Both the position numbers and the translations under genes were made by a program. A DNA stretch of 64,000 nucleotides from Candidatus Lachnoclostridium stercoravium (GTDB taxonomy: Bacteria > Bacillota > Clostridia > Lachnospirales > Lachnospiraceae): NCBI GenBank assembly GCA_019118365.1, contig DWZA01000091.1, positions 1-64,000 of the forward strand. The letters run 5' to 3'. Positions 1-64,000 of the stretch are shown piece after piece. The notes below the pieces were generated by a model. It was not told where the DNA came from. It saw nothing but the letters and a program-made list of their open reading frames with translations, and searched no databases. The number at the start of each line of letters is the position of its first letter. The first letter of the stretch is position 1.

Positions 1-8
1 ATGTTACG

Positions 9-548
9 ATGGACGACTATATTCCATTTAACGAGTTCTTTATCATACCTTATCTGCTGTGGTTTTTATACGTAGGCGGAGCGATCCTTTATTTCTTCTT
101 CACTGACAAGAAGAGCTATTACCGGCTGTGCGCCTTCCTTTTTATCGGCATGACCATAAGCCTGATCATCTGCACAGTCTTTCCAAACGGAACTGCTTTC
201 CGGCCTGCGATCAACCCTGAGAAAAATATTTTCTCCTGGATGGTATTCCATCTGTATCGTACGGATACCTGTACCAATGTATTTCCAAGTATCCACGTGT
301 TCAACTCCATTGGAGTCCACCTCGCTGTTATGCACAGTGAAAAGCTTAGCGGCAACCAGCTGATCCGGACCGGATCCTTTATCCTGATGGTCCTCATATG
401 TCTCTCTACTGTATTTTTAAAACAGCACTCTGTACTGGATGGCTTTGGTTCCATCACCATGGCATACTTCCTTTACAGCGCTATATACAGCAAGGCATAC
501 GGGTACAGCCGCCGCAAGGCAGCAGCAGCCAGAAAGGCTTTAAGCTGA
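9..548 (+). CDS. PAP2-superfamily phosphatase, C-terminal part (frame appears to continue upstream of the window)
   Basis: Membrane protein with PAP2-like motifs FPSIHVF and KQHSVLDGFG. Confidence 0.7.
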   Translation: MDDYIPFNEFFIIPYLLWFLYVGGAILYFFFTDKKSYYRLCAFLFIGMTISLIICTVFPNGTAFRPAINPEKNIFSWMVFHLYRTDTCTNVFPSIHVFNSIGVHLAVMHSEKLSGNQLIRTGSFILMVLICLSTVFLKQHSVLDGFGSITMAYFLYSAIYSKAYGYSRRKAAAARKALS

Positions 549-570
549 ATATCCTGATCAAGATCCTGCC

Positions 571-610
571 GATCGGATAGGGGAATCCATCCCCTATCCG
601 ATTATTTTTT
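571..610 (+). terminator. Rho-independent terminator
   Basis: cggatagggg/cccctatccg stem followed by attattttttt. Confidence 0.85.
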
Positions 611-736
611 TGTGTTATGGATCACGGACTCTTCGGGATCCGTTTTCTGTTTTCAGGCATAAAAACGGAGCCGCTGCTCCAGTAGATCTATCTACTTTTG
701 CAGCGGCCCCTTTCCCGCCGTCCTGAACGGCTGATC

Positions 737-1756
737 TTAATTGAAACCGAAGAATCTCTGGGTGATCTTATATCCCGCGATGGAAACCTGTCTTCCGCCT
801 TTTCCCGGAAGGTTCATGCTCTGTCCTAAGAATCCCCATCTGAGCCTGAGATACAGCGGGAAATTCTGCTGTTTCAGGTACTGCCAGAGTTCTTTCTTTT
901 TCTCCAGGTTTTCTTCTGTCCCTGACTTGATCGCCAGGATCGAGCATATGGTCATCATGATCTCCAGATATTTGATCATATAGCTTCTCAGCTTTCTGCA
1001 CGGCAGCTTCGTCACGTCATAATATCCCAGCATAAGCTTTGTCACCTTGATCTGCTGGTCGATCCGGCCGATCATAACCTGTTCGTTTACAGACTGGTCC
1101 GATCTTCCGATAAAATAACGGTAAAAGTTCACGTCGAGGTAATATAAAGTCTTCACATGAGGAAGCGGCTGATATACGAAAATATTGTCTACGTAGAACG
1201 TATGCTTGGGAAGTTCCAGCCCGCATTCCTTTAAAAGCTGGGTGCGGTAGATCACCGAATGCATAAGGATGTACTGGCCTACCATAAACATCTTCACCTG
1301 ATCCCAGGTGATCAGCTCGTGCTGAGGAAGGGCCGTCCGGTAATTCATCACCTTTTTCCGTTTCATTCCTTCTTTTTCATAGACAAAGTTGCTTACCAGC
1401 ATGTCCAGCGTCTCCTGCCCATAGACAAACTTGCGCAGGACTTCCAAGATCTGTTTGTATGCTTCTTCATTTACCCAGTCGTCGCTGTCAACGACCTTAA
1501 AATAGATCCCTGTAGCGTTTCTCAAGCCTGCGTTGACCGCTTCTCCATGGCCTCCATTTTCCTGATGGATCGCCCTGCAGATGTTTGGATAATTTCTGGC
1601 GTATTCATCCGCGATCTCGCCGGTACGGTCCTTTGTGGAACCGTCGTCAACGATCAGTATCTCCACCTCGTCCCCGCCAGGGAGCAGGCTCTCAATGCAA
1701 TGGCGCATATAATTTTCCGAATTATAGCATGGGATTGCGATTGACAGTAGTTTCAT
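737..1756 (-). CDS. Glycosyltransferase family 2
   Basis: SIAIPCYNSENYMRHCIESLL, EILIVDDGSTKDRT, VVDSDDW. Confidence 0.9.
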   Translation of the reverse strand: MKLLSIAIPCYNSENYMRHCIESLLPGGDEVEILIVDDGSTKDRTGEIADEYARNYPNICRAIHQENGGHGEAVNAGLRNATGIYFKVVDSDDWVNEEAYKQILEVLRKFVYGQETLDMLVSNFVYEKEGMKRKKVMNYRTALPQHELITWDQVKMFMVGQYILMHSVIYRTQLLKECGLELPKHTFYVDNIFVYQPLPHVKTLYYLDVNFYRYFIGRSDQSVNEQVMIGRIDQQIKVTKLMLGYYDVTKLPCRKLRSYMIKYLEIMMTICSILAIKSGTEENLEKKKELWQYLKQQNFPLYLRLRWGFLGQSMNLPGKGGRQVSIAGYKITQRFFGFN

Positions 1757-2522
1757 TATCGTTCCTCCTAACTTTTCCTGTACTGCATACCATCATGACA
1801 GTCATAATACAGCCGGAACACAAGCACAGGAAAACCATCGTTCCGGTTCCCAGATCCTGTTTCCCTACTGTCCATGCCAGAATGAGCGAACTTGCATTTG
1901 CCGCCATATGACAGGCCAGGGGCGCTTTTACGGTTCCGAATATTTCCATGGACCAGCATAAGACCAGTCCCAAAAGGAATGCATAGATCCCCTGAACCAG
2001 ATTTCCATGATATATCCCGAAAAACAGGGAGGATAACAATGCTGCCCCTGGAAATCCCAGTTCTTTTCTTAAATGTCTGAAACAGAAGGCTCTGAAAGCC
2101 CCCTCTTCTCCCGCCGGCCCGGCCAGGCAGACTGCAGCAGCCATAAGCAGCAGACTGCTTCCTCCTTCTTCCCGCCCCAAAGGCGCCATCGCCTCTTTTG
2201 TAAAAGGGATCAGGTTCAGGAGCGTGTTAAAAAAGAGGGAGGCGCTTACAGCGAGAACAGTCATACAGATTATTCCCCTGCTCTTCAGGGACGATTCATC
2301 GCCTTCTTCTCTCAGCAGCGGGAAAAGGAAGATCAAAGCCGCTCCCAGCCCCGCCAGCGCCGTAATAAGAAGGCCGCTGTTCTCTAAAATCTCCGCGCCG
2401 AAGCCCCCGCTTTCCAATACCGGAAGAACCGGCATAAGGAGGCAGCCTGCAAAAAAGGCGAAGCAGCTGTACGCTGCCGCCGGAAGCAGGCAGAACACAG
2501 CGACCCTCAGCCATCTCTTCAT
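1722..2522 (-). CDS. CPBP-family intramembrane metalloprotease
   Basis: Multi-TM; EEGAFRAFCFRHLRK ... FFGIYHGNLVQGIYAF. Confidence 0.75.
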   Translation of the reverse strand: MKRWLRVAVFCLLPAAAYSCFAFFAGCLLMPVLPVLESGGFGAEILENSGLLITALAGLGAALIFLFPLLREEGDESSLKSRGIICMTVLAVSASLFFNTLLNLIPFTKEAMAPLGREEGGSSLLLMAAAVCLAGPAGEEGAFRAFCFRHLRKELGFPGAALLSSLFFGIYHGNLVQGIYAFLLGLVLCWSMEIFGTVKAPLACHMAANASSLILAWTVGKQDLGTGTMVFLCLCSGCIMTVMMVCSTGKVRRNDNETTVNRNPML

Positions 2523-2780
2523 GTCTTTGTCATACCTTTCCGATCTGTTTGGCAGCGCCTGCCTGGAAACACTGTGCCAGGCGCCTGCCTTTCGATATTA
2601 TCCACGTTTTTCGGACCTGCTTCCTCATTATACCAAATCGCCTTTTCCTTTCCAAGTAGTTCTTGCTTTTTTTCCTGCGGCTAACTATAATAAATGTAAT
2701 AGTTCAGACGCAGGCTGGATATATCCGCCAAAAAAGCGCGCAGACTTATCAGAATCCACACCAGAAAAGAGGTATTCCAT

Positions 2781-3716
2781 ATGGCGAAAAAAAGACTTGT
2801 AATGGCTCTCGGCCATGATGCCCTTGGCACAAATCTGCCGGAACAAAAGGCTGCTGTTGCCAAAACAGCCAAACTCATCGCTGATTTTATCCAGGACAGC
2901 TGGCAGGTAGCCATTGTCCACAGCAACGCCCCCCAGGTGGGCATGATCCACGCCGCTATGAATGAATTTGGCAAGGTCCACGAGGGTTACACCCCAGCCC
3001 CTATGTCCGTCTGCTCTGCCATGAGCCAGGGTTATATCGGCTACGACCTTCAGAACGGGATTCGCACGGAGCTGATCAAGCGCGGTATCTATAAGCCGGT
3101 ATCTACGATCCTTACCCAGGTTACTGTGGACCCTTATGACGAATCCTCTTATATCCCGGTTAAAAAGATCGGCCGTTTTATGAGCGCGCAAGAGGCAAAA
3201 GAAGAGGAAGAGAAGGGCAATTATGTAACGGAAGTTCCAGGAAAAGGTTTCTGCCGCATCGTAGCTGCCCCGAAGCCGGTGGCCATCGTAGAGATCGACG
3301 CTATCAAGGCCCTTCTGGATGCAGATCAGATCGTGATCGCCTGCGGAGGCGGCGGTATTCCGGTGATGGAGCAGGGTTCCACCTTGAAGGGAGCCAGCGC
3401 CGTTATTGAAAAAGACTTAGCCAGCGGGCTTCTCGCCCAGGAGGTAGACGCCGACGTGCTGATGATCCTCACCGACGTAGACGAGGTTGCCTTAAACTAC
3501 GGAAGTTCCGATGAAAGAGGGCTGACAGAGCTTTCTGCAAAAGATGCGGATAAATACATGGAAGACGGACAGTTCGGTTCCGACACCATGGCGCCGAAGA
3601 TCCAGGCCGCCCTCTCCTTCTTAAGATCCGGCAAGGACCGCGCCGCTGTGATCACATCCCAGAACAAGGCAAAAGAAGCTATGGCAGGCAAATCCGGAAC
3701 CTGGATCCGCCCGTGA
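2781..3716 (+). CDS. arcC: Carbamate kinase
   Basis: LVMALGHDALG, IACGGGGIPV, DADVLMILTDVD, FGSDTMAPKIQAA. Confidence 0.93.
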   Translation: MAKKRLVMALGHDALGTNLPEQKAAVAKTAKLIADFIQDSWQVAIVHSNAPQVGMIHAAMNEFGKVHEGYTPAPMSVCSAMSQGYIGYDLQNGIRTELIKRGIYKPVSTILTQVTVDPYDESSYIPVKKIGRFMSAQEAKEEEEKGNYVTEVPGKGFCRIVAAPKPVAIVEIDAIKALLDADQIVIACGGGGIPVMEQGSTLKGASAVIEKDLASGLLAQEVDADVLMILTDVDEVALNYGSSDERGLTELSAKDADKYMEDGQFGSDTMAPKIQAALSFLRSGKDRAAVITSQNKAKEAMAGKSGTWIRP

Positions 3717-3783
3717 ATAAAACGTATCGCTTACAGCGATATCACCGGGCTTTAGCCCTGCTTGACAGAGCTTTCACAGTAAC

Positions 3784-3836
3784 AAAAAGCCATTGGCCCT
3801 GCAGAAAATATATCTGCCAGCCAATGGCTTTTTCTT
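3784..3836. terminator. Bidirectional terminator between convergent arcC and the alcohol dehydrogenase gene
   Basis: aaaaagccattggc...gccaatggcttttt. Confidence 0.75.
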
Positions 3837-3860
3837 GTTTTATATCTGTTTAAATACAGT

Positions 3861-4970
3861 TCAATCTTTTTCGCAGGCTGTGCGGTACATATCTACCACA
3901 TCGTCCCTGGTCACTTCAAAGGCTCCGTTGCGGATATTCTTCGCCTTCATGGCGATGTCGGCGAATTTCTGAATCTCTTCTTCTGTAGCTTTTGTTTTCT
4001 CCTTCAAAAGCTTCTCCATCATCTCTGACAGTTCTGCAGGGTCTTTCATTCCAAGAGCCTGTAAAATAGCTTCCGCCCGCTCTGGAGCTCTTTCTTTCGC
4101 AAGCTTTAAGAATCCGCCCAGCAAAAGCCCGTTGGCCCTGCCATGGTCGTCTCCTTTAAAGTAGGTAAGCTCGTAGCCCATGGAATGGACGGCTGTGGTT
4201 CCTGTGTGGGCGATCACCATTCCCCCAAGGGTGGAGCCGTAAAGCAGCTTTTCCCGCACATCCATGGAAAGTTCTCCTTCAGACAGCAGATCGCCAAAAC
4301 AGGAAGCGATCACGCTGATACTCTCTTTTGCCAGGATGTCGCTGATGCTGGTCGCCTTGCTGGAAAGCATTCCTTCCAGGGAATGGGACAGGGCGTCGAT
4401 CGCCGTATGGACCGTGGTGCGCCTTCCCATGTGCATCATATATTTCGCATCCAGGAAAGAGACGGTAGGGAAGATCAGCGGAGTGCTGATACTGCTCTTT
4501 GTCTGAAGACGGTCATTGGTAAGGATGGCCGCTTTCGTTACCTCAGAGCCGGTTCCAGCGGTGGTGGGGATCATGACCATCGGCGGAAGGCAGTCTTTGT
4601 AATTTCCGGAAAACAGATCTTCTTCCCTGATCTCCTGGCTGTAAAGAAGGGCGATCACTTTGGCCGCATCCATCGGAGATCCACCGCCGATTCCTACGAC
4701 AAAATCCGCGCCGCAGGCCTTCATCTTTTCCGCTCCCTTATAGACAACTTCGATCGTAGGATTGCTCATGATCTCGTCAAATACTTCAAATTCCATTCCG
4801 CAGGCCTTTAACGCCGCTTCCACGTCGTCCTGGGAACCGTTTTTCTTCGCGGAAGACTTTCCTGTAACAATAAACGCCTTCTTACCCAGGGAAGTCCATA
4901 TCTCCGGGTGGGAGGTCACGCAGTCGCTGCCCTGGATCACTTTTACTGGCATATAAAATTCAAAATTCAT
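3861..4970 (-). CDS. Iron-containing alcohol dehydrogenase
   Basis: GIGGGSPMDAAKVIALL, TTAGTGSEVTKAAI, DALSHSLEGMLS; start set at MNFEFYMPVKVIQ after an aaaggag SD. Confidence 0.9.
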   Translation of the reverse strand: MNFEFYMPVKVIQGSDCVTSHPEIWTSLGKKAFIVTGKSSAKKNGSQDDVEAALKACGMEFEVFDEIMSNPTIEVVYKGAEKMKACGADFVVGIGGGSPMDAAKVIALLYSQEIREEDLFSGNYKDCLPPMVMIPTTAGTGSEVTKAAILTNDRLQTKSSISTPLIFPTVSFLDAKYMMHMGRRTTVHTAIDALSHSLEGMLSSKATSISDILAKESISVIASCFGDLLSEGELSMDVREKLLYGSTLGGMVIAHTGTTAVHSMGYELTYFKGDDHGRANGLLLGGFLKLAKERAPERAEAILQALGMKDPAELSEMMEKLLKEKTKATEEEIQKFADIAMKAKNIRNGAFEVTRDDVVDMYRTACEKD

Positions 4971-5037
4971 GGCTGTCTCTCCTTTGCTGTGATTTTTATT
5001 GCGGCAGTTCGGGGCGCCCTGAACTGCCGCACGCATT

Positions 5038-8000
5038 TTACCGATTGTCTACCGTTGCGATGTCGATCAGCGTCAGTTCTTTCGCCCGGTTTTCCAGGCT
5101 GGTTGCCAGAGCCGCCGCCGTATCTAAAGAGGTGAGGACGCTGACTCCTGTCTCCACCGCGTTTCTGCGGATCACAAATCCGTCTTTGGAATGCTCCGCG
5201 CCCTGGGGCGGGATGTCGATGATCAGATCGATCTCGTGGCCGAGCACAAGATCCAGGATGTTCGGGGACTCCTGTTCCAGCTTGGGCACGCTCAGCACGC
5301 GCACTCCGTTGTCATAGAGATATTTTGCCGTTCCTCTGGTAGCGAAGATCCGGTATCCCTGAGCCTGGAAACGTTTTGCGATATCCACGGCTTCTTCCTT
5401 TTCCTCGTCTCTTACGGTAATGATCATATTCCTGTATTTCGGGAGCTTGATCCCTGCTCCCTGGAAAGCCTTGTAAAGGGCTTCGTTGAAGGTCTTTGCG
5501 ATTCCCAGGCATTCTCCTGTGGACTTCATCTCCGGCCCCAGGCTTACGTCCGCGCCGTGGATCTTCTCAAAGGAGAATACCGGCATCTTGATGGCGATGT
5601 AATCTCCGTTTTTCTGAAGTCCCGGTTCATATCCCAGCTCCCGGATCGTGTGGCCGCAGATGATCCTGGTGGCAAGCGGAACGATGGGGATGCCTGTAAC
5701 TTTGCTGATATAAGGCACGGTACGGGAAGAACGGGGATTGACTTCGATGATGTAAACGTCTTCTCCGTCAACGATAAACTGGATGTTGATCATGCCCTTT
5801 ACATGAAGGGCGCGGGCCAGCTTCTCCGTATACTCTACGATGGTCTGTTTATTGCTTTCTGTAATGCTCTGGGCAGGATAAACGGAAATACTGTCTCCGG
5901 AGTGGATGCCTGTCCGCTCGATATGCTCCATGATCCCTGGGATCAGGATGTCCTTGCCGTCGCAGATAGCGTCTACCTCGATCTCCTTGCCCATGATATA
6001 TTTATCCACCAGGATCGGGTGCTCCTGGGCGATCTGATTGATAATGCCGATAAATTCGTCGATGTCCTCGTCGTTGATCGCGATCTGCATGCCCTGTCCG
6101 CCCAGCACGTAGGACGGCCTTACGAGCACCGGATAGCCCAGCTGGTGAGCGGCGTTTTTCGCCTCTTCCGCAGTAAATACGGTCTGGCCTGCCGGCCTTG
6201 GAATACCGCATTTTTCCAGGATCTCGTCGAAGCGCTCCCTGTCTTCCGCCGCGTCTACGTCTTCCGCCGCAGTCCCCAGGATCGGAACGCCCATCTTCAT
6301 CAGGGCTTCTGTCAGCTTAATGGCCGTCTGGCCGCCAAACTGCACCACCGCTCCGTCCGGCTTCTCAATGTCCACGATGCTCTCCACATCCTCCGGGGTC
6401 AGCGGTTCAAAATACAGTTTATTTGCAATATCAAAGTCTGTACTTACTGTCTCCGGGTTGTTATTGATAATGATCGTCTCGTAGCCTTCTTTTTCAAATG
6501 TCCATGTGCTGTGTACGGAGCAGAAGTCAAATTCGATCCCCTGTCCGATACGGATCGGGCCGGAACCGAGGACCAGGACCTTCTTCCTGTCGTGCCCTCC
6601 TTCCGCCTCGTTTTCACTGCCGAAGCAGGAATAGTAATAGGGCGTGGCGGCTTCAAATTCCGCGGCGCAGGTATCGACCATCTTGTATGCCGCCCGGATG
6701 CCGCATTCATACCGCATGGCTTTGATCTCTTCCTGGGGGATCGTCGTCAGGCGGGCGATCACATTATCCGGGAACTCGATCCGCTTCGCTTCTCTTAAAA
6801 GTTCCTCTGGAAGATAGTCTCTTGCATTTCCAGAGATCGGGTTTTCCTTGCCTGCAGCGGCTTTTACCCCGCCTTTTCCCGCTCTGGCTGCTTTTACCTT
6901 CCAGCCCACTGTCTTCAGCGCGTTTTCCATCTCCACAAGAGCGGAGATCTTATCAATAAACCACATATCGATCCTGGTGATATCGTGGATCGTCTCATAG
7001 GAAACATTTCTTCTCAAAGCCTCCGCGATCACCCAGATCCTGCGGTCGTCCGGCTGATAGAGCAGGTCTAAAAGCTCGTCGTCGCTTAATTCTGAAAAAT
7101 CATAGGACAGCAGGCAGTCCACATGCTGTTCCAGGGAACGGATGGCCTTCATCAGAGCGCCTTCGAAATTAGTGCAGATGCTCATGACCTCGCCGGTAGC
7201 CTTCATCTGGGTGCCCAGAGTACGGTTGGCGCTGATGAATTTATCAAAAGGAAGCCTTGGCATCTTGACTACGCAGTAGTCCAGCATAGGCTCAAAGCTG
7301 GCGTATGTCTTCTGTGTAACTGCGTTTTTGATCTCGTCCAGGGTGTAGCCCAAAGCGATCTTTGCCGCCACCTTGGCGATGGGGTAGCCCGTAGCCTTGG
7401 AAGCCAGGGCGGAGGAACGGCTTACGCGGGGATTTACCTCGATGACGCAGTATTCAAAACTCTCCGGGTGAAGGGCGTACTGAACGTTGCAGCCGCCGGT
7501 GATCCCCAGCTCTGTGATGATGTTGAGAGCGGAGGTACGGAGCATCTGATATTCCTTATCTCCTAAAGTCTGGGACGGAGCCACAACGATGCTGTCTCCG
7601 GTGTGGATCCCTACCGGATCGATATTTTCCATGTTGCAGACAGTGATCACATTGCCCGCGCCGTCTCGCATTACTTCGTATTCGATCTCTTTCCAGCCTG
7701 CGATACACCGCTCTACCAGCACCTGTCCCACTCTGGAAAGGCGCAGGCCGTTCTGGAGGATCTCTACCAGTTCTTCCTGATCATGGGCAATGCCGCCGCC
7801 GCTTCCGCCAAGGGTGTACGCCGGACGGAGCACCACTGGGTATCCGATGGTATTGGTAAAAGCGATACCGTCCTCTACATTTTCCACCACTTTGGAAGGA
7901 GCCACCGGCTCGCCGATCTTTTCCATCGTCTCTTTAAATTCCAAACGGTCTTCTGCCTTCCGGATCGTCGCCGCAGTGGTTCCGATAAGTCTTACGTTAT

Positions 8001-8331
8001 GAGCCTTTAAGAAACCGGCCTCCTCCAGCTCCATAGCAAGGTTTAAGCCAGCCTGTCCCCCAAGGGTCGGCAGGACGCTGTCTGGTTTTTCCTTTAAGAT
8101 CAGCTGTTCCACTACTTCTACGGTCAGCGGCTCTATGTAAACCCGGTCTGCAATATCCTTATCTGTCATGATCGTAGCCGGATTGGAGTTGAGCAGTACC
8201 ACTTCGATCCCCTCTTCCTTCAGGGAACGGCAGGCCTGGGTGCCTGCATAGTCAAATTCTGCTGCCTGTCCGATGATGATCGGGCCGGAGCCGATCACCA
8301 ATACCTTTTTAATATCTGGATTCTTTGGCAT
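5038..8331 (-). CDS. carB: Carbamoyl-phosphate synthase large subunit
   Basis: Full-length 1097 aa with duplicated ATP-grasp synthetase halves; directly follows carA. Confidence 0.97.
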
Positions 8332-9404
8332 TATTCATTTCCCTCCATCATCTTTAAGAAACGGTCAAACAGGTAACTGGAGTCCTGAGGGCCTGGGCAC
8401 GCCTCCGGATGGTACTGGACAGTGAAAATATTTTTTCCTGTGTACTTCAATCCCTCATTGGTGCCGTCGTTGACATTGACAAATGCAGGCACGGCAACCG
8501 CAGGATCCAGGCTCTCTGTATCCACCGCGTATCCATGGTTCTGGGATGAAATGTAAACTCTTCCTGTCTCCAGATCCTTTACCGGGTGGTTGCCGCCTCT
8601 GTGGCCGTATTTCAGCTTGTAGGTATTGGCTCCTGTAGCCAGCGCCATCAGCTGATGTCCCAGACAGATCGCAAAGATCGGAACATTGGAGTCGTACAGC
8701 TTTCTGATCTCCCGGATGACCTCCACATTCTCCTTGGGATCCCCAGGACCGTTGGAGAGCATGATGCCGTCCGGAGAAGAGCTTAAGATCTCTTCCGCGC
8801 TTGTATCGGAAGGATATACCGTCACCTGGCAGCCTCTTTTATTTAAAGAACGGGCGATATTTTTCTTCGCTCCCAGATCCAGAAGGGCTACTTTCTTACC
8901 CTCTCCGGGAAGAACGTACTTCTCTTTTGTGGTGGTCGCCTTTACCACTCCCTGGACAGAATATTCTTTCATCCGTCTTACGGCATCCTCCAGATCATAA
9001 TTTTCATTGGTGGTGATCATGCCGTTCATGGTTCCTTTTTCTCTTAATATCTTCGTAAGGGCTCTTGTATCGATTCCGCTGATACCTGGGATGTCGTGGG
9101 ACTCTAAGAAATGCTGGATCGTATCCTCGCTTCTGAAATTGCTGGGGATTCGTGATAATTCTCTGACAATATAGCCGTCCGGCCAGGGCTTTAAAGATTC
9201 CATATCTTCATGGCAGATGCCGTAATTACCGATCAGGGGATAGGTCATAACGACCGCCTGTCCTGCGTAAGAAGGATCCGTCAATACTTCCAGATAACCG
9301 GTCATAGATGTGTTAAAAACGATCTCGCTGATCACTTCTCTGGGAGAACCGATGCTCGTCCCCTGGAATACGGTTCCGTCTTCCAATACCAAAAATGCTT
9401 TCAT
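8331..9404 (-). CDS. carA: Carbamoyl-phosphate synthase small subunit
   Basis: [38 protein letters not shown]. Confidence 0.97.
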
Positions 9405-9500
9405 AGGGTACCTGTCCTTTCCTTAGTTATCGAAAAATGCCTAAATTGAATAGATTATACACGATTCGACGAGGTTTTTCAACTGAAATTTTGAAAATAC

Positions 9501-9641
9501 TTCAGCCGTGCACCAGGATATATGATACAGAGCGTTACAAGCTTGCTTGTAAAAGCGATTTGACATATATCCTGGCATAAGGATGACATCCAGGGCTTCT
9601 TGTCAGCACATTCTGTGCTGGCAAGAAGATACACGGCTGAA
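9501..9641 (-). repeat. Dispersed ~141-bp structured repeat 'R1', copy 1 (inverted relative to copies 2 and 3)
   Basis: ttcagccgtg...cacggctgaa terminal inverted repeats; near-identical to 12431..12570 and 59726..59866. Confidence 0.95.
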
Positions 9642-9655
9642 CTTATCAATGCCAT

Positions 9656-9832
9656 CTGAGCGCCGTTCTGTGTGCAAACACGGCGATCGGGGCGGCTTTG
9701 CTGCGCCGCCTATCACAGCCAGAGGAGCGAAACTCACCCTCACGGGTTCAAACAGCGCTCCTCTGGCCGCGCTATGCTCGCAAAGCCACGCCCCGATTTC
9801 GCCGAATCATTTGCCCACAGAACGGCGCTCAG
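9656..9832 (+). repeat. Structured element 'S', copy A (~177 bp, multi-stem)
   Basis: Perfect 17-bp outer stem ctgagcgccgttctgtg/cacagaacggcgctcag; nested cggcgatcggggcg/cgccccgat-ttcgccg, ggcggc/gccgcc and gccagaggagcg/cgctcctctggc stems. Confidence 0.9.
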
Positions 9833-10082
9833 ACGGCTATTGCTGTTTTCTGCGGAATTCCTCTCAATCAAGCGTATCTATGAAATGTCATGGCAAGCTA
9901 TGCTCGGCAAAACCGCGCAGATCCTGCAGAATATTTTCCGATCAGTCAGGGAAATCTCTATTCTGCAGCTATCTCCAAAGTTTCTCTCATAAATATGCCA
10001 GAAGCCTGGTTTAACCACATATAGAAAACCTCTTCACTTTATCTTTTTAAAAGAGATTCTACAGCAAATAGCGACTGCTCTC

Positions 10083-10258
10083 AAAGAGCCATCCGGCAGG
10101 CAAACGATTCGGCGAAATCGGAGCTTAGGATTTGCGAGCATAGCGCAGGCTAAGGAGCGTTGTCTGAGCCCGTAAGGGTGAGTTTCGCTCCTTAGCCTGT
10201 AATAAGCGGCGCAGCAAAGCCGCTCCGATCGCCGTGTTTGCCCGCCGGATGGCTCTTT
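10083..10258 (-). repeat. Structured element 'S', copy B (~176 bp, inverted relative to copy A)
   Basis: On minus strand: aaagagccatccggcgggcaaac ... gtttgcctgccggatggctcttt; conserved core shared with copy A and compensatory stem differences. Confidence 0.9.
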
Positions 10259-10276
10259 AAAAGCGATGCCTATTTT

Positions 10277-11176
10277 CTAAATCGCCTGCTTCAGCGCCCC
10301 TTTCTCATCGGTCTTCAGGCAAATTTCCCCTTCAAACATGCTTCCGTCTCCGGTCAGCCGGTACAGCTCGCCTTTCCATACGATCCACTGGTCCCTTGCC
10401 ATAGCGCCGTTTTCCTGGAGGAAGTACCATTTTCCATCGGAACCGGTCTTCCAGGTATTGGAAACCATCATCCCCGCCCCGTCGAACCAGTACCAGTATT
10501 TTCCGTCCTGATACCAGTCGTTCGTCACTGGTTCTCCTGTATTTCCCAGGTAAAATCTCCAGCCGCCGTTTTCATTGTACCAGCCGGATTTCTTTTCCGG
10601 CTCCTGAACACTCAGATTGTAGTAGAGAGCGATGGTGTCTGCCTCCGCCTTTGCCAGCCTGTCCAGATTTTTTTCGTCCAGGAGCCATCTGGCGATCTCT
10701 GTATTAGTGTGGAAGGAATGCTCCAGGATCAGCCCCGGCGTTCCCACGGCTGTCGCGCCCCGGAGGACTCCGTAATAATCGCCGTTCTGACCTCTGCGCT
10801 TTTCGATCCTGGCCGGCTGCTTCGTATGCATGGCGGTTTCCACGCACTGGGCCAGAGCCATGCCGATGCCGTCCGCGCTGCCGTTGATGGCGCACAGAGC
10901 CGCCGGATAATCCACATGATCGTTTACTCCCGCCCCTATGGCGTTGGAATGGTCGGAAATAAAGAGATCGCAGCCTTTGGAAGCGGCGCCTCTTGCGTAC
11001 AGCCCCATATCCTGGCTCTGGCTTTCCCTGGTAGTGATCACCTGGATCCCCAGCTCTTCCAGGTATTTCTTCTGCAGAAGATGAAGCTTCCAGGTCATCA
11101 CTGATTCATAATATCGTTTGTCCGCCGGGCTCTGGTTGTATCTTCCGTAGTGGCCTGCATCAAGACAAATCTTCAT
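10277..11176 (-). CDS. N-acetylmuramoyl-L-alanine amidase with C-terminal cell-wall-binding repeats
   Basis: ICLDAGHYGRYNQSP, ISDHSNAIG, LEHSFHTNTEIARWLL; C-terminal GWYNENGGWRFYLGNTGEPV / DGKYWYWFDGAGMM / DGKWYFLQENGAM repeats. Confidence 0.88.
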   Translation of the reverse strand: MKICLDAGHYGRYNQSPADKRYYESVMTWKLHLLQKKYLEELGIQVITTRESQSQDMGLYARGAASKGCDLFISDHSNAIGAGVNDHVDYPAALCAINGSADGIGMALAQCVETAMHTKQPARIEKRRGQNGDYYGVLRGATAVGTPGLILEHSFHTNTEIARWLLDEKNLDRLAKAEADTIALYYNLSVQEPEKKSGWYNENGGWRFYLGNTGEPVTNDWYQDGKYWYWFDGAGMMVSNTWKTGSDGKWYFLQENGAMARDQWIVWKGELYRLTGDGSMFEGEICLKTDEKGALKQAI

Positions 11177-11292
11177 ATTTTTTCCTTGTCCTTTTTCTTT
11201 ATTCTATGCATATATCAATTTCCCCGTTACATTTTTCATTTTTCCTCTTGCTTTTTTTCAGGAATAATGGTATTATATCAAAGCTTGCTCAT

Positions 11293-11364
11293 GGCCTATT
11301 GGTCAAGCGGTCAAGACGCCGCCCTCTCACGGCGGAAACCCGGGTTCGATTCCCGGATAGGTCA
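11293..11364 (+). tRNA. tRNA-Glu (anticodon CTC)
   Basis: ggcctat...ataggtc acceptor stem; ccgcc-ctctcac-ggcgg anticodon arm; cccgggttcgattcccgg T arm; no encoded CCA. Confidence 0.95.
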
Positions 11365-11488
11365 TTTAAGGGATCCTGGATTCAGGGTCCCTTTTCCTTT
11401 GCTTTCGAAAGTGTTTCCGGATTTTCTTCACCTTACCTTTCTTCCTGTCTTATACTATAGTAATCAGCGATTTTATCGAGGTATTTCC

Positions 11489-12397
11489 ATGAATCTTCCA
11501 TATGTATCTGCTTCCCAGGCTTCCGGGTCCGATCCTTCCTCCTCTCTTGGAAGCCTGGTAATGGACGTGGTATCTTCTCAGAATAATTTTCCCATTTCCA
11601 ATGCCACTGTAGAAATAGCTTCTGAAACCTCTCCTTCTGATATTATTGAAAAGCTGACCACTGACAGCTCCGGCCAGACTGCCGATATCTCCCTTCCTGC
11701 TCCTCTGGAAAAATACAGTCTGGCGCCTTCGGATGAAAGGCCGTATTCCGAGTATCACCTGCATGTTACCGCCCCTGGATTTAAGCCAGTTGACATCAGC
11801 GGCACGGAGATCCTTGCCGGAGCCACTGCGATCCAGAATGTCCGGCTGGAACCTGTGGACGATCCGACTCCTATAAACAACGATATTGTTATCCCTGAGC
11901 ACACGCTTTACGGAAACTATCCGCCAAAGATCGCAGAGCCGGAAGTCAAACCGGTCACCGACACCGGCGAGATCGTCCTTTCCCGCGTGGTAGTCCCCCA
12001 GACGGTCATCGTCCACGACGGCGTCCCTACCAATGCATCGGCTCCGGATTATTATGTGCCTTACCGGGATTACATCAAAAACGTGGCGTCCAGCGAGATC
12101 TACGCCACCTGGCCAAGAGCCACCATCACCGCCAACGTGCTGGCTATCATGTCTTTTACGTTAAACCGCGTCTATACGGAGTGGTACCGGGGCCAGGGCT
12201 ACAACTTCACCATCACGTCATCCACGGCTTTTGACCACAAATGGATCTACGGACGGAATATTTATGAAAGTATTTCTGTAGTTGTAGACGAGATCTTTGA
12301 CAGCTACCTTTCCCGGCCGGATGTACGGCAGCCGATCCTGACCCAGTACTGCGACGGCCGCATGGTACAGTGCCCGAACTGGATGACCAGATCGTAA
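11489..12397 (+). CDS. SleC-like spore cortex-lytic protein, N-terminal segment (interrupted at 12388; last codons TRS* come from the inserted element)
   Basis: DYIKNVASSEIYATWPRATITANVLAIMSFTLNRVYTEWYRGQGYNFTITSSTAFDH and YCDGRMVQCPNWMT recognised as SleC-family motifs; gaggt SD; continues in frame at 14783. Confidence 0.85.
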   Translation: MNLPYVSASQASGSDPSSSLGSLVMDVVSSQNNFPISNATVEIASETSPSDIIEKLTTDSSGQTADISLPAPLEKYSLAPSDERPYSEYHLHVTAPGFKPVDISGTEILAGATAIQNVRLEPVDDPTPINNDIVIPEHTLYGNYPPKIAEPEVKPVTDTGEIVLSRVVVPQTVIVHDGVPTNASAPDYYVPYRDYIKNVASSEIYATWPRATITANVLAIMSFTLNRVYTEWYRGQGYNFTITSSTAFDHKWIYGRNIYESISVVVDEIFDSYLSRPDVRQPILTQYCDGRMVQCPNWMTRS

Positions 12398-12430
12398 GTG
12401 GGTACGGCTGATACAACAAAAAAGTATCAG

Positions 12431-12570
12431 TTCAGCCGTGTATCTTCTTGCCAGCACATTTTGTGCTGACAAGAAGCCCTGGATGTCATCCCTATGCCAG
12501 GATATATGTCAAATCGCTTTTACAAGCAAGCTTGTAACGCTCTTTATCATATATCCTGGCGCACGGCTGA
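12431..12570 (+). repeat. Structured repeat 'R1', copy 2 (inside element 1)
   Basis: ttcagccgtgtatcttcttgccagcaca...catatatcctggcgcacggctga. Confidence 0.95.
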
Positions 12571-12597
12571 CTGTTACCATAAAAAATTTTAAGAATA

Positions 12598-12626
12598 TTG
12601 AAATCAAATTCCGCATATGCTATAAT
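12598..12626 (+). promoter_or_regulatory. Promoter of candidate antitoxin/antisense RNA
   Basis: TTGAAA-N17-TATAAT. Confidence 0.75.
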
Positions 12627-12632
12627 GCCAGT

Positions 12633-12703
12633 AGGCAAAGAGAAGTGATGACATTTCCATGTCAGACGACGAAAACCCCGGAGCGGCAACTCCGGGGTTT
12701 TCT
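12633..12703 (+). ncRNA. Candidate type I antitoxin-like small RNA ending in a bidirectional terminator
   Basis: Starts just downstream of TTGAAA-N17-TATAAT; ends at aaccccggagcggcaactccggggttttct. Confidence 0.55.
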
Positions 12704-12747
12704 ATTCCATTTTGGTATGGCGGCTTAAACCATAGGCTGATTACCGA

Positions 12748-12834
12748 CTATTCGCCGCCGTCCAACCATTTGATGATGTAATGGCAAATTACACCAGCCG
12801 CGACAGCGACAATAAGAGAAGTGATTATTTCCAA
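12748..12834 (-). CDS. 28-aa hydrophobic type I toxin-like peptide (TTG start): MEIITSLIVAVAAGVICHYIIKWLDGGE
   Basis: Single TM segment with charged C terminus; gggaggtg SD; its own promoter TTGCGC-N17-TATAAT; not in the supplied ORF list because of its size and TTG start. Confidence 0.65.
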   Translation of the reverse strand: MEIITSLIVAVAAGVICHYIIKWLDGGE

Positions 12835-12881
12835 GCCAGACACCTCCCTTCTGTACCAGTATAGGAGGCGGTAACGCTGAC

Positions 12882-12910
12882 ATTATAACATCTGGCAAAT
12901 TATGGCGCAA
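12882..12910 (-). promoter_or_regulatory. Promoter of the small hydrophobic peptide gene
   Basis: Minus strand TTGCGC-N17-TATAAT. Confidence 0.7.
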
Positions 12911-12966
12911 CCAGAAACAGGCCCCTGTCTGATCGCTCCATGTTCGCCTGTCCTTCCGATCTGCTT

Positions 12967-13125
12967 TTAAGAGGACCGGACAACTTCTGCATTTGCGATC
13001 GTTGCAAGCGGCCTGCAGGTCAAATGCTCTGCGATCTGTTCCTGCTGCACCTTTGTAAGTTCATTGAAAGCCTCTCTTCGATCTCCGACCCGTATCCAAT
13101 TGGTAAACGTTATCTCTTTTTTCAT
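12967..13125 (-). CDS. 52-aa conserved-looking small protein divergent from the recombinase
   Basis: MKKEITFTNWIRVGDRREAFNELTKVQQEQIAEHLTCRPLATIANAEVVRSS; gaggtg upstream of ATG. Confidence 0.5.
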   Translation of the reverse strand: MKKEITFTNWIRVGDRREAFNELTKVQQEQIAEHLTCRPLATIANAEVVRSS

Positions 13126-13248
13126 ACCGACACCTCACTCTGATAGATTCTATGCCGCGCCGTTTGTACCATTTTCCATAAATTTCCTCACAGGCCCGGA
13201 AGGCGTATTTTTCGTATTCTGCGATCATACATTAGGGCAGGTGATAAA

Positions 13249-14751
13249 ATGAATGACCAGTTAATATCTGCCGCCCTTTACATTCGGGTAAGCACAGAAA
13301 AGCAGGAAGAACTCTCTCCCGATTCCCAGAAACGCCTGCTGCTGGAATACGCAAAGGGACATAGTATGACTGTATCTCAGGAACATATCTACATAGAAAA
13401 CGGCATATCCGGACGGAAAGCCGACAAACGGCCGAAGTTTCAGGCGATGATCGCCGCAGCCAAATCGGAGGAACATCCTTTTGACGTGATCCTTGTGTGG
13501 AAATTTTCCAGATTCGCCAGGAACCAGGAAGAGAGTATCGTATACAAGTCCATGCTGCGGAACAAGTGCCGCGTAGATGTAGTTAGCATTTCAGAACCGC
13601 TGATCGACGGCCCCTTTGGCGGACTGATCGAACGCATCATCGAATGGATGGATGAGTTTTATTCTATCCGCCTGTCCGGGGACGTGACCCGCGGCATGAC
13701 GGAAAACGCGCTTCGCGGCGCGTATCAGTGCCGCCCGCCTCTTGGCTACCGGATCCCTTATCATAAAGCGCCTCCGGAGATCATCCCTGAAGAAGCCGAG
13801 ATCGTCCGGATGATCTTCGACAAATATGTTAATGACCGAATGAGCATCTTTGCCCTTACCAAATACTTAAACAGCCTCGGCCTTAAAACGAACCGGGGAA
13901 ATCCATTTGAGAAGCGCGCCCTGGAATACATCCTGCAAAATCCCGGATATGCCGGGGATATCCGCTGGAACCGTACAGTCCATGGGACCAAAGAAGTACG
14001 GGATCCTTCTCAGTGGATCATCCGTCCCGGCCATCATCCTGCGATCATCAGTAAAGAACTGTTCCTTGCCGCCCAGAAGCGTTTTCACTCTGAACACCAT
14101 CCAAAGAATGCCAAACCGGCTGAAGCCGCAAAGCACTGGCTTTCCGGGCTTTTAAAATGCCCCTCCTGCGGCCGCTCTCTGTCTTCCTGCGTTATGCATC
14201 GAAAGACTGCTCCTGATACCTTTTCTTTCCAGTGCTGCGGCTATCGAAAAGGCAAATGCAGCCACAACTGTTATGTAAGGGAAGAAGAGATCGCCCCGGC
14301 AGTGTTAAAAGCTCTGGAAGACGCGGTCCGGCTCTGCAATGTAAATTATGTGGTACGGAAATGTCCTGACGGGAAGTATGAGAATGCAGAGCTGGCAACA
14401 CTGAAAAAGAATCTGGAACGGATCCGCCAGCGGGAAGCCCGCATGCGGGAAGCTTATCTGGAAGGGATCGACACGAAAGAAGAATACCGGAGAAATAAAG
14501 AGCTCCTGCAAAAGGAACGTGCCGGATTGGAAGATCAGATCGTCCGCCTGGATCAGGCTGCCTCAGATAAAGGCTCCGGCGGCGCCCGGATGATCATCCC
14601 GATCAGCAGCATTCTCGACATTCTGAAGTCTGACCAGTTCACCATGCAGGAGAAGAATACAGCCCTGAAAAGTATTGTTGAACGGATCGTTTTTGATAAG
14701 GGATCTCTGCACATCGATGTAGATTATTATCTGCCCGAATCCCTGCTGTAA
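13249..14751 (+). CDS. Large serine recombinase (resolvase + recombinase + zinc-ribbon domains)
   Basis: ALYIRVSTEKQEELSPDSQ, VWKFSRFARNQEES, GYRIPYHKAP, KCPSCGRSLSS; stop 22 bp before the right junction. Confidence 0.95.
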   Translation: MNDQLISAALYIRVSTEKQEELSPDSQKRLLLEYAKGHSMTVSQEHIYIENGISGRKADKRPKFQAMIAAAKSEEHPFDVILVWKFSRFARNQEESIVYKSMLRNKCRVDVVSISEPLIDGPFGGLIERIIEWMDEFYSIRLSGDVTRGMTENALRGAYQCRPPLGYRIPYHKAPPEIIPEEAEIVRMIFDKYVNDRMSIFALTKYLNSLGLKTNRGNPFEKRALEYILQNPGYAGDIRWNRTVHGTKEVRDPSQWIIRPGHHPAIISKELFLAAQKRFHSEHHPKNAKPAEAAKHWLSGLLKCPSCGRSLSSCVMHRKTAPDTFSFQCCGYRKGKCSHNCYVREEEIAPAVLKALEDAVRLCNVNYVVRKCPDGKYENAELATLKKNLERIRQREARMREAYLEGIDTKEEYRRNKELLQKERAGLEDQIVRLDQAASDKGSGGARMIIPISSILDILKSDQFTMQEKNTALKSIVERIVFDKGSLHIDVDYYLPESLL

Positions 14752-14782
14752 TTTTTTATACGCACCTGCAGTCTGGATGACC

Positions 14783-15163
14783 CAATGGGGCTCCTGCGCC
14801 CTTGGGGAAGAGGGCTACAGCCCCATCGAGATCCTACGCTATTTTTACGGGGACAGCATTTATGTAAATACTGCGGAAGAGATCTCCGGGATCCCCATCT
14901 CCTGGCCCGGCTATGACCTGACCGTCGGCTCTACCGGAGACAAAGTCCGCCACGTTCAGGAACAGTTAGACGCCATTGCCACGATCTATTCCGCCATTCC
15001 AAAGATCACTCCCGACGGGATCTACGGCCAGGCTACCAGAGCTGCTGTAGAAGAATTTCAGTCTATTTTCGGGCTCCCCCAGACCGGGGTGATCGATTTT
15101 GCCACCTGGAATAAGATCTCCCACATTTATGTAGGGATCACCGGGATCGCGGAACTGAACTGA
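14783..15163 (+). CDS. SleC-like spore cortex-lytic protein, C-terminal segment including peptidoglycan-binding domain
   Basis: QWGSCALGEEGYSPIEILRYFYGDSIYVNTAEEISGIPISWPGYDLTVGSTGDKVRHVQEQL...PDGIYGQATRAAVEEFQSIFGLPQTGVIDFATWNKIS. Confidence 0.88.
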   Translation, partial: QWGSCALGEEGYSPIEILRYFYGDSIYVNTAEEISGIPISWPGYDLTVGSTGDKVRHVQEQLDAIATIYSAIPKITPDGIYGQATRAAVEEFQSIFGLPQTGVIDFATWNKISHIYVGITGIAELN

Positions 15164-15173
15164 CGGGCTGCGG

Positions 15174-16070
15174 TCAGCTTTCCCTGACGTCTCTGGCGTC
15201 AGCTCCGGCCACAGCCAGTGAGCCGGCCGCCGCCAAAAGGATCCCTGCCGCCATCTCTCCTGCAGGGATCGTCCCAAAGGGGATCGTCCGCAAGATGACG
15301 ATCGGAGACGACAGGATCAGGGCCAGGATCATACTGTAGGTAAGGCTTTCATGATCTTTCAGCAGGCGCTCTACCATATGGGCGCAGAGGAAGATGCCCG
15401 CAGCCATGCCTGCGCCGTAAGGCAAAAGCGCCCTTTGTTCCTGCGCAGCCTGCAGCAGATCTCCAGTCAATAGTCCTGTCTGAAGCCGGTTAAAAGCAGA
15501 AAGCACCGGCTGGTAATATCCCATCATCATAAGCAGCATGGTCCCGCTGACCCCAGGGATCACCGTGGCGGCGGCGCCGATCAGGCCGGCACAGAAAAGC
15601 CCGGCCGCCGCCGCGGCCCACGTTGGAAGATCATTGCTGTATACAAGAGACAGGTCCACATTTCCCCGTCCATGTTCCCCTTCTGCGATCGTAAGAATGA
15701 TCATAAGGCAAAATACGATCAGAAAAGCAGAGTAATCCAGGAGCCGGTTATCCCCTGCCGCAGCTTTTCTGCGTACCACAGGCGCTCCGCCAAGGATCAG
15801 CCCGATAAAGGCCATACTGGCTGCAAAGGGATACCTGACAAAAAGGATCTCAATGATGAACGCCAGGCCGCACATGCCCATGCCGATCCCCAGCGCGTAA
15901 GGGAACAGGATCCGCAGGCTTTCCCTGGGCCGGACGGTAATATGTGTGACCGCTCCTATGATCTTGTCATATACCCCCATAGATACGGCGAGGGCTCCTC
16001 CGCTGACCCCCGGCGCTGCGCCGGCTATGCCAATGAGAAGCCCTCTTATGATCTCTTTTATGAATTTCAT
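15174..16070 (-). CDS. DUF368-family membrane protein
   Basis: GLLIGIAGAAPGVSGGALAVSMGVYDKII, ATVIPGVSGTMLLMMMGYY. Confidence 0.85.
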   Translation of the reverse strand: MKFIKEIIRGLLIGIAGAAPGVSGGALAVSMGVYDKIIGAVTHITVRPRESLRILFPYALGIGMGMCGLAFIIEILFVRYPFAASMAFIGLILGGAPVVRRKAAAGDNRLLDYSAFLIVFCLMIILTIAEGEHGRGNVDLSLVYSNDLPTWAAAAAGLFCAGLIGAAATVIPGVSGTMLLMMMGYYQPVLSAFNRLQTGLLTGDLLQAAQEQRALLPYGAGMAAGIFLCAHMVERLLKDHESLTYSMILALILSSPIVILRTIPFGTIPAGEMAAGILLAAAGSLAVAGADARDVRES

Positions 16071-16106
16071 CCATACACCCGCCTGTTTCGAGCGTTCTTA
16101 TCTCAA

Positions 16107-16784
16107 TTATATGCCGCCCTTTCTTTCGGCAGAATCATTGAGCTTTGTCAGGATATCCGCCGTTTCCCGCAGATCCCTGATATGATAATCCGCCAGATGC
16201 TGGTCAAAAAGGAAACGGCTGTCATACAGAGCCGCCACTTTCATCCCCGCCCGGTGAGCCGCCAGGATACCTACATTGGAGTCCTCTACCACCAGACACT
16301 CCTCTTCCTTTACTCCCAGCTTTGCCGCCGTATAATGATAGATCTCCGGATCCGGTTTGCTCATGGTAAACTGATCTCCGCTTACCATGGCTTCAAAGTA
16401 TCTGTCGATCTGATTGTCCCGCATCACGCGCTCCACCACTTCCAGCTGCGTGGAGGAAGCTACGGCCATCTTATATCCCCGCTCCTCCAGCCATTTTAAT
16501 ATCTCCCTGGCTTCGGAGCGGAAGACCTTTGTATAATCCGTATTGGTAAAAAGGTCGACCTTGCTCTTAAATTCCATCCGCAGCTCCTGCCAGGTCTGCC
16601 CGTTGTGGATCGCCCGCTCCATCACCGTCCATGCATCCTGCTTGGTGGCTCCTACCATGGGAAACAGTTCTTCATACTTCACATCCGGATTTTTCGTTTT
16701 GGCAAATTCCCACTCGATCTTCAGGTACATCGGCTCGCTGTCGATCAGCACCCCGTCCATATCAAAAATAACTGCTTTTATCAT
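16107..16784 (-). CDS. HAD-family (beta-phosphoglucomutase-like) phosphatase
   Basis: AVIFDMDGVLIDSEPMY, VASSTQLEVVERVM, SKPDPEIY, EDSNVGILAAHRAGM. Confidence 0.9.
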   Translation of the reverse strand: MIKAVIFDMDGVLIDSEPMYLKIEWEFAKTKNPDVKYEELFPMVGATKQDAWTVMERAIHNGQTWQELRMEFKSKVDLFTNTDYTKVFRSEAREILKWLEERGYKMAVASSTQLEVVERVMRDNQIDRYFEAMVSGDQFTMSKPDPEIYHYTAAKLGVKEEECLVVEDSNVGILAAHRAGMKVAALYDSRFLFDQHLADYHIRDLRETADILTKLNDSAERKGGI

Positions 16785-16801
16785 CTTGCTTTTATATCCT
16801 T

Positions 16802-17434
16802 TCAGATCTCCAGGCCCCTTAAGCTGATGTAGTGTTTGATCGCCTGGACGGCCCCGTCCACTCCCAGCTTCGCCGTATTCAAAAGAAGATCGTAATTTTC
16901 AATGCTGCTCCAGTCATGGCCTGTGTAATAGCGGTAATAGTCCCGGCGCTCTCTGTCCATCCGCTTGATCTGCTTTGGAGCGTCTTCCAGGGAATATAAC
17001 CCCTTGTCGACGATCCTCTTGATCCGCGCCTCAATATCCGCATACAGAAATACCCTTACCAGCCCGTCCATGTCCTGCAGCACATAATCCGCGCATCTTC
17101 CGATGATCACGCAGGACTCTTCCGCAGCCAGCTTGCGGATCACATCCGACTGGAAGCGGAACAGGTTATCCGCGGATACCAGGTCCGATCCAAAAGACGG
17201 AGATTTTTTCTCCGGAGTCATGCTGCTGATGATCCGGTACAGCAGCCGGTTCCCTGCTTTCTCGTCTGCCAGATGAAAATAACTTTCCTTGATCCCGCTT
17301 TCATCAGAATTCATACGGAGAATATTCTTGTCATAACAATTGATCCCCAATTCCTTAGCCAGCCTGGATCCCGTCTCTGCCCCGCCGCTGCCGTACTGCC
17401 TTCCGATTGAAATGATCACCCGTTTTTCTGCCAT
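16802..17434 (-). CDS. Cytidylate kinase-like family protein
   Basis: MAEKRVIISIGRQYGSGGAETGSRLAKELGI, IIGRCADYVL. Confidence 0.85.
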   Translation of the reverse strand: MAEKRVIISIGRQYGSGGAETGSRLAKELGINCYDKNILRMNSDESGIKESYFHLADEKAGNRLLYRIISSMTPEKKSPSFGSDLVSADNLFRFQSDVIRKLAAEESCVIIGRCADYVLQDMDGLVRVFLYADIEARIKRIVDKGLYSLEDAPKQIKRMDRERRDYYRYYTGHDWSSIENYDLLLNTAKLGVDGAVQAIKHYISLRGLEI

Positions 17435-17585
17435 AATGCCACCCCTCCTTAGTGATATCTGAGTCTGCGGACTTATCCGCTTCCCGTCTTGTCTTTCTTC
17501 TAGTTTACCATGAATCCCCTTCTCCAACAACTGGATTTTCACGTGGGCCTCCGATCAGCCGCCTCCCATCAGAACGATCGCATTT

Positions 17586-18380
17586 CTACAGCTGCGCTCT
17601 CTCACGCACGATCACGGTCCGATACCCGTCCTGACGAAGCGCCTGCTCCATACGGGCCGCGTTTTCCAGGTTCAGAAACGCTCCCGCCCGGACTTTATAC
17701 AGGCCGTCCACCGGGCTGTATACATAAAACGCCGGGTAGCCCTGGGCTTTCAGCTCAGCTGTCTGCGCCCTTGCCATCTCCGGATCCGAAAAGGCTCCTG
17801 TCTGTACCTGATAATATTCCGGAAGCTGTGCGCTCTCTTCCTCCCCTTCGATGGCGTTTGCGATGCCGTCTGCAATGGCTGCGGCGATCTGCGGAATGTT
17901 TTTGTCAAACATCTGATTATCCTTCTCATTATCGATAAACCCTGTTTCCACCAGCACCGCCGGCGCGTTCGTCCGCTTAAGGACCACAAGCCCCGGCCGC
18001 TCGATCACGCCCAGATCTGTAAATCCTGTTTTTTCCAGCTCTGCGTTTATGCTTTTTCCTATTTTTTCCGCCTGGCCCCCGTTTCCATAGACCAGGCTCA
18101 TGATCCCGGAAGCTGTTCCCGGAACCGGCATGGCGTTCCGGTGGATGGATATAAAATAATCGGCTCCCGACCGGTTTCCTATGGCGGCCTTTTCTGCCGG
18201 CGACTGATAAACGTCGTTTACTCTGGTATATACTACGTCAAACCCCTTGTTTTCCAGATCCTGCCCTACGGCCAGAGCCAGTTTCAGATTGTCGTCTTTT
18301 TCCTTTCGGTCCTGGAAAATGGCTCCCGGCTCCTGGCCGCCGTGTCCGGCGTCTATGATAATGCGCTTTCTCTCTGCCAA
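17586..18380 (-). CDS. N-acetylmuramoyl-L-alanine amidase with C-terminal SPOR domain
   Basis: IIIDAGHGGQEPGAIF, ISIHRNAMPV, VLVETGFIDNEKDN; SPOR-like YYQVQTGAFSDPEMARAQTAEL; TTG start with ggaaggag SD. Confidence 0.85.
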   Translation of the reverse strand: MAERKRIIIDAGHGGQEPGAIFQDRKEKDDNLKLALAVGQDLENKGFDVVYTRVNDVYQSPAEKAAIGNRSGADYFISIHRNAMPVPGTASGIMSLVYGNGGQAEKIGKSINAELEKTGFTDLGVIERPGLVVLKRTNAPAVLVETGFIDNEKDNQMFDKNIPQIAAAIADGIANAIEGEEESAQLPEYYQVQTGAFSDPEMARAQTAELKAQGYPAFYVYSPVDGLYKVRAGAFLNLENAARMEQALRQDGYRTVIVRERAQL

Positions 18381-18446
18381 AATAAAAACTCCTTCCAACA
18401 GGCTATACTAATACAGTATGCCTGCAGGAAGGAAACGTTCCATTTA

Positions 18447-19355
18447 TCATTCTTTCAGATCGATCTCCCCATGGAAGACTTCTTCTGCTTCTCCTGTCAT
18501 ATATACATGGTTGTCCTGGCTGCTCCAGCGGATCGAAAGGTGGCCGCCTAAAAGGGATACGTCCACGTCTTCATCCTTTTTTACATAGCCGTTAAGGACC
18601 GCCGCCACTACGCTGGCGCAGGTTCCCGTGCCGCAGGCCAAGGTTTCCCCGGAGCCGCGTTCCCAGACCCGCATAAGGAGGCTTCCATCCTCCTTTACCA
18701 CGATAAATTCCGTATTGGTCCGATCCGGAAAACGATCATGATTTTCAAATTCCGGTCCCATGGCATCCAGGTTCAGCTGATCTAAGAGCTTTCCATCCTC
18801 TCCCGTGACGATCTCTTCCCTCCGTCTCACCATAGACGAGAGAAGAGGCCCGCTCTCCAGGTTTTCCCTGTTTTTCCCCTCTGCAAAGATCACCGCATGG
18901 GGATTTCCCATGGAAACGCCGGTAAAATGGTATTCCTTTCTGCCCACTGTCAGCGCTTCCCCGATCTCAGAGGTCAGCTCCGGCTCTCCCATATCCACAG
19001 TCACAGATCTTACCTTTCCATTTTCCTTGTGAAGGGTAAGGTATTTGATGCCAGAAAGCGTTTCCACAGAAAGGCTGTCCCTGTCCGCAGGGACGATCCC
19101 ATGATCATAGGCGTATTTTCCTACGCACCGGATCCCGTTCCCGCACATCGCCCCTCTGGAACCGTCCAGATTGTACATGTCCATCTGGCAGTCCGCGACT
19201 TTGGACGGTTTGATCAGGATCAGGCCGTCGGAACCGATCCCGAAATGGCGGTCGCTTACCTCTGCCGCTGTCCTGGAAGGATCCGCGACCTCTTCCTCAA
19301 AGCAGTTGACATATACGTAATCGTTTCCGATCCCATGCATCTTTGTAAATCTCAT
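18447..19355 (-). CDS. dapF: Diaminopimelate epimerase
   Basis: FTKMHGIGNDYVYVN, GAMCGNGIRCVGKYAYD, ERGSGETLACGTGTCA. Confidence 0.96.
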   Translation of the reverse strand: MRFTKMHGIGNDYVYVNCFEEEVADPSRTAAEVSDRHFGIGSDGLILIKPSKVADCQMDMYNLDGSRGAMCGNGIRCVGKYAYDHGIVPADRDSLSVETLSGIKYLTLHKENGKVRSVTVDMGEPELTSEIGEALTVGRKEYHFTGVSMGNPHAVIFAEGKNRENLESGPLLSSMVRRREEIVTGEDGKLLDQLNLDAMGPEFENHDRFPDRTNTEFIVVKEDGSLLMRVWERGSGETLACGTGTCASVVAAVLNGYVKKDEDVDVSLLGGHLSIRWSSQDNHVYMTGEAEEVFHGEIDLKE

Positions 19356-19918
19356 ATTGCCTCCTTTGCGGAAACCCGTTTCATCTCTATCAGCTTCCTG
19401 GCTGTTTTTGTCAGGCTGCAGCCGTTATCCATGCTGCATCGCTGTATATACTGATGGGCTTCCTCTTCTGTCATATAATTTTCTTCCATTAAAAAGCGCT
19501 TCGCCTCCGAGATCAGCTTCTTTTCTGCTTCCGTACGCACTCTTGGACGCGACCGTCTCTTCCTGCGCTGCCTTTCCTGTTCCCTCGCCGCCATCTCCAT
19601 GGTGCTGACCAGATCATAGACCTTTAACGGGGATCCTAAAAGGATCGCCCGGTCCGGCACGCCTCCCGGCACGCCCTTTGGCCCGGCTAAGAGGATGAAC
19701 GCAAATTCCGGTGGCAGGTCCTCGCAAAGCTCTTCCGCTACCATATCTTCAAAACGGCTCCCGCTTATGACGATGCCGTCTTCCAGTTCCCCGGAAACTG
19801 CCAGCACCTGGGCCCCTGACGTGCAGACAGCCGCCACATGGTATCCGTTCTTTACCAGTATGTTTTTTATGTTCCGCCCATTTTCCGCTTTGGAAAACGC
19901 AACGATCACATTGGCCAT
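19352..19918 (-). CDS. ANTAR-domain response regulator
   Basis: Receiver-like N terminus; C-terminal AEKKLISEAKRFLMEENYMTEEEAHQYIQRCSMDNGCSLTKTARKLIE. Confidence 0.88.
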   Translation of the reverse strand: MANVIVAFSKAENGRNIKNILVKNGYHVAAVCTSGAQVLAVSGELEDGIVISGSRFEDMVAEELCEDLPPEFAFILLAGPKGVPGGVPDRAILLGSPLKVYDLVSTMEMAAREQERQRRKRRSRPRVRTEAEKKLISEAKRFLMEENYMTEEEAHQYIQRCSMDNGCSLTKTARKLIEMKRVSAKEAI

Positions 19919-20009
19919 CCGCTCGCCTCCTTCCTTTCCGGGACCGATATCCGCAGCCGGATCCAGCGTCCGGCAGAGCCGGCAAAAACAGCTAAGATCT
20001 GGCCGGCGG

Positions 20010-21344
20010 TCAATATTTCCTGAGGTACTCGTTCACTTCCCAATCCGTTACATGGGTGCAGAACGCTTCCCACTCTTTTTCCTTCGCCGCCAGGTACTTT
20101 TCATAAATATCATTTCCCAGAACGCCGCGGATAAAGCTGCTGTTTCGAAACGCCTCGATCGCGTCTCCCATAGTGCGGGGAAGCCTGCGGATCCCCCGCT
20201 TTTCCCTCTCTTCTTCCGTCATGGCGTAGATATTTTCACAGACGCTTTCCGGCGGGACCATTTCTTTTTCGATCCCGTCTATTCCTGCAGCCAGGCAGAC
20301 AGCGAATACCAGGTACGGGTTGACCGCCGAATCCGGGAAGCAAAGTTCGATCTCAGTTTCTTCCTCTCTGTGGCAGGGCACTCTCATAAATACGCTTCCA
20401 TTGGACTGTTCCGACCACGCGATATAATTGGGCGCGCCGTATCCCGGCGTCAGCCTCTTATAGGAATTGATCAGCGGATTGGTAAGCAGCATCATCTCTT
20501 CCCCATGAGCCATGATGCCGGCGATAAACTGGTAAGCCGTCCTGCTGATACCAAGACGGTCGTTTGTGTCCTGGAATGCATTATTTCCCTGCCGGTCCAG
20601 AAGGCACACGTTTAAATGAAGGCCGGAACCGTTCGTCCCCTCCTTGGGCTTCGGCATAAAAGTTGCGTAAAGTCCGTGACGTTTAGCGATGTTTTTCACC
20701 GCCATGCGGAATGTCATGATATTGTCCGCGCCGGTCAGAGCCTCGCCCATATGCAGGTCGATCTCGTGCTGGGCCGGGGACATCTCATGGTAAGACGCTT
20801 CGATCTCAAATCCCATCTCTTCCAGGGAAAGTACAATGTCCCGGCGCACATTTTCCGCCAGATCGATAGGGCCTACGTCGAAATATCCGCCTCTTTCATG
20901 AGTGCTGGTAGTGGGGCTTCCTTCGTCGTCCGTATGGAACAGGAAAAATTCGCATTCCGGCTTTACCATAAACGTATATCCCCTGTCTTCCGCCGCTTTT
21001 ATTGCCCGCTTCAGCACATATCTGGGGTCGCTTTCAAAGCTCGTCCCGTCCGCCCGGTGGATATCGCAGATAAAGCGCCCTACCTTTCCCTGCTGCGGAC
21101 GCCATGGGAAGATCTCAAAGGTATCCAGATCCGGATACAGATACATGTCCGGCTCCTCGATCCGCATAAACCCTTCGATGCCGGAGCCGTCAAATCTGCA
21201 CTTGTTCTCTATCGCCCGCTCCAGCTGGCTGGCCGTTACCGCCACGTTTTTAAATGTTCCGAAAATATCCGTAAACTGGAGCCGTATAAATTCTACGTCT
21301 TCCTCCTCTGCCATACGGATGATATCTTCCTTTGTATATCTCAT
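20010..21344 (-). CDS. glnA: Type I glutamine synthetase
   Basis: EFIRLQFTDIFGTFKNVAV, GSGIEGFMRIEEPDMYLYPD, NGSGLHLN, NSYKRLTPGYGAPNYIAWS. Confidence 0.96.
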   Translation of the reverse strand: MRYTKEDIIRMAEEEDVEFIRLQFTDIFGTFKNVAVTASQLERAIENKCRFDGSGIEGFMRIEEPDMYLYPDLDTFEIFPWRPQQGKVGRFICDIHRADGTSFESDPRYVLKRAIKAAEDRGYTFMVKPECEFFLFHTDDEGSPTTSTHERGGYFDVGPIDLAENVRRDIVLSLEEMGFEIEASYHEMSPAQHEIDLHMGEALTGADNIMTFRMAVKNIAKRHGLYATFMPKPKEGTNGSGLHLNVCLLDRQGNNAFQDTNDRLGISRTAYQFIAGIMAHGEEMMLLTNPLINSYKRLTPGYGAPNYIAWSEQSNGSVFMRVPCHREEETEIELCFPDSAVNPYLVFAVCLAAGIDGIEKEMVPPESVCENIYAMTEEEREKRGIRRLPRTMGDAIEAFRNSSFIRGVLGNDIYEKYLAAKEKEWEAFCTHVTDWEVNEYLRKY

Positions 21345-21428
21345 ATCATTCTCCTATCCGCCGTCCGCCCGCAGAAGGCTTTCCGCTTTTTGTTCATTTG
21401 ACCCTGGTATCATACTATCATACGGAAG

Positions 21429-21465
21429 CGCAAACTGCAATAATCGCAAACTGCAATTCGCAAAG
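21429..21465 (-). repeat. Tandem direct repeats in the glnA upstream region (ATTGCAGTTTGCG x2 plus partial third)
   Basis: Plus-strand cgcaaactgcaat at 21429..21441 and 21445..21457, then cgcaaa. Confidence 0.85.
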
Positions 21466-21479
21466 TAAAAGCTTGAAAC

Positions 21480-21539
21480 GGCCATAGAAAAGCGCAGGTT
21501 TCTTTTGCATTTGCAAAAGAAACCTGCACTTTTATGGCC
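21480..21539. terminator. 60-nt hairpin between xylB and glnA; likely bidirectional terminator or leader structure
   Basis: ggccatagaaaagcgcaggtttcttttgca/tgcaaaagaaacctgcacttttatggcc. Confidence 0.6.
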
Positions 21540-21631
21540 TGTTCTATTCCGATCGAAAAGGATTCGTATATGTAATTTTGCGGATCGCAGATAAGGTGAA
21601 ACCGGAACAAGTGAAAGACCGCTTGCCCTTA

Positions 21632-23110
21632 TCAGGTCTGCTCTGCTATCTTATCAAATACATCTTTTAACGCCGGATAGATCTCCTTAAATACCCGGTA
21701 TTTCTTTTCATACTTTTCCGCCAGTTCCGGCTTCGGCTCAACCGTATCCACGATCTCTACGATCGCCCTGGCAGCTTCTTCTACGGAAGGATATTCCCCG
21801 CAGGCTACTGCGGCAAGCATAGCGCCTCCCAAAGCCGGTCCTTCTTCCGAGCGTATCACATCGATCTTCATGTTCAGGATATTCGCGATCATCTTCTTCC
21901 ACAGAGGGCTCTTGGCCCCGCCGCCGCAGATCGTGGCCCGCGGGATCTCCAGCCCCTGGGCTCTGGCTACTTCCAGGGAATCGCGGATGGCAAAAGCCAC
22001 TCCCTCCAGCACGGCCTGGGTCATATCTTCCCTTGTGGTATCCATCGTCAGGCCGGTAAAGGTTCCTCTGGCGTTTGGATTGTTGTGTGGGGAACGTTCC
22101 CCCATAAGATACGGCAGGAAGAATACGTGGTTGTCACCAAGCTTTTCGATCTTTTTCTGCTCTCCGCCGTAATCATCCGTCCGGATGATATCGTCCATCC
22201 ACCACTTATTGCAGGACGCCGCGCTGAGCATGCAGCCCATCAGATGATAATGGCCGTCCGCATGGGCGAAAGCATGGAGCGCATTGTATTTATCCACGCA
22301 GAAATCTCTGCTGGAAATAAAGACCGTACCGCTGGTCCCCAGGGAGATATTGCACTTTCCATTGCCCACCGTGCCTGTGCCGATGGCTGCGGCCGCGTTG
22401 TCGCCCGCTCCCGCGGCGACAATACAGCTTTCCGGAAGCCCCAGCTCCTTTGCTACGTCCGGCAGGACTGTCCCTGTGGCTTCGTAGCTCTCATACAGCT
22501 TTGGCAGCTGCCGTTCTTCTACGCCGCAGATCTCCATCATCTCTTTTGACCAGCAGCGGTTCTTTACATCCACCAGGAGCATGCCGGAAGCATCTGAGTA
22601 ATCGGAAGAATGGACCCCGGTCAGCTTATAGGCGATATAATCCTTCGGCAGCATGATCTTTTCGATCCTTGCAAAATTTTCCGGCTCATTTTCCTTTACC
22701 CATAAGATCTTCGGCGCTGTAAAACCGGCAAAGGCGATGTTGGCCGTATATGCGGACAATTTATCTTTTCCGATCACATTGTTTAAGTAGTCGGTCTGCT
22801 TCTGGGTCCTCCCGTCGTTCCACAGGATCGCCGGCCGGATCACCTGATCGTCCTTATCCAGGATGACGAGGCCGTGCATCTGGCCGCCGAAGCTAAGGCC
22901 CGCTATCTGGCTTTTATCAAAGCCTTCTGTCAGCTGACGGATCCCTTCCTTTGTCTCTCTCCACCAGTCGTCCGGATCCTGCTCCGACCATCCCGGATGG
23001 GGGAATGCGATAGGGTACTCCCTGGAAACGATCCTTTCTATTTTTCCGGAACCGTCCATCATAAGGAGCTTGACGGAAGAGGTTCCCAGATCCACTCCAA
23101 TATAATACAT
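21632..23110 (-). CDS. xylB: Xylulokinase
   Basis: YYIGVDLGTSSVKLLMMD, GLSFGGQMHGLVILD, AILWNDGRTQKQT. Confidence 0.93.
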   Translation of the reverse strand: MYYIGVDLGTSSVKLLMMDGSGKIERIVSREYPIAFPHPGWSEQDPDDWWRETKEGIRQLTEGFDKSQIAGLSFGGQMHGLVILDKDDQVIRPAILWNDGRTQKQTDYLNNVIGKDKLSAYTANIAFAGFTAPKILWVKENEPENFARIEKIMLPKDYIAYKLTGVHSSDYSDASGMLLVDVKNRCWSKEMMEICGVEERQLPKLYESYEATGTVLPDVAKELGLPESCIVAAGAGDNAAAAIGTGTVGNGKCNISLGTSGTVFISSRDFCVDKYNALHAFAHADGHYHLMGCMLSAASCNKWWMDDIIRTDDYGGEQKKIEKLGDNHVFFLPYLMGERSPHNNPNARGTFTGLTMDTTREDMTQAVLEGVAFAIRDSLEVARAQGLEIPRATICGGGAKSPLWKKMIANILNMKIDVIRSEEGPALGGAMLAAVACGEYPSVEEAARAIVEIVDTVEPKPELAEKYEKKYRVFKEIYPALKDVFDKIAEQT

Positions 23111-23125
23111 CGTTTGTCTCCTTCT

Positions 23126-24607
23126 TTATGCAAACGGATTTTCCGTCGGATACATCATGCCCTTTGGCTGGTTAAATCCGATGTCGGTCACTCCAAGATA
23201 TTTGAATACTTCAAACAGAGCCTTTCCGTAATGGCCGAAAGCTACCGCCCCGTGATGAGGGAAGTTCTTCTCGATCAGGACATGGCGGTAGAACCTGCCC
23301 ATTTCCGGAATAGCGAATATGCCGATGGAACCGAAGGAACGTGTGGCTACCGGAAGCACCTCGCCCTCTGCCACATAAGCGCGCAGCTTGCAGTCTGCTG
23401 TGCTCTGAAGGCGGAAGAAGGTGATGTCTCCAGGAACGATATCTCCTTCCAGAGTTCCCTGGGTCACTTCTTCCGGCAGGGATCTTGCCATGATCATCTG
23501 ATATTTCATGGAGCATGCGGCCAGTTTTCTGGAACAGGTGTTGCCGCAGTGGAAGCCCATAAATGTATCCTTGTGGGTATATGGGAATTTACCCTTGATA
23601 TCCTCCTCATACATGTCGTCCGGAACGCTGTTGTTGATATCCAGCAGGGTAACGGCATCCAGGCTTACGCAGGTGCCGATAAATTCGCTGAGGGCGCCGT
23701 AGATATCCACCTCGCAGGATACGGGGATCCCCATTCCGGTGAGGCGGCTGTTTACATAGCAGGGTACAAAGCCGAACTGGGTCTGGAATGCCGGCCAGCA
23801 TTTTCCGGCGATAGCCACATATTTCCGATAGCCTCTGTGAGCCTCTACCCAGTCAAGCAGAGTCAGCTCATACTGGGCGAGCTTCGGCAGGATCTCCGGC
23901 TTCTGGTTGCCTGCTCCCAGCTCTTTCTCCATATCCTTTACTACGTCCGGGATCCTTGGATCTCCGTCATGTTTGTGGTACGCTTCAAAAAGATCCAGTT
24001 CTGAGTTTTCCTCGATCTCCACGCCCAGATTGTAAAGCTGCTGGATCGGCGCGTTGCATGCCAGGAAATTTAACGGTCTTGGACCGAAGCTTATGATCTT
24101 TAAGCTGGAAAGTCCGATGAGAGTCCTTGCGATGGGAAGGAAATCATGGATCATATCGGCGCATTCTGCAGCCGTGCCTACGGGATATTCCGGAATATAC
24201 GCCTTTACCCCTCTCAGCTTTAAGTTGTAGCTGGCGTTTAACATGCCGCAGTAAGCGTCGCCTCTGCCCTGATGAAGGTTGTCTCCGCTCTCCTCCGCAG
24301 CCGCCAGAAACATCACCGGTCCGTCAAAATGCTTTGCTAAAAGCGTCTCGGAGATCTCCGGTCCGAAGTTGCCAAGATATACCGCCAGGGCGTTGCAGCC
24401 TGCCTTCCTGATATCCTCCAGCGCCTGCACCATGTGGATCTCGCTCTCCACGATGCAGACCGGACACTCGTAGATATCTTTTTCGTCGTATTTCGCCTTA
24501 TATGCCTCTGTAAGAGCATTTCTCCTGTTTACAGACAGGCTCTCCGGAAAGCAGTCCCTGCTGACTGCCACAATACCAACTTTTACTTCAGGAATATTGT
24601 TCATCAT
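23126..24607 (-). CDS. L-fucose/L-arabinose isomerase family protein
   Basis: 493 aa; KVGIVAVSRDCFPESLSVNRR, EYPVGTAAECADMIHDFLPIARTLIG; adjacent to xylulokinase and sugar ABC genes. Confidence 0.8.
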   Translation of the reverse strand: MMNNIPEVKVGIVAVSRDCFPESLSVNRRNALTEAYKAKYDEKDIYECPVCIVESEIHMVQALEDIRKAGCNALAVYLGNFGPEISETLLAKHFDGPVMFLAAAEESGDNLHQGRGDAYCGMLNASYNLKLRGVKAYIPEYPVGTAAECADMIHDFLPIARTLIGLSSLKIISFGPRPLNFLACNAPIQQLYNLGVEIEENSELDLFEAYHKHDGDPRIPDVVKDMEKELGAGNQKPEILPKLAQYELTLLDWVEAHRGYRKYVAIAGKCWPAFQTQFGFVPCYVNSRLTGMGIPVSCEVDIYGALSEFIGTCVSLDAVTLLDINNSVPDDMYEEDIKGKFPYTHKDTFMGFHCGNTCSRKLAACSMKYQMIMARSLPEEVTQGTLEGDIVPGDITFFRLQSTADCKLRAYVAEGEVLPVATRSFGSIGIFAIPEMGRFYRHVLIEKNFPHHGAVAFGHYGKALFEVFKYLGVTDIGFNQPKGMMYPTENPFA

Positions 24608-24628
24608 GTCCTCTCTCCTTTTTATCCT

Positions 24629-25252
24629 TTAATCTATTGACAGGTTCTCTCCCTTCAGGCCGATAAACGCGCCCTCCGGCAGTCCGCCCTCTTCATGGCC
24701 GATCAGCCACTTGTTGCGGGCAAACAAAAGCCTGTCTTCCGCGATCGTTTTTGACGCTTCTATGTCTGTGTTCGTTCCTTTTGGCAGTATGACCACGCAC
24801 TGGAAACCGCTTTCGTCCACATGGCACGGCGCGTAGTGGAGCGTCGTGGCGTACACCTCGATCACCGTCCCTGCCGGAACAAGGAAAGCCTCCATCTTCG
24901 CCGTATCATAAGTAAAATCCTCTTCAATATCCTGCTGCTTTCCCAGGATCAGGACAAGATCCGTCGCCGCGATATTGATCTCGGAATCCCTGTGATACTC
25001 TACCGCGTTCAGCTTCTTATTATGGCCGTTGCAGTATCCCAGCTGTATCGGCATGCCTCCGTAAAGGCTCTGCGCCGCCGCTTCCGCGTTTTTGCAGGCC
25101 TCCAGCCCTTCGTCCGACGGGGTATAGACCACTCCGTCCGGGACCGGCGTCTTTTTCATAGCCTCCAGGATATCGCCGCAGGGAAATCCCCCGATCATTC
25201 TTCCATAGGGAGCGAACGCCCTGTCCGTTACTTTTTGGATCTTCATGACCAT
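24629..25252 (-). CDS. DUF4867-like sugar-cluster protein (cupin-like)
   Basis: Position in sugar cluster; FLVPAGTVIEVYATTLHYAPCHVDESGFQCVVILPKGTNTD. Confidence 0.65.
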   Translation of the reverse strand: MVMKIQKVTDRAFAPYGRMIGGFPCGDILEAMKKTPVPDGVVYTPSDEGLEACKNAEAAAQSLYGGMPIQLGYCNGHNKKLNAVEYHRDSEINIAATDLVLILGKQQDIEEDFTYDTAKMEAFLVPAGTVIEVYATTLHYAPCHVDESGFQCVVILPKGTNTDIEASKTIAEDRLLFARNKWLIGHEEGGLPEGAFIGLKGENLSID

Positions 25253-25273
25253 CGTCTCCTCTCTTTTCAGATA

Positions 25274-26446
25274 TTACTTCGCGATAAAGGATTTTCTCTT
25301 GCTGACTACGTCGAAGATTACCGCTGCCAGCAGAACGCCGCCCTTTACAACTTTCTGCAGGTTCTGGTCAACGCCCATGATGCTCATGCCCAGGTTCAGG
25401 ACGCCCATCAGGGTAGCGCCGACGATAACTCCCGGAACTGTGCCAACGCCGCCGTATGCGGACGCGCCGCCGATAAAGCAAGCGCCGATGGCGTCCATCT
25501 CGTAGTTATTTCCTGCCGTCGGGTTGGCGGAATTCAGACGGGCGACGGTTACCATGGCGGCAACTGCTGAAAGAAGGCCCATGTTCAGATATGCCTGGAA
25601 ATATACCAGATTCGTATTGATACCGGAAAGCTTTGTGGCCTTTTCATTTCCTCCTACTGCGTAAAAATAACGTCCTGTAGTGGTCTTGGAAGCGATATAG
25701 CTGTAGATACCGATGATCGCCGCAACCCATACCAGAGAGTTCGGGATTCCCTTGTACTGTGCCAGACGGAACATAAATGCCAGAACGACCGCACAGATGA
25801 TAAACATCTTAATTATAACACCAGTAAGGGGAGGAACGCGATAGCCTTTTGCGATTCTTCTCTGCCTTCCTGAAAAAACGATAATGATATAGACTGCGCA
25901 TGCCAGAAGGCCGGCTGCAAAACAGGTGATATTGAATCCGTCTCCGCCAAAGAAATCCGGAACATAATTGTTAAACAGATCCAGAAATCCTTCCGGAACC
26001 GGAGATAATGTCATACCCTGGAGAACTACGTTGGAAAGGCCGCGGAACATCAGCATGCCTGCCAGCGTAACGATAAACGGTGGGATCCGCACATAGGCGA
26101 TCCAGAATCCCTGCCACGCGCCTACCAGGATACCGATCACTGCCATGACTAAAAGGGTTATGTACGGGTTAAATCCATGCTCGATCATCATCTTTCCGCC
26201 GATGGCTCCTACAAAACATACTACGGAACCTACGGAAAGGTCGATGTTGCCGCCGGTAAGGATACAGAACAGCATACCGGTCGCCAGGATAAATACATAG
26301 GCGTTCTGGGCGATCAGGTTGTTTACGTTCTGAGGCAGGAGCATCTTTCCTTCTGTGTTTACGGTAAACAGAATGATGATCACCGCAAGGGCAATGACCA
26401 TTGTATATTTTTTAAAAGCTTCCGAGATTTTTATCTTATTATCCAT
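25274..26446 (-). CDS. Multiple-monosaccharide/xylose-type ABC transporter permease
   Basis: LTGGNIDLSVGSVVCFVGAI, GGASAYGGVGTVPGVIVGATLMGVLNLGMSIMG. Confidence 0.92.
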   Translation of the reverse strand: MDNKIKISEAFKKYTMVIALAVIIILFTVNTEGKMLLPQNVNNLIAQNAYVFILATGMLFCILTGGNIDLSVGSVVCFVGAIGGKMMIEHGFNPYITLLVMAVIGILVGAWQGFWIAYVRIPPFIVTLAGMLMFRGLSNVVLQGMTLSPVPEGFLDLFNNYVPDFFGGDGFNITCFAAGLLACAVYIIIVFSGRQRRIAKGYRVPPLTGVIIKMFIICAVVLAFMFRLAQYKGIPNSLVWVAAIIGIYSYIASKTTTGRYFYAVGGNEKATKLSGINTNLVYFQAYLNMGLLSAVAAMVTVARLNSANPTAGNNYEMDAIGACFIGGASAYGGVGTVPGVIVGATLMGVLNLGMSIMGVDQNLQKVVKGGVLLAAVIFDVVSKRKSFIAK

Positions 26447-26449
26447 GAT

Positions 26450-27988
26450 CTATTCTCCTTTATCCGATTTCAGAATACATGCCATGATGGACTGCTGGGT
26501 AGCTTCCTCTGCCTTCATCTCTCCCACGATCTTTCCCTCGTTCATGATGTAGATCCTGTCCGACATTCCCAGGACCTCAGGAAGCTCTGATGAGATCATG
26601 ATCACCGATTTCCCGGCCGCCACAAGGTCGTTGATGATGCAGTAGATCTCATACTTCGCGCCTACGTCGATCCCTCTGGTAGGCTCGTCTAAGATCAGCA
26701 CCTCAGGCTCCGTGAACATCCATTTCGCCAACAGCACCTTCTGCTGGTTGCCGCCGCTTAAGTTTCCTACGTTCTGCTCTACAGACGGGCATTTCGTCTT
26801 CAGTTTCTCCCTGTACTCGTCTGCGATCAGAAATTCTTTGTCTTTATCAATAACCTTATGGCTGCTCACCGCGTCCATATTGGAAAGAGTCGTATTGATC
26901 TTAATCGGGTTGCTTAAGATCAGTCCGTTTCCTTTTCTGTCTTCCGTTACATAGGCGATCTTATGCTTAATGGCGTCTTCGATGGAATGGAGCTTTACCT
27001 CTGTTCCGTTTAAAAACAGCTGGCCACTGATATTGACGCCGTAGCTTTTTCCAAAGACGCTCATTGCCAGCTCTGTCCTGCCTGCCCCCATCAGCCCGCA
27101 GATACCTACCACTTCGCCTTTATGGATGTTCAGAGATACGTTGTCCACCACTTTTCTGTCTGAATACAGCGGGTGATAAACATTCCAGTTTCTGATCTCC
27201 ATAGCTACGCCGCCGATGTGCTTCTTTTCCCTTTTCGGGAAACGGTCGGTCAGTTCACGTCCTACCATTCCCTGGATGATCCTGTCCTCGGAAATATCGT
27301 CTTTCTTCTTGTCGAGAGTCTCTATGGTGGAACCGTCCCGGATGACCGTGATCTTATCCGCTACATAGGCGATCTCGTTCAGCTTATGGGAAATGATGAT
27401 CGATGTCATTCCCTCTGACTTAAATTTTAAAAGGAGTTCCAGGAGGGCTTTGGAATCATCCTCGTTTAAGGAAGCGGTCGGTTCGTCCAGGATCAGCAGC
27501 TTCGCATGCTTTGCAAGGGCCTTGGCGATCTCTACCAGCTGCTGTTTGCCTACGCCAATGTCTTTGACCAGGGTATGGGACGACTCCTTCAGACCCACGA
27601 TCTCCAGATATTTATCCGCTTCTCCATAAGTTTCATTCCAGTTTATACTGTAACTCTTTCCCCGCTCATTTCCCAGGTACATGTTCTCCCCGATGGACAT
27701 GTACGGGATCAGCGCCAGTTCCTGATGGATGATGACGATCCCCTTCTCCTCGCTGTCACTGATCTTGTTGAATTTACATACCTCGCCGTTGTAAATGATA
27801 TCTCCCTCGTAGGAGCCGTATGGATAAATGCCGCTGAGAACATTCATCAGAGTGGACTTTCCGGCTCCGTTCTCGCCTACAAGGGCGTGGATCTCTCCTT
27901 CTTCCACCTGCAGGTTTACGTTATCGAGGGCTTTTACCCCTGGGAAGGTCTTCACGATATTCTTCATTTCCAGAAGTATTTTTGCCAA
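26450..27988 (-). CDS. Multiple-monosaccharide/xylose-type ABC transporter ATP-binding protein (two ATPase domains)
   Basis: [47 protein letters not shown]. Confidence 0.94.
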
Positions 27989-28071
27989 TCTATTTCCCTC
28001 CTAACTGAAGTGCAGGGGGCTTTTCAAACCTCCTGCACTGAATAATTAGCCTGACTTTATGCTGCTGACGA

Positions 28072-29217
28072 TCACTGTAACTGATCTTCTGTATAATAGC
28101 CGGAGTCAATAAGCATTTCTTTGTAGTTATCGATAGTTACTACTACCGGTTCGCAAAGATAGGTAGGAATGATACCTGTTCCGTTGTCGTAGGACTCTGT
28201 ATCGTTTACTTCTGCTTCTCCGCCCTGCATAACCGCGTCAACCATCTTTACTACCTGGGATGCCAGAGTTCTTGTATCTTTAAATACAGACATTGCCTGT
28301 TTTCCTGCTACCAGGTTCTTTACGTTCGCGATATCGCAGTCCTGTCCGGTAATGATCGGATATTCTCCTGTATAAGAAGAAGCCAGAGCGTTTTCTACGC
28401 CAAGGGCCGTGGAGTCGTTGGAGCAGAGAACTGCGTGTAATGTAGTGCCGTCAGAATAGTTGCCTGCGATAATGGTATCCATTCTGTTCTGAGCTTTTTC
28501 AGAATCCCAGTTTGCCGTAGCAACCTGCTCAAATGTGGTCTGTCCGGATTTTACGACCAGCTTTCCGGAATCAATATACGGCTGGAGCACGTCCATAGCG
28601 CCGCCGAAGAAGAATACGCAGTTATTGTCCGCCGGGTCGCCGGTAAAGAGCTCGATGTTGAACGGGCCGTCCTGGTTCTCCAGGTCAAGGGCTTCTACCA
28701 GATATTCGCCCTGTTTCTGGCCTACCATGTAGTTATCAAATGTAGCGTAATAGGTGACCGCGTCGGAGTTCATAAGCAGACGGTCGTAAGAGATTACCGG
28801 GATCCCTGCTTCCTTTGCCTGGCTTAACGGTTCTCCTAAGGAGCTTCCGTCGATGGATGCGATAACCAGCATCTCGCAGCCATTGGAGATCATATTTTCT
28901 ACCTGGGATACCTGGGTCTGTACATCGTTGGACGCATACTGCAGGTCAACCTCATATCCTGCCGCTTCCAGTTCCGCTTTCATATTAGAGCCGTCCTGGT
29001 TCCATCTCTGCAGGTCCTTTGTAGGCATTGCAACGCCGATCAGATGAGAACCGCCTTCCGCAGCATCCCCTGCCTCTGCAGCGTCCCCCGCCGCTTCCGT
29101 TCCTGCCGCTTCAGAAGCCGGAGCCTCTGTCTCGCTTTCAGACGATGAGCCGCAGCCTGCCGCTAAGCCCATAACCATAACGCTGGCCAGCACTGTTGCA
29201 AAAATTTTCTTTTTCAT
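28072..29217 (-). CDS. Sugar ABC transporter substrate-binding lipoprotein
   Basis: Signal peptide MKKKIFATVLASVMVMGLAAGCGSSS; periplasmic-binding fold. Confidence 0.92.
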   Translation of the reverse strand: MKKKIFATVLASVMVMGLAAGCGSSSESETEAPASEAAGTEAAGDAAEAGDAAEGGSHLIGVAMPTKDLQRWNQDGSNMKAELEAAGYEVDLQYASNDVQTQVSQVENMISNGCEMLVIASIDGSSLGEPLSQAKEAGIPVISYDRLLMNSDAVTYYATFDNYMVGQKQGEYLVEALDLENQDGPFNIELFTGDPADNNCVFFFGGAMDVLQPYIDSGKLVVKSGQTTFEQVATANWDSEKAQNRMDTIIAGNYSDGTTLHAVLCSNDSTALGVENALASSYTGEYPIITGQDCDIANVKNLVAGKQAMSVFKDTRTLASQVVKMVDAVMQGGEAEVNDTESYDNGTGIIPTYLCEPVVVTIDNYKEMLIDSGYYTEDQLQ

Positions 29218-29367
29218 AGAAATCCTCCTCCATTTGTTTTTGATGGTCTTACTATACCACAGCCCCGTCTGGACTTGCTTGCCGCCCTTCTGCACAGAAA
29301 TGCCAGGATGCAAAAATGCCCTGTGTGAACAGGACATTTTTGCAGTCAAATATGTGCTATCCTTATG

Positions 29368-30408
29368 CTACTTTTCGTTCAGATATACTTCCTCCCTGGA
29401 ATGAAATCCTCCTTTTATGATCACCTCGTCCATATTCTCCTTCGTTACCGCCATCGGCGCCATCTCCACATAGGGCACGTCGTAGGTCCCATCGCTGATG
29501 GTACGGGTTATCTCTGAAATATCCTCTCCCATCGCCAGCCGGTATGCATATCCCGCCGCGATCCTGGCTTCTTCTTCAATGGCTTTGAAGGCCGTCATTT
29601 CCTGGGTTCCCGCGATGATCCTCTGGCAGGCCACCAGATCTCCGTCCTGGCCTGTAAGCACCACCTTTCCCGCCAGCCTCTCTTCTGAAAGACCGCGGAA
29701 TACCTGGGTCGCCAGGTCGTCGTTTCCGCAGATGATCCCCTTTACATTTCTGGTAAGCTTCAGGCCTTCCTTTACGTAAGTATAAGCATTTTCCGCCAGC
29801 CAGTCTTCGCAGTTCGCCTCAAAGACCACTTCCAGTTCTGTTCCTTCCAGAACTTTATCTATGCCTTCCCGCACCTGCGCCACATTGTTGTCTGATTCCG
29901 GTCCCTGGATCAGGAAGATCTCCCCGCCGTCCGGAAGGTTCTCCGCCAGGCTTTCCGCCATCAGCTCTCCCACCTTCTCGTTATTAAAGGAAATGTACAG
30001 ATCCGCGCCGGAATTTTTTATCATTCTGTCGTACGCCACTGTCTTGATCCCTGCGTCCTTGGCTCTGCGCATAACGTCGGTGAGAGCTTCGCTGTCGCCG
30101 GCTACGACTACGATCACATCCACACCTTTCTCTATAAAATACTCGATCTGGGAGATCTGCTCCTCCACGTCTCCGTTGGCGTTCTGCACATTTACTTCCC
30201 CTCCCAGCTCCTTGATCGTGGAAACAAACACGTCCCTGTCCCGGATCCACCGTTCGATCACAAAGGAATCAAAGCTCAGGCCGATCTGAGGCACGTCCCT
30301 TTGTTCTTCTCTCTCCGTGGGGGCAGACGTTTCTTTTTCACCGCAGCCGGACAGTCCCAGCGCGGCTGCAGCAAGCAGCGCAGCTCCCGCACACACCCAT
30401 TTTTTCAT
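29368..30408 (-). CDS. Second sugar-binding lipoprotein, adjacent to the two-component genes
   Basis: LAAAALGLSGCGEKETS lipobox; GLSFDSFVIERWIRDRDVF. Confidence 0.88.
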   Translation of the reverse strand: MKKWVCAGAALLAAAALGLSGCGEKETSAPTEREEQRDVPQIGLSFDSFVIERWIRDRDVFVSTIKELGGEVNVQNANGDVEEQISQIEYFIEKGVDVIVVVAGDSEALTDVMRRAKDAGIKTVAYDRMIKNSGADLYISFNNEKVGELMAESLAENLPDGGEIFLIQGPESDNNVAQVREGIDKVLEGTELEVVFEANCEDWLAENAYTYVKEGLKLTRNVKGIICGNDDLATQVFRGLSEERLAGKVVLTGQDGDLVACQRIIAGTQEMTAFKAIEEEARIAAGYAYRLAMGEDISEITRTISDGTYDVPYVEMAPMAVTKENMDEVIIKGGFHSREEVYLNEK

Positions 30409-30413
30409 AATTT

Positions 30414-32000
30414 CTACCTCTCCCTGTATTCGCTTGGGGTCACGCCCTCATACTTTTTAAAAATACGGCTGAAATAATTCGGATCGCTGTAACCGGACAG
30501 GATGCAGACTTCCTTTATGCTGTATTTCGGATCGGATAACAGAAGCCTGGCCTGTTTCATCCTGGCAGAAGTAAGGTATTCGATAAATGTTTTTCCTGTT
30601 TCCTGCTTAAACAGGCGGCTTAAATAATAAGGGCTTACATCCACCATCCTGGCCGCCTCGTCCAAAGTGATCTCCTTCTGATAGTTCTCGTCGATATAAT
30701 TCTTCACTTTCGATACCAGGCTTTCCGATTCTTTCGCCCTGAGACTTCCCATGCTCTCGCACATCTGCCTGGTCTTTTCCTGGAACCATCTGCGGATCTC
30801 CTCATATCCGGCGGCTTCCTGCACTTCTTTCATGTAATTATGCCTGTAATGGAATCCGTATTTCATGCCGCCTTTCTGGAATCCCCTGTATTCCAGCTGC
30901 ATTACCAGCTCCAGGACTTTTATCTCGATATCTTCCCTGCTGTCCGGATAATTTTTCAGCATCCAGTCAAACAGCTCTCCGGCGCAGCGGACAGCCCCTT
31001 CTGTATCCGCCTTTATCCCGTACTGATAATATTTATTCTCCAGGTTTACCGGATACTCTCCCTCATACTCCTTATAGCTTGGCAGATCCCGGAAATGAAC
31101 TACATGGCTGTCGCTTTCCCGCAGGGCGGTCAGCGCTTCGTTGTAGGATTCCCGCGCTTCTTCCAGGGGCTTTACGGTCCCGATACCGGCGCGGAACCGG
31201 CTGTCGATCCTGCTTTCCAGCTTATGCACCATGTTTCTGGTCCTGGTGATGATCTCCACCCGCTCTTCATACTTCAGCGTTTCGCTTTCTACTGGGATGC
31301 AGATCACGACCCGGTTTCCCATGACGGAACCGATGATGCACTCGAAGTAATCCCTGACCGTTTCTCTCAACTTTGGATAGAACCGGCTGGCTTTTACGCT
31401 GACTCCCACCGCGTTGGTCATGATCCCTTTTTCCTCGCTGTCGCCAAATTCCAGGACAATGACTGTGCAGTATTGTTCCGTGATGTTGAGCATCTCCTTA
31501 TACCGTTCCTGGTAGATCTCCGTATCGTCCTGAAGGATATTGTAAATAAACCCGCTTTCGATCATAGGCACCACGATCTCCAGCTTTTCCTTTATCTTCA
31601 GGTCGTCGCTGCGCTTCTGCCGGATGTCGTCCACCTTATGCATGGCCTTCATGCACACGTCCAGGATCACCTTTTTATTCACCGGCTTTGTCAGATAATC
31701 CATAACTCCCAGGTTCAGCGCCTCCTGGGCATAGCCGAACTTGTCGTAGGCGGAAATAATGATGATCATCATGGTCTTATTGGTCTGCCGTATCTCCTTG
31801 ATCGCCTGTATACCGTTCAGCCCCGGCATCTGAATGTCCACAAAGGCGATATCCGGCCGGAAGCTTTCCGCCTGTTCGATCACTCCCCGCCCTGTTTTTA
31901 CACACACGATCTCGCACTCGCTCCCGAAATTTGATTCTATGATATGCTTCAGAGAGTTCAGCATGATCCCTTCGTCATCTGCCAGCAGGATCCTGTACAT
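30414..32000 (-). CDS. YesN-type response regulator with AraC DNA-binding domain
   Basis: RILLADDEGIMLNSL, AFVDIQMPGLNGIQAI, AraC tail SPYYLSRLFKQETGKTFIEYLTSARMKQARLLL. Confidence 0.93.
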   Translation of the reverse strand: MYRILLADDEGIMLNSLKHIIESNFGSECEIVCVKTGRGVIEQAESFRPDIAFVDIQMPGLNGIQAIKEIRQTNKTMMIIIISAYDKFGYAQEALNLGVMDYLTKPVNKKVILDVCMKAMHKVDDIRQKRSDDLKIKEKLEIVVPMIESGFIYNILQDDTEIYQERYKEMLNITEQYCTVIVLEFGDSEEKGIMTNAVGVSVKASRFYPKLRETVRDYFECIIGSVMGNRVVICIPVESETLKYEERVEIITRTRNMVHKLESRIDSRFRAGIGTVKPLEEARESYNEALTALRESDSHVVHFRDLPSYKEYEGEYPVNLENKYYQYGIKADTEGAVRCAGELFDWMLKNYPDSREDIEIKVLELVMQLEYRGFQKGGMKYGFHYRHNYMKEVQEAAGYEEIRRWFQEKTRQMCESMGSLRAKESESLVSKVKNYIDENYQKEITLDEAARMVDVSPYYLSRLFKQETGKTFIEYLTSARMKQARLLLSDPKYSIKEVCILSGYSDPNYFSRIFKKYEGVTPSEYRER

Positions 32001-33498
32001 TTTCCTTCTCTCCTTTCAGTGGGATTTCCAGCGTTACCTCCGTTCCCTTGTCCTCGCCGCCGCTGGTGATCTTCATAATACCTTTACAGTCATAGTACAT
32101 CTCCAGCCTGTTTCTTACGTTGTCCATGCCTATGCCTGTGGAATTGCTGTTCCTTCCGCCATGAAGCAGAGGCTCCCCGCTTAATATCTTATCGATCATC
32201 TCCTGGGACATGCCTTTTCCATTATCTTTTACTGTCATTCTCAATATCTTTCCTTCCCGCCTTATGGCAAGAGAGATCTTCCCTTCCCGTTCGATGTTCC
32301 GTATCCCGTGATTGACCGCGTTTTCCACGATAGGCTGCAGGATCATGCTGGGCATACGGATCTGCTTCACGTCTTTATCTATATCCGCATGATAATGGAT
32401 ATCCCCGTCAAAGCGCACGTTCAGGATGTAGATGTAGTTTTCCACCGCCTCTACTTCCTCTCCTACGGACGCGTCTTCCATTCCTTTCTTTACATTGTAG
32501 CGAAAAAAGTCCGCCATCCTTTCCAGAAACGTACAGGTCTTTTCCGCGTCCTCCATGACCGCTAACTGCGCCCCTGCGTTCAGGGAATTAAAAAGGAAAT
32601 GGGGATTGATCTGGGACTGGAGGTACTTCAGCTGGGCCTCTTTCAGATGAGTCTCCATCAGAAGCTCCCGCTCCATCATCTTCTGCTCCTTTTCCGCGCT
32701 TTCCTTGATCCTGTCAATATAATCTTCCAGGCTTGCGATCATCTGGTTGAACGTCCTGGTAAGGATGCCGATCTCGTCGTCCGATTTTGCAGGGGGCATT
32801 TTCAGATGGAAACAGCCCTGTCCTACCAGTTTCGCCGCGTGAGCCAGGTCTGTCAGCGGATTTACGATATCCTTGGTGATCGCCATAAGGATGGAGATAC
32901 CTGTCAGCATGACGCAGATCAGGATAACGGAACTGACGATCTCCATGTACTCCAGAGCCTGCCTGAGCATCTGGTATCTGGCGGAATTGCTTTTAAACTG
33001 CAGGCTGTTCAGGCTGGAAATGCTGCCGTTAATATACTTGTAATGCCTGCTGGCCAGCTCATAATTGTCTTTATATTTTTCTACGTTCCGGCCTCTTTTT
33101 GCCTGGACCGCTTCCGCCGCTATATGCAGATAAGTGTCCGACATGTTCCGTATATTCTTTTCAAGGATCTTTACCGGATTGTCGATCAGCTCCTGGTTCA
33201 GCCCGTTTAAAAGGGCCGTATACTCCTGCTCGCTCCGATAATAGTTTTCCAGAGCTTCCGAACTCTGGACGGATATGTAGCTGTAAAGATCCTCCTGTAC
33301 CCTGGCAAGCGCGTCCGACAGCTCGCTTAAGTTTACATTGGTGGCGTACACCGTATCCACCTTCTGTATCGTCCGGTTTACCTGCCAGTAGATAAATAAA
33401 TTGCTGGCAAAAAGGACAAGGGCGGTCAGCGTAACTTCAAAAAGGATCTTTTTCCCTAAAGGGAGCCTGTACCAGAACTTCTTTTTTTCCGTCTTCAT
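31975..33498 (-). CDS. LytS/YesM-type sensor histidine kinase
   Basis: HAMP region, SQINPHFLFNSLNAGAQLAVMED, TVKDNGKGMS. Confidence 0.93.
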   Translation of the reverse strand: MKTEKKKFWYRLPLGKKILFEVTLTALVLFASNLFIYWQVNRTIQKVDTVYATNVNLSELSDALARVQEDLYSYISVQSSEALENYYRSEQEYTALLNGLNQELIDNPVKILEKNIRNMSDTYLHIAAEAVQAKRGRNVEKYKDNYELASRHYKYINGSISSLNSLQFKSNSARYQMLRQALEYMEIVSSVILICVMLTGISILMAITKDIVNPLTDLAHAAKLVGQGCFHLKMPPAKSDDEIGILTRTFNQMIASLEDYIDRIKESAEKEQKMMERELLMETHLKEAQLKYLQSQINPHFLFNSLNAGAQLAVMEDAEKTCTFLERMADFFRYNVKKGMEDASVGEEVEAVENYIYILNVRFDGDIHYHADIDKDVKQIRMPSMILQPIVENAVNHGIRNIEREGKISLAIRREGKILRMTVKDNGKGMSQEMIDKILSGEPLLHGGRNSNSTGIGMDNVRNRLEMYYDCKGIMKITSGGEDKGTEVTLEIPLKGEKENVQDPAGR

Positions 33499-34535
33499 CA
33501 GCTTTCCTCCAGTCCTTCTCTGAACTTATGAATATTGCTGCTGTCTATAAACTGAAGATCCACGCTGTAATAAGAGTTTACCCGGCCTACGCCCAGGTAC
33601 TCTGTTAAAGCCATGATGCTGTATTCTCCCATCTGCTTTGTATCCACTACCATAGTGACGGGGATCGTGCCATTTTCGATGGCATCCAGGATCTGGTCGG
33701 AATAATAGTACGCGATCACCTGCGCTTCCCCTACTTTGTTAAAGTCAATGATCGCCTGATATACCGCTTCCGTATCCGTCTCATCCATGCAGACAAAAAC
33801 GTCCGGCGGCCCTTCCGGGCTCTGGAAGATATTCCATATCGTCTCTTCCACTTCAAAATTACCGGTGGAGCTTACTGTTCTTTCTTCGATCCCGATCCGC
33901 ACCGGATCATCGTATTCCGTCATAAGCACGTTATTGATCTGGCTTACTACCTGGGCCTGGCTTCCGTCTGCGGAATTGTCCCGAAGGAGCGCCATCACCC
34001 GGACCGGATCGTTTCCGTCCGGCAAAAGATCCAGGATCTGACGGCCGTACTCCTGCCCCAGCTGGTAGGAATTGGCGCCTACAAAGCTGACGCGGCTGGT
34101 GCTGGGCGCATCCTTTAACACCGTGACTACCGGTATTCCATACGCCCCCGCCGCCTCGATCTTCCTGTCCAGGCTCCGTTCTCCCGTATACTCCAGGATG
34201 ATCCCATCTACCTTGGCTGCGATCGCCATATCCATATAATCCGAAGCGGTATATTCCATAGCCGTAGACCTGTTTTCCCCCCACAGCTCCAGCAAAGCAT
34301 CGCACCTCTCCGCTTCTTCCCTCATGCTTTGGACTACGTCCTGCCAGAACGGCAGATCTGAATTTTCTACGATCACGACGAAATGATGCTGATATGTCCT
34401 GATATTTTCCAGCTCGTCCGCCCCGATCCTGTCCAGGACGCTGTTATAATACGAGTGGGTCAGAAATGTAAGAAATCCGATCAAAAACGCTCCTGCCAAA
34501 AGCAGGGCTACCTTTCGGTCCAGCCTGCGCTTCAT
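33498..34535 (-). CDS. Membrane-anchored periplasmic sugar-binding sensor protein (XylFII-like position)
   Basis: N-terminal TM; periplasmic-binding fold FVVIVENSDLPFWQDVVQSMREEAER; translationally coupled to the histidine kinase. Confidence 0.85.
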   Translation of the reverse strand: MKRRLDRKVALLLAGAFLIGFLTFLTHSYYNSVLDRIGADELENIRTYQHHFVVIVENSDLPFWQDVVQSMREEAERCDALLELWGENRSTAMEYTASDYMDMAIAAKVDGIILEYTGERSLDRKIEAAGAYGIPVVTVLKDAPSTSRVSFVGANSYQLGQEYGRQILDLLPDGNDPVRVMALLRDNSADGSQAQVVSQINNVLMTEYDDPVRIGIEERTVSSTGNFEVEETIWNIFQSPEGPPDVFVCMDETDTEAVYQAIIDFNKVGEAQVIAYYYSDQILDAIENGTIPVTMVVDTKQMGEYSIMALTEYLGVGRVNSYYSVDLQFIDSSNIHKFREGLEES

Positions 34536-34662
34536 ATTTTGTCTACCCCCCATATCCCTGCCGCAGCCTCTGCCGAGTCTGCCTGAATCGTACCATTATT
34601 ATAACTTTCGTCTGAAAAAATCTCAACTGAACTGATACACAATTTGTATTAAAGTGTAACCG

Positions 34663-34707
34663 TTCAGCCGTGTATCTTCTTGCCAGCACAAAATGTGCTG
34701 ACAAGAA
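34663..34707 (+). repeat. Truncated 'R1' repeat (first ~45 bp only), next to the MATE gene 3' end
   Basis: ttcagccgtgtatcttcttgccagcacaaaatgtgctgacaagaa. Confidence 0.85.
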
Positions 34708-34715
34708 CGGCGTGA

Positions 34716-36083
34716 TCAGCCCTTCTGCAGGCCGATCTTTTTACGGAATACCATAAGGAATACGGCAGAAGAAACAGCCGCCGGGATAATATCCGATACC
34801 GGCTCGGTAAAGAAGATGTTTTCTACGCCAAAAACCGCAGGGATCAGAAATACTCCCCCGAAAAATATCATTTTACGGAATGCGGACAGGGAGATTGCCG
34901 TTCCGGCCGCGCTAAGTCCGGTGAAGCCGTCCACGATGGTATACTGCACTCCCAGAGGAATGAGTCCCAGAGTATAGATCCGGATAGCCTGCACGGTAAG
35001 GCGGACATACTCTTCGTCCCTGGTAAAGATGCAGACAAAAAGGTGTGGGATCAGCTGGGCGATGATAAACATGATCCCTGTAAAGGCCAGCGCCAGGAAG
35101 AGGATGTTCTTTTCCGCCTTTACGATCCGTTCCGGCCTTTTCGCCCCCAGGTTATACCCAAGGATCGTCTGGGTTCCCGTAGTGATGCCGCCTAAAGGCA
35201 TGGTCACCATCAGCATAAAGCTCTGCACGATAGTCATGCACGTAAGGAGCATATCTCCCCGTTCCGGGCCTCCGTACCGCTGTATCACCGCATTTAGGGA
35301 AATGATCATAACGTTGTCAAAGGCAATGATCAGGCCGTAGGAAAAGCCCAATAAAGCCACCTTCCGTATGATCTTCCACTGTATGCCCATAAGCCGGATC
35401 CTTACAGGCGGGCGTGAGCTGAACAGAAAGCACATCACAAAAAGGAAGGAGGCCAGCTGAGACAGCACCGTCGCCAACGCCGCTCCTTTTACTCCCATAT
35501 CCAGCGCAAAAATAAAGACCGGATCCAGCACGATATTGCTGACCGCTCCCAGTATCACAGACATCATGCCTGTTTTCGCAAATCCCTGGCAGATGATAAA
35601 CTGGTTCATCCCCGTGGTCATAAGAGCAAATACGGTTCCAAGAAGATAGATCGTAATGTATTCATTAGCGTAAGCGAAGGTCTTTTCACTGGCTCCAAAC
35701 CACATCAGCAGGTGGTTTTTCAAAAGCAGGGATATGATCATAACAACTGTGGAAATCGTCAGAAGCATGAAAAAACAGTTAGATAAGATCCTCTCTGCTC
35801 CTTTCATATGCTTCTGTCCCATTTTTATGCTCATCAGCGGAGCGCCGCCGATCCCCACCAGGAACGCGAACGCCGTAAGCAGGGTGACGATCGGACCGCA
35901 CACTCCCACGCCAGCCAGGGCCAGTTCGCCGATCCCTTCAATATTTCCTATATACATCCGGTCAACGATGCTGTAAAACACGCTGACAAACTGCGCCAGC
36001 ATAGACGGAAACGCGAGCCTCCAGACGAGCCCGCGCATATTATCCGTATCAAAATTATTTTCCAGTTTCATCATCGGTTCCAT
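34716..36083 (-). CDS. MATE-family efflux transporter
   Basis: 12-TM pattern; LVWRLAFPSMLAQFVSVFYSIVDRMYIG. Confidence 0.93.
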   Translation of the reverse strand: MEPMMKLENNFDTDNMRGLVWRLAFPSMLAQFVSVFYSIVDRMYIGNIEGIGELALAGVGVCGPIVTLLTAFAFLVGIGGAPLMSIKMGQKHMKGAERILSNCFFMLLTISTVVMIISLLLKNHLLMWFGASEKTFAYANEYITIYLLGTVFALMTTGMNQFIICQGFAKTGMMSVILGAVSNIVLDPVFIFALDMGVKGAALATVLSQLASFLFVMCFLFSSRPPVRIRLMGIQWKIIRKVALLGFSYGLIIAFDNVMIISLNAVIQRYGGPERGDMLLTCMTIVQSFMLMVTMPLGGITTGTQTILGYNLGAKRPERIVKAEKNILFLALAFTGIMFIIAQLIPHLFVCIFTRDEEYVRLTVQAIRIYTLGLIPLGVQYTIVDGFTGLSAAGTAISLSAFRKMIFFGGVFLIPAVFGVENIFFTEPVSDIIPAAVSSAVFLMVFRKKIGLQKG

Positions 36084-36123
36084 CCTTTTCTTTTTTTGTA
36101 ACCGTTCAGGACGTCCTGAACGG

Positions 36124-37248
36124 TTACTTTTTTCTAAATGTCTGAATCCCGCGTATGAGTATTTTTATATTTTCGATCATGGAATCAAATGCTCCAAACT
36201 GATACAGGTTCACAATAAACATACCCACTGGCACCGCCAGGATCATTCCGCCGATCCCTGCCACGCGAAACCCTATATACAGGCATACGAGGGTAAGGAG
36301 GGGCGGCATGCCGATGGTATCGCCTACGATCTTCGGCTGTATGACCTGCCTCACTACCTGGGTGAGGATATACAGGAGGATAAGGCCCGCCGCAAAGGCA
36401 TACTCCCCGGAAAGGATCTTAACCACAGCCCAGGGGCCCAGCGCCGTACCGGTCCCGAATATGGGAAGAAAGTCCAGGAGCGCGATGAGCACCGCCCACA
36501 AAACGCTGTAGCGGACTCCCAGGATCAGAAACCCTGCCGCCAGGATCGCCGCCACTACGAACATGATCCGAAACTGAGCCAGAAAATACCCATAGACCAG
36601 TCTTCTTATGGTCTGTTTTAAAAATTCACAGTAGCGCAGACCGGACTCCGGCACATACTTCTTCCAGAACTGGATGATCCTGTCCCTCTCCACGATAAAA
36701 AAGTAGGCGGACAGGATCGTAATGACCGTATAGACCAGGGCCGCAGGGATACGCTTCGCCACATTTCCCGCCGCGCTCACTGTAGGAGGCGCGATATTCT
36801 GGACAGCGATCGTCAGATACTCTTCGATCCGGCTTCCCAGCTGGTCCAGAGACTGCTGCTGTTCAGGGGAGATCTGGACGAAGATCCTTTCGAAATTGGC
36901 CATAGCCTCCCTTAGCTCCGCCAGGATCAGGTCGTACATCTGGGGAAGATCCCGGATAAATCCGGCCGCCAGGCCAATAGCCCTGGAAATGACCAAATAG
37001 ATCAGACCGATCACCACTGCCAGCGCCAGGACTACGATCAGCATGGAGCTGTGTTTTCTCACCAGTTTCATACGCCTTTCCAGGAAACGGACAAGGGGAT
37101 TGGCCATCATCGCCAGGATCCATCCGATCACAAAAGGCATAAAATATATCAGCAGCCTGGGCAGGATGCAGACGGCAAATCCTATGCAGGCCGCCGGAAA
37201 AATGATGTTCAGGATAACTTTTGCATATTTCCTTACCCCGTCACCCAT
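36124..37248 (-). CDS. AI-2E/YtvI-family membrane protein
   Basis: GFLILGVRYSVLWAVLIALLDFLPIFGTGTALGPWAVV; multi-TM. Confidence 0.82.
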   Translation of the reverse strand: MGDGVRKYAKVILNIIFPAACIGFAVCILPRLLIYFMPFVIGWILAMMANPLVRFLERRMKLVRKHSSMLIVVLALAVVIGLIYLVISRAIGLAAGFIRDLPQMYDLILAELREAMANFERIFVQISPEQQQSLDQLGSRIEEYLTIAVQNIAPPTVSAAGNVAKRIPAALVYTVITILSAYFFIVERDRIIQFWKKYVPESGLRYCEFLKQTIRRLVYGYFLAQFRIMFVVAAILAAGFLILGVRYSVLWAVLIALLDFLPIFGTGTALGPWAVVKILSGEYAFAAGLILLYILTQVVRQVIQPKIVGDTIGMPPLLTLVCLYIGFRVAGIGGMILAVPVGMFIVNLYQFGAFDSMIENIKILIRGIQTFRKK

Positions 37249-37277
37249 ATCGCCACCACCTTATATTACATAACCCT

Positions 37278-38351
37278 TCAATTCTGATATCCGTTTTCCT
37301 TCAGATAGATTTCCAGGAACCGGAACAATTCTTCCATCTCTTTCCTCGTGCCGACCGTCACTCTGAGATGATCTGCCAGCCGTTCCTCCCGGAAATATCT
37401 CACATAGATATGGCGTTCCTTTAACGCCTCAAAAAGCGTTTCCGCAGGGCAGGCCGGATGAGAGACGAACAGGAAATTCGCCATGGAATCCGGAAACGTA
37501 AATCCCAGCTTCCGGAAACATTCCTTGGACCATTCTCTTGTCTCCATGATCTTTGAAACAGCCGTCTGGAAATAGGCTTCGTCTTTTAACGCCTCTGTTC
37601 CCAGCAGAAGGGACGGCGTATTCATCGTATAGGAATTGTAGGAATACTTCACATTATTCATGGCCTGGATCAGCTTCTGATCTCCAATGGCAAACCCGAT
37701 CCTCATGCCGGCCATGGACCTTGACTTGCTGAACGTCTGCACGACCAGCAGGTTGTCATACTTTTTTGTAAGAGAAAGGGCCGATTTCCCTCCGAAATCA
37801 ATATACGCCTCGTCCACGATCACTACGGAATCCTGGTTGGCGCTTACGATATCTTCCACTGCGTTAAGCTCCAGGAAAAGACCGGTAGGCGCGTTGGGAT
37901 TGGGGAAAATGATCCCGCCGTTTTCCTTTTTATAATCTTCCGGCCGGATCCGAAATTCTTCGTCCAGGACCTGTGTTTCATATGGAATGCCGAAAAGCCC
38001 GGCCCATACTTTATAAAAAGAATAGCTGACGTCAGGAAACAGCAGCGGCTTTCCGGAGTTGAAAAACGTAAGGAAAGCCGTAGCCAGAACGTCGTCGGAG
38101 CCTACTCCGGTAAACACCTCTTTTTCCGATACTCCATAGCGGTCAGCCAGGGCTTTCACCAGGCAGCCGCAGGCCGGATCCGGATACTTCCGGAATACGT
38201 CCGCATCCATCTCATGGAGCAGCTTCTCCACGCCGGGAGCCGGCGGATAAGGATTTTCGTTTGTATTCAGCTTGATCACCTTCTCTGCCTGAGGCTGCTC
38301 CCCAGGCACATACGGCTCTACCTTACGGATATATTTCTCCCATTCTCTCAT
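37278..38351 (-). CDS. hisC: Histidinol-phosphate aminotransferase
   Basis: KLNTNENPYPPAPGVEKLL, NPNAPTG, VDEAYIDFGG, SKSRSMAGMRIGFAIG. Confidence 0.92.
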   Translation of the reverse strand: MREWEKYIRKVEPYVPGEQPQAEKVIKLNTNENPYPPAPGVEKLLHEMDADVFRKYPDPACGCLVKALADRYGVSEKEVFTGVGSDDVLATAFLTFFNSGKPLLFPDVSYSFYKVWAGLFGIPYETQVLDEEFRIRPEDYKKENGGIIFPNPNAPTGLFLELNAVEDIVSANQDSVVIVDEAYIDFGGKSALSLTKKYDNLLVVQTFSKSRSMAGMRIGFAIGDQKLIQAMNNVKYSYNSYTMNTPSLLLGTEALKDEAYFQTAVSKIMETREWSKECFRKLGFTFPDSMANFLFVSHPACPAETLFEALKERHIYVRYFREERLADHLRVTVGTRKEMEELFRFLEIYLKENGYQN

Positions 38352-39544
38352 TTAGAGTTCCTCATTTCTTCCATCACAGCTTTAAATGCCGGAAGAGAAC
38401 GCTGGATCTGCTCATAGGTCACGCAGTACGCGATGCGCACATAGCCGGCGCAGAAGAAGGAGCTTCCCGGAACCACCAGGATATGATGTTTCTTACATAC
38501 GGCGCAGAAACGCTCTTCATCTCCTCCTGGAGCTTTTACAAACAGATAAAAGGCGCCTTCCGGTTTTATGCATTCGTATCCGTATTCCTTCAGGCTCTCA
38601 TATAAAAGCTTCCGGTTCTTATCATATACGCTGATATCCGATGTCTGTCCAATGCAGCGCATGATCACTCTCTGGAACAGAGACGGAGCGTTGACGCTTC
38701 CTAAGATCCTGTTTGCGATCACGGCAGCCTGATATACTTCTTTTCCATCTGTCATCTCGTCCGGGATCACCAGATATCCGATACGCTCTCCTGGGATGGA
38801 AAGAGATTTGCTGTAAGAATAGCCGATCACCGTGTTGTGGTAATATTTTGTGATAAACGGAACCTCCGCGCCGTCGTATACCAGCTCTCTGTAAGGCTCG
38901 TCGGAGATCAGGATGATATCCGTCCCCAGCTCTTTTTCCTTTCTGCACAGGATCTCCGCCATCTTTTTGATCGTCTCTTCAGAATAAACCACCCCAGTAG
39001 GATTGTTGGGCGTATTGATGATCAGGGCTTTTGTCTTTGGAGTGATCTTTGCCTCAAGCTCCGCCAGATTCGGCTGGAAATCTTCTGTGTTGGGGCTGAT
39101 CACTACCAATTCGCCGTCATAGTTCTTTACATAGGAATTGTACTCTACGAAAAACGGCGCGAACGCGATCACTTCGTCTCCAGGATTCAGGATCGTCTTT
39201 AAGATCACGTTTAAGCCGCTGGCAGCGCCTACGGTCATGAGGATATTATCCTCTGTAAAAGAAGTACCAAACCTTTTATTCAGATCCTCCGCAACGGTCT
39301 TTCTTACATCCGGATATCCGCTGTTGCTCATATATCCGTGGACAAATACCGGATCTTCCTGCTCCAGGATATCGATGACTGCCTGTTTTACGCACTCCGG
39401 CGCCGGCACGTTGGGATTTCCAAGACTGAAATCATAGACGTTTTCCGCTCCGTATATCTCGGCCATCTGCCTTCCTTCTTCAAACATTGCCCGGATCGCA
39501 GAATTATTCTGCACCATAGGCTGCATTTTCTCTGATATTACCAT
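38348..39544 (-). CDS. Pyridoxal-phosphate-dependent aminotransferase (aspartate aminotransferase-like)
   Basis: YDFSLGNPNVPAPECV, NTPNNPTGVVYSEE, SYSKSLSIPGERIGYL. Confidence 0.9.
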   Translation of the reverse strand: MVISEKMQPMVQNNSAIRAMFEEGRQMAEIYGAENVYDFSLGNPNVPAPECVKQAVIDILEQEDPVFVHGYMSNSGYPDVRKTVAEDLNKRFGTSFTEDNILMTVGAASGLNVILKTILNPGDEVIAFAPFFVEYNSYVKNYDGELVVISPNTEDFQPNLAELEAKITPKTKALIINTPNNPTGVVYSEETIKKMAEILCRKEKELGTDIILISDEPYRELVYDGAEVPFITKYYHNTVIGYSYSKSLSIPGERIGYLVIPDEMTDGKEVYQAAVIANRILGSVNAPSLFQRVIMRCIGQTSDISVYDKNRKLLYESLKEYGYECIKPEGAFYLFVKAPGGDEERFCAVCKKHHILVVPGSSFFCAGYVRIAYCVTYEQIQRSLPAFKAVMEEMRNSK

Positions 39545-39655
39545 AATCGATTCCTCCTTAGGGTTTCTTTAATATATGTCCAGGCTGCCGCCGTTTTTGA
39601 CAGCGCGGATACCCGCTCCGTCCGGACCGTAACCACGGATCTTTCACTTGCTCTC

Positions 39656-40933
39656 TCATTCTCTCCACACGCAGTAAAGCGCCGCGGCCCCTGTCACGGC
39701 AAAGTAGAACCATGTGGCAGGATTGGAAAACCACGTTGTAAAAAATGAAAAGGTAAAATATACGGCGATCTGCGCGTAAAACAGGATGCCGGCCGGGTTC
39801 TGCACCCTGCGGATCCCCCGCACCAGCCCGTAGGCGGCCGCTCCCAGAATACAGGCAAAGACCGCTACTCCCACGACTCCAAAATCGTAGTACGCATCGT
39901 AAAACAGGGTAAGCGTCGTAAGCTCTTCTTTGTTCACGATGATCGGATAATTGATCAGGGCCGGATTTAAGAATTTCAGGCCCGTAAGCGCCCACAAAGG
40001 AAACAGTGACTTCATCCCCCAGGCAAAGCCGTCCAGGTAGCGTACCAGACAGTCAAAATTGTCATAATTGTTGGCTATATACATATAGGGCTGGGTGATA
40101 AATATAGGCATATGGCTGTTTCTCATTTCAAAGATGCCGTTTAAGTACTCCACATCGTGGCTCCTGGCTACTGTAAGGATCAGGTACACCGGCACGATGA
40201 CCGCCAGGGCGATCCCCACGTAGGCAAACTGGAAATCGCGGCTGCTTACGATAAATACCACCAGCGCCAGCAGCACGGCCAGTATCATCTGGAACCTGGA
40301 CACGCACAGGATCGGAATGAGAAACGCCGCCGCATCCATAACGATCACCGCGATATGCTTCCAACCGCCCCGTCCCTTTTCCTGCTGGAACCACAGCACG
40401 GAAAAAGCAGGCACCAGGACGCAGGATACAGTAAAATAATGGACGCCTGAAATATGGAAGGACGAATAGGCGTGGGGGACTCCCCTTACAAATAGAGGAA
40501 CAAACCCCAGCACCACGGCTTCCAGGATAAAGGCGGCCGACGACAGGATCGTCAAACCGGCCATAATCTCAAAAAGAGCCCTGGAATAGCCTTTCCGGCT
40601 GCGGTAATGCGCCCGGAAGTTTTCTTCCGGCCCATACCGCCGTTCCAGCAGCTCAAAAGTAAACCAGAATCCCGTAAGCGCCAGCAGGAAACAGATCCAT
40701 GTGACCGGGCTCCAGTCCGTTTGCAGATTGCTTAATTTCAGGCAGGACATCCCCTGGCCGAAGACCCAGAAGAAGGAAAACAGCGCCCGCAGATGAACGA
40801 TGTTTTCCGTTCTCCTGTAATCATACCAGTAAAGATAGGCTGCCGCCATAAAAAGAACAAGACCTGACAGATAGTAATGCTCTGCCCTGGCAAACAAGAA
40901 GGATGCCAGATAGCAAATCAGATATACATCCAT
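39656..40933 (-). CDS. Oligosaccharide repeat-unit polymerase-like membrane protein
   Basis: Multi-TM Wzy-like hydropathy pattern. Confidence 0.65.
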   Translation of the reverse strand: MDVYLICYLASFLFARAEHYYLSGLVLFMAAAYLYWYDYRRTENIVHLRALFSFFWVFGQGMSCLKLSNLQTDWSPVTWICFLLALTGFWFTFELLERRYGPEENFRAHYRSRKGYSRALFEIMAGLTILSSAAFILEAVVLGFVPLFVRGVPHAYSSFHISGVHYFTVSCVLVPAFSVLWFQQEKGRGGWKHIAVIVMDAAAFLIPILCVSRFQMILAVLLALVVFIVSSRDFQFAYVGIALAVIVPVYLILTVARSHDVEYLNGIFEMRNSHMPIFITQPYMYIANNYDNFDCLVRYLDGFAWGMKSLFPLWALTGLKFLNPALINYPIIVNKEELTTLTLFYDAYYDFGVVGVAVFACILGAAAYGLVRGIRRVQNPAGILFYAQIAVYFTFSFFTTWFSNPATWFYFAVTGAAALYCVWRE

Positions 40934-40937
40934 ACAG

Positions 40938-41201
40938 TTACTCTCCTAATCCATTCTCCACAACCTCGATCATAGCCGCCATAGCAGCTTCTTCGTCCTT
41001 TCCTTCACAGATGAACTCGATCTCATCCCCGCTCTTGACGCACGCGCCCAGAACGCTCAGCACGCTTTTCGCGTTGGCGTTGCTGTTTTCAAACTGAAAA
41101 TGGATGGAACACTCAAATTTCAGCGCCTCTGTACAGAGGATGCCGGCTGGCCTTAAATGAAGTCCTGTAGGGTTCTTAACTGTAACTTTTTTCTTTATCA
41201 T
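40938..41201 (-). CDS. HPr-family phosphocarrier protein
   Basis: KVTVKNPTGLHLRPAGILCTEALKF; NAKSVLSVLGACVKSGDEIEFICEG. Confidence 0.9.
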   Translation of the reverse strand: MIKKKVTVKNPTGLHLRPAGILCTEALKFECSIHFQFENSNANAKSVLSVLGACVKSGDEIEFICEGKDEEAAMAAMIEVVENGLGE

Positions 41202-41219
41202 GTCTTATGCCTCCTTATA

Positions 41220-42554
41220 TTAGTCTTCTTCAGCTGCAGATGATCCCGCCTGGTCATTCGCCCCGTCAGATCCTTCTGATGCTTCTGTGGATTCAGTGTC
41301 AGAGCCGGAACCGGAAGATCCGGGTCCTGACTCGGTTACTGTGATCGTAAAGGGCGTGTAGCCTGTAACTGTGAAAATATCATTGTCCTCAAATTCCAGG
41401 ACGCCGTTATTTTCTCCCGGCGCCAGGCCCTCCAGGTTGATCTGCGCTCCCAGATCCTCTATGGTCAGGGCTTCCAGATCCTCAGCCAGTCCGCTCACCG
41501 TAATATCCACATAAGTGCTTCCGAAGGAGTATCGGTAATTTTCCGAACGCCCCGTCTCCGGGATATCCTTCAGATCCACGCTGAGCGTCAGGCTCTCCAG
41601 CGGCTCTATGTTCAGCTGAACCGTAACCGTATTGTGATTTCCTACTATGGTCACATCCTCCGGAATATAATCATTGATATCCAGGGTAACTGTCACTGAC
41701 TGGGACGCGCCTTCAATATCCAGCTCCTCCGCAGGTATCACAATACTGTCTAAAGAATCGCTGCCTGAGCCGATCACTGGTATCACCTCTTCGCTGCATT
41801 CCATTCCTGTATATCGGTAACCGGAAGCCACCGTACCCTGAACATTCAGGATAAGCGGAAGATTCTTCACTCTCAGCACTTCCTGTGTAAAGGATATCTC
41901 CTTTGTGTCAAGAGTGATCCTGTCTCCCGGCTGGATCTCATTGCCGTTGGCATCATAAAATACCGGAGATGCCGTATCTTCGATGGTGGAGTAAGCGCCG
42001 TCTACATTGTATTCAATGCCTACGCCGCTGATCTGTCCCACCTGGGAGATCGGTCCGTTTACATAGACGTATTCCGGGCTTACTGTTACGTCGCCCAAGG
42101 CATAGCCGTCCCGCACCGTTCCCTGAGGATTGGTTTCCAGAGCGAAACGTTTTCTCTGGAGAGCCTCAGTCTCCACATGGATCACGTTAGGCTTTATGGA
42201 AACGGAATCTGAATCGATCAGTTCCTTGTGATTTACCACTTCTACGGAAACCGGCACCGCGCCTGTCACGTCGTACAGATCCTCCAGGTCGATATAGGCC
42301 CGGAAATCTGAAGAAGAGATCCGATATTCATCCAGGGTGCGGACGCGGTAAGAAACGGTCACGGTATTTTTTCCTACGATCTCATAAGTCTGTCCGGCAG
42401 CCGTCAGGGTTCCCTCGTTAACGATCTCCACCTGAACTTCCCTGCTTCTTTCAACCTCCGGGTTGGACACATTTACGACCAAAAGCCACAGGAAAAAAGC
42501 CAGGAAAAGGGACAGAAGCTTAAGTCCCATATTATTTGTGAGCCTTTCCTTCAT
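41220..42554 (-). CDS. cdaR: CdaR (YbbR-domain) regulator
   Basis: N-terminal TM then repeated YbbR-like domains; directly downstream of cdaA. Confidence 0.88.
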   Translation of the reverse strand: MKERLTNNMGLKLLSLFLAFFLWLLVVNVSNPEVERSREVQVEIVNEGTLTAAGQTYEIVGKNTVTVSYRVRTLDEYRISSSDFRAYIDLEDLYDVTGAVPVSVEVVNHKELIDSDSVSIKPNVIHVETEALQRKRFALETNPQGTVRDGYALGDVTVSPEYVYVNGPISQVGQISGVGIEYNVDGAYSTIEDTASPVFYDANGNEIQPGDRITLDTKEISFTQEVLRVKNLPLILNVQGTVASGYRYTGMECSEEVIPVIGSGSDSLDSIVIPAEELDIEGASQSVTVTLDINDYIPEDVTIVGNHNTVTVQLNIEPLESLTLSVDLKDIPETGRSENYRYSFGSTYVDITVSGLAEDLEALTIEDLGAQINLEGLAPGENNGVLEFEDNDIFTVTGYTPFTITVTESGPGSSGSGSDTESTEASEGSDGANDQAGSSAAEED

Positions 42555-43410
42555 TTTTCCGCCTTCCCTTCCAAATCTTAAACCGCTTATTGTCCTTTCC
42601 GTCGTCTTTTTTAAGCGCCGCGGAAAGGATCTTCTTTAATTCTTCTCCGTCAGACACTCTTCTCAGCCAGCCGCCTTCCGCCACGGAAATGCGGCCTGTC
42701 TCTTCGGAAACCACGACGGTGATGCTGTCGGTCGTCTCGCTGATCCCTACAGCCGCCCGGTGTCTGGTCCCCAGATCCTTGCTGATGGCCATGTTGTCGG
42801 AAAGCGGCAGGTAGCAGGTAGCCGCGGCAATGCGGTTTCCCCGTATAACGACGGCCCCGTCGTGAAGCGGAGTATTGTGCTCAAATATATTGATCAGAAG
42901 CTGGCTGGTGACAAGACCGTTGATCTCGATCCCCGTGCGTTCGATCTCCTTTAAGGAGACTCCGCGCTCGATCACCATCAAAGCCCCTGTTTTTACCTTT
43001 GCCATTTCTATAGAGCCTTTTACCAGCTCATTGATGGTTTTATCTGTAAATCCCCCGGAATCCTTTGAATCGTCAAAGGACAGGATCCCGGTGATCAGGT
43101 TCTGGCTTCCCAGCTGTTCCAGAGCTTTGCGCAGCTCCGGCTGGAAAATGATCATCAGAGCCGTAGTGGCAAGAAACGCTCCCTTTTCTATGATCCAGAG
43201 GATCGTATCCAGCTGGAGCAGGTATGCTAATACAGAAAAGCCCAGGATCACCACGATGCCCTTTAACAGCGTCCAGGCTCTCGTATTCTTGATCCAGAAC
43301 AGGATCTCATATACTAAAAATGTTATGATTATAATTTCAAGTATGTTGCGGACTGTGATCCTCGGCACAAATGACAGCCAGGAATACAGGCCCTCAAGAA
43401 TCCTTGTCAT
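42532..43410 (-). CDS. cdaA: Diadenylate cyclase
   Basis: Three TM helices; HNTPLHDGAVVIRGNRIAAATCYLPLSDN ... LGTRHRAAVGISE (DGA and RHR motifs). Confidence 0.95.
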   Translation of the reverse strand: MTRILEGLYSWLSFVPRITVRNILEIIIITFLVYEILFWIKNTRAWTLLKGIVVILGFSVLAYLLQLDTILWIIEKGAFLATTALMIIFQPELRKALEQLGSQNLITGILSFDDSKDSGGFTDKTINELVKGSIEMAKVKTGALMVIERGVSLKEIERTGIEINGLVTSQLLINIFEHNTPLHDGAVVIRGNRIAAATCYLPLSDNMAISKDLGTRHRAAVGISETTDSITVVVSEETGRISVAEGGWLRRVSDGEELKKILSAALKKDDGKDNKRFKIWKGRRKNEGKAHK

Positions 43411-43424
43411 ACTTTCACCCCTTT

Positions 43425-44366
43425 TTACAGCTTACTCTTTTTTCTGGCATTGATCTGCTGCACCTTTACATCAGGAGTCGATACTGTGATCTTGGGAACA
43501 GCTTTTACATAATAGTAGTAATCGTCGTCTTCATACTGCAGATATTCCGTCCGGGAGTAGTCCACAGCAAGGACGAAAAACTGATAGATCATCGCCAGCG
43601 CCATAGATATCGCCGTGCCTGCGATCAGCGGTATGATCGGAAGCGTGATATTAAAAAGGAAATCGCCGGTAAAGATCACCGCCAGCTGCGCCACTGTTCC
43701 TACGATGATCGCGATGGTCCACGCATAATCCATGGAAGTATTCCTGATCACCAGCACAGCAAGTATACCCACTGCGAACGCCAGGATCATGACCATCATC
43801 GCCTGATTGGAGAACACATTTTTAATGATCTGGCTATACTTCTCCGTAATGTCCACAGAAGCCGCCCCCGTAAGGACGCCTGCATTTTCCTTTACATAAA
43901 GCAGGATATAGTAAATGACCACTCCGCAGCTGACCGGTATCACTGAGATCAGCCCGCAGGACAGCCCCGCCAGCAGCGGGATCACATACGGGATGTTCAG
44001 AAAGAACAAAGCCGGCGTCAGGATCAGCAGGATGCTGTCTCCCGGCTGGAATCCATAGTACAGAAGCACTACAACTACAAGGAACGCCGCCGTCAGGACC
44101 GCGATCTCCATGGATACCGCGTTGATGTGAGCGAGAGCAAAGGCCGCCGCCACAAGGGATATCACCCCGTAAGGCAATACGCAGCAGACTGCGGACAGCC
44201 CCGCTACCACAAGCGGATTCTTCAGCTGAGCCATAAAACCGATATTCTGGTTCAGTATCGTAAAAACAGCAAAGGCCAGGACAAATTTGATCAGCGGCCT
44301 TACGATCGCCCCATGTCTGCCGTAAAATTCCCTCAGCTGTTCTTTAAATACGAGAAGCCCTTTCAT
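43425..44366 (-). CDS. Uncharacterised multi-TM protein downstream-linked to cdaA
   Basis: Strongly hydrophobic ORF, same strand and tight spacing. Confidence 0.75.
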   Translation of the reverse strand: MKGLLVFKEQLREFYGRHGAIVRPLIKFVLAFAVFTILNQNIGFMAQLKNPLVVAGLSAVCCVLPYGVISLVAAAFALAHINAVSMEIAVLTAAFLVVVVLLYYGFQPGDSILLILTPALFFLNIPYVIPLLAGLSCGLISVIPVSCGVVIYYILLYVKENAGVLTGAASVDITEKYSQIIKNVFSNQAMMVMILAFAVGILAVLVIRNTSMDYAWTIAIIVGTVAQLAVIFTGDFLFNITLPIIPLIAGTAISMALAMIYQFFVLAVDYSRTEYLQYEDDDYYYYVKAVPKITVSTPDVKVQQINARKKSKL

Positions 44367-44794
44367 TGCGTTCTTCCTCCTTTGCCTGTCAGAGCCCTCG
44401 TCCTCGTACGGAACTCATATCGTTTGTGAAGCCTTTTCAGCTTCGCCATATAAACCCGGACAGTCTTTTTCGAACAGTCGTATTTCTTTGAATAGATACT
44501 ATATGTGATCCACAGATACAAAAACAGGCCGACGCCATAAAAAACAGCCGCCCTGACGCCCATGTGCACAAGATGCTCCACCGTGATCGTAGAAAGCAGC
44601 TGATCAACGGAATAAAGCGCCCATACCATGGCTCCGATCAGGAAGCTGCATGTAAAACGGAAAAAGGACTTCAGCATCTGGCTCCCCACATAATCGCTGC
44701 GGAACATGGATTCCGCCGGGACCATATCTTTTCCTTCCTTCTTTTCAAACATGGCGATCCCTGTCATTAACTGGATCTTATCTTCATTCAGCAT
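44363..44794 (-). CDS. Small uncharacterised membrane protein
   Basis: Overlaps 43425..44366 by 4 nt; TM segments. Confidence 0.65.
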   Translation of the reverse strand: MLNEDKIQLMTGIAMFEKKEGKDMVPAESMFRSDYVGSQMLKSFFRFTCSFLIGAMVWALYSVDQLLSTITVEHLVHMGVRAAVFYGVGLFLYLWITYSIYSKKYDCSKKTVRVYMAKLKRLHKRYEFRTRTRALTGKGGRTQ

Positions 44795-44961
44795 AAGCCA
44801 TACTCCATCATTACTGTAAGTGTGTTACAAAATATGTCAACTTAGTATAGCATAAAATTTTTCTATTTGCGAGAGTCTCCCAGAGTTTTTTTAATTTTCG
44901 TAAGATTTTTTCAACATATTTTATGGTTTTTTTCTGTTCTGGCCCTTTTTGAAGGGCGCTC

Positions 44962-46128
44962 TTATTCCCCTGAACAGAAATCAAGGGCATATTGGGCGTA
45001 AAGAGACGCGCCGATCCTTAAGCTGTCCTCGTCAATATCAAACATTCCGTGGTGGTGAGGGAAATTTTTGCTGCTGTCCGCAAACCCGCCTCCTACAAAA
45101 GCGAAGGAGCCTCCCGCTTTTTCAATAAATGCCGCAAAGTCCTCGCCTCCCATCACCGGCGGCAGGGCGGCAATGCTTTCGGCGCCAAACAGCTTTTTTA
45201 TACACCTTTTGGTAAATGCGGCTGCCTCTTCTGTGATCACCAGGGCCGGAGTCCCCTTTCTGTACAGGCTGACTTCACATTCCGCCCGAAAGGCGCGGGC
45301 TGTGTTTTCCCCGATCCGCCGGATCTGTTCCAGATACCCCTCCCTCACTTTTGCGTCAAATGAACGAAGATTTCCTTCTAACACCGCCTCGTCGGCAATA
45401 GTATTGAAACGCTGTCCGGCTGTCATTTTTCCAATGGTGACAACGGCGGCGTCAAGAGGAGACAGTTCGCGGCTCACGATCGTCTGCAGGTTCATTACGA
45501 CCGCGCAGGCCGCTACCAGGGCGTCCACGCCTTCATGAGGCATGGATGCGTGACCGCCTTTTCCCCGTACAGTCAGCTGGAACAGATCCGTCGCCGCCAT
45601 CCTGGCTCCCGCTTCGCAGGAGATCTTCCCCACTGGCAGGCCGCTCCATATATGGATGGCAAAGCAGCCGTCAAGGCCTTCCAGCCATCCTGCTTTTTCA
45701 AACTGTTCCAGGCTTCCTCCTGTCTCTTCCGCAGGTTCAAAAAACAGCCGTACGTTTCCGCACAGCTCGCCTCTCATCTGCATCAATATATTTGCCGCCC
45801 CTAAAAGAGCAGCCATATGTCCGTCATGGCCGCAGGCATGCATCACCCCCGGAACCTGGGAACGGTAAGGCGCCTCTGTCAGCTCCTGAACAGACAGAGC
45901 GTCCATATCCGCCCGGAGAGCGACCGTCCTGCCGGGTCTGGATCCTCTGATCGTACCGACGATCCCCGTTTCCCCTGTCCTTTCATATGGAATACCTGCC
46001 CTTTCTAATTCCTCCGCGATCCGTCCGCAGGTACGATATTCCTTTCCGCTCACCTCCGGATACCTGTGGAACTCTCTTCTTAATGATGTCATATACGGTT
46101 TGAGATTTTCCGCCATTGCCAAAATCAT
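44962..46128 (-). CDS. M20-family amidohydrolase
   Basis: ALRADMDALSVQELT, HACGHDGHMAALLGAA, MPHEGVDALVAA. Confidence 0.92.
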   Translation of the reverse strand: MILAMAENLKPYMTSLRREFHRYPEVSGKEYRTCGRIAEELERAGIPYERTGETGIVGTIRGSRPGRTVALRADMDALSVQELTEAPYRSQVPGVMHACGHDGHMAALLGAANILMQMRGELCGNVRLFFEPAEETGGSLEQFEKAGWLEGLDGCFAIHIWSGLPVGKISCEAGARMAATDLFQLTVRGKGGHASMPHEGVDALVAACAVVMNLQTIVSRELSPLDAAVVTIGKMTAGQRFNTIADEAVLEGNLRSFDAKVREGYLEQIRRIGENTARAFRAECEVSLYRKGTPALVITEEAAAFTKRCIKKLFGAESIAALPPVMGGEDFAAFIEKAGGSFAFVGGGFADSSKNFPHHHGMFDIDEDSLRIGASLYAQYALDFCSGE

Positions 46129-46204
46129 TTCTATTCTCCTTTCAATAAAGCCGCATACAAGAAAACCAGGCAGAACGCATACGCGCTCTGCCTGAATCCT
46201 GGAA

Positions 46205-46564
46205 TCATTCTCCCTCGTGGTTATATAAAACCATCGCCAGAAAGACGAGGTCTTTGTCTCCGATATTTTCTATGCTGTGACTGCTTCCGTCCCTGCACTG
46301 CATCATATCTCCTGGATGGAGGACAGCTTCTTTTCCGTCGTCGTTTACTTTGGCCGTTCCTTCCAGGATATAATAGATCTCAAATTCCCCTTTATGCTCG
46401 TGATAGCCAATGGATCCTCCGGGCGGTATGGCCGCCTTTCCAAAGAAAGATCCGGCTCCGTAAGAATCTGCGGCTTCCAGGAATTTTACCGCGCTGACAG
46501 ACAATTTTCCGCCCCGCATATGTTCATAATGGTTGATCCCCATTTCTTTTTCCGTCCTGATCAT
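46205..46564 (-). CDS. Cupin-domain protein
   Basis: IGYHEHKGEFEIYYILEGTAKVNDDG. Confidence 0.88.
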   Translation of the reverse strand: MIRTEKEMGINHYEHMRGGKLSVSAVKFLEAADSYGAGSFFGKAAIPPGGSIGYHEHKGEFEIYYILEGTAKVNDDGKEAVLHPGDMMQCRDGSSHSIENIGDKDLVFLAMVLYNHEGE

Positions 46565-46595
46565 AAGACTCCCCCTTTCAACGGATCGCAGGCTG

Positions 46596-47798
46596 TTAAT
46601 AATCGATACAGATCAGCTCCTGCGGGATATGGCTCAGCCGCCTGCCGCCTTCTTTTGTCACCACGAAATTATCTACGCAGATAGCAGCCGCATCTTTATT
46701 TTTGCACCTGGGGTGCATGGAAAAATACATATTTTCCTTTAACGTCATGGTTTCTTCTTCACAGAACACCGGGCGATCCACAATATCATAGCCCTGTCCG
46801 TGGGCGTAGAAATGGCCTTCCTGCGCGTATCCGTGCTCGTTCAGCCAGCGGTTCCCCGCCAGGAAGATATCCCCCGGCTTTGCTCCCGGAACGCACATGG
46901 CCGCCAGATCGTTTTCCAGCTTTACCGCGTCCTTCCAGGCTTTTTCCATAGCCTGCGACGGTTCTCCCATGGAATATGTCCGGCCCAGCTCCGCCCATAA
47001 ACCCCCTGGAGCCGCCAGTTCTACAAGGATATAAACATAATCGCCTCTCTGGATCGTGTTGTTCTGGTAAAGATAGAGATTTCCGCCCGGCGTTACCGGA
47101 TGGGCGCCTGTCAGCACCATAAAGTCCGAGCAGTACATATCATCCGCCAGATGGCGCAGGGCCAGGGACACTTCTCTTTCCGTACGCCCTACCCTCAGGA
47201 TAGAAGGCACTGCCGCCAGGATATCTTCATGGAGCCGGACTGCTTTTTCGCACTGTTCCAGTTCATAAGGGGACTTTACCGCCTTGATCTGGTCCATCAT
47301 ATCCGTAGCGTCCACAAAGGATACGCCTGTCAGGGACTCTGTCATATATTTATATACTCCGGCCGGCAAAATATTCATAGCCACAAATCCCACCCGTTTC
47401 CAGCCGTGGCGGCGGATGATCTTACAAAATTCTTCCGCCGGATAACGATCCGTATAATGGATCGAAGGCAAAAACGGCACGGAAATATTATCGATCACGT
47501 CCCGGCAGCAGAGATAGTCTCCGCAGGCGGCCCCTCCCCAGTCGCCGTGCCCTACGATGCTGATCCCTTCCTGGGAAAATAAAAATCCATGGGGATATAC
47601 CGGAACCTGAAGATCTGTCAGATATTTCTGCACGCCTCCGAAGATCTGGTTATCTCCCCAGAGAACGAGGCAGTCGATCTCCTGGCGTTTCATCGCTTCT
47701 CTTGTCGCCTTCCAGCGGCGTTCCATTTCTTTTTCGTCTGTACGGAAGCGGAACCGCCCCGGCCGGTCCGCTTCCATGGAAAATCTTGTCGCGCCCAT
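46596..47798 (-). CDS. M24-family Xaa-Pro peptidase-like protein
   Basis: KSPYELEQCEKAVRLHEDIL; EGHFYAHGQGYDIVDRPVFCEEETMTLKENMYFSMHP. Confidence 0.85.
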   Translation of the reverse strand: MGATRFSMEADRPGRFRFRTDEKEMERRWKATREAMKRQEIDCLVLWGDNQIFGGVQKYLTDLQVPVYPHGFLFSQEGISIVGHGDWGGAACGDYLCCRDVIDNISVPFLPSIHYTDRYPAEEFCKIIRRHGWKRVGFVAMNILPAGVYKYMTESLTGVSFVDATDMMDQIKAVKSPYELEQCEKAVRLHEDILAAVPSILRVGRTEREVSLALRHLADDMYCSDFMVLTGAHPVTPGGNLYLYQNNTIQRGDYVYILVELAAPGGLWAELGRTYSMGEPSQAMEKAWKDAVKLENDLAAMCVPGAKPGDIFLAGNRWLNEHGYAQEGHFYAHGQGYDIVDRPVFCEEETMTLKENMYFSMHPRCKNKDAAAICVDNFVVTKEGGRRLSHIPQELICIDY

Positions 47799-47822
47799 AG
47801 TCTCACCTCTTCTTTCCAGCTG

Positions 47823-49184
47823 TTACACGATAAATCCCAATGTTCCGTACAGGATCGTACAGATCACAAGGGTGATCATACGGTAGGGAACCAGGATCTT
47901 TGAAAGATCTACCGGGTCTACTCCGGCGGAAGTGGACGGAAGGATGATATTATCTGAGATCGGTGAAAACTGATCCCCGAACAGCGATCCGCTGAGCATA
48001 GATGCCGTAGTCAGCGGAATGTCCGCGCCAACTGTCACAGCCAGAGGCATGCACAGCGGGACTACGATCACTGCGGAAGCGCTGAGGCTTCCTGTAGAGT
48101 AGGAAATGATACAGCAGAGCAGGAATGTGATCAGCGGTACCAGATCCTTGCTGATCAGGCCGCTCACCAGGCCTACCATATAGGCGGCAAATCCCAGCTG
48201 CCGTACGATCACGCCAAAGGCAAAAGCAAATACGAGGATCAGGTAGATGGCCGCCATATCCTGGAAGCCGCGGATAATGCATCCGCTCACTTTGCTGAAA
48301 GGCACGCTTCCCTTCAGAACGTCATAAACAGCCGCCGTAACCGTCCCGATCAGGATACCTGCGGTGATCGTAGGCTTGCCCTGCATGATAGATACCACCG
48401 CCAGGCCGATAAGAAGCAGCACGATGGGAAGGATAAAAGCCCAGATGTCCGCTTTTACGTCTTTTCCGCCTAAAACGTCCGACATTTCTTCATCGTCAGT
48501 AAAGACTTCTTCTGATCTGCTGTTTTTGATCTCCTCCTCGATCTTTTTCATCCGCCCCAGATCAGGGAATTTTCCAAAGGCGATCAGGCCTGCCATGATA
48601 ATGGAGATAAAGGCGAAGAAAAAGTATGGCCAGGCGGAAAGGTAGATCGAAAATCCATCCATGCCAAGGGATGTGATCAATCCGCTGATAAAGATAAGCA
48701 TCAGGCCGAACGGATACAGGGTACCGGTATTGGAACAGACAGATGCCACGATAAGCGCCGATTTCTCTTTCGGAAGCTTCGTCCTGTAAATAGCAGGACG
48801 CATAAAACGGCTGATACTGATCTGCCCTAATGATCCGGCAACTCCCAGCAGAAGGCTCAGGAAAAAGATGGATATCGCCGTCTGCCTTGCTGTTTTGATA
48901 TGCCTGCCAGACCATTCGGCGAACGCTTTAAATCCGCCTCCCTGCTTAACAAAGTTCAGCATAATGCCCAGCATCATCATACACATCAGGATGCTTCCGT
49001 TGCTCCCGATCCCTTCGATAAAGTAAGTGTCTATGATCGGCGGGATGAACCCGGCGCCATTAAGGATAATAGAACCAAGGACGATCCCCGCAAACAGGGA
49101 AGCAAGCACGTTTTTGCTCCAGAGCGCCAAAACGATAACTACAACCGGTGGGATTACAGATAGCCACGTATTCATACTCGTCAC
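47823..49184 (-). CDS. NhaC-family Na+/H+ antiporter
   Basis: Multi-TM; LFGDQFSPISDNIILPSTSAGVDPVDL. Confidence 0.85.
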   Translation of the reverse strand: MTSMNTWLSVIPPVVVIVLALWSKNVLASLFAGIVLGSIILNGAGFIPPIIDTYFIEGIGSNGSILMCMMMLGIMLNFVKQGGGFKAFAEWSGRHIKTARQTAISIFFLSLLLGVAGSLGQISISRFMRPAIYRTKLPKEKSALIVASVCSNTGTLYPFGLMLIFISGLITSLGMDGFSIYLSAWPYFFFAFISIIMAGLIAFGKFPDLGRMKKIEEEIKNSRSEEVFTDDEEMSDVLGGKDVKADIWAFILPIVLLLIGLAVVSIMQGKPTITAGILIGTVTAAVYDVLKGSVPFSKVSGCIIRGFQDMAAIYLILVFAFAFGVIVRQLGFAAYMVGLVSGLISKDLVPLITFLLCCIISYSTGSLSASAVIVVPLCMPLAVTVGADIPLTTASMLSGSLFGDQFSPISDNIILPSTSAGVDPVDLSKILVPYRMITLVICTILYGTLGFIV

Positions 49185-49222
49185 TCCTCTCCATAATTAA
49201 ATATTTCATGTTTTCCTGCCGA

Positions 49223-50614
49223 TCAATCTGTGATCGGCTCCAGGTGAGCCTGGAAATGCCTGAGGACCGGAGGTTCCCATGTGATCCGGTATCCATGGCC
49301 GATCTCAGCCGCCCGGTCCCTGACTGCGATCAGGGCTTCCGCGATAATGTCCAGATGAGCCTGCGTATATACCCTTCTCGGAATAGCAAGTCTGGTAAAC
49401 TCAAAATCCGCATGCAGCTGTTTTCCGGTGTCCGGATCGTTGCCCAGCATATAAGAACCGATATCGCAGGCACGTATCCCGGCTTCTTTGTACAGTTCTA
49501 CCGCCAGCACCTGCCCTGGAAATTCATAGTAGGGGATCTGCGGAAACATGGCCGCCGCGTCTACAAAGACTCCGTGTCCACCTACAGGTGACTGATATGC
49601 AATACCTGCATCATCCAGCCGGGAAGCCAGGTATTCCATCTGCCCGATCCGGTAAGCCAGGTAATCTTCTTCGATCGCCTCATACAGTCCGATTGCTATC
49701 GCTTCCAGATCCCGGCCAGCTAATCCGCCATATGTATAAAACCCCTCGAAACTGATACAATTTGCCCGTATCTTCAGGATCAGCGGAGAATCGCCGTCTT
49801 TTACGCCGATCAGACCGCCCATATTGACGATCCCATCTTTTTTCGCAGACATGGTAAACAGGTCCGCGCAGGCGAACATTTCCCGGATGATCTCCTTTAT
49901 GCTCATATCCCTGCAGGCTTCCTCGTCTCTTTTTACAAAATAAGCGTTTTCCGCAAAGCGAGCCGCATCGATATCCAGCGGGATCCCGTATTTTTTGCAG
50001 ACCGCCGCTACCTGGCGCATATTTTCCAGGGAAACCGGCTGTCCGCCGGCAGAATTATTAGTAACTGTCATCACCACCAGGCCGATATTTTCCGCTCCCC
50101 GCTCTCTGATCAGTGATTCCAGTTTTTCCACGTCCATATTTCCCTTAAACGGAGCCCTTTTCGACGGATTTTTCGCTTCCTCCACCACGCAGTCGATGGC
50201 GCGGGCTCCGGCCAGCTCCACATGGGCGCGGGTCGTATCAAAGAACATGTTGGAAATGGCGAACTTACCCGGCCCAAGAAGGAGCGGGAACAATACCTTT
50301 TCCGCCGCCCGGCCCTGGTGCACCGGCTGGATATATTCAAATCCGAAAATATCCTTTCCTGCCTCCACCAGACGGTAATAGCTGGAAGCTCCTGCATAAG
50401 CCTCGTCTCCCTGCATGATGCCGCCCCACTGAGCCGCGCTCATGGCATTTGTCCCCGAATCCGTCAGCAGATCGATATAACAGTCTTCCCCTTTCAGACC
50501 GAACAGATTATAATGCGCTTTCCGGATCGCTTCTTCCCGTTCTTCTCTCGACAACATGTGGATCGTTTCTACCATCTTGATACGAAATGGTTCTGGTACA
50601 TATTTAACTGCCAC
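49223..50614 (-). CDS. Tryptophanase / beta-eliminating lyase
   Basis: [82 protein letters not shown]. Confidence 0.9.
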
Positions 50615-50726
50615 AACTAAAACCCCCTCTCCTTTTGCAGCAATTTCTATAATTTAATCATATCATAACAAAAGAGAGGTGTATAATCTGAAAAATTCAT
50701 ATTCCAGTTATAACTTTTTGGAATAT

Positions 50727-51632
50727 TCATTTTTTGTAATGTTCTTCCAGCAAGCCGACGAAGATCTCTGCTTCTGAAGACAGTCTTTCTTTGCGTCTCT
50801 TGATCCATCCCATCTCCACGGTGACCTCGCAGTTTTCTATCGGTATCACTCTTAAGCCATACCGTTCATAGTCCTGATGGCTCAGCCACAGGCTGAAGGT
50901 GAATATATCGGTTTCCTGCATCAGACTGATGATCGCCGCGCCGTTGTTCAGGTAGATCGTTTTCTGAAATTCGGATAAGCTGACGGAATCGATGATCAGA
51001 TAGGTGGTCAACGTGGAAAAGTAATCATCCGGCGGCCTTACCACCGTATACTCCAGCAGTTCCCGCATATTTACCGATTCCCTGTAAAAAAGGGGATTAT
51101 TTTTCCCGACCACAGCATACCAGGTATCCTCTGCCAGCAGACGAAATTCCAGATCGTGATAATCCAAAAGGCGGTGGACTTCCTTGCTCTGAGCATTATT
51201 GATATGTAGGACGCCGATCTCCGAGCTGAGGCCGGATACGTCCTCCACGATCTGGCTGATCCTGGATTCCCGAAGGGTGAACAAAATATTTCTCCCCTGG
51301 TAAATATTGTAATACCTGTTTAAAAGATCCGCCGGAATCAGGTTTGGATAAGCGGATACCGAGATCACGCTTGGGATCTCATCCGAAGAGATCTTGGATA
51401 TGAGATCAAACTGTTTCATGATATTTTTTGTGTACATGTAAAGCTTTTTTCCGTCCTCTGTCAGCGCCACTCCACGGTTATTCCGTTCAAAGATCTTAAT
51501 ATCCAGCTCTGCTTCCAGGCCGGATATCATCTTACTGAGGCTTGGCTGAGATACGTAAAGCAATTCTGCCGCGCGGTTCATACTGCCTGTCTCCGCGATC
51601 TGAAGAAAATATTTTAAATGCTGCAGCTGCAT
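50727..51632 (-). CDS. LysR-family transcriptional regulator
   Basis: MQLQHLKYFLQIAETGSMNRAAELLYVSQPSLSKMISGLEAEL. Confidence 0.93.
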   Translation of the reverse strand: MQLQHLKYFLQIAETGSMNRAAELLYVSQPSLSKMISGLEAELDIKIFERNNRGVALTEDGKKLYMYTKNIMKQFDLISKISSDEIPSVISVSAYPNLIPADLLNRYYNIYQGRNILFTLRESRISQIVEDVSGLSSEIGVLHINNAQSKEVHRLLDYHDLEFRLLAEDTWYAVVGKNNPLFYRESVNMRELLEYTVVRPPDDYFSTLTTYLIIDSVSLSEFQKTIYLNNGAAIISLMQETDIFTFSLWLSHQDYERYGLRVIPIENCEVTVEMGWIKRRKERLSSEAEIFVGLLEEHYKK

Positions 51633-51654
51633 ATCTCTCCTCCCGTTTTATATC

Positions 51655-51990
51655 TCAGCTGTTCTGGGATTTGTACTCTTCTCCCCATATCTGCATGGCG
51701 TCCAGAATAGGTTTCAGACTCCTTCCCAGGTCTGTCAGGCTGTACTCCACTCGCGGCGGCACCTCCGCATAAACATGGCGGTTTACAAGCCCTTTTTCTT
51801 CCATATCCCGCAGCTGTGCGGTCAATACCTTCTGGGAAACGCTGCCGATGGATTTTTTTAATTCTCCAAACCTCTTTTTTCCAGGCATTAAGTCGCGCAG
51901 TATAAGGACTTTCCACTTATCTCCGATCAACATAAGAGTTGTTTCCACCGGACATGCCGGCAGCTTTTTTACTTCCGCCACAATAACCAC
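51655..51990 (-). CDS. HxlR-family transcriptional regulator
   Basis: CPVETTLMLIGDKWKVLILRDLMPGKKRFGELKKSIGSVSQKVLTAQLRDMEEKGLV. Confidence 0.93.
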   Translation of the reverse strand: MVIVAEVKKLPACPVETTLMLIGDKWKVLILRDLMPGKKRFGELKKSIGSVSQKVLTAQLRDMEEKGLVNRHVYAEVPPRVEYSLTDLGRSLKPILDAMQIWGEEYKSQNS

Positions 51991-52188
51991 TCTCCTTCCT
52001 GATCATTTCATTATAACATTCCAAAATAGGGGACGCAACAGCGGACGATCCGGTAATTGCGCAATAGTATCATTCAGGTAACTATACCACAATATTGTGC
52101 TTACTTCTCATCTTTAAAGAACGCTGATACAATTTAACCATCAAAGGGAAATGACCCGAAAACAATCATTTATTTGGAGGTATTTATC

Positions 52189-52590
52189 ATGGACGAAGTC
52201 GTAAAATTTTTACAGGAAAATCCCGTACAGTATCTGGCCACTGTAGGCCGTGACGGAAAAGCCAAGTGCCGCCCTTTTATGTTTGCCGGCGAGATGGAAG
52301 GCAGGCTGTGGTTCTGCACCAATAACACCAAGGAAGTCTACAAGGATATGCAGGCCAACCCCAACATCGAGATTTCCGTTTCCAGCCCGTCCTATGCATG
52401 GATCCGCCTGAACGGCGAGGCTGTTTTCGAGAACAACATGGCCGCTAAGGAGATGTGCATCCAGAATCCTATCGTCAAGGGACAGTACGGCGAAGCCGCC
52501 AACCCCATCTTCGAGGTGTTCTATCTGAAAAACGCTCATGCAGTGATCGCCGACTTCTCCGGCAACCCGCCTGAGGAGTACGACCTGTAA
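52189..52590 (+). CDS. Pyridoxamine 5'-phosphate oxidase-family flavoprotein
   Basis: VKFLQENPVQYLATVGRDGKAKCRPFMFAGEMEGRLWFCTNNTKEVYKDM. Confidence 0.88.
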   Translation: MDEVVKFLQENPVQYLATVGRDGKAKCRPFMFAGEMEGRLWFCTNNTKEVYKDMQANPNIEISVSSPSYAWIRLNGEAVFENNMAAKEMCIQNPIVKGQYGEAANPIFEVFYLKNAHAVIADFSGNPPEEYDL

Positions 52591-52591
52591 G

Positions 52592-52810
52592 ACAGCCTTA
52601 AAGAGCTGTTTTTCTTTTGGCGGCGCGCAGGCAAGAAAAAGCGGCTACTTTGTAACAGACAAGTGTATCGGGTGCAAGCTGTGCTATTCCAAATGTCCGC
52701 AGAAATATATTGATATTTCGGGTAAACCGGTTGTCATCCGCCAGGAACACTGCCTGCGCTGCGGGAACTGCTTTGAGACCTGCCCTGCAGGAGCGATCGA
52801 ACGGAGGTAA
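52592..52810 (+). pseudogene. 2x[4Fe-4S] ferredoxin-like segment without a canonical start codon
   Basis: Open frame reads TALKSCFSFGGAQARKSGYFVTDKCIGCKLCYSKCPQKYIDISGKPVVIRQEHCLRCGNCFETCPAGAIERR*; no ATG/GTG/TTG between the preceding in-frame stop (52544) and the domain. Confidence 0.6.
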
Positions 52811-52814
52811 CGCC

Positions 52815-53588
52815 ATGACGCAGAATGAACGGCTGGATTTTCTGATCCGCTATTTACTAAATGAACACAGGGAATACAGGGATATCCGGATGCCGGATGA
52901 TCTTTCAGAAAAGCGGCGGCTTCTACGCAGCCTGATGAACATGCGCCCGCCTGCTCCCGCCAGCGAAGATTTCCTAAAAGTGCAGGACGCTTACCTTGCT
53001 GAACGCCTTGCCGAGCGGGGCGTCACAAAACTGGCGGATCTGACGCCGGTACAGCCTGGCCTGTATCTCTGGCAGGGCGATATCACTACCCTGGCTGCAG
53101 ACGCTATCGTCAATGCGGCAAACAGCCAGATGCTGGGCTGCTTCATACCCTGTCACGGCTGCATCGACAATGCCATCCACACTTATGCAGGCGTGCAGCT
53201 TCGCCAGGAATGCGCCCGCATCATGGCCGGTCAAAGGGGCGAAGAGCCCGCCGGAAGCGCCAGGATCACAAACGCTTATAACCTGCCCTGCCGCTATGTG
53301 CTGCACACTGTCGGCCCGGTCATCTGTGGAGCCGTTACCAGAACAGACCGGGATCTGCTGGAAAACTGCTACCGCTCCTGCCTGGAACTGGCGGCGGAAC
53401 ACGGCCTGCACAGCGTAGCTTTCTGCTGCATCTCCACTGGAGAGTTCCATTTTCCAAATGAACCGGCGGCAGCGATCGCGGTCAGTACCGTCCGAGAATG
53501 GCAGCGGCAAGATCCAGATAGAATCGAGGTGATCTTCAATGTCTGGAAGGATAAAGATCTTGAAATCTACAAGCGCCTGCTCCGATAG
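52815..53588 (+). CDS. Zinc-type macrodomain, protein-ADP-ribose hydrolase
   Basis: GDITTLAADAIVNAANSQMLGCFIPCHGCIDNAIHTYAGVQLRQEC, ITNAYNLPCRYVLHTVGP. Confidence 0.9.
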   Translation: MTQNERLDFLIRYLLNEHREYRDIRMPDDLSEKRRLLRSLMNMRPPAPASEDFLKVQDAYLAERLAERGVTKLADLTPVQPGLYLWQGDITTLAADAIVNAANSQMLGCFIPCHGCIDNAIHTYAGVQLRQECARIMAGQRGEEPAGSARITNAYNLPCRYVLHTVGPVICGAVTRTDRDLLENCYRSCLELAAEHGLHSVAFCCISTGEFHFPNEPAAAIAVSTVREWQRQDPDRIEVIFNVWKDKDLEIYKRLLR

Positions 53589-54459
53589 TATCGCGCAGCT
53601 CAGACAAAAGCTGAATACGGCGGACGCAGTAGTGATCGGAGCCGGTTCCGGGCTTTCCACTTCCGCCGGATTCACCTATACCGGCGAACGCTTTGACAGA
53701 TACTTTGGAGATTTTATTCAGAAATATGGTTTTCGCGATATGTATTCCGGCGGTTTTTATCCTTTTAAATCGCTGGAAGAACACTGGGCGTACTGGAGCC
53801 GGTATATCTACATCAACCGTTATATGGACGCGCCCCGGCCGGTCTATAAAGAGCTTTTACAGCTGGTACAGGACAAAGACTACTTTGTACTGACTACTAA
53901 CGTGGACCATCAGTTCCAGAAAGCCGGATTTGACAAGCGCCGGCTCTTCTACACCCAGGGAGATTATGGGCTGTGGCAGTGCAGCGCGCCATGCCATAAA
54001 GAAACCTATGAAAATAAGGCTGCCGTCCGCAAAATGGTTGAGTCTCAGGGGTTTACCATAGACGCAGGAAGAAAGCTGATCCTGCCAAAACAGAGAATGA
54101 TTCAGATGGAGATCCCCTCTGAGCTGATCCCATACTGTCCCCATTGCCGCAGACCTATGAGCATGAACCTGCGGACAGACAATACCTTCGTCGAAGATGA
54201 GGGCTGGCATCGCGCCGCCGGGCGATATCGGGCGTTCTTGCAAAACCATCAGGACAAGAAAGTGCTGTTTTTGGAGTTAGCCGTTGGATCTAATACGCCG
54301 GGCATAGTAAAATTTCCCTTCTGGAGGATGACGGCGGCAAATCCCAAAGCGGTCTATGCCTGCGTCAACCTGGGGGAAGCTTACGCGCCAGGAGAAATTG
54401 CAGACCGTTCGATCTGCATGAATGAGGATATTGGCGAAGTATTAAAAAAATTAAAATGA
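53539..54459 (+). CDS. SirTM-type (class M) sirtuin / SIR2-family ADP-ribosyltransferase
   Basis: ADAVVIGAGSGLSTSAGFTYTGERFDRYFGDF, YFVLTTNVDHQFQKAGF, YTQGDYGLWQC; paired with macrodomain gene. Confidence 0.88.
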   Translation: MSGRIKILKSTSACSDSIAQLRQKLNTADAVVIGAGSGLSTSAGFTYTGERFDRYFGDFIQKYGFRDMYSGGFYPFKSLEEHWAYWSRYIYINRYMDAPRPVYKELLQLVQDKDYFVLTTNVDHQFQKAGFDKRRLFYTQGDYGLWQCSAPCHKETYENKAAVRKMVESQGFTIDAGRKLILPKQRMIQMEIPSELIPYCPHCRRPMSMNLRTDNTFVEDEGWHRAAGRYRAFLQNHQDKKVLFLELAVGSNTPGIVKFPFWRMTAANPKAVYACVNLGEAYAPGEIADRSICMNEDIGEVLKKLK

Positions 54460-54608
54460 ACGCAGCAGATTCATTGGCTATTCGTTACCGGGATACATTT
54501 TATGCCGGTTGCTAAGGTATCAATCGTGTCACGATCGGCTCAGGTGTTTATGCCCCATATTCGGAACGGAGAATTATCGAGATAATTTTACACAGGCAAT
54601 ATAACATT

Positions 54609-54645
54609 GAGGCGGTCTGCCATAAGCAGGCCGCCTCTGCGTTTT
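54609..54645. terminator. Terminator between convergent sirtuin and collagen-like genes
   Basis: gaggcggtctgc/gcaggccgcctc stem then tgcgtttt. Confidence 0.7.
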
Positions 54646-54658
54646 ACTCAGCCTTCTG

Positions 54659-55231
54659 TCAGCTGATCTTATAGATCGTTATGCCAATACCGCTGTAGAG
54701 GAAATTTCCTCCCTGGCCGACTACCTCCAGGACAGCCGGCGCCTGGGTTATCTGAACCGGCGCGGTAAATGATAAGGTGGCGGTATCCGCAGCCGTATTG
54801 AAGGTATGGCTTGCAGTCGCCCCGTCTATAGCCGCGCCTCCCTGCTCCAACGCAAGGCTGATATTCAGCGGGAAGGTGGCTCCTGAAGCAGGGCCCGCGT
54901 TTCCGTGAAAAGCTACTGAATAAATTCCCGGCTGCTGTACTGTAAATTCTGTCCCCGGCTGATCATGGACAATGCTTGTTCCTGCAGTTACTGAATTGCG
55001 GTCAAAGCTTAACGGCTGTCCGCTGGTGCCAGGAGCCGGCGGAGTAGAATAAGCGGATAAAAGTTCAGACGCTGCGGCTGTGCCAGCCGGACCTGTTGGA
55101 CCTGTTGCGCCCGTAGCGCCCGCCGGGCCTGTTGCTCCTATTGCGCCCGCCGGGCCTGTCGCTCCTGTCGCTCCCGCCGGGCCTGTTGCTCCTGCTGCTC
55201 CCGTCGGACCTGTTGCTCCTGTTGCTCCCGC
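54659..55231 (-). CDS. Collagen-like (BclA-type) exosporium protein, C-terminal segment (no start codon; separated from its N-terminal part by element 2)
   Basis: Open frame [21 protein letters not shown]...GPTGPAGTAAASELLSAYSTPPAPGTSGQPLSFDRNSVTAGTSIVHDQPGTEFTVQQPGIYSVAFHGNAG...YSGIGITIYKIS*. Confidence 0.88.
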   Translation of the reverse strand, partial: AGATGATGPTGAAGATGPAGATGATGPAGAIGATGPAGATGATGPTGPAGTAAASELLSAYSTPPAPGTSGQPLSFDRNSVTAGTSIVHDQPGTEFTVQQPGIYSVAFHGNAGPASGATFPLNISLALEQGGAAIDGATASHTFNTAADTATLSFTAPVQITQAPAVLEVVGQGGNFLYSGIGITIYKIS

Positions 55232-55266
55232 TGCTCCGGTGGCTGCATTCCTGTTTGCACAACGTC

Positions 55267-56898
55267 CTAAGGAAGCGGCGTTTCCTTCAGATATGGCCTG
55301 TATGGATCGGTGAAAGAAAAACAGATCGTCACCGCCCCGTCCTGATGGATGTAAATAGCCTCCACAAGAGCGGCAAGCAGCTCCCGATCCAGGTGTTCTC
55401 TCTCCTTTTCTTTAGAAAATACTGCCGGATACTGCTCGTCCGCGCCTGTTCCTGGGGCGGCAATTTCCTCTCTCAGGCTATCTATGGATTTCTGCAGCTG
55501 CGTACTCCGCGCCTTAAACCCTGCTTTCATCCTCTGGTATTCCTCTTCTGTGATCTCTCCCGCGCTCCAGTCTATATAAAGCTGATCTGACGCGCACACC
55601 AGCTTCTCCAGCTCCTTTTTTCTTGTCTCTATAAGGTTTCTGATCCGTTCCTGCCATGGAAAGGCCGAAGGATACGCTTCCGTTTTCCCTGCGATCTTTT
55701 CCATATCCGCTGCAGCCGCGATCTGTTTTCGGATCGTAATAAGCGCTGCCTTTTCCAGCACGTCCTCCCGTATGGTGTGTTTTGTACAGGCGGTTTTTGA
55801 CTGGCGGGAATAGGTGGAGCAGTTATAGTAAACGATATTTCTTGCCGTCTTGCGGGTCATTGTTTTTTTACAGTCGGCGCAGCGCAGAAAACCGGAAAAA
55901 AGATGGGGCGTTTTCCTGCCGGGAGGCACCCGTACGTTTCTCTGCTGCAGCGTCCTGGCTTTTTCAAAAGTTTCTTTGTCAATAACCGCTTCGTGGGTAT
56001 TTTCCACGAAATACCAGTCCCTTTCATCCACTGCCACTCTGCGGTGCACTTTATAACTGATCACCTTCTGTCTGCCCTGCACCATATTTCCAATGTACAT
56101 CTCGTTGGACAGGATCGCCCCTACGGTTTTTCCGCTCCACAGACTGTTGTCCCCGGAAACCTGCGGATTATAGTATTTCATACCTTTCTGTCTTTTATAA
56201 GCGGCAGGATTCGGGATCCCCAGCCCATTGAGACGTTTCGCGATCCCTCCTTTGCTCATCCTTTCATCCGCGAACCAGCGAAAGATTTCCCGGACAACTT
56301 CCGCGGCTTCTTCATCCACCAGCAGATGATTTTTGTCGTCCGGATCTTTTTTCAGCCCGTAAGGCGGAAAAGCTCCGATAAATTCTCCTTTTCTCCGTTT
56401 TGTATCAAACGTGCGCCTAACGTCGACGCTTGTTTTATAGGCGTACTGCTGGTTCAAAAATCCGGTTATGCCCACCTCCAGACTGTGCACGGCCTCCGGG
56501 TTTAAAAACGTATCGATCTTCGGTTCGTAAAGGGAAATAAAACGGGCGCCGTAAAGGGGGATAAACTCTTCAAGAAATTTTCCCTGATCTGCGCTGTTGC
56601 GGAACGCGCGGGAAAGATTTTTGGTAATGATACAGTTGATCCGCCCGCTTTTTACATCCTCTGTTAAACGCTGAAATTCCGGGCGCACATCGCCGGAGGT
56701 CCCGCTCCGCCCATCGTCGGTATATTCGTCCACAATGTGGTAATCGCCGTTGAAAAATCCTGGGATCTGCTCGTCAAGGATCTTCCGCTGGTTCGTAATA
56801 CTTTCGCTTTCACTGTTTCCATCGTCTCTGGAAAGGCGGATATATTTTCCCACCTTCCAGAAGATCGCTTTTTCACCGTTCTTTCTGCTCCTCCCCAT
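55267..56898 (-). CDS. Large serine recombinase
   Basis: GKYIRLSRDDGNSESESITNQRKILDE, YTDDGRSGTSGDVRPEFQRL, IITKNLSRAFRNS, GFLRCADCKKTMTRK. Confidence 0.95.
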   Translation of the reverse strand: MGRSRKNGEKAIFWKVGKYIRLSRDDGNSESESITNQRKILDEQIPGFFNGDYHIVDEYTDDGRSGTSGDVRPEFQRLTEDVKSGRINCIITKNLSRAFRNSADQGKFLEEFIPLYGARFISLYEPKIDTFLNPEAVHSLEVGITGFLNQQYAYKTSVDVRRTFDTKRRKGEFIGAFPPYGLKKDPDDKNHLLVDEEAAEVVREIFRWFADERMSKGGIAKRLNGLGIPNPAAYKRQKGMKYYNPQVSGDNSLWSGKTVGAILSNEMYIGNMVQGRQKVISYKVHRRVAVDERDWYFVENTHEAVIDKETFEKARTLQQRNVRVPPGRKTPHLFSGFLRCADCKKTMTRKTARNIVYYNCSTYSRQSKTACTKHTIREDVLEKAALITIRKQIAAAADMEKIAGKTEAYPSAFPWQERIRNLIETRKKELEKLVCASDQLYIDWSAGEITEEEYQRMKAGFKARSTQLQKSIDSLREEIAAPGTGADEQYPAVFSKEKEREHLDRELLAALVEAIYIHQDGAVTICFSFTDPYRPYLKETPLP

Positions 56899-57148
56899 AG
56901 AACCTCCTATATGCCGCAGCCCCCCGTCGTTGGATATAATGCTTCAGCTTCGTATCCAGATCTTCGCCCTCCGGCGAGAAACATATCCGGACCGGAGTTT
57001 TCCCGCATAAAAAGCAGTACGGATCTTTTATCCGTTCCAGGTACTGCTTCATCCTCTGCTCCAGAGGCAGAGAACTATCGATCCGGATCTTTTCGATATC
57101 CGCCCGTTTTTCTTCCTGTCCTGTCCCATTTAAGGCATCCATATACAT
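56873..57148 (-). CDS. DUF6870-like small protein upstream of the recombinase
   Basis: LEQRMKQYLERIKDPYCFLCGKTPVRICFSPEGEDLDTKLKHYIQRR; overlaps recombinase start. Confidence 0.65.
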   Translation of the reverse strand: MYMDALNGTGQEEKRADIEKIRIDSSLPLEQRMKQYLERIKDPYCFLCGKTPVRICFSPEGEDLDTKLKHYIQRRGAAAYRRFYGEEQKER

Positions 57149-57330
57149 TTTCCCCTCATATTCTCTTAAAACAGCCTATGCGTCTTCCCTTGTCCCCTAT
57201 GTTCCAAAACGCCTGCCGCAGGGCATCCCCACAGAGTCTGCCCCCTGTTTTTCAGGCAAAAATATTTACTTTCCCGCTGTAAAATGGTATAGTATTTTTA
57301 TCATTTATCACGAAAGGAAAGAACCTGACT

Positions 57331-58632
57331 ATGGAGCATTATTATCAACCAGAAATCGAGTGTGCCAGCCGGGACCAGATCCGGGCATGGCAGAATGAAC
57401 GGCTTGTCCCTACAGTAAAAAGAGTTTATGAAAGCGTTCCTTATTACCGTCAGCTGATGGATGAAAAAGGCGTGACTCCGGACGATATCAAGTCCGTTGA
57501 CGACCTGCACAAGCTGCCTTTTCTGACAAAAGACGATCTGCGCAAGGCCTATCCGTTTGGTCTTTTAGCTGTCCCGTTAAAAGACTGCGTGCGTATCCAG
57601 TCTACCAGCGGCACCACCGGACGGCGCGTTGTTGCTTTTTATACCCAGCATGATATCGACCTGTGGGACGAGTGCTGTGCCCGCGCGATCATGGCAGCCG
57701 GCGGTACTAACGAAGATGTGGTCCATGTCTGCTACGGCTACGGCCTGTTCACCGGAGGCCCCGGATTAAACGGAGGTTCCCATAAAGTAGGCTCCCTCAC
57801 TCTTCCTATGTCTTCCGGCAATACAGACCGCCAGATCCAGTTTATGTGCGACTTAGGCTCTACCATCCTCTGCTGCACGCCTTCCTATGCGGCATACCTT
57901 GCGGAGAGCATCATCGAGCGTGGCCTCAGGGACCAGATCAAGCTGAAAGCAGGGATCTTCGGCGCGGAAGCCTGGAGCGAGGAGATGCGTCAGGATATCC
58001 AGGATAAGTTAGGCATCAAGGCATATGATATCTACGGCCTCACCGAGATTTCCGGCCCTGGCGTTTCCTTTGAGTGCAGCGACCAGCACGGCATGCACAT
58101 CAACGAGGATCATTTCATTCCTGAGATCATCGACCCCAACACCGGCGAAGTCCTTCCGGAAGGAAGCGTTGGAGAACTGGTCTTCACCTGTATCACAAAA
58201 GACGCGTTCCCGCTGCTGCGTTACCGCACCCGCGATATCTGCGTCCTTAACTATGAAAAATGCCCCTGCGGACGTACTCATGTACGTATGTCCAAGCCAA
58301 TGGGCCGCAGCGATGATATGCTTATTATCAAGGGCGTTAATGTATTCCCGTCCCAGATCGAAGCAGTGCTCCTCAACAAGGGTTATCCTGCTAACTATCA
58401 GATCATCGTCACACGCGAAAATAATACCGACCGCCTGGAGGTTCAGGTAGAGATGACTTCTGAGATGTTCTCCGATAACCTTTCCAAGGTTTCTGCCCGT
58501 GAAAGGGAACTGGTAGAAGCGTTAAAGGCTATGCTTGGCATTTACGCAGTCGTTAAGCTGGTTGCTCCTAAGAGCATCACCCGCAGCGAGGGCAAGGCTG
58601 TCCGCGTGATTGACAAGCGGAAACTGTATTAA
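57331..58632 (+). CDS. Phenylacetate-CoA ligase family protein
   Basis: VPYYRQLMDEKGVTPDDIKSVDDLHKLPFLTKDDLR, IQSTSGTTGRRVVAFYTQHD, YDIYGLTEISGPG. Confidence 0.94.
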   Translation: MEHYYQPEIECASRDQIRAWQNERLVPTVKRVYESVPYYRQLMDEKGVTPDDIKSVDDLHKLPFLTKDDLRKAYPFGLLAVPLKDCVRIQSTSGTTGRRVVAFYTQHDIDLWDECCARAIMAAGGTNEDVVHVCYGYGLFTGGPGLNGGSHKVGSLTLPMSSGNTDRQIQFMCDLGSTILCCTPSYAAYLAESIIERGLRDQIKLKAGIFGAEAWSEEMRQDIQDKLGIKAYDIYGLTEISGPGVSFECSDQHGMHINEDHFIPEIIDPNTGEVLPEGSVGELVFTCITKDAFPLLRYRTRDICVLNYEKCPCGRTHVRMSKPMGRSDDMLIIKGVNVFPSQIEAVLLNKGYPANYQIIVTRENNTDRLEVQVEMTSEMFSDNLSKVSARERELVEALKAMLGIYAVVKLVAPKSITRSEGKAVRVIDKRKLY

Positions 58633-58648
58633 GAAAGGAGTTTTGGCA

Positions 58649-59092
58649 ATGACAATTAATCAGATTTCTGTATTTCTGGAAAACAAACCGGGCCAGCTGG
58701 CGGAATTTACCCGTCTTCTGGAAGAAAACCGGATCGATATGCGCGCTCTTTCCATTGCTGAAACACAGGATTTCGGTATCCTGCGCCTGATCGTTGACGA
58801 TCCTTATAAGACCGTCAATGTGGCGAAAGACGCCGGCTATGTATGCGCTGTCACTCCGGTACTGGCGGTAGAGATCTCCGACAAGCCCGGCAGCCTGGTA
58901 AAGATGCTTACAGCTTTAGGCGAAAGCGGCATCAATGTAGAATATACATATGCTTTCATCACCAGGAAAAAAGACGTGGCATACATGGTATTCCGTGTAA
59001 ATGATCCGGAAAAAGCTTCCGGTGTTCTTGTACGCAACAAGATCCGCCCGCTGGCTCAGGACGATCTCAGCGTTCTGTTTGGCGGAAATTAA
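58649..59092 (+). CDS. ACT-domain protein (tandem ACT)
   Basis: [75 protein letters not shown]. Confidence 0.92.
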
Positions 59093-59122
59093 GTCTTTCC
59101 TGCGGCTGTGCGCATCCTGGAA

Positions 59123-59578
59123 TGCCCCGGTCGCTCCGGTAGGCCCTGTGGGGCCGGTGGCTCCTGTTGTTCCCGCTGGGCCGGTTGCGCCAGTAGCTCC
59201 AGTGGCTCCTGCTGCGCCGGCTGGACCCGTTGCTCCAGTGGCTCCCGCCGGGCCGGTCGCTCCGGTCGGGCCGGTTACTCCGGTTGCTCCAGTCGGGCCG
59301 GTCGGACCTACATATCCCTGCGGTCCCATTGTTCCGGTCGGACCGGTGATCCCGGCGGCTCCTGTGGCCCCGGTCGCTCCGGTCGGGCCGGCTGGACCCA
59401 TTGGGCCTGGATAACCTCTTGGGCCGGTCGGGCCTGTTGGACCCATTGGGCAGGGGCAGGGCCGCGGACATGGCGCCGGACGGCAGCAGCAGCCTCTTCT
59501 GTTCTCTTCTTCTATGATCAAATCTTCTGATCGTCCATTATTTCTATTGCAGTATCCGTTAGGATAATTCTGAAACAT
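59123..59578 (-). CDS. Collagen-like (BclA-type) exosporium protein, N-terminal segment
   Basis: [14 protein letters not shown]...[41 protein letters not shown]...; aggag SD; ORF runs into element sequence ([14 protein letters not shown]). Confidence 0.9.
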
Positions 59579-59606
59579 AAAAGGTTCTCCTGATCTCTTC
59601 TTCCAT

Positions 59607-59634
59607 ATATCTTATGCAGTTGTCCACGCGGCAG
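59607..59634 (-). promoter_or_regulatory. Candidate sigma-K promoter of the collagen-like gene
   Basis: Minus strand AC-N17-CATAAGATA (consensus AC-N16/17-CATANNNTA), ~30 nt upstream of ATG. Confidence 0.65.
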
Positions 59635-59725
59635 TTACTCCCGGACTTTTCGCCGTGCGCCCAGTTAGTTTTTCCTTGCAAAGAATAATCGGAGATAGTA
59701 TAATCCATAGGTATTCTTATATCAG

Positions 59726-59866
59726 TTCAGCCGTGTATCTTCTTGCCAGCACATTCTGTGCTGACAAGAAGATTGGGATGTCATCCCTATGCCAGGATAT
59801 ATGTCAAATCGCTTTTACAAGCTTGCTTGTAACGCTCTTTATCATATATCCTGGCGCACGGCTGAA
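59726..59866 (+). repeat. Structured repeat 'R1', copy 3 (TIRs extend to 13 bp, 59723..59869)
   Basis: cagttcagccgtg...cacggctgaactg. Confidence 0.95.
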
Positions 59867-59901
59867 CTGTTATGTATTCTTTAAGAAAGGCAATATGATT
59901 T

Positions 59902-60741
59902 ATGGACAAACGATCAAATTTTAACCCGATATGGTTTATTTTCCGTGTTTTTCAGGGCGCGCTGATCGGCCTGGGCGCTGTGCTTCCTGGAATTTCCGGC
60001 GGAGTTCTTTCTGTTATTTTCGGCATCTATAAGCCGATCATGGAGCTGATCTCCAATCCTTTTGCGAATTTTAAGACCCATGTGCCAAAACTTTTTCCTG
60101 TCATTTTAGGCGGCGCTATCGGCTTTCTGGGAGTTGCCAATATCCTGGCCTTTTTCCTGGAAAAATATCCGGATCCTTCGGTCTGCCTTTTTATCGGCCT
60201 GATCACTGGCATGCTTCCTTCTCTTTTCCGTGAAGCAGGAGAACAGGGAAGAAGCGCCGGATCCTTTATATCCATGGGCGTCTGCATGTTTGCGATCTTT
60301 GCGATCCTGATCGGGCTGCAGATGACTTCCGTACAGGTCGTTCCGAATTTTGGCTGGTATATATTCTGCGGCTTCTGCCTGGCTCTCAGCGTGATCGCCC
60401 CCGGTATGAGCTTTTCCACCCTGCTTATGCCTCTTGGGCTTTACACGCCTTTTGTAGACGGTATCGGCCATTTTGACCTTGGCATCCTGGTTCCTGCCGG
60501 GATCGGGGCCCTTGTCACTGTCATCTGTCTGGCCAAGGCTGTCAACGCGCTTTTTGACCGCCACTATTCCATAGCCTTCCACGGGATCATCGGCATCGTG
60601 ATCGCGGCTACTGTAATGATCATCCCTGTGTCTGGATTTTCCACTATGGAAGCTGCAGTCCCTAACGGCATATGTATAGCTGCGGGCATTGTGATCGCGC
60701 TCCTTCTGGACCGGTTCAACAGCAGCATCAAAGTCGAATAG
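59902..60741 (+). CDS. DUF368-family membrane protein
   Basis: FQGALIGLGAVLPGISGGVLSVIFGIYKPIMELI. Confidence 0.88.
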   Translation: MDKRSNFNPIWFIFRVFQGALIGLGAVLPGISGGVLSVIFGIYKPIMELISNPFANFKTHVPKLFPVILGGAIGFLGVANILAFFLEKYPDPSVCLFIGLITGMLPSLFREAGEQGRSAGSFISMGVCMFAIFAILIGLQMTSVQVVPNFGWYIFCGFCLALSVIAPGMSFSTLLMPLGLYTPFVDGIGHFDLGILVPAGIGALVTVICLAKAVNALFDRHYSIAFHGIIGIVIAATVMIIPVSGFSTMEAAVPNGICIAAGIVIALLLDRFNSSIKVE

Positions 60742-60760
60742 ATCATGAGATCTGTTTTCT

Positions 60761-60814
60761 TGATCCCGCCGGGATCCGGGCCTTTACAGTCCTGGCTCCG
60801 GCGGGATTTTTCTG
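60761..60814. terminator. Terminator
   Basis: gatcccgccgg...ccggcgggatttttct. Confidence 0.75.
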
Positions 60815-60819
60815 TTCTC

Positions 60820-61440
60820 CTATCTGCCGAATGAACGCATCATAGTCTTGTCAAATTCCGGATTAAAATAATAAAAATTAGATGGATCCAGCTTTTCCTT
60901 CGTCCGCTCCAAAGCCTCCCCAAATCTTTGAAAGTGGACGATCTCTCTTGCCCGCAGGAATTTAAGCGGCTCCCGTACCTCCGGATCTGTGATCATCCTC
61001 AGAAGGTTGTCATAGACTGTCCTGGCTTTCTGTTCCGCAGCCAGGTCCTCCGTCAGGTCCGTGATCGCGTCTCCCTTTGACTGAAATTCTACAGCTGAAA
61101 ATGGAAGTCCTGCAGCCGCCTGAGGCCAGAGGGCGGAAGTATGGTCGATATAATAGGCGTCAAATCCTGCCGCTTTTGCGTCCTCGATACTCATGTCCTT
61201 TGTCAGCTGATAGACCATGGCGCAGATGATCTCCATATGAGCCAGCTCTTCCGTTCCGATATCTGTAAGCAGCCCCGCCGCTTCTTTTACCGGCATTGTG
61301 TAACGCTGAGCAAGATACCGCATAGAAGCGGACAGTTCTCCGTCCGGTCCGCCGTACTGGCTGATGATCAGCTGCGCGGTCTTCGGACATGTCTTCGTGA
61401 TCTTTACCGGAAACTGCAGCCGTTTTTCATAGATCCACAT
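60820..61440 (-). CDS. cotJC: Spore coat protein CotJC (manganese-catalase-like)
   Basis: MWIYEKRLQFPVKITKTCPKTAQLIISQYGGPDGELSASMRYLAQRYTMP, GTEELAHMEII. Confidence 0.93.
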   Translation of the reverse strand: MWIYEKRLQFPVKITKTCPKTAQLIISQYGGPDGELSASMRYLAQRYTMPVKEAAGLLTDIGTEELAHMEIICAMVYQLTKDMSIEDAKAAGFDAYYIDHTSALWPQAAAGLPFSAVEFQSKGDAITDLTEDLAAEQKARTVYDNLLRMITDPEVREPLKFLRAREIVHFQRFGEALERTKEKLDPSNFYYFNPEFDKTMMRSFGR

Positions 61441-61922
61441 TATATGCATCCTCCTTCCCACGGGCACGGAGCCTCCTGCCAGCAGAACGCCTCACAGCCG
61501 CTGCATTCTGCCATGCAATCCCTTGTCAGGGGATAAAATTTCTCCGCAAATTTCTTTTTCAGTGCTTTTCTTTCCCTGTTTTTTTCAGTATAGACTTTCA
61601 GCGCTTCCTGTTCCTGCGGATGGGTATCCAGGTAAAGAGTCAGGTCGTCCAGTGCAAAACTGACCTCGCAGATCTGCTGCAGAAGCTGATCCCGCTCCTC
61701 TTCTTCCCTTGTTCTCATTCTTGCGGCAGCCATCCCTCCTGCCGGCTGAAGTCCTGGAAGGATCCCGGCTTTCACAGTCCCCTCCGTTACGAAAAAAGGC
61801 ATATCCAGATCTTCAAATACCGTTCCCGCTTTCATGGCCTGTCCATCTGGATACAGATCTCCCCATGTCTGGCAGGGCACGCCGGCAATCGCCAGATGCT
61901 TCTTGTCCCTGTTTACATCCAT
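61440..61922 (-). CDS. CotJA-CotJB fusion spore coat protein
   Basis: CotJA-like PCQTWGDLYPDGQAMKAGTVFEDLDMPFF joined to CotJB-like LLQQICEVSFALDDLTLYLDTHPQEQEALKVY. Confidence 0.85.
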   Translation of the reverse strand: MDVNRDKKHLAIAGVPCQTWGDLYPDGQAMKAGTVFEDLDMPFFVTEGTVKAGILPGLQPAGGMAAARMRTREEEERDQLLQQICEVSFALDDLTLYLDTHPQEQEALKVYTEKNRERKALKKKFAEKFYPLTRDCMAECSGCEAFCWQEAPCPWEGGCI

Positions 61923-62007
61923 TTTTCCCATCTCCTTTCCTGTGAAATGAACATGTCGCCTGACATTCAGGCATGAAGTCCACATCGCCGCCTGACAGAG
62001 CTTTCAA

Positions 62008-62050
62008 TGTAAAAAAAACTACCCATGTCTTTTGCGACATGAGTAGTCTG
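62008..62050 (-). terminator. Terminator of the ArsC/Spx-family gene
   Basis: Minus strand actactcatgtcgcaaaagacatgggtagttttttttac. Confidence 0.75.
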
Positions 62051-62070
62051 TGCTGTCCGCGCATATTTCA

Positions 62071-62457
62071 CTATGCCAGAAGTTTGCTTTTTTCCCATTC
62101 TGCTTCTTTAAATCCAACCAGTATCTGATCTTCCAGGATAACGATAGGACGTTTTACAAGCATTCCATCCGTGGCCAGGAGGCTGATCTGCTCGTCTTCT
62201 GTCATCTCCGGCAATTTTTCCTTCAGGTTCAATTCCTTATATTTCATACCGCTGGTATTAAAAAATTTTTTTACAGGAAGGCCGCTCTTTTTGATCCAGG
62301 CCTCTAATTCTTCTTTCTTTGGATTATCTTCTGCAATATGCCGGGATGTATACTGGACTTCATGGCTGTCCAGCCATTTTTTTGCTTTCTGGCATGTGCT
62401 GCATTTTGGATATTGGATAAATGTGATCATATCTTGTTTCCTTTTCTTTTTATGCAT
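62071..62457 (-). CDS. ArsC/Spx-family thioredoxin-fold protein
   Basis: MITFIQYPKCSTCQKAKKWLDSHEVQYTSRHIAEDNP; LVKRPIVILEDQILVGFKEAEW. Confidence 0.92.
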   Translation of the reverse strand: MHKKKRKQDMITFIQYPKCSTCQKAKKWLDSHEVQYTSRHIAEDNPKKEELEAWIKKSGLPVKKFFNTSGMKYKELNLKEKLPEMTEDEQISLLATDGMLVKRPIVILEDQILVGFKEAEWEKSKLLA

Positions 62458-63868
62458 GGGGGATATTGGTAAATTCCGATATCTCTCTGTTTATGGTGCA
62501 CAGGTCGTCCACGGAAAGGCTGTGGATGTCTTTATGGCCGGTTACCCTGGCGAATGTCTTCAGTTCTTCTGTAGAGCAGTTTAAGAAATTCGCCACCCGT
62601 TTTGCCGCCGCCTCTTCTTTCAGGCGCGCTCTTAAGCTTTCATCCTGAGTAGCTATGCCCATAGGGCAGTTTCCGCTTCCGCAGATCCGGTACTGCTGGC
62701 AGGCCGCCGCGATCAGCGGAGCCGTCGCTATTGCCACCGCATCCGCGCCCATGGCGATCGCTTTTGCAAAATCAGAGGATACCCGCAGGCCGCCCGTGAT
62801 AACAAGAGAAATGTCCGAACGCACGGAATCCAGGTATTTTCTCGCACGGTACAGAGCGTATATGGTAGGCACGCTGGAAGCTTCCCTCAAAAACAGCGGG
62901 CTGGACCCTGTGGCGCCGCCCCTGCCGTCGATAGTGATAAAATCCGGCTCCGCGTATACGCAAAATTCCAGATCTCTCTCGATCCTTCCGGCCGCGATCT
63001 TTATACCGATGGGGCGTCCGTCTGACTCTGCTCTAAGTCTGGACACCAGGTCTTTCAGATCGTCTTTTGTCCTGATATCCGGGAACTTCGACGGGCTCTG
63101 CACGTCCTGGCCTACTGGCTTATTCCGGATCGCCGCGATTGCCGGCGTTACCTTTTCTCCCGGCAGGTGGCCGCCCATTCCCGGTTTCGTGCCCTGTCCG
63201 ATCTTGATCTCAATGGCATCGGAGCTTCTCAGATTTTCTCTGGTAACGCTGTATTTATTTGGAACATATTCAAATATGTACCGATAGGCGGCCGTCTTCT
63301 CCTCCGGCAGTATGCCTCCCTCTCCGCTGCACATGGCAGTCTTCGCCATGGCGCTTCCTTTTGATAAAGCAACCTTGATCTCCTTTGACAGCGCCCCGAA
63401 GGACATATGGGAAATATAGACCGGCGTGCTGAGTATCATCGGCTTCTTTGCATGTTTTCCGATCACTGTCATAGTATTTACCGGCTCGCCGTCGTCTAAG
63501 GGCATAGGGTTCAGCTGCGCCCCAAGGATCAGGATATCGTCCCATCCAGGCATCTTCATCTGCGTGCCCATAGAGCCGCCGATAGTCTTTCCTGTAACTG
63601 CCATCTGATGGATCTCATCCATATACCGGCAGGCAGGGTCGTGACGGACAAGTGTCCTGTCATACTCCAGCGAAAGTTCTTCCTCACCTTCTGCTTTTTC
63701 ACCGTTCTCTGCTGCCTGCGGCACCTCCGCCTTCTGATCCCCTTCCACAAGCTCCAGGTTGTCCGGACTCTGGCGGCAGACCGGACACTCCTTCAGCGCG
63801 GAGACCGGGATCCCTTCTTTTTCCTCGTCATAGATAAACCCGCATATCCTGCATTTAAAAACTGCCAT
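62450..63868 (-). CDS. Rubredoxin-like domain fused to FMN-binding glutamate-synthase-type protein
   Basis: FKCRICGFIYDEEKEGIPVSALKECPVC; GAMSFGALSKEIKVALSKGSAMA-type region, DGRGGATGSSPLFLREASSVPTIYAL. Confidence 0.9.
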   Translation of the reverse strand: MAVFKCRICGFIYDEEKEGIPVSALKECPVCRQSPDNLELVEGDQKAEVPQAAENGEKAEGEEELSLEYDRTLVRHDPACRYMDEIHQMAVTGKTIGGSMGTQMKMPGWDDILILGAQLNPMPLDDGEPVNTMTVIGKHAKKPMILSTPVYISHMSFGALSKEIKVALSKGSAMAKTAMCSGEGGILPEEKTAAYRYIFEYVPNKYSVTRENLRSSDAIEIKIGQGTKPGMGGHLPGEKVTPAIAAIRNKPVGQDVQSPSKFPDIRTKDDLKDLVSRLRAESDGRPIGIKIAAGRIERDLEFCVYAEPDFITIDGRGGATGSSPLFLREASSVPTIYALYRARKYLDSVRSDISLVITGGLRVSSDFAKAIAMGADAVAIATAPLIAAACQQYRICGSGNCPMGIATQDESLRARLKEEAAAKRVANFLNCSTEELKTFARVTGHKDIHSLSVDDLCTINREISEFTNIPHA

Positions 63869-64000
63869 AAAACGCCCCTCCTTCTTTCTGATCTTTCCCC
63901 CCTGATCATATTCCGATCGTTCCGCGGAATGTATTCTGCGGTCCTGACACCATTATATCATACTGGCATCCATTTTTGGTGTTATTTTTTATTGTTATTT

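What the first reader, a model, noticed from the sequence alone, without database searches (positions are those of the whole stretch)
9656..10258. Inverted pair of ~175-bp multi-stem elements with extensive compensatory base changes
Copy A (9656..9832) and the reverse complement of copy B (10083..10258) share loops and junctions (gcaaacacggcgatcgg, gcggctttgctgcgccgc, gagcgaaactcaccct-acggg, cgctatgctcgcaaa, ccgatttcgccgaatc) but differ in their stems with pairing preserved. The outer stem is ctgagcgccgttctgtg/cacagaacggcgctcag versus agagccatccggcgggcaaac/gtttgcctgccggatggctct (one G-U). The inner stem is gccagaggagcg/cgctcctctggc versus caggctaaggagcg/cgctccttagcctg. The mid stem is ...cggGgc/gcCccg versus ...cggAgc/gcTccg. 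There is no coding potential. Covariation between two copies suggests selection on structure, either a structured RNA or a hairpin-recognised mobile/REP-like element. I do not recognise the family.
Basis: seen in the sequence. Interest (0 to 1): 0.82.

Follow-up and report, generated by a model that had tools for sequence, protein, structure and literature searches.

The report
Cross-phylum palindromic DNA hairpin repeats
The two look-alike hairpins are copies of a scattered, apparently mobile palindromic DNA repeat, present about 30 times in this gut bacterium and recognisable by its hairpin-tip motif in several bacterial phyla; its loops stay fixed while its stems change in matched pairs, and what moves it is unknown.

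Summary
Both hairpins fold at z about -12. A covariance model built from 23 copies in the same genome has 43 of 59 pairs with changes on both sides. The genome holds about 30 full copies; the model finds the element in 21 of 299 sampled genomes of the family. Its apical loop, AAACUYRCC..GGYUCRRACA, lies at the tip of similar long hairpins in Proteobacteria, Nitrospirae, Desulfobacterales and others, usually in several copies. No Rfam family matches. The evidence favours a DNA-level, mobile, MITE/ERIC-like palindrome over an RNA gene. In the variable stems G-U and A-C oppositions are about equal (123 vs 104 in the outer arms), so neither strand is favoured. Orientation to neighbouring genes is random (22 sense, 27 antisense). 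Sister species have none to two copies and empty sites without the arms. A core of about 131 bp is nearly identical (97-98.5%) in two copies whose arms are unrelated. At one orthologous locus the core is inverted between sibling species, and arm changes there are paired. REP/RAYT membership fails: the required transposase is absent from this genome and from a complete genome with 30 copies. What mobilises the element is unknown. Verdict: new variant of a known kind.

The parts
9650..9837 (+). Copy A: complete palindromic element (outer arms, internal loops, apical hairpin)
   Evidence: fold z -12.3; CM match 9659-9827, 167.6 bits
9674..9814 (+). Copy A core, GCAAACACGG...CGAATCATTTGC: the part conserved between copies
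   Evidence: matches to other copies run about from query base 25 to 166; alignment
9730..9754 (+). Copy A apical loop motif AAACTCACCCTCACGGGTTCAAACA
   Evidence: cross-phylum pattern match; conserved columns
9718..9767 (+). Copy A apical hairpin (stem gccagaggagcg/cgctcctctggc plus its loop)
10083..10258 (-). Copy B: second palindromic element, inverted relative to A
   Evidence: fold z -11.9; CM match 10087-10256, 179.8 bits
10161..10185 (-). Copy B apical loop motif AAACTCACCCTTACGGGCTCAGACA
9838..10082 (.). Spacer of the A-spacer-B composite; this spacer has no other copy in the genome, although related composites at other loci share theirs
   Evidence: (one match)
9897..9983 (+). Probable remnant: right half (GCTATGCTCGGCAAAACCG...) of a third element inside the spacer, cf. 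the A+/B+/B- triple of L009
   Evidence: BLAST of pairs, window 338-453 against L009 501-614 at 69%

Best explanation
A and B are two copies of a dispersed, non-coding, apparently mobile palindromic DNA element with a modular build: a conserved core of about 130-140 bp, whose fixed internal loops and apical loop sit between free-to-vary stems, inside locus-specific complementary arms of about 20-80 bp. Shown: many copies per genome, conserved loops, paired stems, patchy presence, empty sites in sister species, insertion of core plus arms, core inversion at an orthologous locus, decoupling of core and arm history. Inferred: the folded hairpin (ssDNA or cruciform) is the form acted on, the loops are recognition marks for an unidentified enzyme acting in trans, and stem complementarity is restored by copying or repairing one arm from the other, which gives 'compensatory' changes without a G-U bias. 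A and B with their spacer form a composite of which related copies occur at other loci.
For: About 30 full copies in this genome. Only one of eight same-genus genomes has a match, a single copy. Species of another genus: 30 copies in one, 0-2 in the other 22. Pattern present in 2 of 399 genomes of the phylum, with 11 and 5 copies, reversed-pattern control 0 everywhere. Orthologous sites without the element are short (65-134 bp against 365 bp at three loci; 158-365 bp at the fourth) and lack the arms. Composite A-spacer-B shared by L009, L010, L012, L013, L014, L020 at unrelated sites. Core 98.5% identical over 131 bp with unrelated arms, L110/L320 (97% by global alignment); Spearman of core against arm identity 0.09, p 0.18, 210 pairs. 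Core inverted at a colinear locus, L308/L313 against L312/L309; 7 of 55 pairs changed on both sides there. Outer arms G-U 123 against A-C 104; G-U sense/antisense 109/97 outer, 42/56 apical. Co-directional sites 22 sense, 27 antisense; convergent 22, divergent 6. Cross-phylum apical stems >= 8 bp: 70 of 81 against 0.4% at random positions.
Against: No transposition was observed, no target duplication was defined and no mobilising protein was found; genes between inverted pairs in other genomes had no transposase match, only a group II intron RT in one. In L308/L313 and L305/L306 the element is at least as conserved as its flanks, which suggests a host function or recent conversion. Flipping and core/arm decoupling could be gene conversion among resident copies. 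The empty sites come from genomes about 70-80% identical in the flanks, so arms could have been lost rather than never present. The tRNA wobble control was very small (G-U 3, A-C 0).
Confidence: 0.62

Rival explanations
1. A family of structured RNAs (sRNA or 3'-UTR element of ERIC/NEMIS/YPAL type) in which selection on RNA pairing produces the covariation and the loops bind a protein or are processed, for example by RNase III.
For: 43 of 59 pairs covary; loops conserved across distant genomes; many copies start within about 40 nt of an upstream stop codon; at orthologous loci the element is as conserved as, or more conserved than, its flanks. ERIC in Yersinia is reported to act as an RNA hairpin (PMC2267715).
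Against: A-C oppositions are as frequent as G-U in variable stems; 22 sense against 27 antisense in co-directional sites; core orientation flips at an orthologous locus; no Rfam match.
Confidence: 0.2
2. Bidirectional transcription terminators or insulators at gene ends: the long hairpin ends transcripts from both sides, so both strands are equally constrained.
For: Convergent 22 against divergent 6 sites (two-sided binomial about 0.004, copies in one gap not independent); no wobble bias; some copies end in A-run/T-run, e.g. L022, L023.
Against: Does not explain loop conservation across phyla, patchy multi-copy distribution, empty sites or the decoupling of core and arms. The simple terminator scan finds none in 9400-10500.
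Confidence: 0.1
3. REP/REPIN repeats mobilised by a RAYT (Y1 tyrosine transposase).
For: Hairpin DNA, paired inverted copies, intergenic, moderate copy number.
Against: Y1_Tnp (PF01797) absent from the own genome (94.5% complete), from G313 (complete, 30 copies) and from G129; units are 160-300 bp rather than 20-40 bp (PMC3733652).
Confidence: 0.03

Closest known systems
ERIC/IRU (127 bp) and YPAL (about 168 bp) elements of enterobacteria
   Same: Intergenic, multi-copy, one long imperfect hairpin, no coding sequence; YPAL and ERIC families are listed with predicted folds in PMC2267715
   Different: As I recall, those keep one consensus and are confined to gamma-proteobacteria (own knowledge). 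Here stems are rewritten from copy to copy while loops stay fixed, and the apical loop occurs in several phyla
REP / REPIN / BIME (GTAG- and CGTC-tagged repeats)
   Same: Palindromic, intergenic, inverted pairs common; some REP dimers are nested inside longer palindromes (PMC3733652)
   Different: 4-8 times longer with an internal-loop core; Y1 transposase absent from carriers; the GTAG/CGTC end tag was not systematically examined
MITEs
   Same: Dispersed, non-coding, empty sites in relatives, composite copies moved as a unit
   Different: No target duplication or fixed terminal repeat could be defined; arms differ between copies with near-identical cores
Integron attC sites (recalled, not tested)
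   Same: Works-like resemblance: hairpin in which structure and a few unpaired bases matter while stem sequence drifts
   Different: No gene-cassette array; inverted pairs; no integrase test made

Membership tests
REP/REPIN (RAYT-mobilised repeats) | RAYT (Y1_Tnp, PF01797) in the carrier genome | tested here: not met
   0 in G000, G313, G129, G287; G313 is a single contig with 30 copies
REP/REPIN (RAYT-mobilised repeats) | 20-40 bp palindromic unit | tested here: not met
   Units of 160-300 bp; definition from PMC3733652
REP/REPIN (RAYT-mobilised repeats) | GTAG or CGTC tag at one end | not tested
   CGTC occurs inside some cores (ACACGTCRATTTTC) but the unit ends were not examined for a tag
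Any Rfam RNA family | Score above the family's gathering cut-off | tested here: not met
   No match for the window, the 9400-10400 stretch at permissive E or 11 loci with distant members
Structured RNA under strand-specific selection | Excess of G-U over A-C in variable stems on the functional strand | tested here: not met
   123 against 104; 109/97 and 42/56
ERIC/YPAL-type palindromic intergenic repeat | Intergenic, multi-copy, single long hairpin, non-coding | tested here: met
   sequence homology to ERIC or YPAL was not tested
MITE | Empty sites in relatives | tested here: met
   at 70-80% flank identity
MITE | Terminal inverted repeats of a known transposase plus target duplication | tested here: inconclusive
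   No consistent termini or duplication seen in aligned flanks; no partner transposase identified

The most novel reading that the evidence does not exclude
A cross-phylum class of modular DNA-hairpin elements in which a conserved looped core is moved, flipped or swapped between arms by a still unidentified hairpin-recognising recombinase or replication-linked process, with stem complementarity restored by arm-to-arm copying.
Probability: 0.35. Interest if true: 0.85.

Novelty: new variant of a known kind. Interest (0 to 1): 0.66.

Why it matters
Covariation is the standard evidence for functional RNA. Here heavy covariation comes without the expected wobble bias, so such elements could be mistaken for RNA families and illustrate how palindrome upkeep in DNA may mimic RNA selection. 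The shared apical loop in several phyla implies a common recognition factor that has not been identified; finding it would define a new mobility or hairpin-processing system, and the near-identical cores in different arms make this testable.

Tried and rejected
Rfam: only tRNAs at gathering score. Viral contigs and plasmids: no match. Literature search for the motif strings and for palindromic repeats in the carrier genera: nothing. RAYT association: rejected. Insertion into a pre-existing terminator or palindrome: rejected at the loci examined, because empty sites lack the arms. Autonomous transposon between inverted pairs in Denitromonas and Zoogloea: mostly unclassified or ordinary genes, no DDE, HUH or integrase match, one group II intron RT. 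Sense-only 3'-UTR element: first impression, dropped after the wider count. tRNA wobble control: too few sequences to carry weight.

Full report
OBSERVATION. Copy A (9650-9837) and copy B (10083-10258, reverse strand) fold into single long rods with several internal loops, at z-scores of -12.3 and -11.9. A lies upstream of carA, separated from it by an unrelated 143-bp repeat; B lies directly after the stop codon of an N-acetylmuramoyl-L-alanine amidase gene (identified by eye from the ORF). The own genome (3.0 Mb, 109 contigs, 94.5% complete) holds about 30 full copies and several shortened ones. Across 23 copies, 43 of 59 consensus pairs show a change on both sides with pairing kept, while the loop columns are nearly invariant. 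A covariance model R1 was built from these.

SPREAD. With R1, 8 other genomes of the same genus gave one match in total. Of 299 sampled genomes of the family 21 were positive, two of them complete genomes (where at most 9 candidates per genome were scored, so copy numbers there are lower bounds). In one such genus, G313 has 30 copies and the other 22 genomes have 0-2. Twelve named genomes have 1-21 copies each, reversed-pattern control 0 in all. In 399 genomes of the own phylum only two are positive, with 11 and 5 copies, control 0. In 81 such hits the motif is directly enclosed by a stem of at least 8 Watson-Crick pairs in 70 cases, against 0.4% of random positions in the same loci. So the motif marks one structural class, usually absent and, when present, usually multi-copy. 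Beyond the apical loop, homology of the non-Lachnospiraceae elements to R1 was judged by eye from folds, not by a model.

DNA OR RNA. If pairing were selected on one RNA strand, G-U should exceed A-C on that strand. It does not: aligned outer arms of 80 elements have 2889 Watson-Crick pairs, 123 G-U, 104 A-C and 286 other mismatches; by folding, 109 against 97 in outer and 42 against 56 in apical stems. The conserved part folds better on the strand opposite to the one I call sense (72 of 80; 73 of 81 in the other phyla), so if there is a functional single strand it is probably that one. Orientation relative to flanking co-directional genes is 22 against 27. Convergent gaps outnumber divergent ones 22 to 6. 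Gene calls there are simple ORF calls, and copies sharing a gap are not independent.

MODULAR BUILD AND MOVEMENT. In this genome A-spacer-B occurs as a composite at L009, L010, L012, L013, L014 and L020, spacer included, at unrelated sites; the window's own spacer has diverged from theirs. In G313 the similarity between copies usually stops at the core: L110 and L320 share 131 bp at 98.5% while their arms, about 45-60 bp and each internally complementary, are unrelated. Over 210 pairs core and arm identity are uncorrelated (Spearman 0.09, p 0.18). Sister species without the element have short gaps and neither arm, so the arms came with the insertion or arose with it. At one orthologous locus four sibling species carry the element; flanks are colinear at about 90-95% identity, but the core is inverted between two pairs of species, and arm changes are paired (7 pairs changed on both sides, 3 on one side only). 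Between close relatives the element is as conserved as the flanking genes or more so.

INTERPRETATION. The simplest reading is a mobile or formerly mobile palindromic DNA repeat whose hairpin form matters. Loop conservation implies recognition; paired stem change without wobble bias fits arm-to-arm copying or repair of folded DNA. The mobilising enzyme is unknown. RAYT transposases are absent from several carriers, including a complete genome with 30 copies. Genes lying between inverted pairs in Denitromonas and Zoogloea gave no transposase match, only a group II intron reverse transcriptase in one case. An RNA role on top of this, as reported for ERIC and NEMIS (PMC2267715), is not excluded.

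NOVELTY. Long palindromic intergenic repeats are a known kind (ERIC, YPAL, REP, MITE). Sequence-fixed loops in several phyla, copy-specific paired stems, and cores that flip and combine with different arms are, as far as these searches reach, not described; literature searches for the motif returned nothing, but only open-licence papers were searched.

Noticed in passing
window 9501-9643 (also 12429-12570 and 59724-59866): A separate, very abundant 143-bp repeat with terminal inverted repeats TTCAGCCGTG/CACGGCTGAA and inner hairpins: 40 scored copies at 91-100% identity, 195 candidates in the genome. MITE-like.
   Followed up: partly
window 13249-14751, with a tRNA gene at 11293-11364: A 500-aa ORF that reads like a large serine recombinase, downstream of a tRNA gene and another copy of the 143-bp repeat; possibly an integrated mobile region.
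   Followed up: no
L080 1013-1075, L082 1059-1140, L085 1069-1152, L019 1324-1410, L024 about 1500-1545: Shortened copies that keep complementary arms but have lost the apical part of the core, as expected from deletion within palindromes.
   Followed up: partly
L160 1866-2882 and L284 1651-3087: In Denitromonas ohlonensis an inverted pair of elements brackets a single gene for a protein of 207 or 335 aa, probably membrane-bound by eye, without Pfam or PADLOC match; cargo between hairpin pairs is possible.
   Followed up: partly
G328 contig ends, L106: Eight weak R1 matches (E 2e-4 to 7e-4), several within 450 bp of contig ends; may be another repeat family.
   Followed up: no
L286 1675-3042: A group II intron reverse transcriptase gene beside an element in Zoogloea; group IIC introns are known to insert next to hairpins (own knowledge).
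   Followed up: no

Follow-up and report, generated by a model that had tools for sequence, protein, structure and literature searches.

A sleC gene of Candidatus Lachnoclostridium stercoravium is split by a 2,394-bp element carrying a large serine recombinase. We consider it probable that this element derives from a prophage, has been reduced to a small cassette, and is excised in the mother cell, thereby restoring sleC. All positions given here are those of the window, i.e., the whole stretch of DNA that was analyzed (64,000 nt). The gene comprises the following parts.

11425 to 11460, forward strand: candidate sleC sporulation promoter, with a TATACTATA box at 11451-11459
11489 to 12388, forward strand: sleC 5' part (residues 1-300; 900 nt), with homology to SleC
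14783 to 15163, forward strand: sleC 3' part (residues 301-426 and stop; 381 nt), carrying the last portion of the SpoIID-like region plus the peptidoglycan-binding domain

The reading frame of the 5' part enters the element and stops at 12397. Joining 11489-12388 to 14783-15163 yields 1,281 nt (900 + 381 nt) that encode 426 aa with no internal stop, and the coordinates and joined frame given in a preliminary description of this DNA therefore hold. The WMTQWG motif, conserved in the SpoIID-like catalytic region, is interrupted after its threonine (WMT/QWGS; rejoined codons, TGG ATG ACC CAA), which leaves the 5' product without the remainder of that region and without the peptidoglycan-binding domain. 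Residues 21 to 426 of the joined protein matched PDB 9h68 chain A, the pre-pro-form of the spore cortex-lytic enzyme SleC (E=2.6e-137), in an alignment covering the SpoIID-like region end to end. PG_binding_1 (Pfam) was detected in the 3' part (E=9.7e-16 and 7.8e-15), and SpoIID (Pfam) was found in the joined protein at the expected position with a score under the family cut-off (E=0.0088). This full-length homology to a characterized SleC confirmed the sequence-based identification of the joined protein as SleC, as initially proposed. Another intact sleC, which would have made the split copy dispensable, was not found in the genome (assembly 94% complete); nor was YabG, which processes pro-SleC in Clostridioides difficile. 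The spoIVA gene is present and scored far above the cut-off. The TATACTATA box upstream of sleC, which we take to resemble the sigma-K consensus, has aligned counterparts at the corresponding position in relatives whether their sleC is intact or split, and this conserved box fits a putative mother-cell promoter. In C. difficile, sleC belongs to the sigma-K regulon (i.e., mother-cell expression) and is essential for germination (PMC3789822).

The element and its contents are as follows.

12389 to 14782, no strand assigned: sleC-intervening element (2,394 bp), with equivalent elements in relatives
12379 to 12388, forward strand: left core repeat CTGGATGACC, with the crossover TG at 12384-12385; attP seen in free viral contigs
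14773 to 14782, forward strand: right core repeat CTGGATGACC, with the crossover TG at 14778-14779
12748 to 12834, reverse strand: 28-codon hydrophobic ORF MEIITSLIVAVAAGVICHYIIKWLDGGE, holin-like or type I toxin-like, adjoined by a hairpin at 12671-12702
12967 to 13125, reverse strand: 52-aa ORF divergent from the recombinase, a candidate recombination directionality factor with homologues in relatives
13249 to 14751, forward strand: large serine recombinase (500 aa; Resolvase, Recombinase, and Zn_ribbon_recom domains; PHROG integrase)

The 10-bp direct repeat CTGGATGACC occurs only twice in the 64-kb window (at 12379 and 14773), and removal of the element with one repeat copy restores the sleC frame, as first described; uninterrupted orthologues exist. 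The rejoined element ends form an imperfect dyad centered on the TG of GGATGACC, with 10/16 or 13/19 positions matching, the latter being reached by 0.03% of the TG sites in the window. The inverted-repeat arms of the preliminary description were thus recovered, with 10 rather than 11 matches in 16. The recombinase has all three Pfam domains above the cut-off and no internal stops, and its ORF ends 21 bp from the right repeat. Its match to XisF was weak (below the cut-off), and its matches to integrases of named phages were distant only (best, 38%). There is space in the element for the recombinase and small ORFs only; phage structural and replication genes are absent, and the element falls outside the definition of a temperate prophage. 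The MEIITSLIVAVAAGVICHYIIKWLDGGE ORF had no Pfam family above the cut-off, small ORFs like it occur in two other loci (L139 and L212), and a match to Rfam SpF66 at 12661-12875 was subthreshold. A sporulation-type box (CATACATTA) near 13227, just upstream of the recombinase, is not kept in the nearest relatives and was set aside.

Homologues of the 52-aa ORF were present in 15 of 25 complete elements, small cassettes included, and were divergent from the recombinase in 14; they also occurred in related phages. In several small elements, the protein was missing or unrecognized. The homologue in the nearest relative (G003) lies 5.4 kb away from the recombinase, so the 2,394-bp element looks like a shrunken version in which both genes were kept. 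Neither Pfam nor PHROGs provided a function, and structure prediction gave two paired strands and one helix with moderate confidence (pLDDT 76). Its retention with the recombinase and its size, similar to that of the C. difficile skin factor CD1234 (53 aa; PMC10747680), suggest that the 52-aa protein may be a directionality factor.

The relatives of this recombinase link the element to phages. In IMG/VR, many proviruses of 15 to 45 kb end at an integrase of the sleC-element family. In six viral contigs, representing two distinct phages, the integrase is followed by an uninterrupted attP instead of sleC (GGTTGACC within a dyad, 19/22 positions matching). One of these integrases is 90% identical to a sleC-resident integrase (L169), and the DNA homology of the two loci ends at the core. 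The free, intact attP indicates that this integrase family excises in nature. In the split genes displayed, the position immediately left of the TG is occupied by A at the 5' junction and by any of the four bases at the 3' junction, so the crossover falls at this position or just to the right of it.

Insertion at this codon recurs widely. Among 98 related genomes, counted by hand, about 48 contained an intact sleC orthologue and 12 contained one cut at WMT/QWGS; the uninterrupted alleles that the preliminary description proposed to look for are present in the same genus (G001, G007, and G008). Reading of the flanks identified 25 sampled genomes in which a recombinase lies close to a junction of a split sleC. 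A tree of 52 recombinases grouped 21 of the 25 in one supported clade with a single outsider and the remaining 4 in a second group. A scan of GTDB for the 80 closest recombinase relatives (Lachnospiraceae) placed 49 beside a sleC split at the same point; for the other 31, the flank contained no sleC half, and these loci may represent other sites or more distant halves. Because the same codon is cut in many genomes with a homologous recombinase beside the junction, the site is not a matter of chance, and the site-specific insertion originally suggested is confirmed.

Element sizes in relatives range from 2.07-kb cassettes to prophages of ~50 kb (2,074 to 14,577 bp for the 25 elements complete on one fetched locus), and the recombinase is still intact in the cargo-free cassettes. 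The sleC halves are separated by about 31 kb in [Ruminococcus] torques ATCC 27756, about 50 kb in the complete genome of Blautia parvula NBRC 113351, and about 24 kb in Anaerocolumna aminovalerica DSM 1283; Clostridium sp. chh4-2 is another named carrier. An element-borne tRNA was rejected as a general anchor, since tRNA-Glu(CTC) has a second copy. A further cut lies near residue 232. Two isolates, Hominisplanchenecus murintestinalis and Lacrimispora saccharolytica An817, have sleC divided into three pieces, all free of stops, that cover residues about 30-240, 230-301, and 297-426. In An817, another serine recombinase accounts for the residue-232 cut, and G040 and G050 carry a related recombinase at that cut only. 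Repeated independent targeting of sleC is expected if the elements are removed in a terminal cell type.

The split genes bear no sign of decay in their 3' halves. All 52 distinct 3' halves were full length and stop-free, in a survey that decayed halves under the search cut-off would escape; the decayed, non-rejoinable gene that would have argued against the preliminary description was not seen in these relatives. One stop was present among the 52 5' halves (L177), and the other incomplete 5' halves were explained by contig edges, a slightly short alignment, the insertion at the second site, or a locus that is not an element case (L051). Synonymous divergence (NG86) of the recombinase was similar to that of sleC in the G004/G006 pair (0.93 versus 0.94 and 1.00), the G262/L166 pair (1.05 versus 0.94 and 1.01), and the pair formed by the source genome and G003 (1.57 versus 1.76). 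Identities at fourfold sites likewise agreed, and recombinase and SleC distances were correlated (Mantel r, 0.56 and 0.52; 0/2,000 permutations). Matching values are predicted by the inheritance of one old insertion; dS near or above 1 is close to saturation, and these divergences leave a little room for independent insertions of related elements. The dN/dS ratio (omega) of the 3' half was 0.02 to 0.04 in close pairs and 0.05 in the source genome/G003 pair, i.e., similar to the 0.03 to 0.12 of intact genes of the genus. These codon comparisons show strong purifying selection on an orphaned 3' half that is without promoter and start codon. Together with the intact halves and the agreeing dS values, the low omega suggests that the split sleC still seems to be used as one whole gene. 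A plain pseudogene was rejected on the evidence of the 52 intact 3' halves and the purifying selection.

The sigma-K dependence of C. difficile sleC, which places its expression in the mother cell, makes a skin-like excision in that cell the best reading. From these comparisons, we infer the excision of the 2,394-bp element, its timing in sporulation, its restriction to the mother cell, and the role of the 52-aa protein. The cassette would combine a serine recombinase with attachment sites and, in all probability, a directionality factor. In growing cells, the element would be in place and no full-length SleC would be made. In the sporulating mother cell, the ends would be joined at the central TG by the recombinase, with probable assistance from the 52-aa protein; a circle would be released and the 426-aa sleC frame restored. 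As the mother cell dies, the element would be retained in the germ line. The sigK gene of this genome is also split, with its two parts on separate contigs and a serine recombinase on one of them; joined, the parts give a product that passes the cut-off of the SigK model (299.1 versus 298.65), which neither half does. Should sleC depend on sigma-K in this genome as well, SleC production would have to await two excisions.

The site might instead be an ordinary attB hot spot, which phages and their remnants enter, leaving the gene inactive and its halves intact only because insertion was recent. The IMG/VR proviruses that end at the integrase, the full-size elements in sleC of R. torques and B. 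parvula, and the permissive site in many intact relatives all accord with this explanation. We nevertheless regard it as unlikely, since the agreement of recombinase and sleC divergence over dS of about 1 and the 3'-half omega of 0.02 to 0.04 point to long residence under selection in several lineages at least, none of the 52 3' halves is decayed, and an intact recombinase has been kept even in cargo-free cassettes. Separate expression of the sleC parts, which would complement each other as a split protein without excision, is highly improbable. Both halves are open, and an ATG at 14777 precedes the 3' part; however, the cut falls within the SpoIID-like catalytic region, the 3' junctions show no obvious conserved ribosome site, and 12 of 46 distinct 3' halves have CTG or CTT as their first codon. 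The start codon is thus not kept, and separate translation was rejected on this ground.

There is a small but real chance that excision occurs outside development, as an infrequent event during growth, so that only part of a mixed population forms germination-competent spores (bet-hedging or active lysogeny). The yin element in yabG was found excised at all growth stages (PMC10747680), and the large carriers are apparently full prophages that may excise on induction. Against this, C. difficile expresses sleC late and in the mother cell (PMC3789822), known relatives of such elements are induced in sporulation (PMC5595907), and frequent excision would purge stable, small, phage-gene-free cassettes from the germ line.

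Beyond the mother-cell excision favored for this genome, we lean toward a broader reading, in which sleC is a family-wide target of developmental rearrangement in Lachnospiraceae, entered by several serine-recombinase lineages at two sites, with some ~2-kb cassettes inherited with the host, germination dependent on programmed excision, and the gene in three pieces in two isolates. The target would be the germination enzyme itself, in a pattern seen across many gut genera. If this is true, spore germination in many gut commensals hinges on a recombinase, with consequences for how gut bacteria are transmitted and cultivated. Reduced as it is, the element may come near to the smallest working excision cassette, and it would offer a compact system for studying how a prophage turns into a host developmental switch.

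No earlier report of a sleC-intervening element was found in a literature search that lay mostly outside subscription papers, and an earlier description elsewhere is possible; the main text of a survey of large serine recombinases names none. Intervened sporulation genes listed previously are sigK, spsM, spoVFB, gerE, and yabG (PMC10747680). The sleC element shares with the elements known from such genes (skin, SP-beta, vfbin, gin, and yin) a spore gene target, a site-specific recombinase, and end repeats with precise restoration of the frame. The skin element interrupts sigK in Bacillus subtilis and C. difficile, and its excision in C. difficile needs the small directionality factor CD1234 (53 aa; PMC5025042, PMC10747680). 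Like the sleC element, skin has a serine recombinase, splits a mother-cell sporulation gene, and has short end repeats and in-frame restoration. The sleC element differs in that its target is a germination enzyme, its size is only 2.4 kb, it recurs in many genera, and its excision is a prediction.

Gene reconstitution has been shown for SP-beta in spsM (PMC4191935) and yin in yabG (PMC10747680). Like the sleC element, SP-beta (spsM), vfbin (spoVFB), and yin (yabG) are prophages or prophage-like and occupy a late sporulation gene. However, yin was reported in one strain only, whereas the sleC elements are Lachnospiraceae-wide, include cargo-free forms, and occupy a different target gene. The gin element in gerE of Bacillus cereus ATCC 10987 is non-phage and combines a serine recombinase with extra factors (GirC and GirX) in sporulation-specific excision (PMC5595907). 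It is 28.6 kb long with three recombinases, in contrast to 2.4 kb with one for the sleC element. In heterocyst-forming cyanobacteria, the nif, fdxN, and hup elements interrupt genes needed only in a terminal cell type and are excised there, and some of these genes have several elements. Multiple elements per gene are likewise found in sleC of two isolates, although the organisms, the genes, and the developmental program differ.

Beside the insertion site that matches the window's cut, sleC genes of some relatives have a second site at residue ~232, where the recombinase comes from another family of serine recombinases. This second site was detected at individual loci (L151, 7513-7716; L159, 3219-5097; L048; and L050) and also in whole genomes, among which those of H. 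murintestinalis and L. saccharolytica An817 have both sites filled and sleC in three pieces.

Several small sleC elements (i.e., the equivalent insertions in relatives) contain a tRNA gene, at the following loci:

L033, 1876-1948: tRNA gene
L034, 3105-3177: tRNA gene
L035, 2909-2981: tRNA gene
L090, L111, L152, and L166: tRNA gene, further loci

In three of the compared genomes (G004, G005, and G006), the element-borne tRNA was the only close tRNA-Val(GAC) match found genome-wide, while tRNA-Val(GAC) is located a few kilobases away from sleC in G001, G003, and G007. Such a tRNA might favor the retention of the sleC element. For the tRNA-Glu(CTC) carried by other sleC elements, a second copy exists.

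Four further features were recorded in the window, the first two inside its sleC-intervening element:

12434-12568: imperfect palindromic stretch, matching Clostridiales-1 RNA below threshold
12748-12834, minus strand: 28-codon hydrophobic ORF, resembling a holin-like protein or type I toxin
55267-56898, minus strand: second large serine recombinase of the window, in which three Pfam domains score above the cutoff
58916-59578, minus strand: collagen-like G-x-T repeat protein, identified by eye

A strong hairpin adjoins the 28-codon ORF within the element, and positions 12661-12875 gave a sub-threshold Rfam match to the sRNA SpF66. Together, this ORF and the hairpin possibly constitute a retention module of the element. 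Judging from similar ORF translations, the palindromic stretch seems to occur a second time outside the element, at about 9479-9655 (9.5-9.65 kb). The collagen-like protein is of a type known from exosporium glycoproteins, which fits a spore-forming host.

The window's own genome (G000) also has sigK in two parts, with the break between KCVEN and EILM:

C58, 2618-2974 (locus L132): sigK part
C76, 6836-7240 (locus L133): sigK part

The joined product exceeded the SigK model cutoff, whereas neither half did. Upstream of the 3' part, its contig encodes a serine recombinase together with an ABC transporter and a two-component system. The insertion splitting sigK in this genome is a skin-type element, named after the skin elements in sigK of Bacillus subtilis and Clostridioides difficile.
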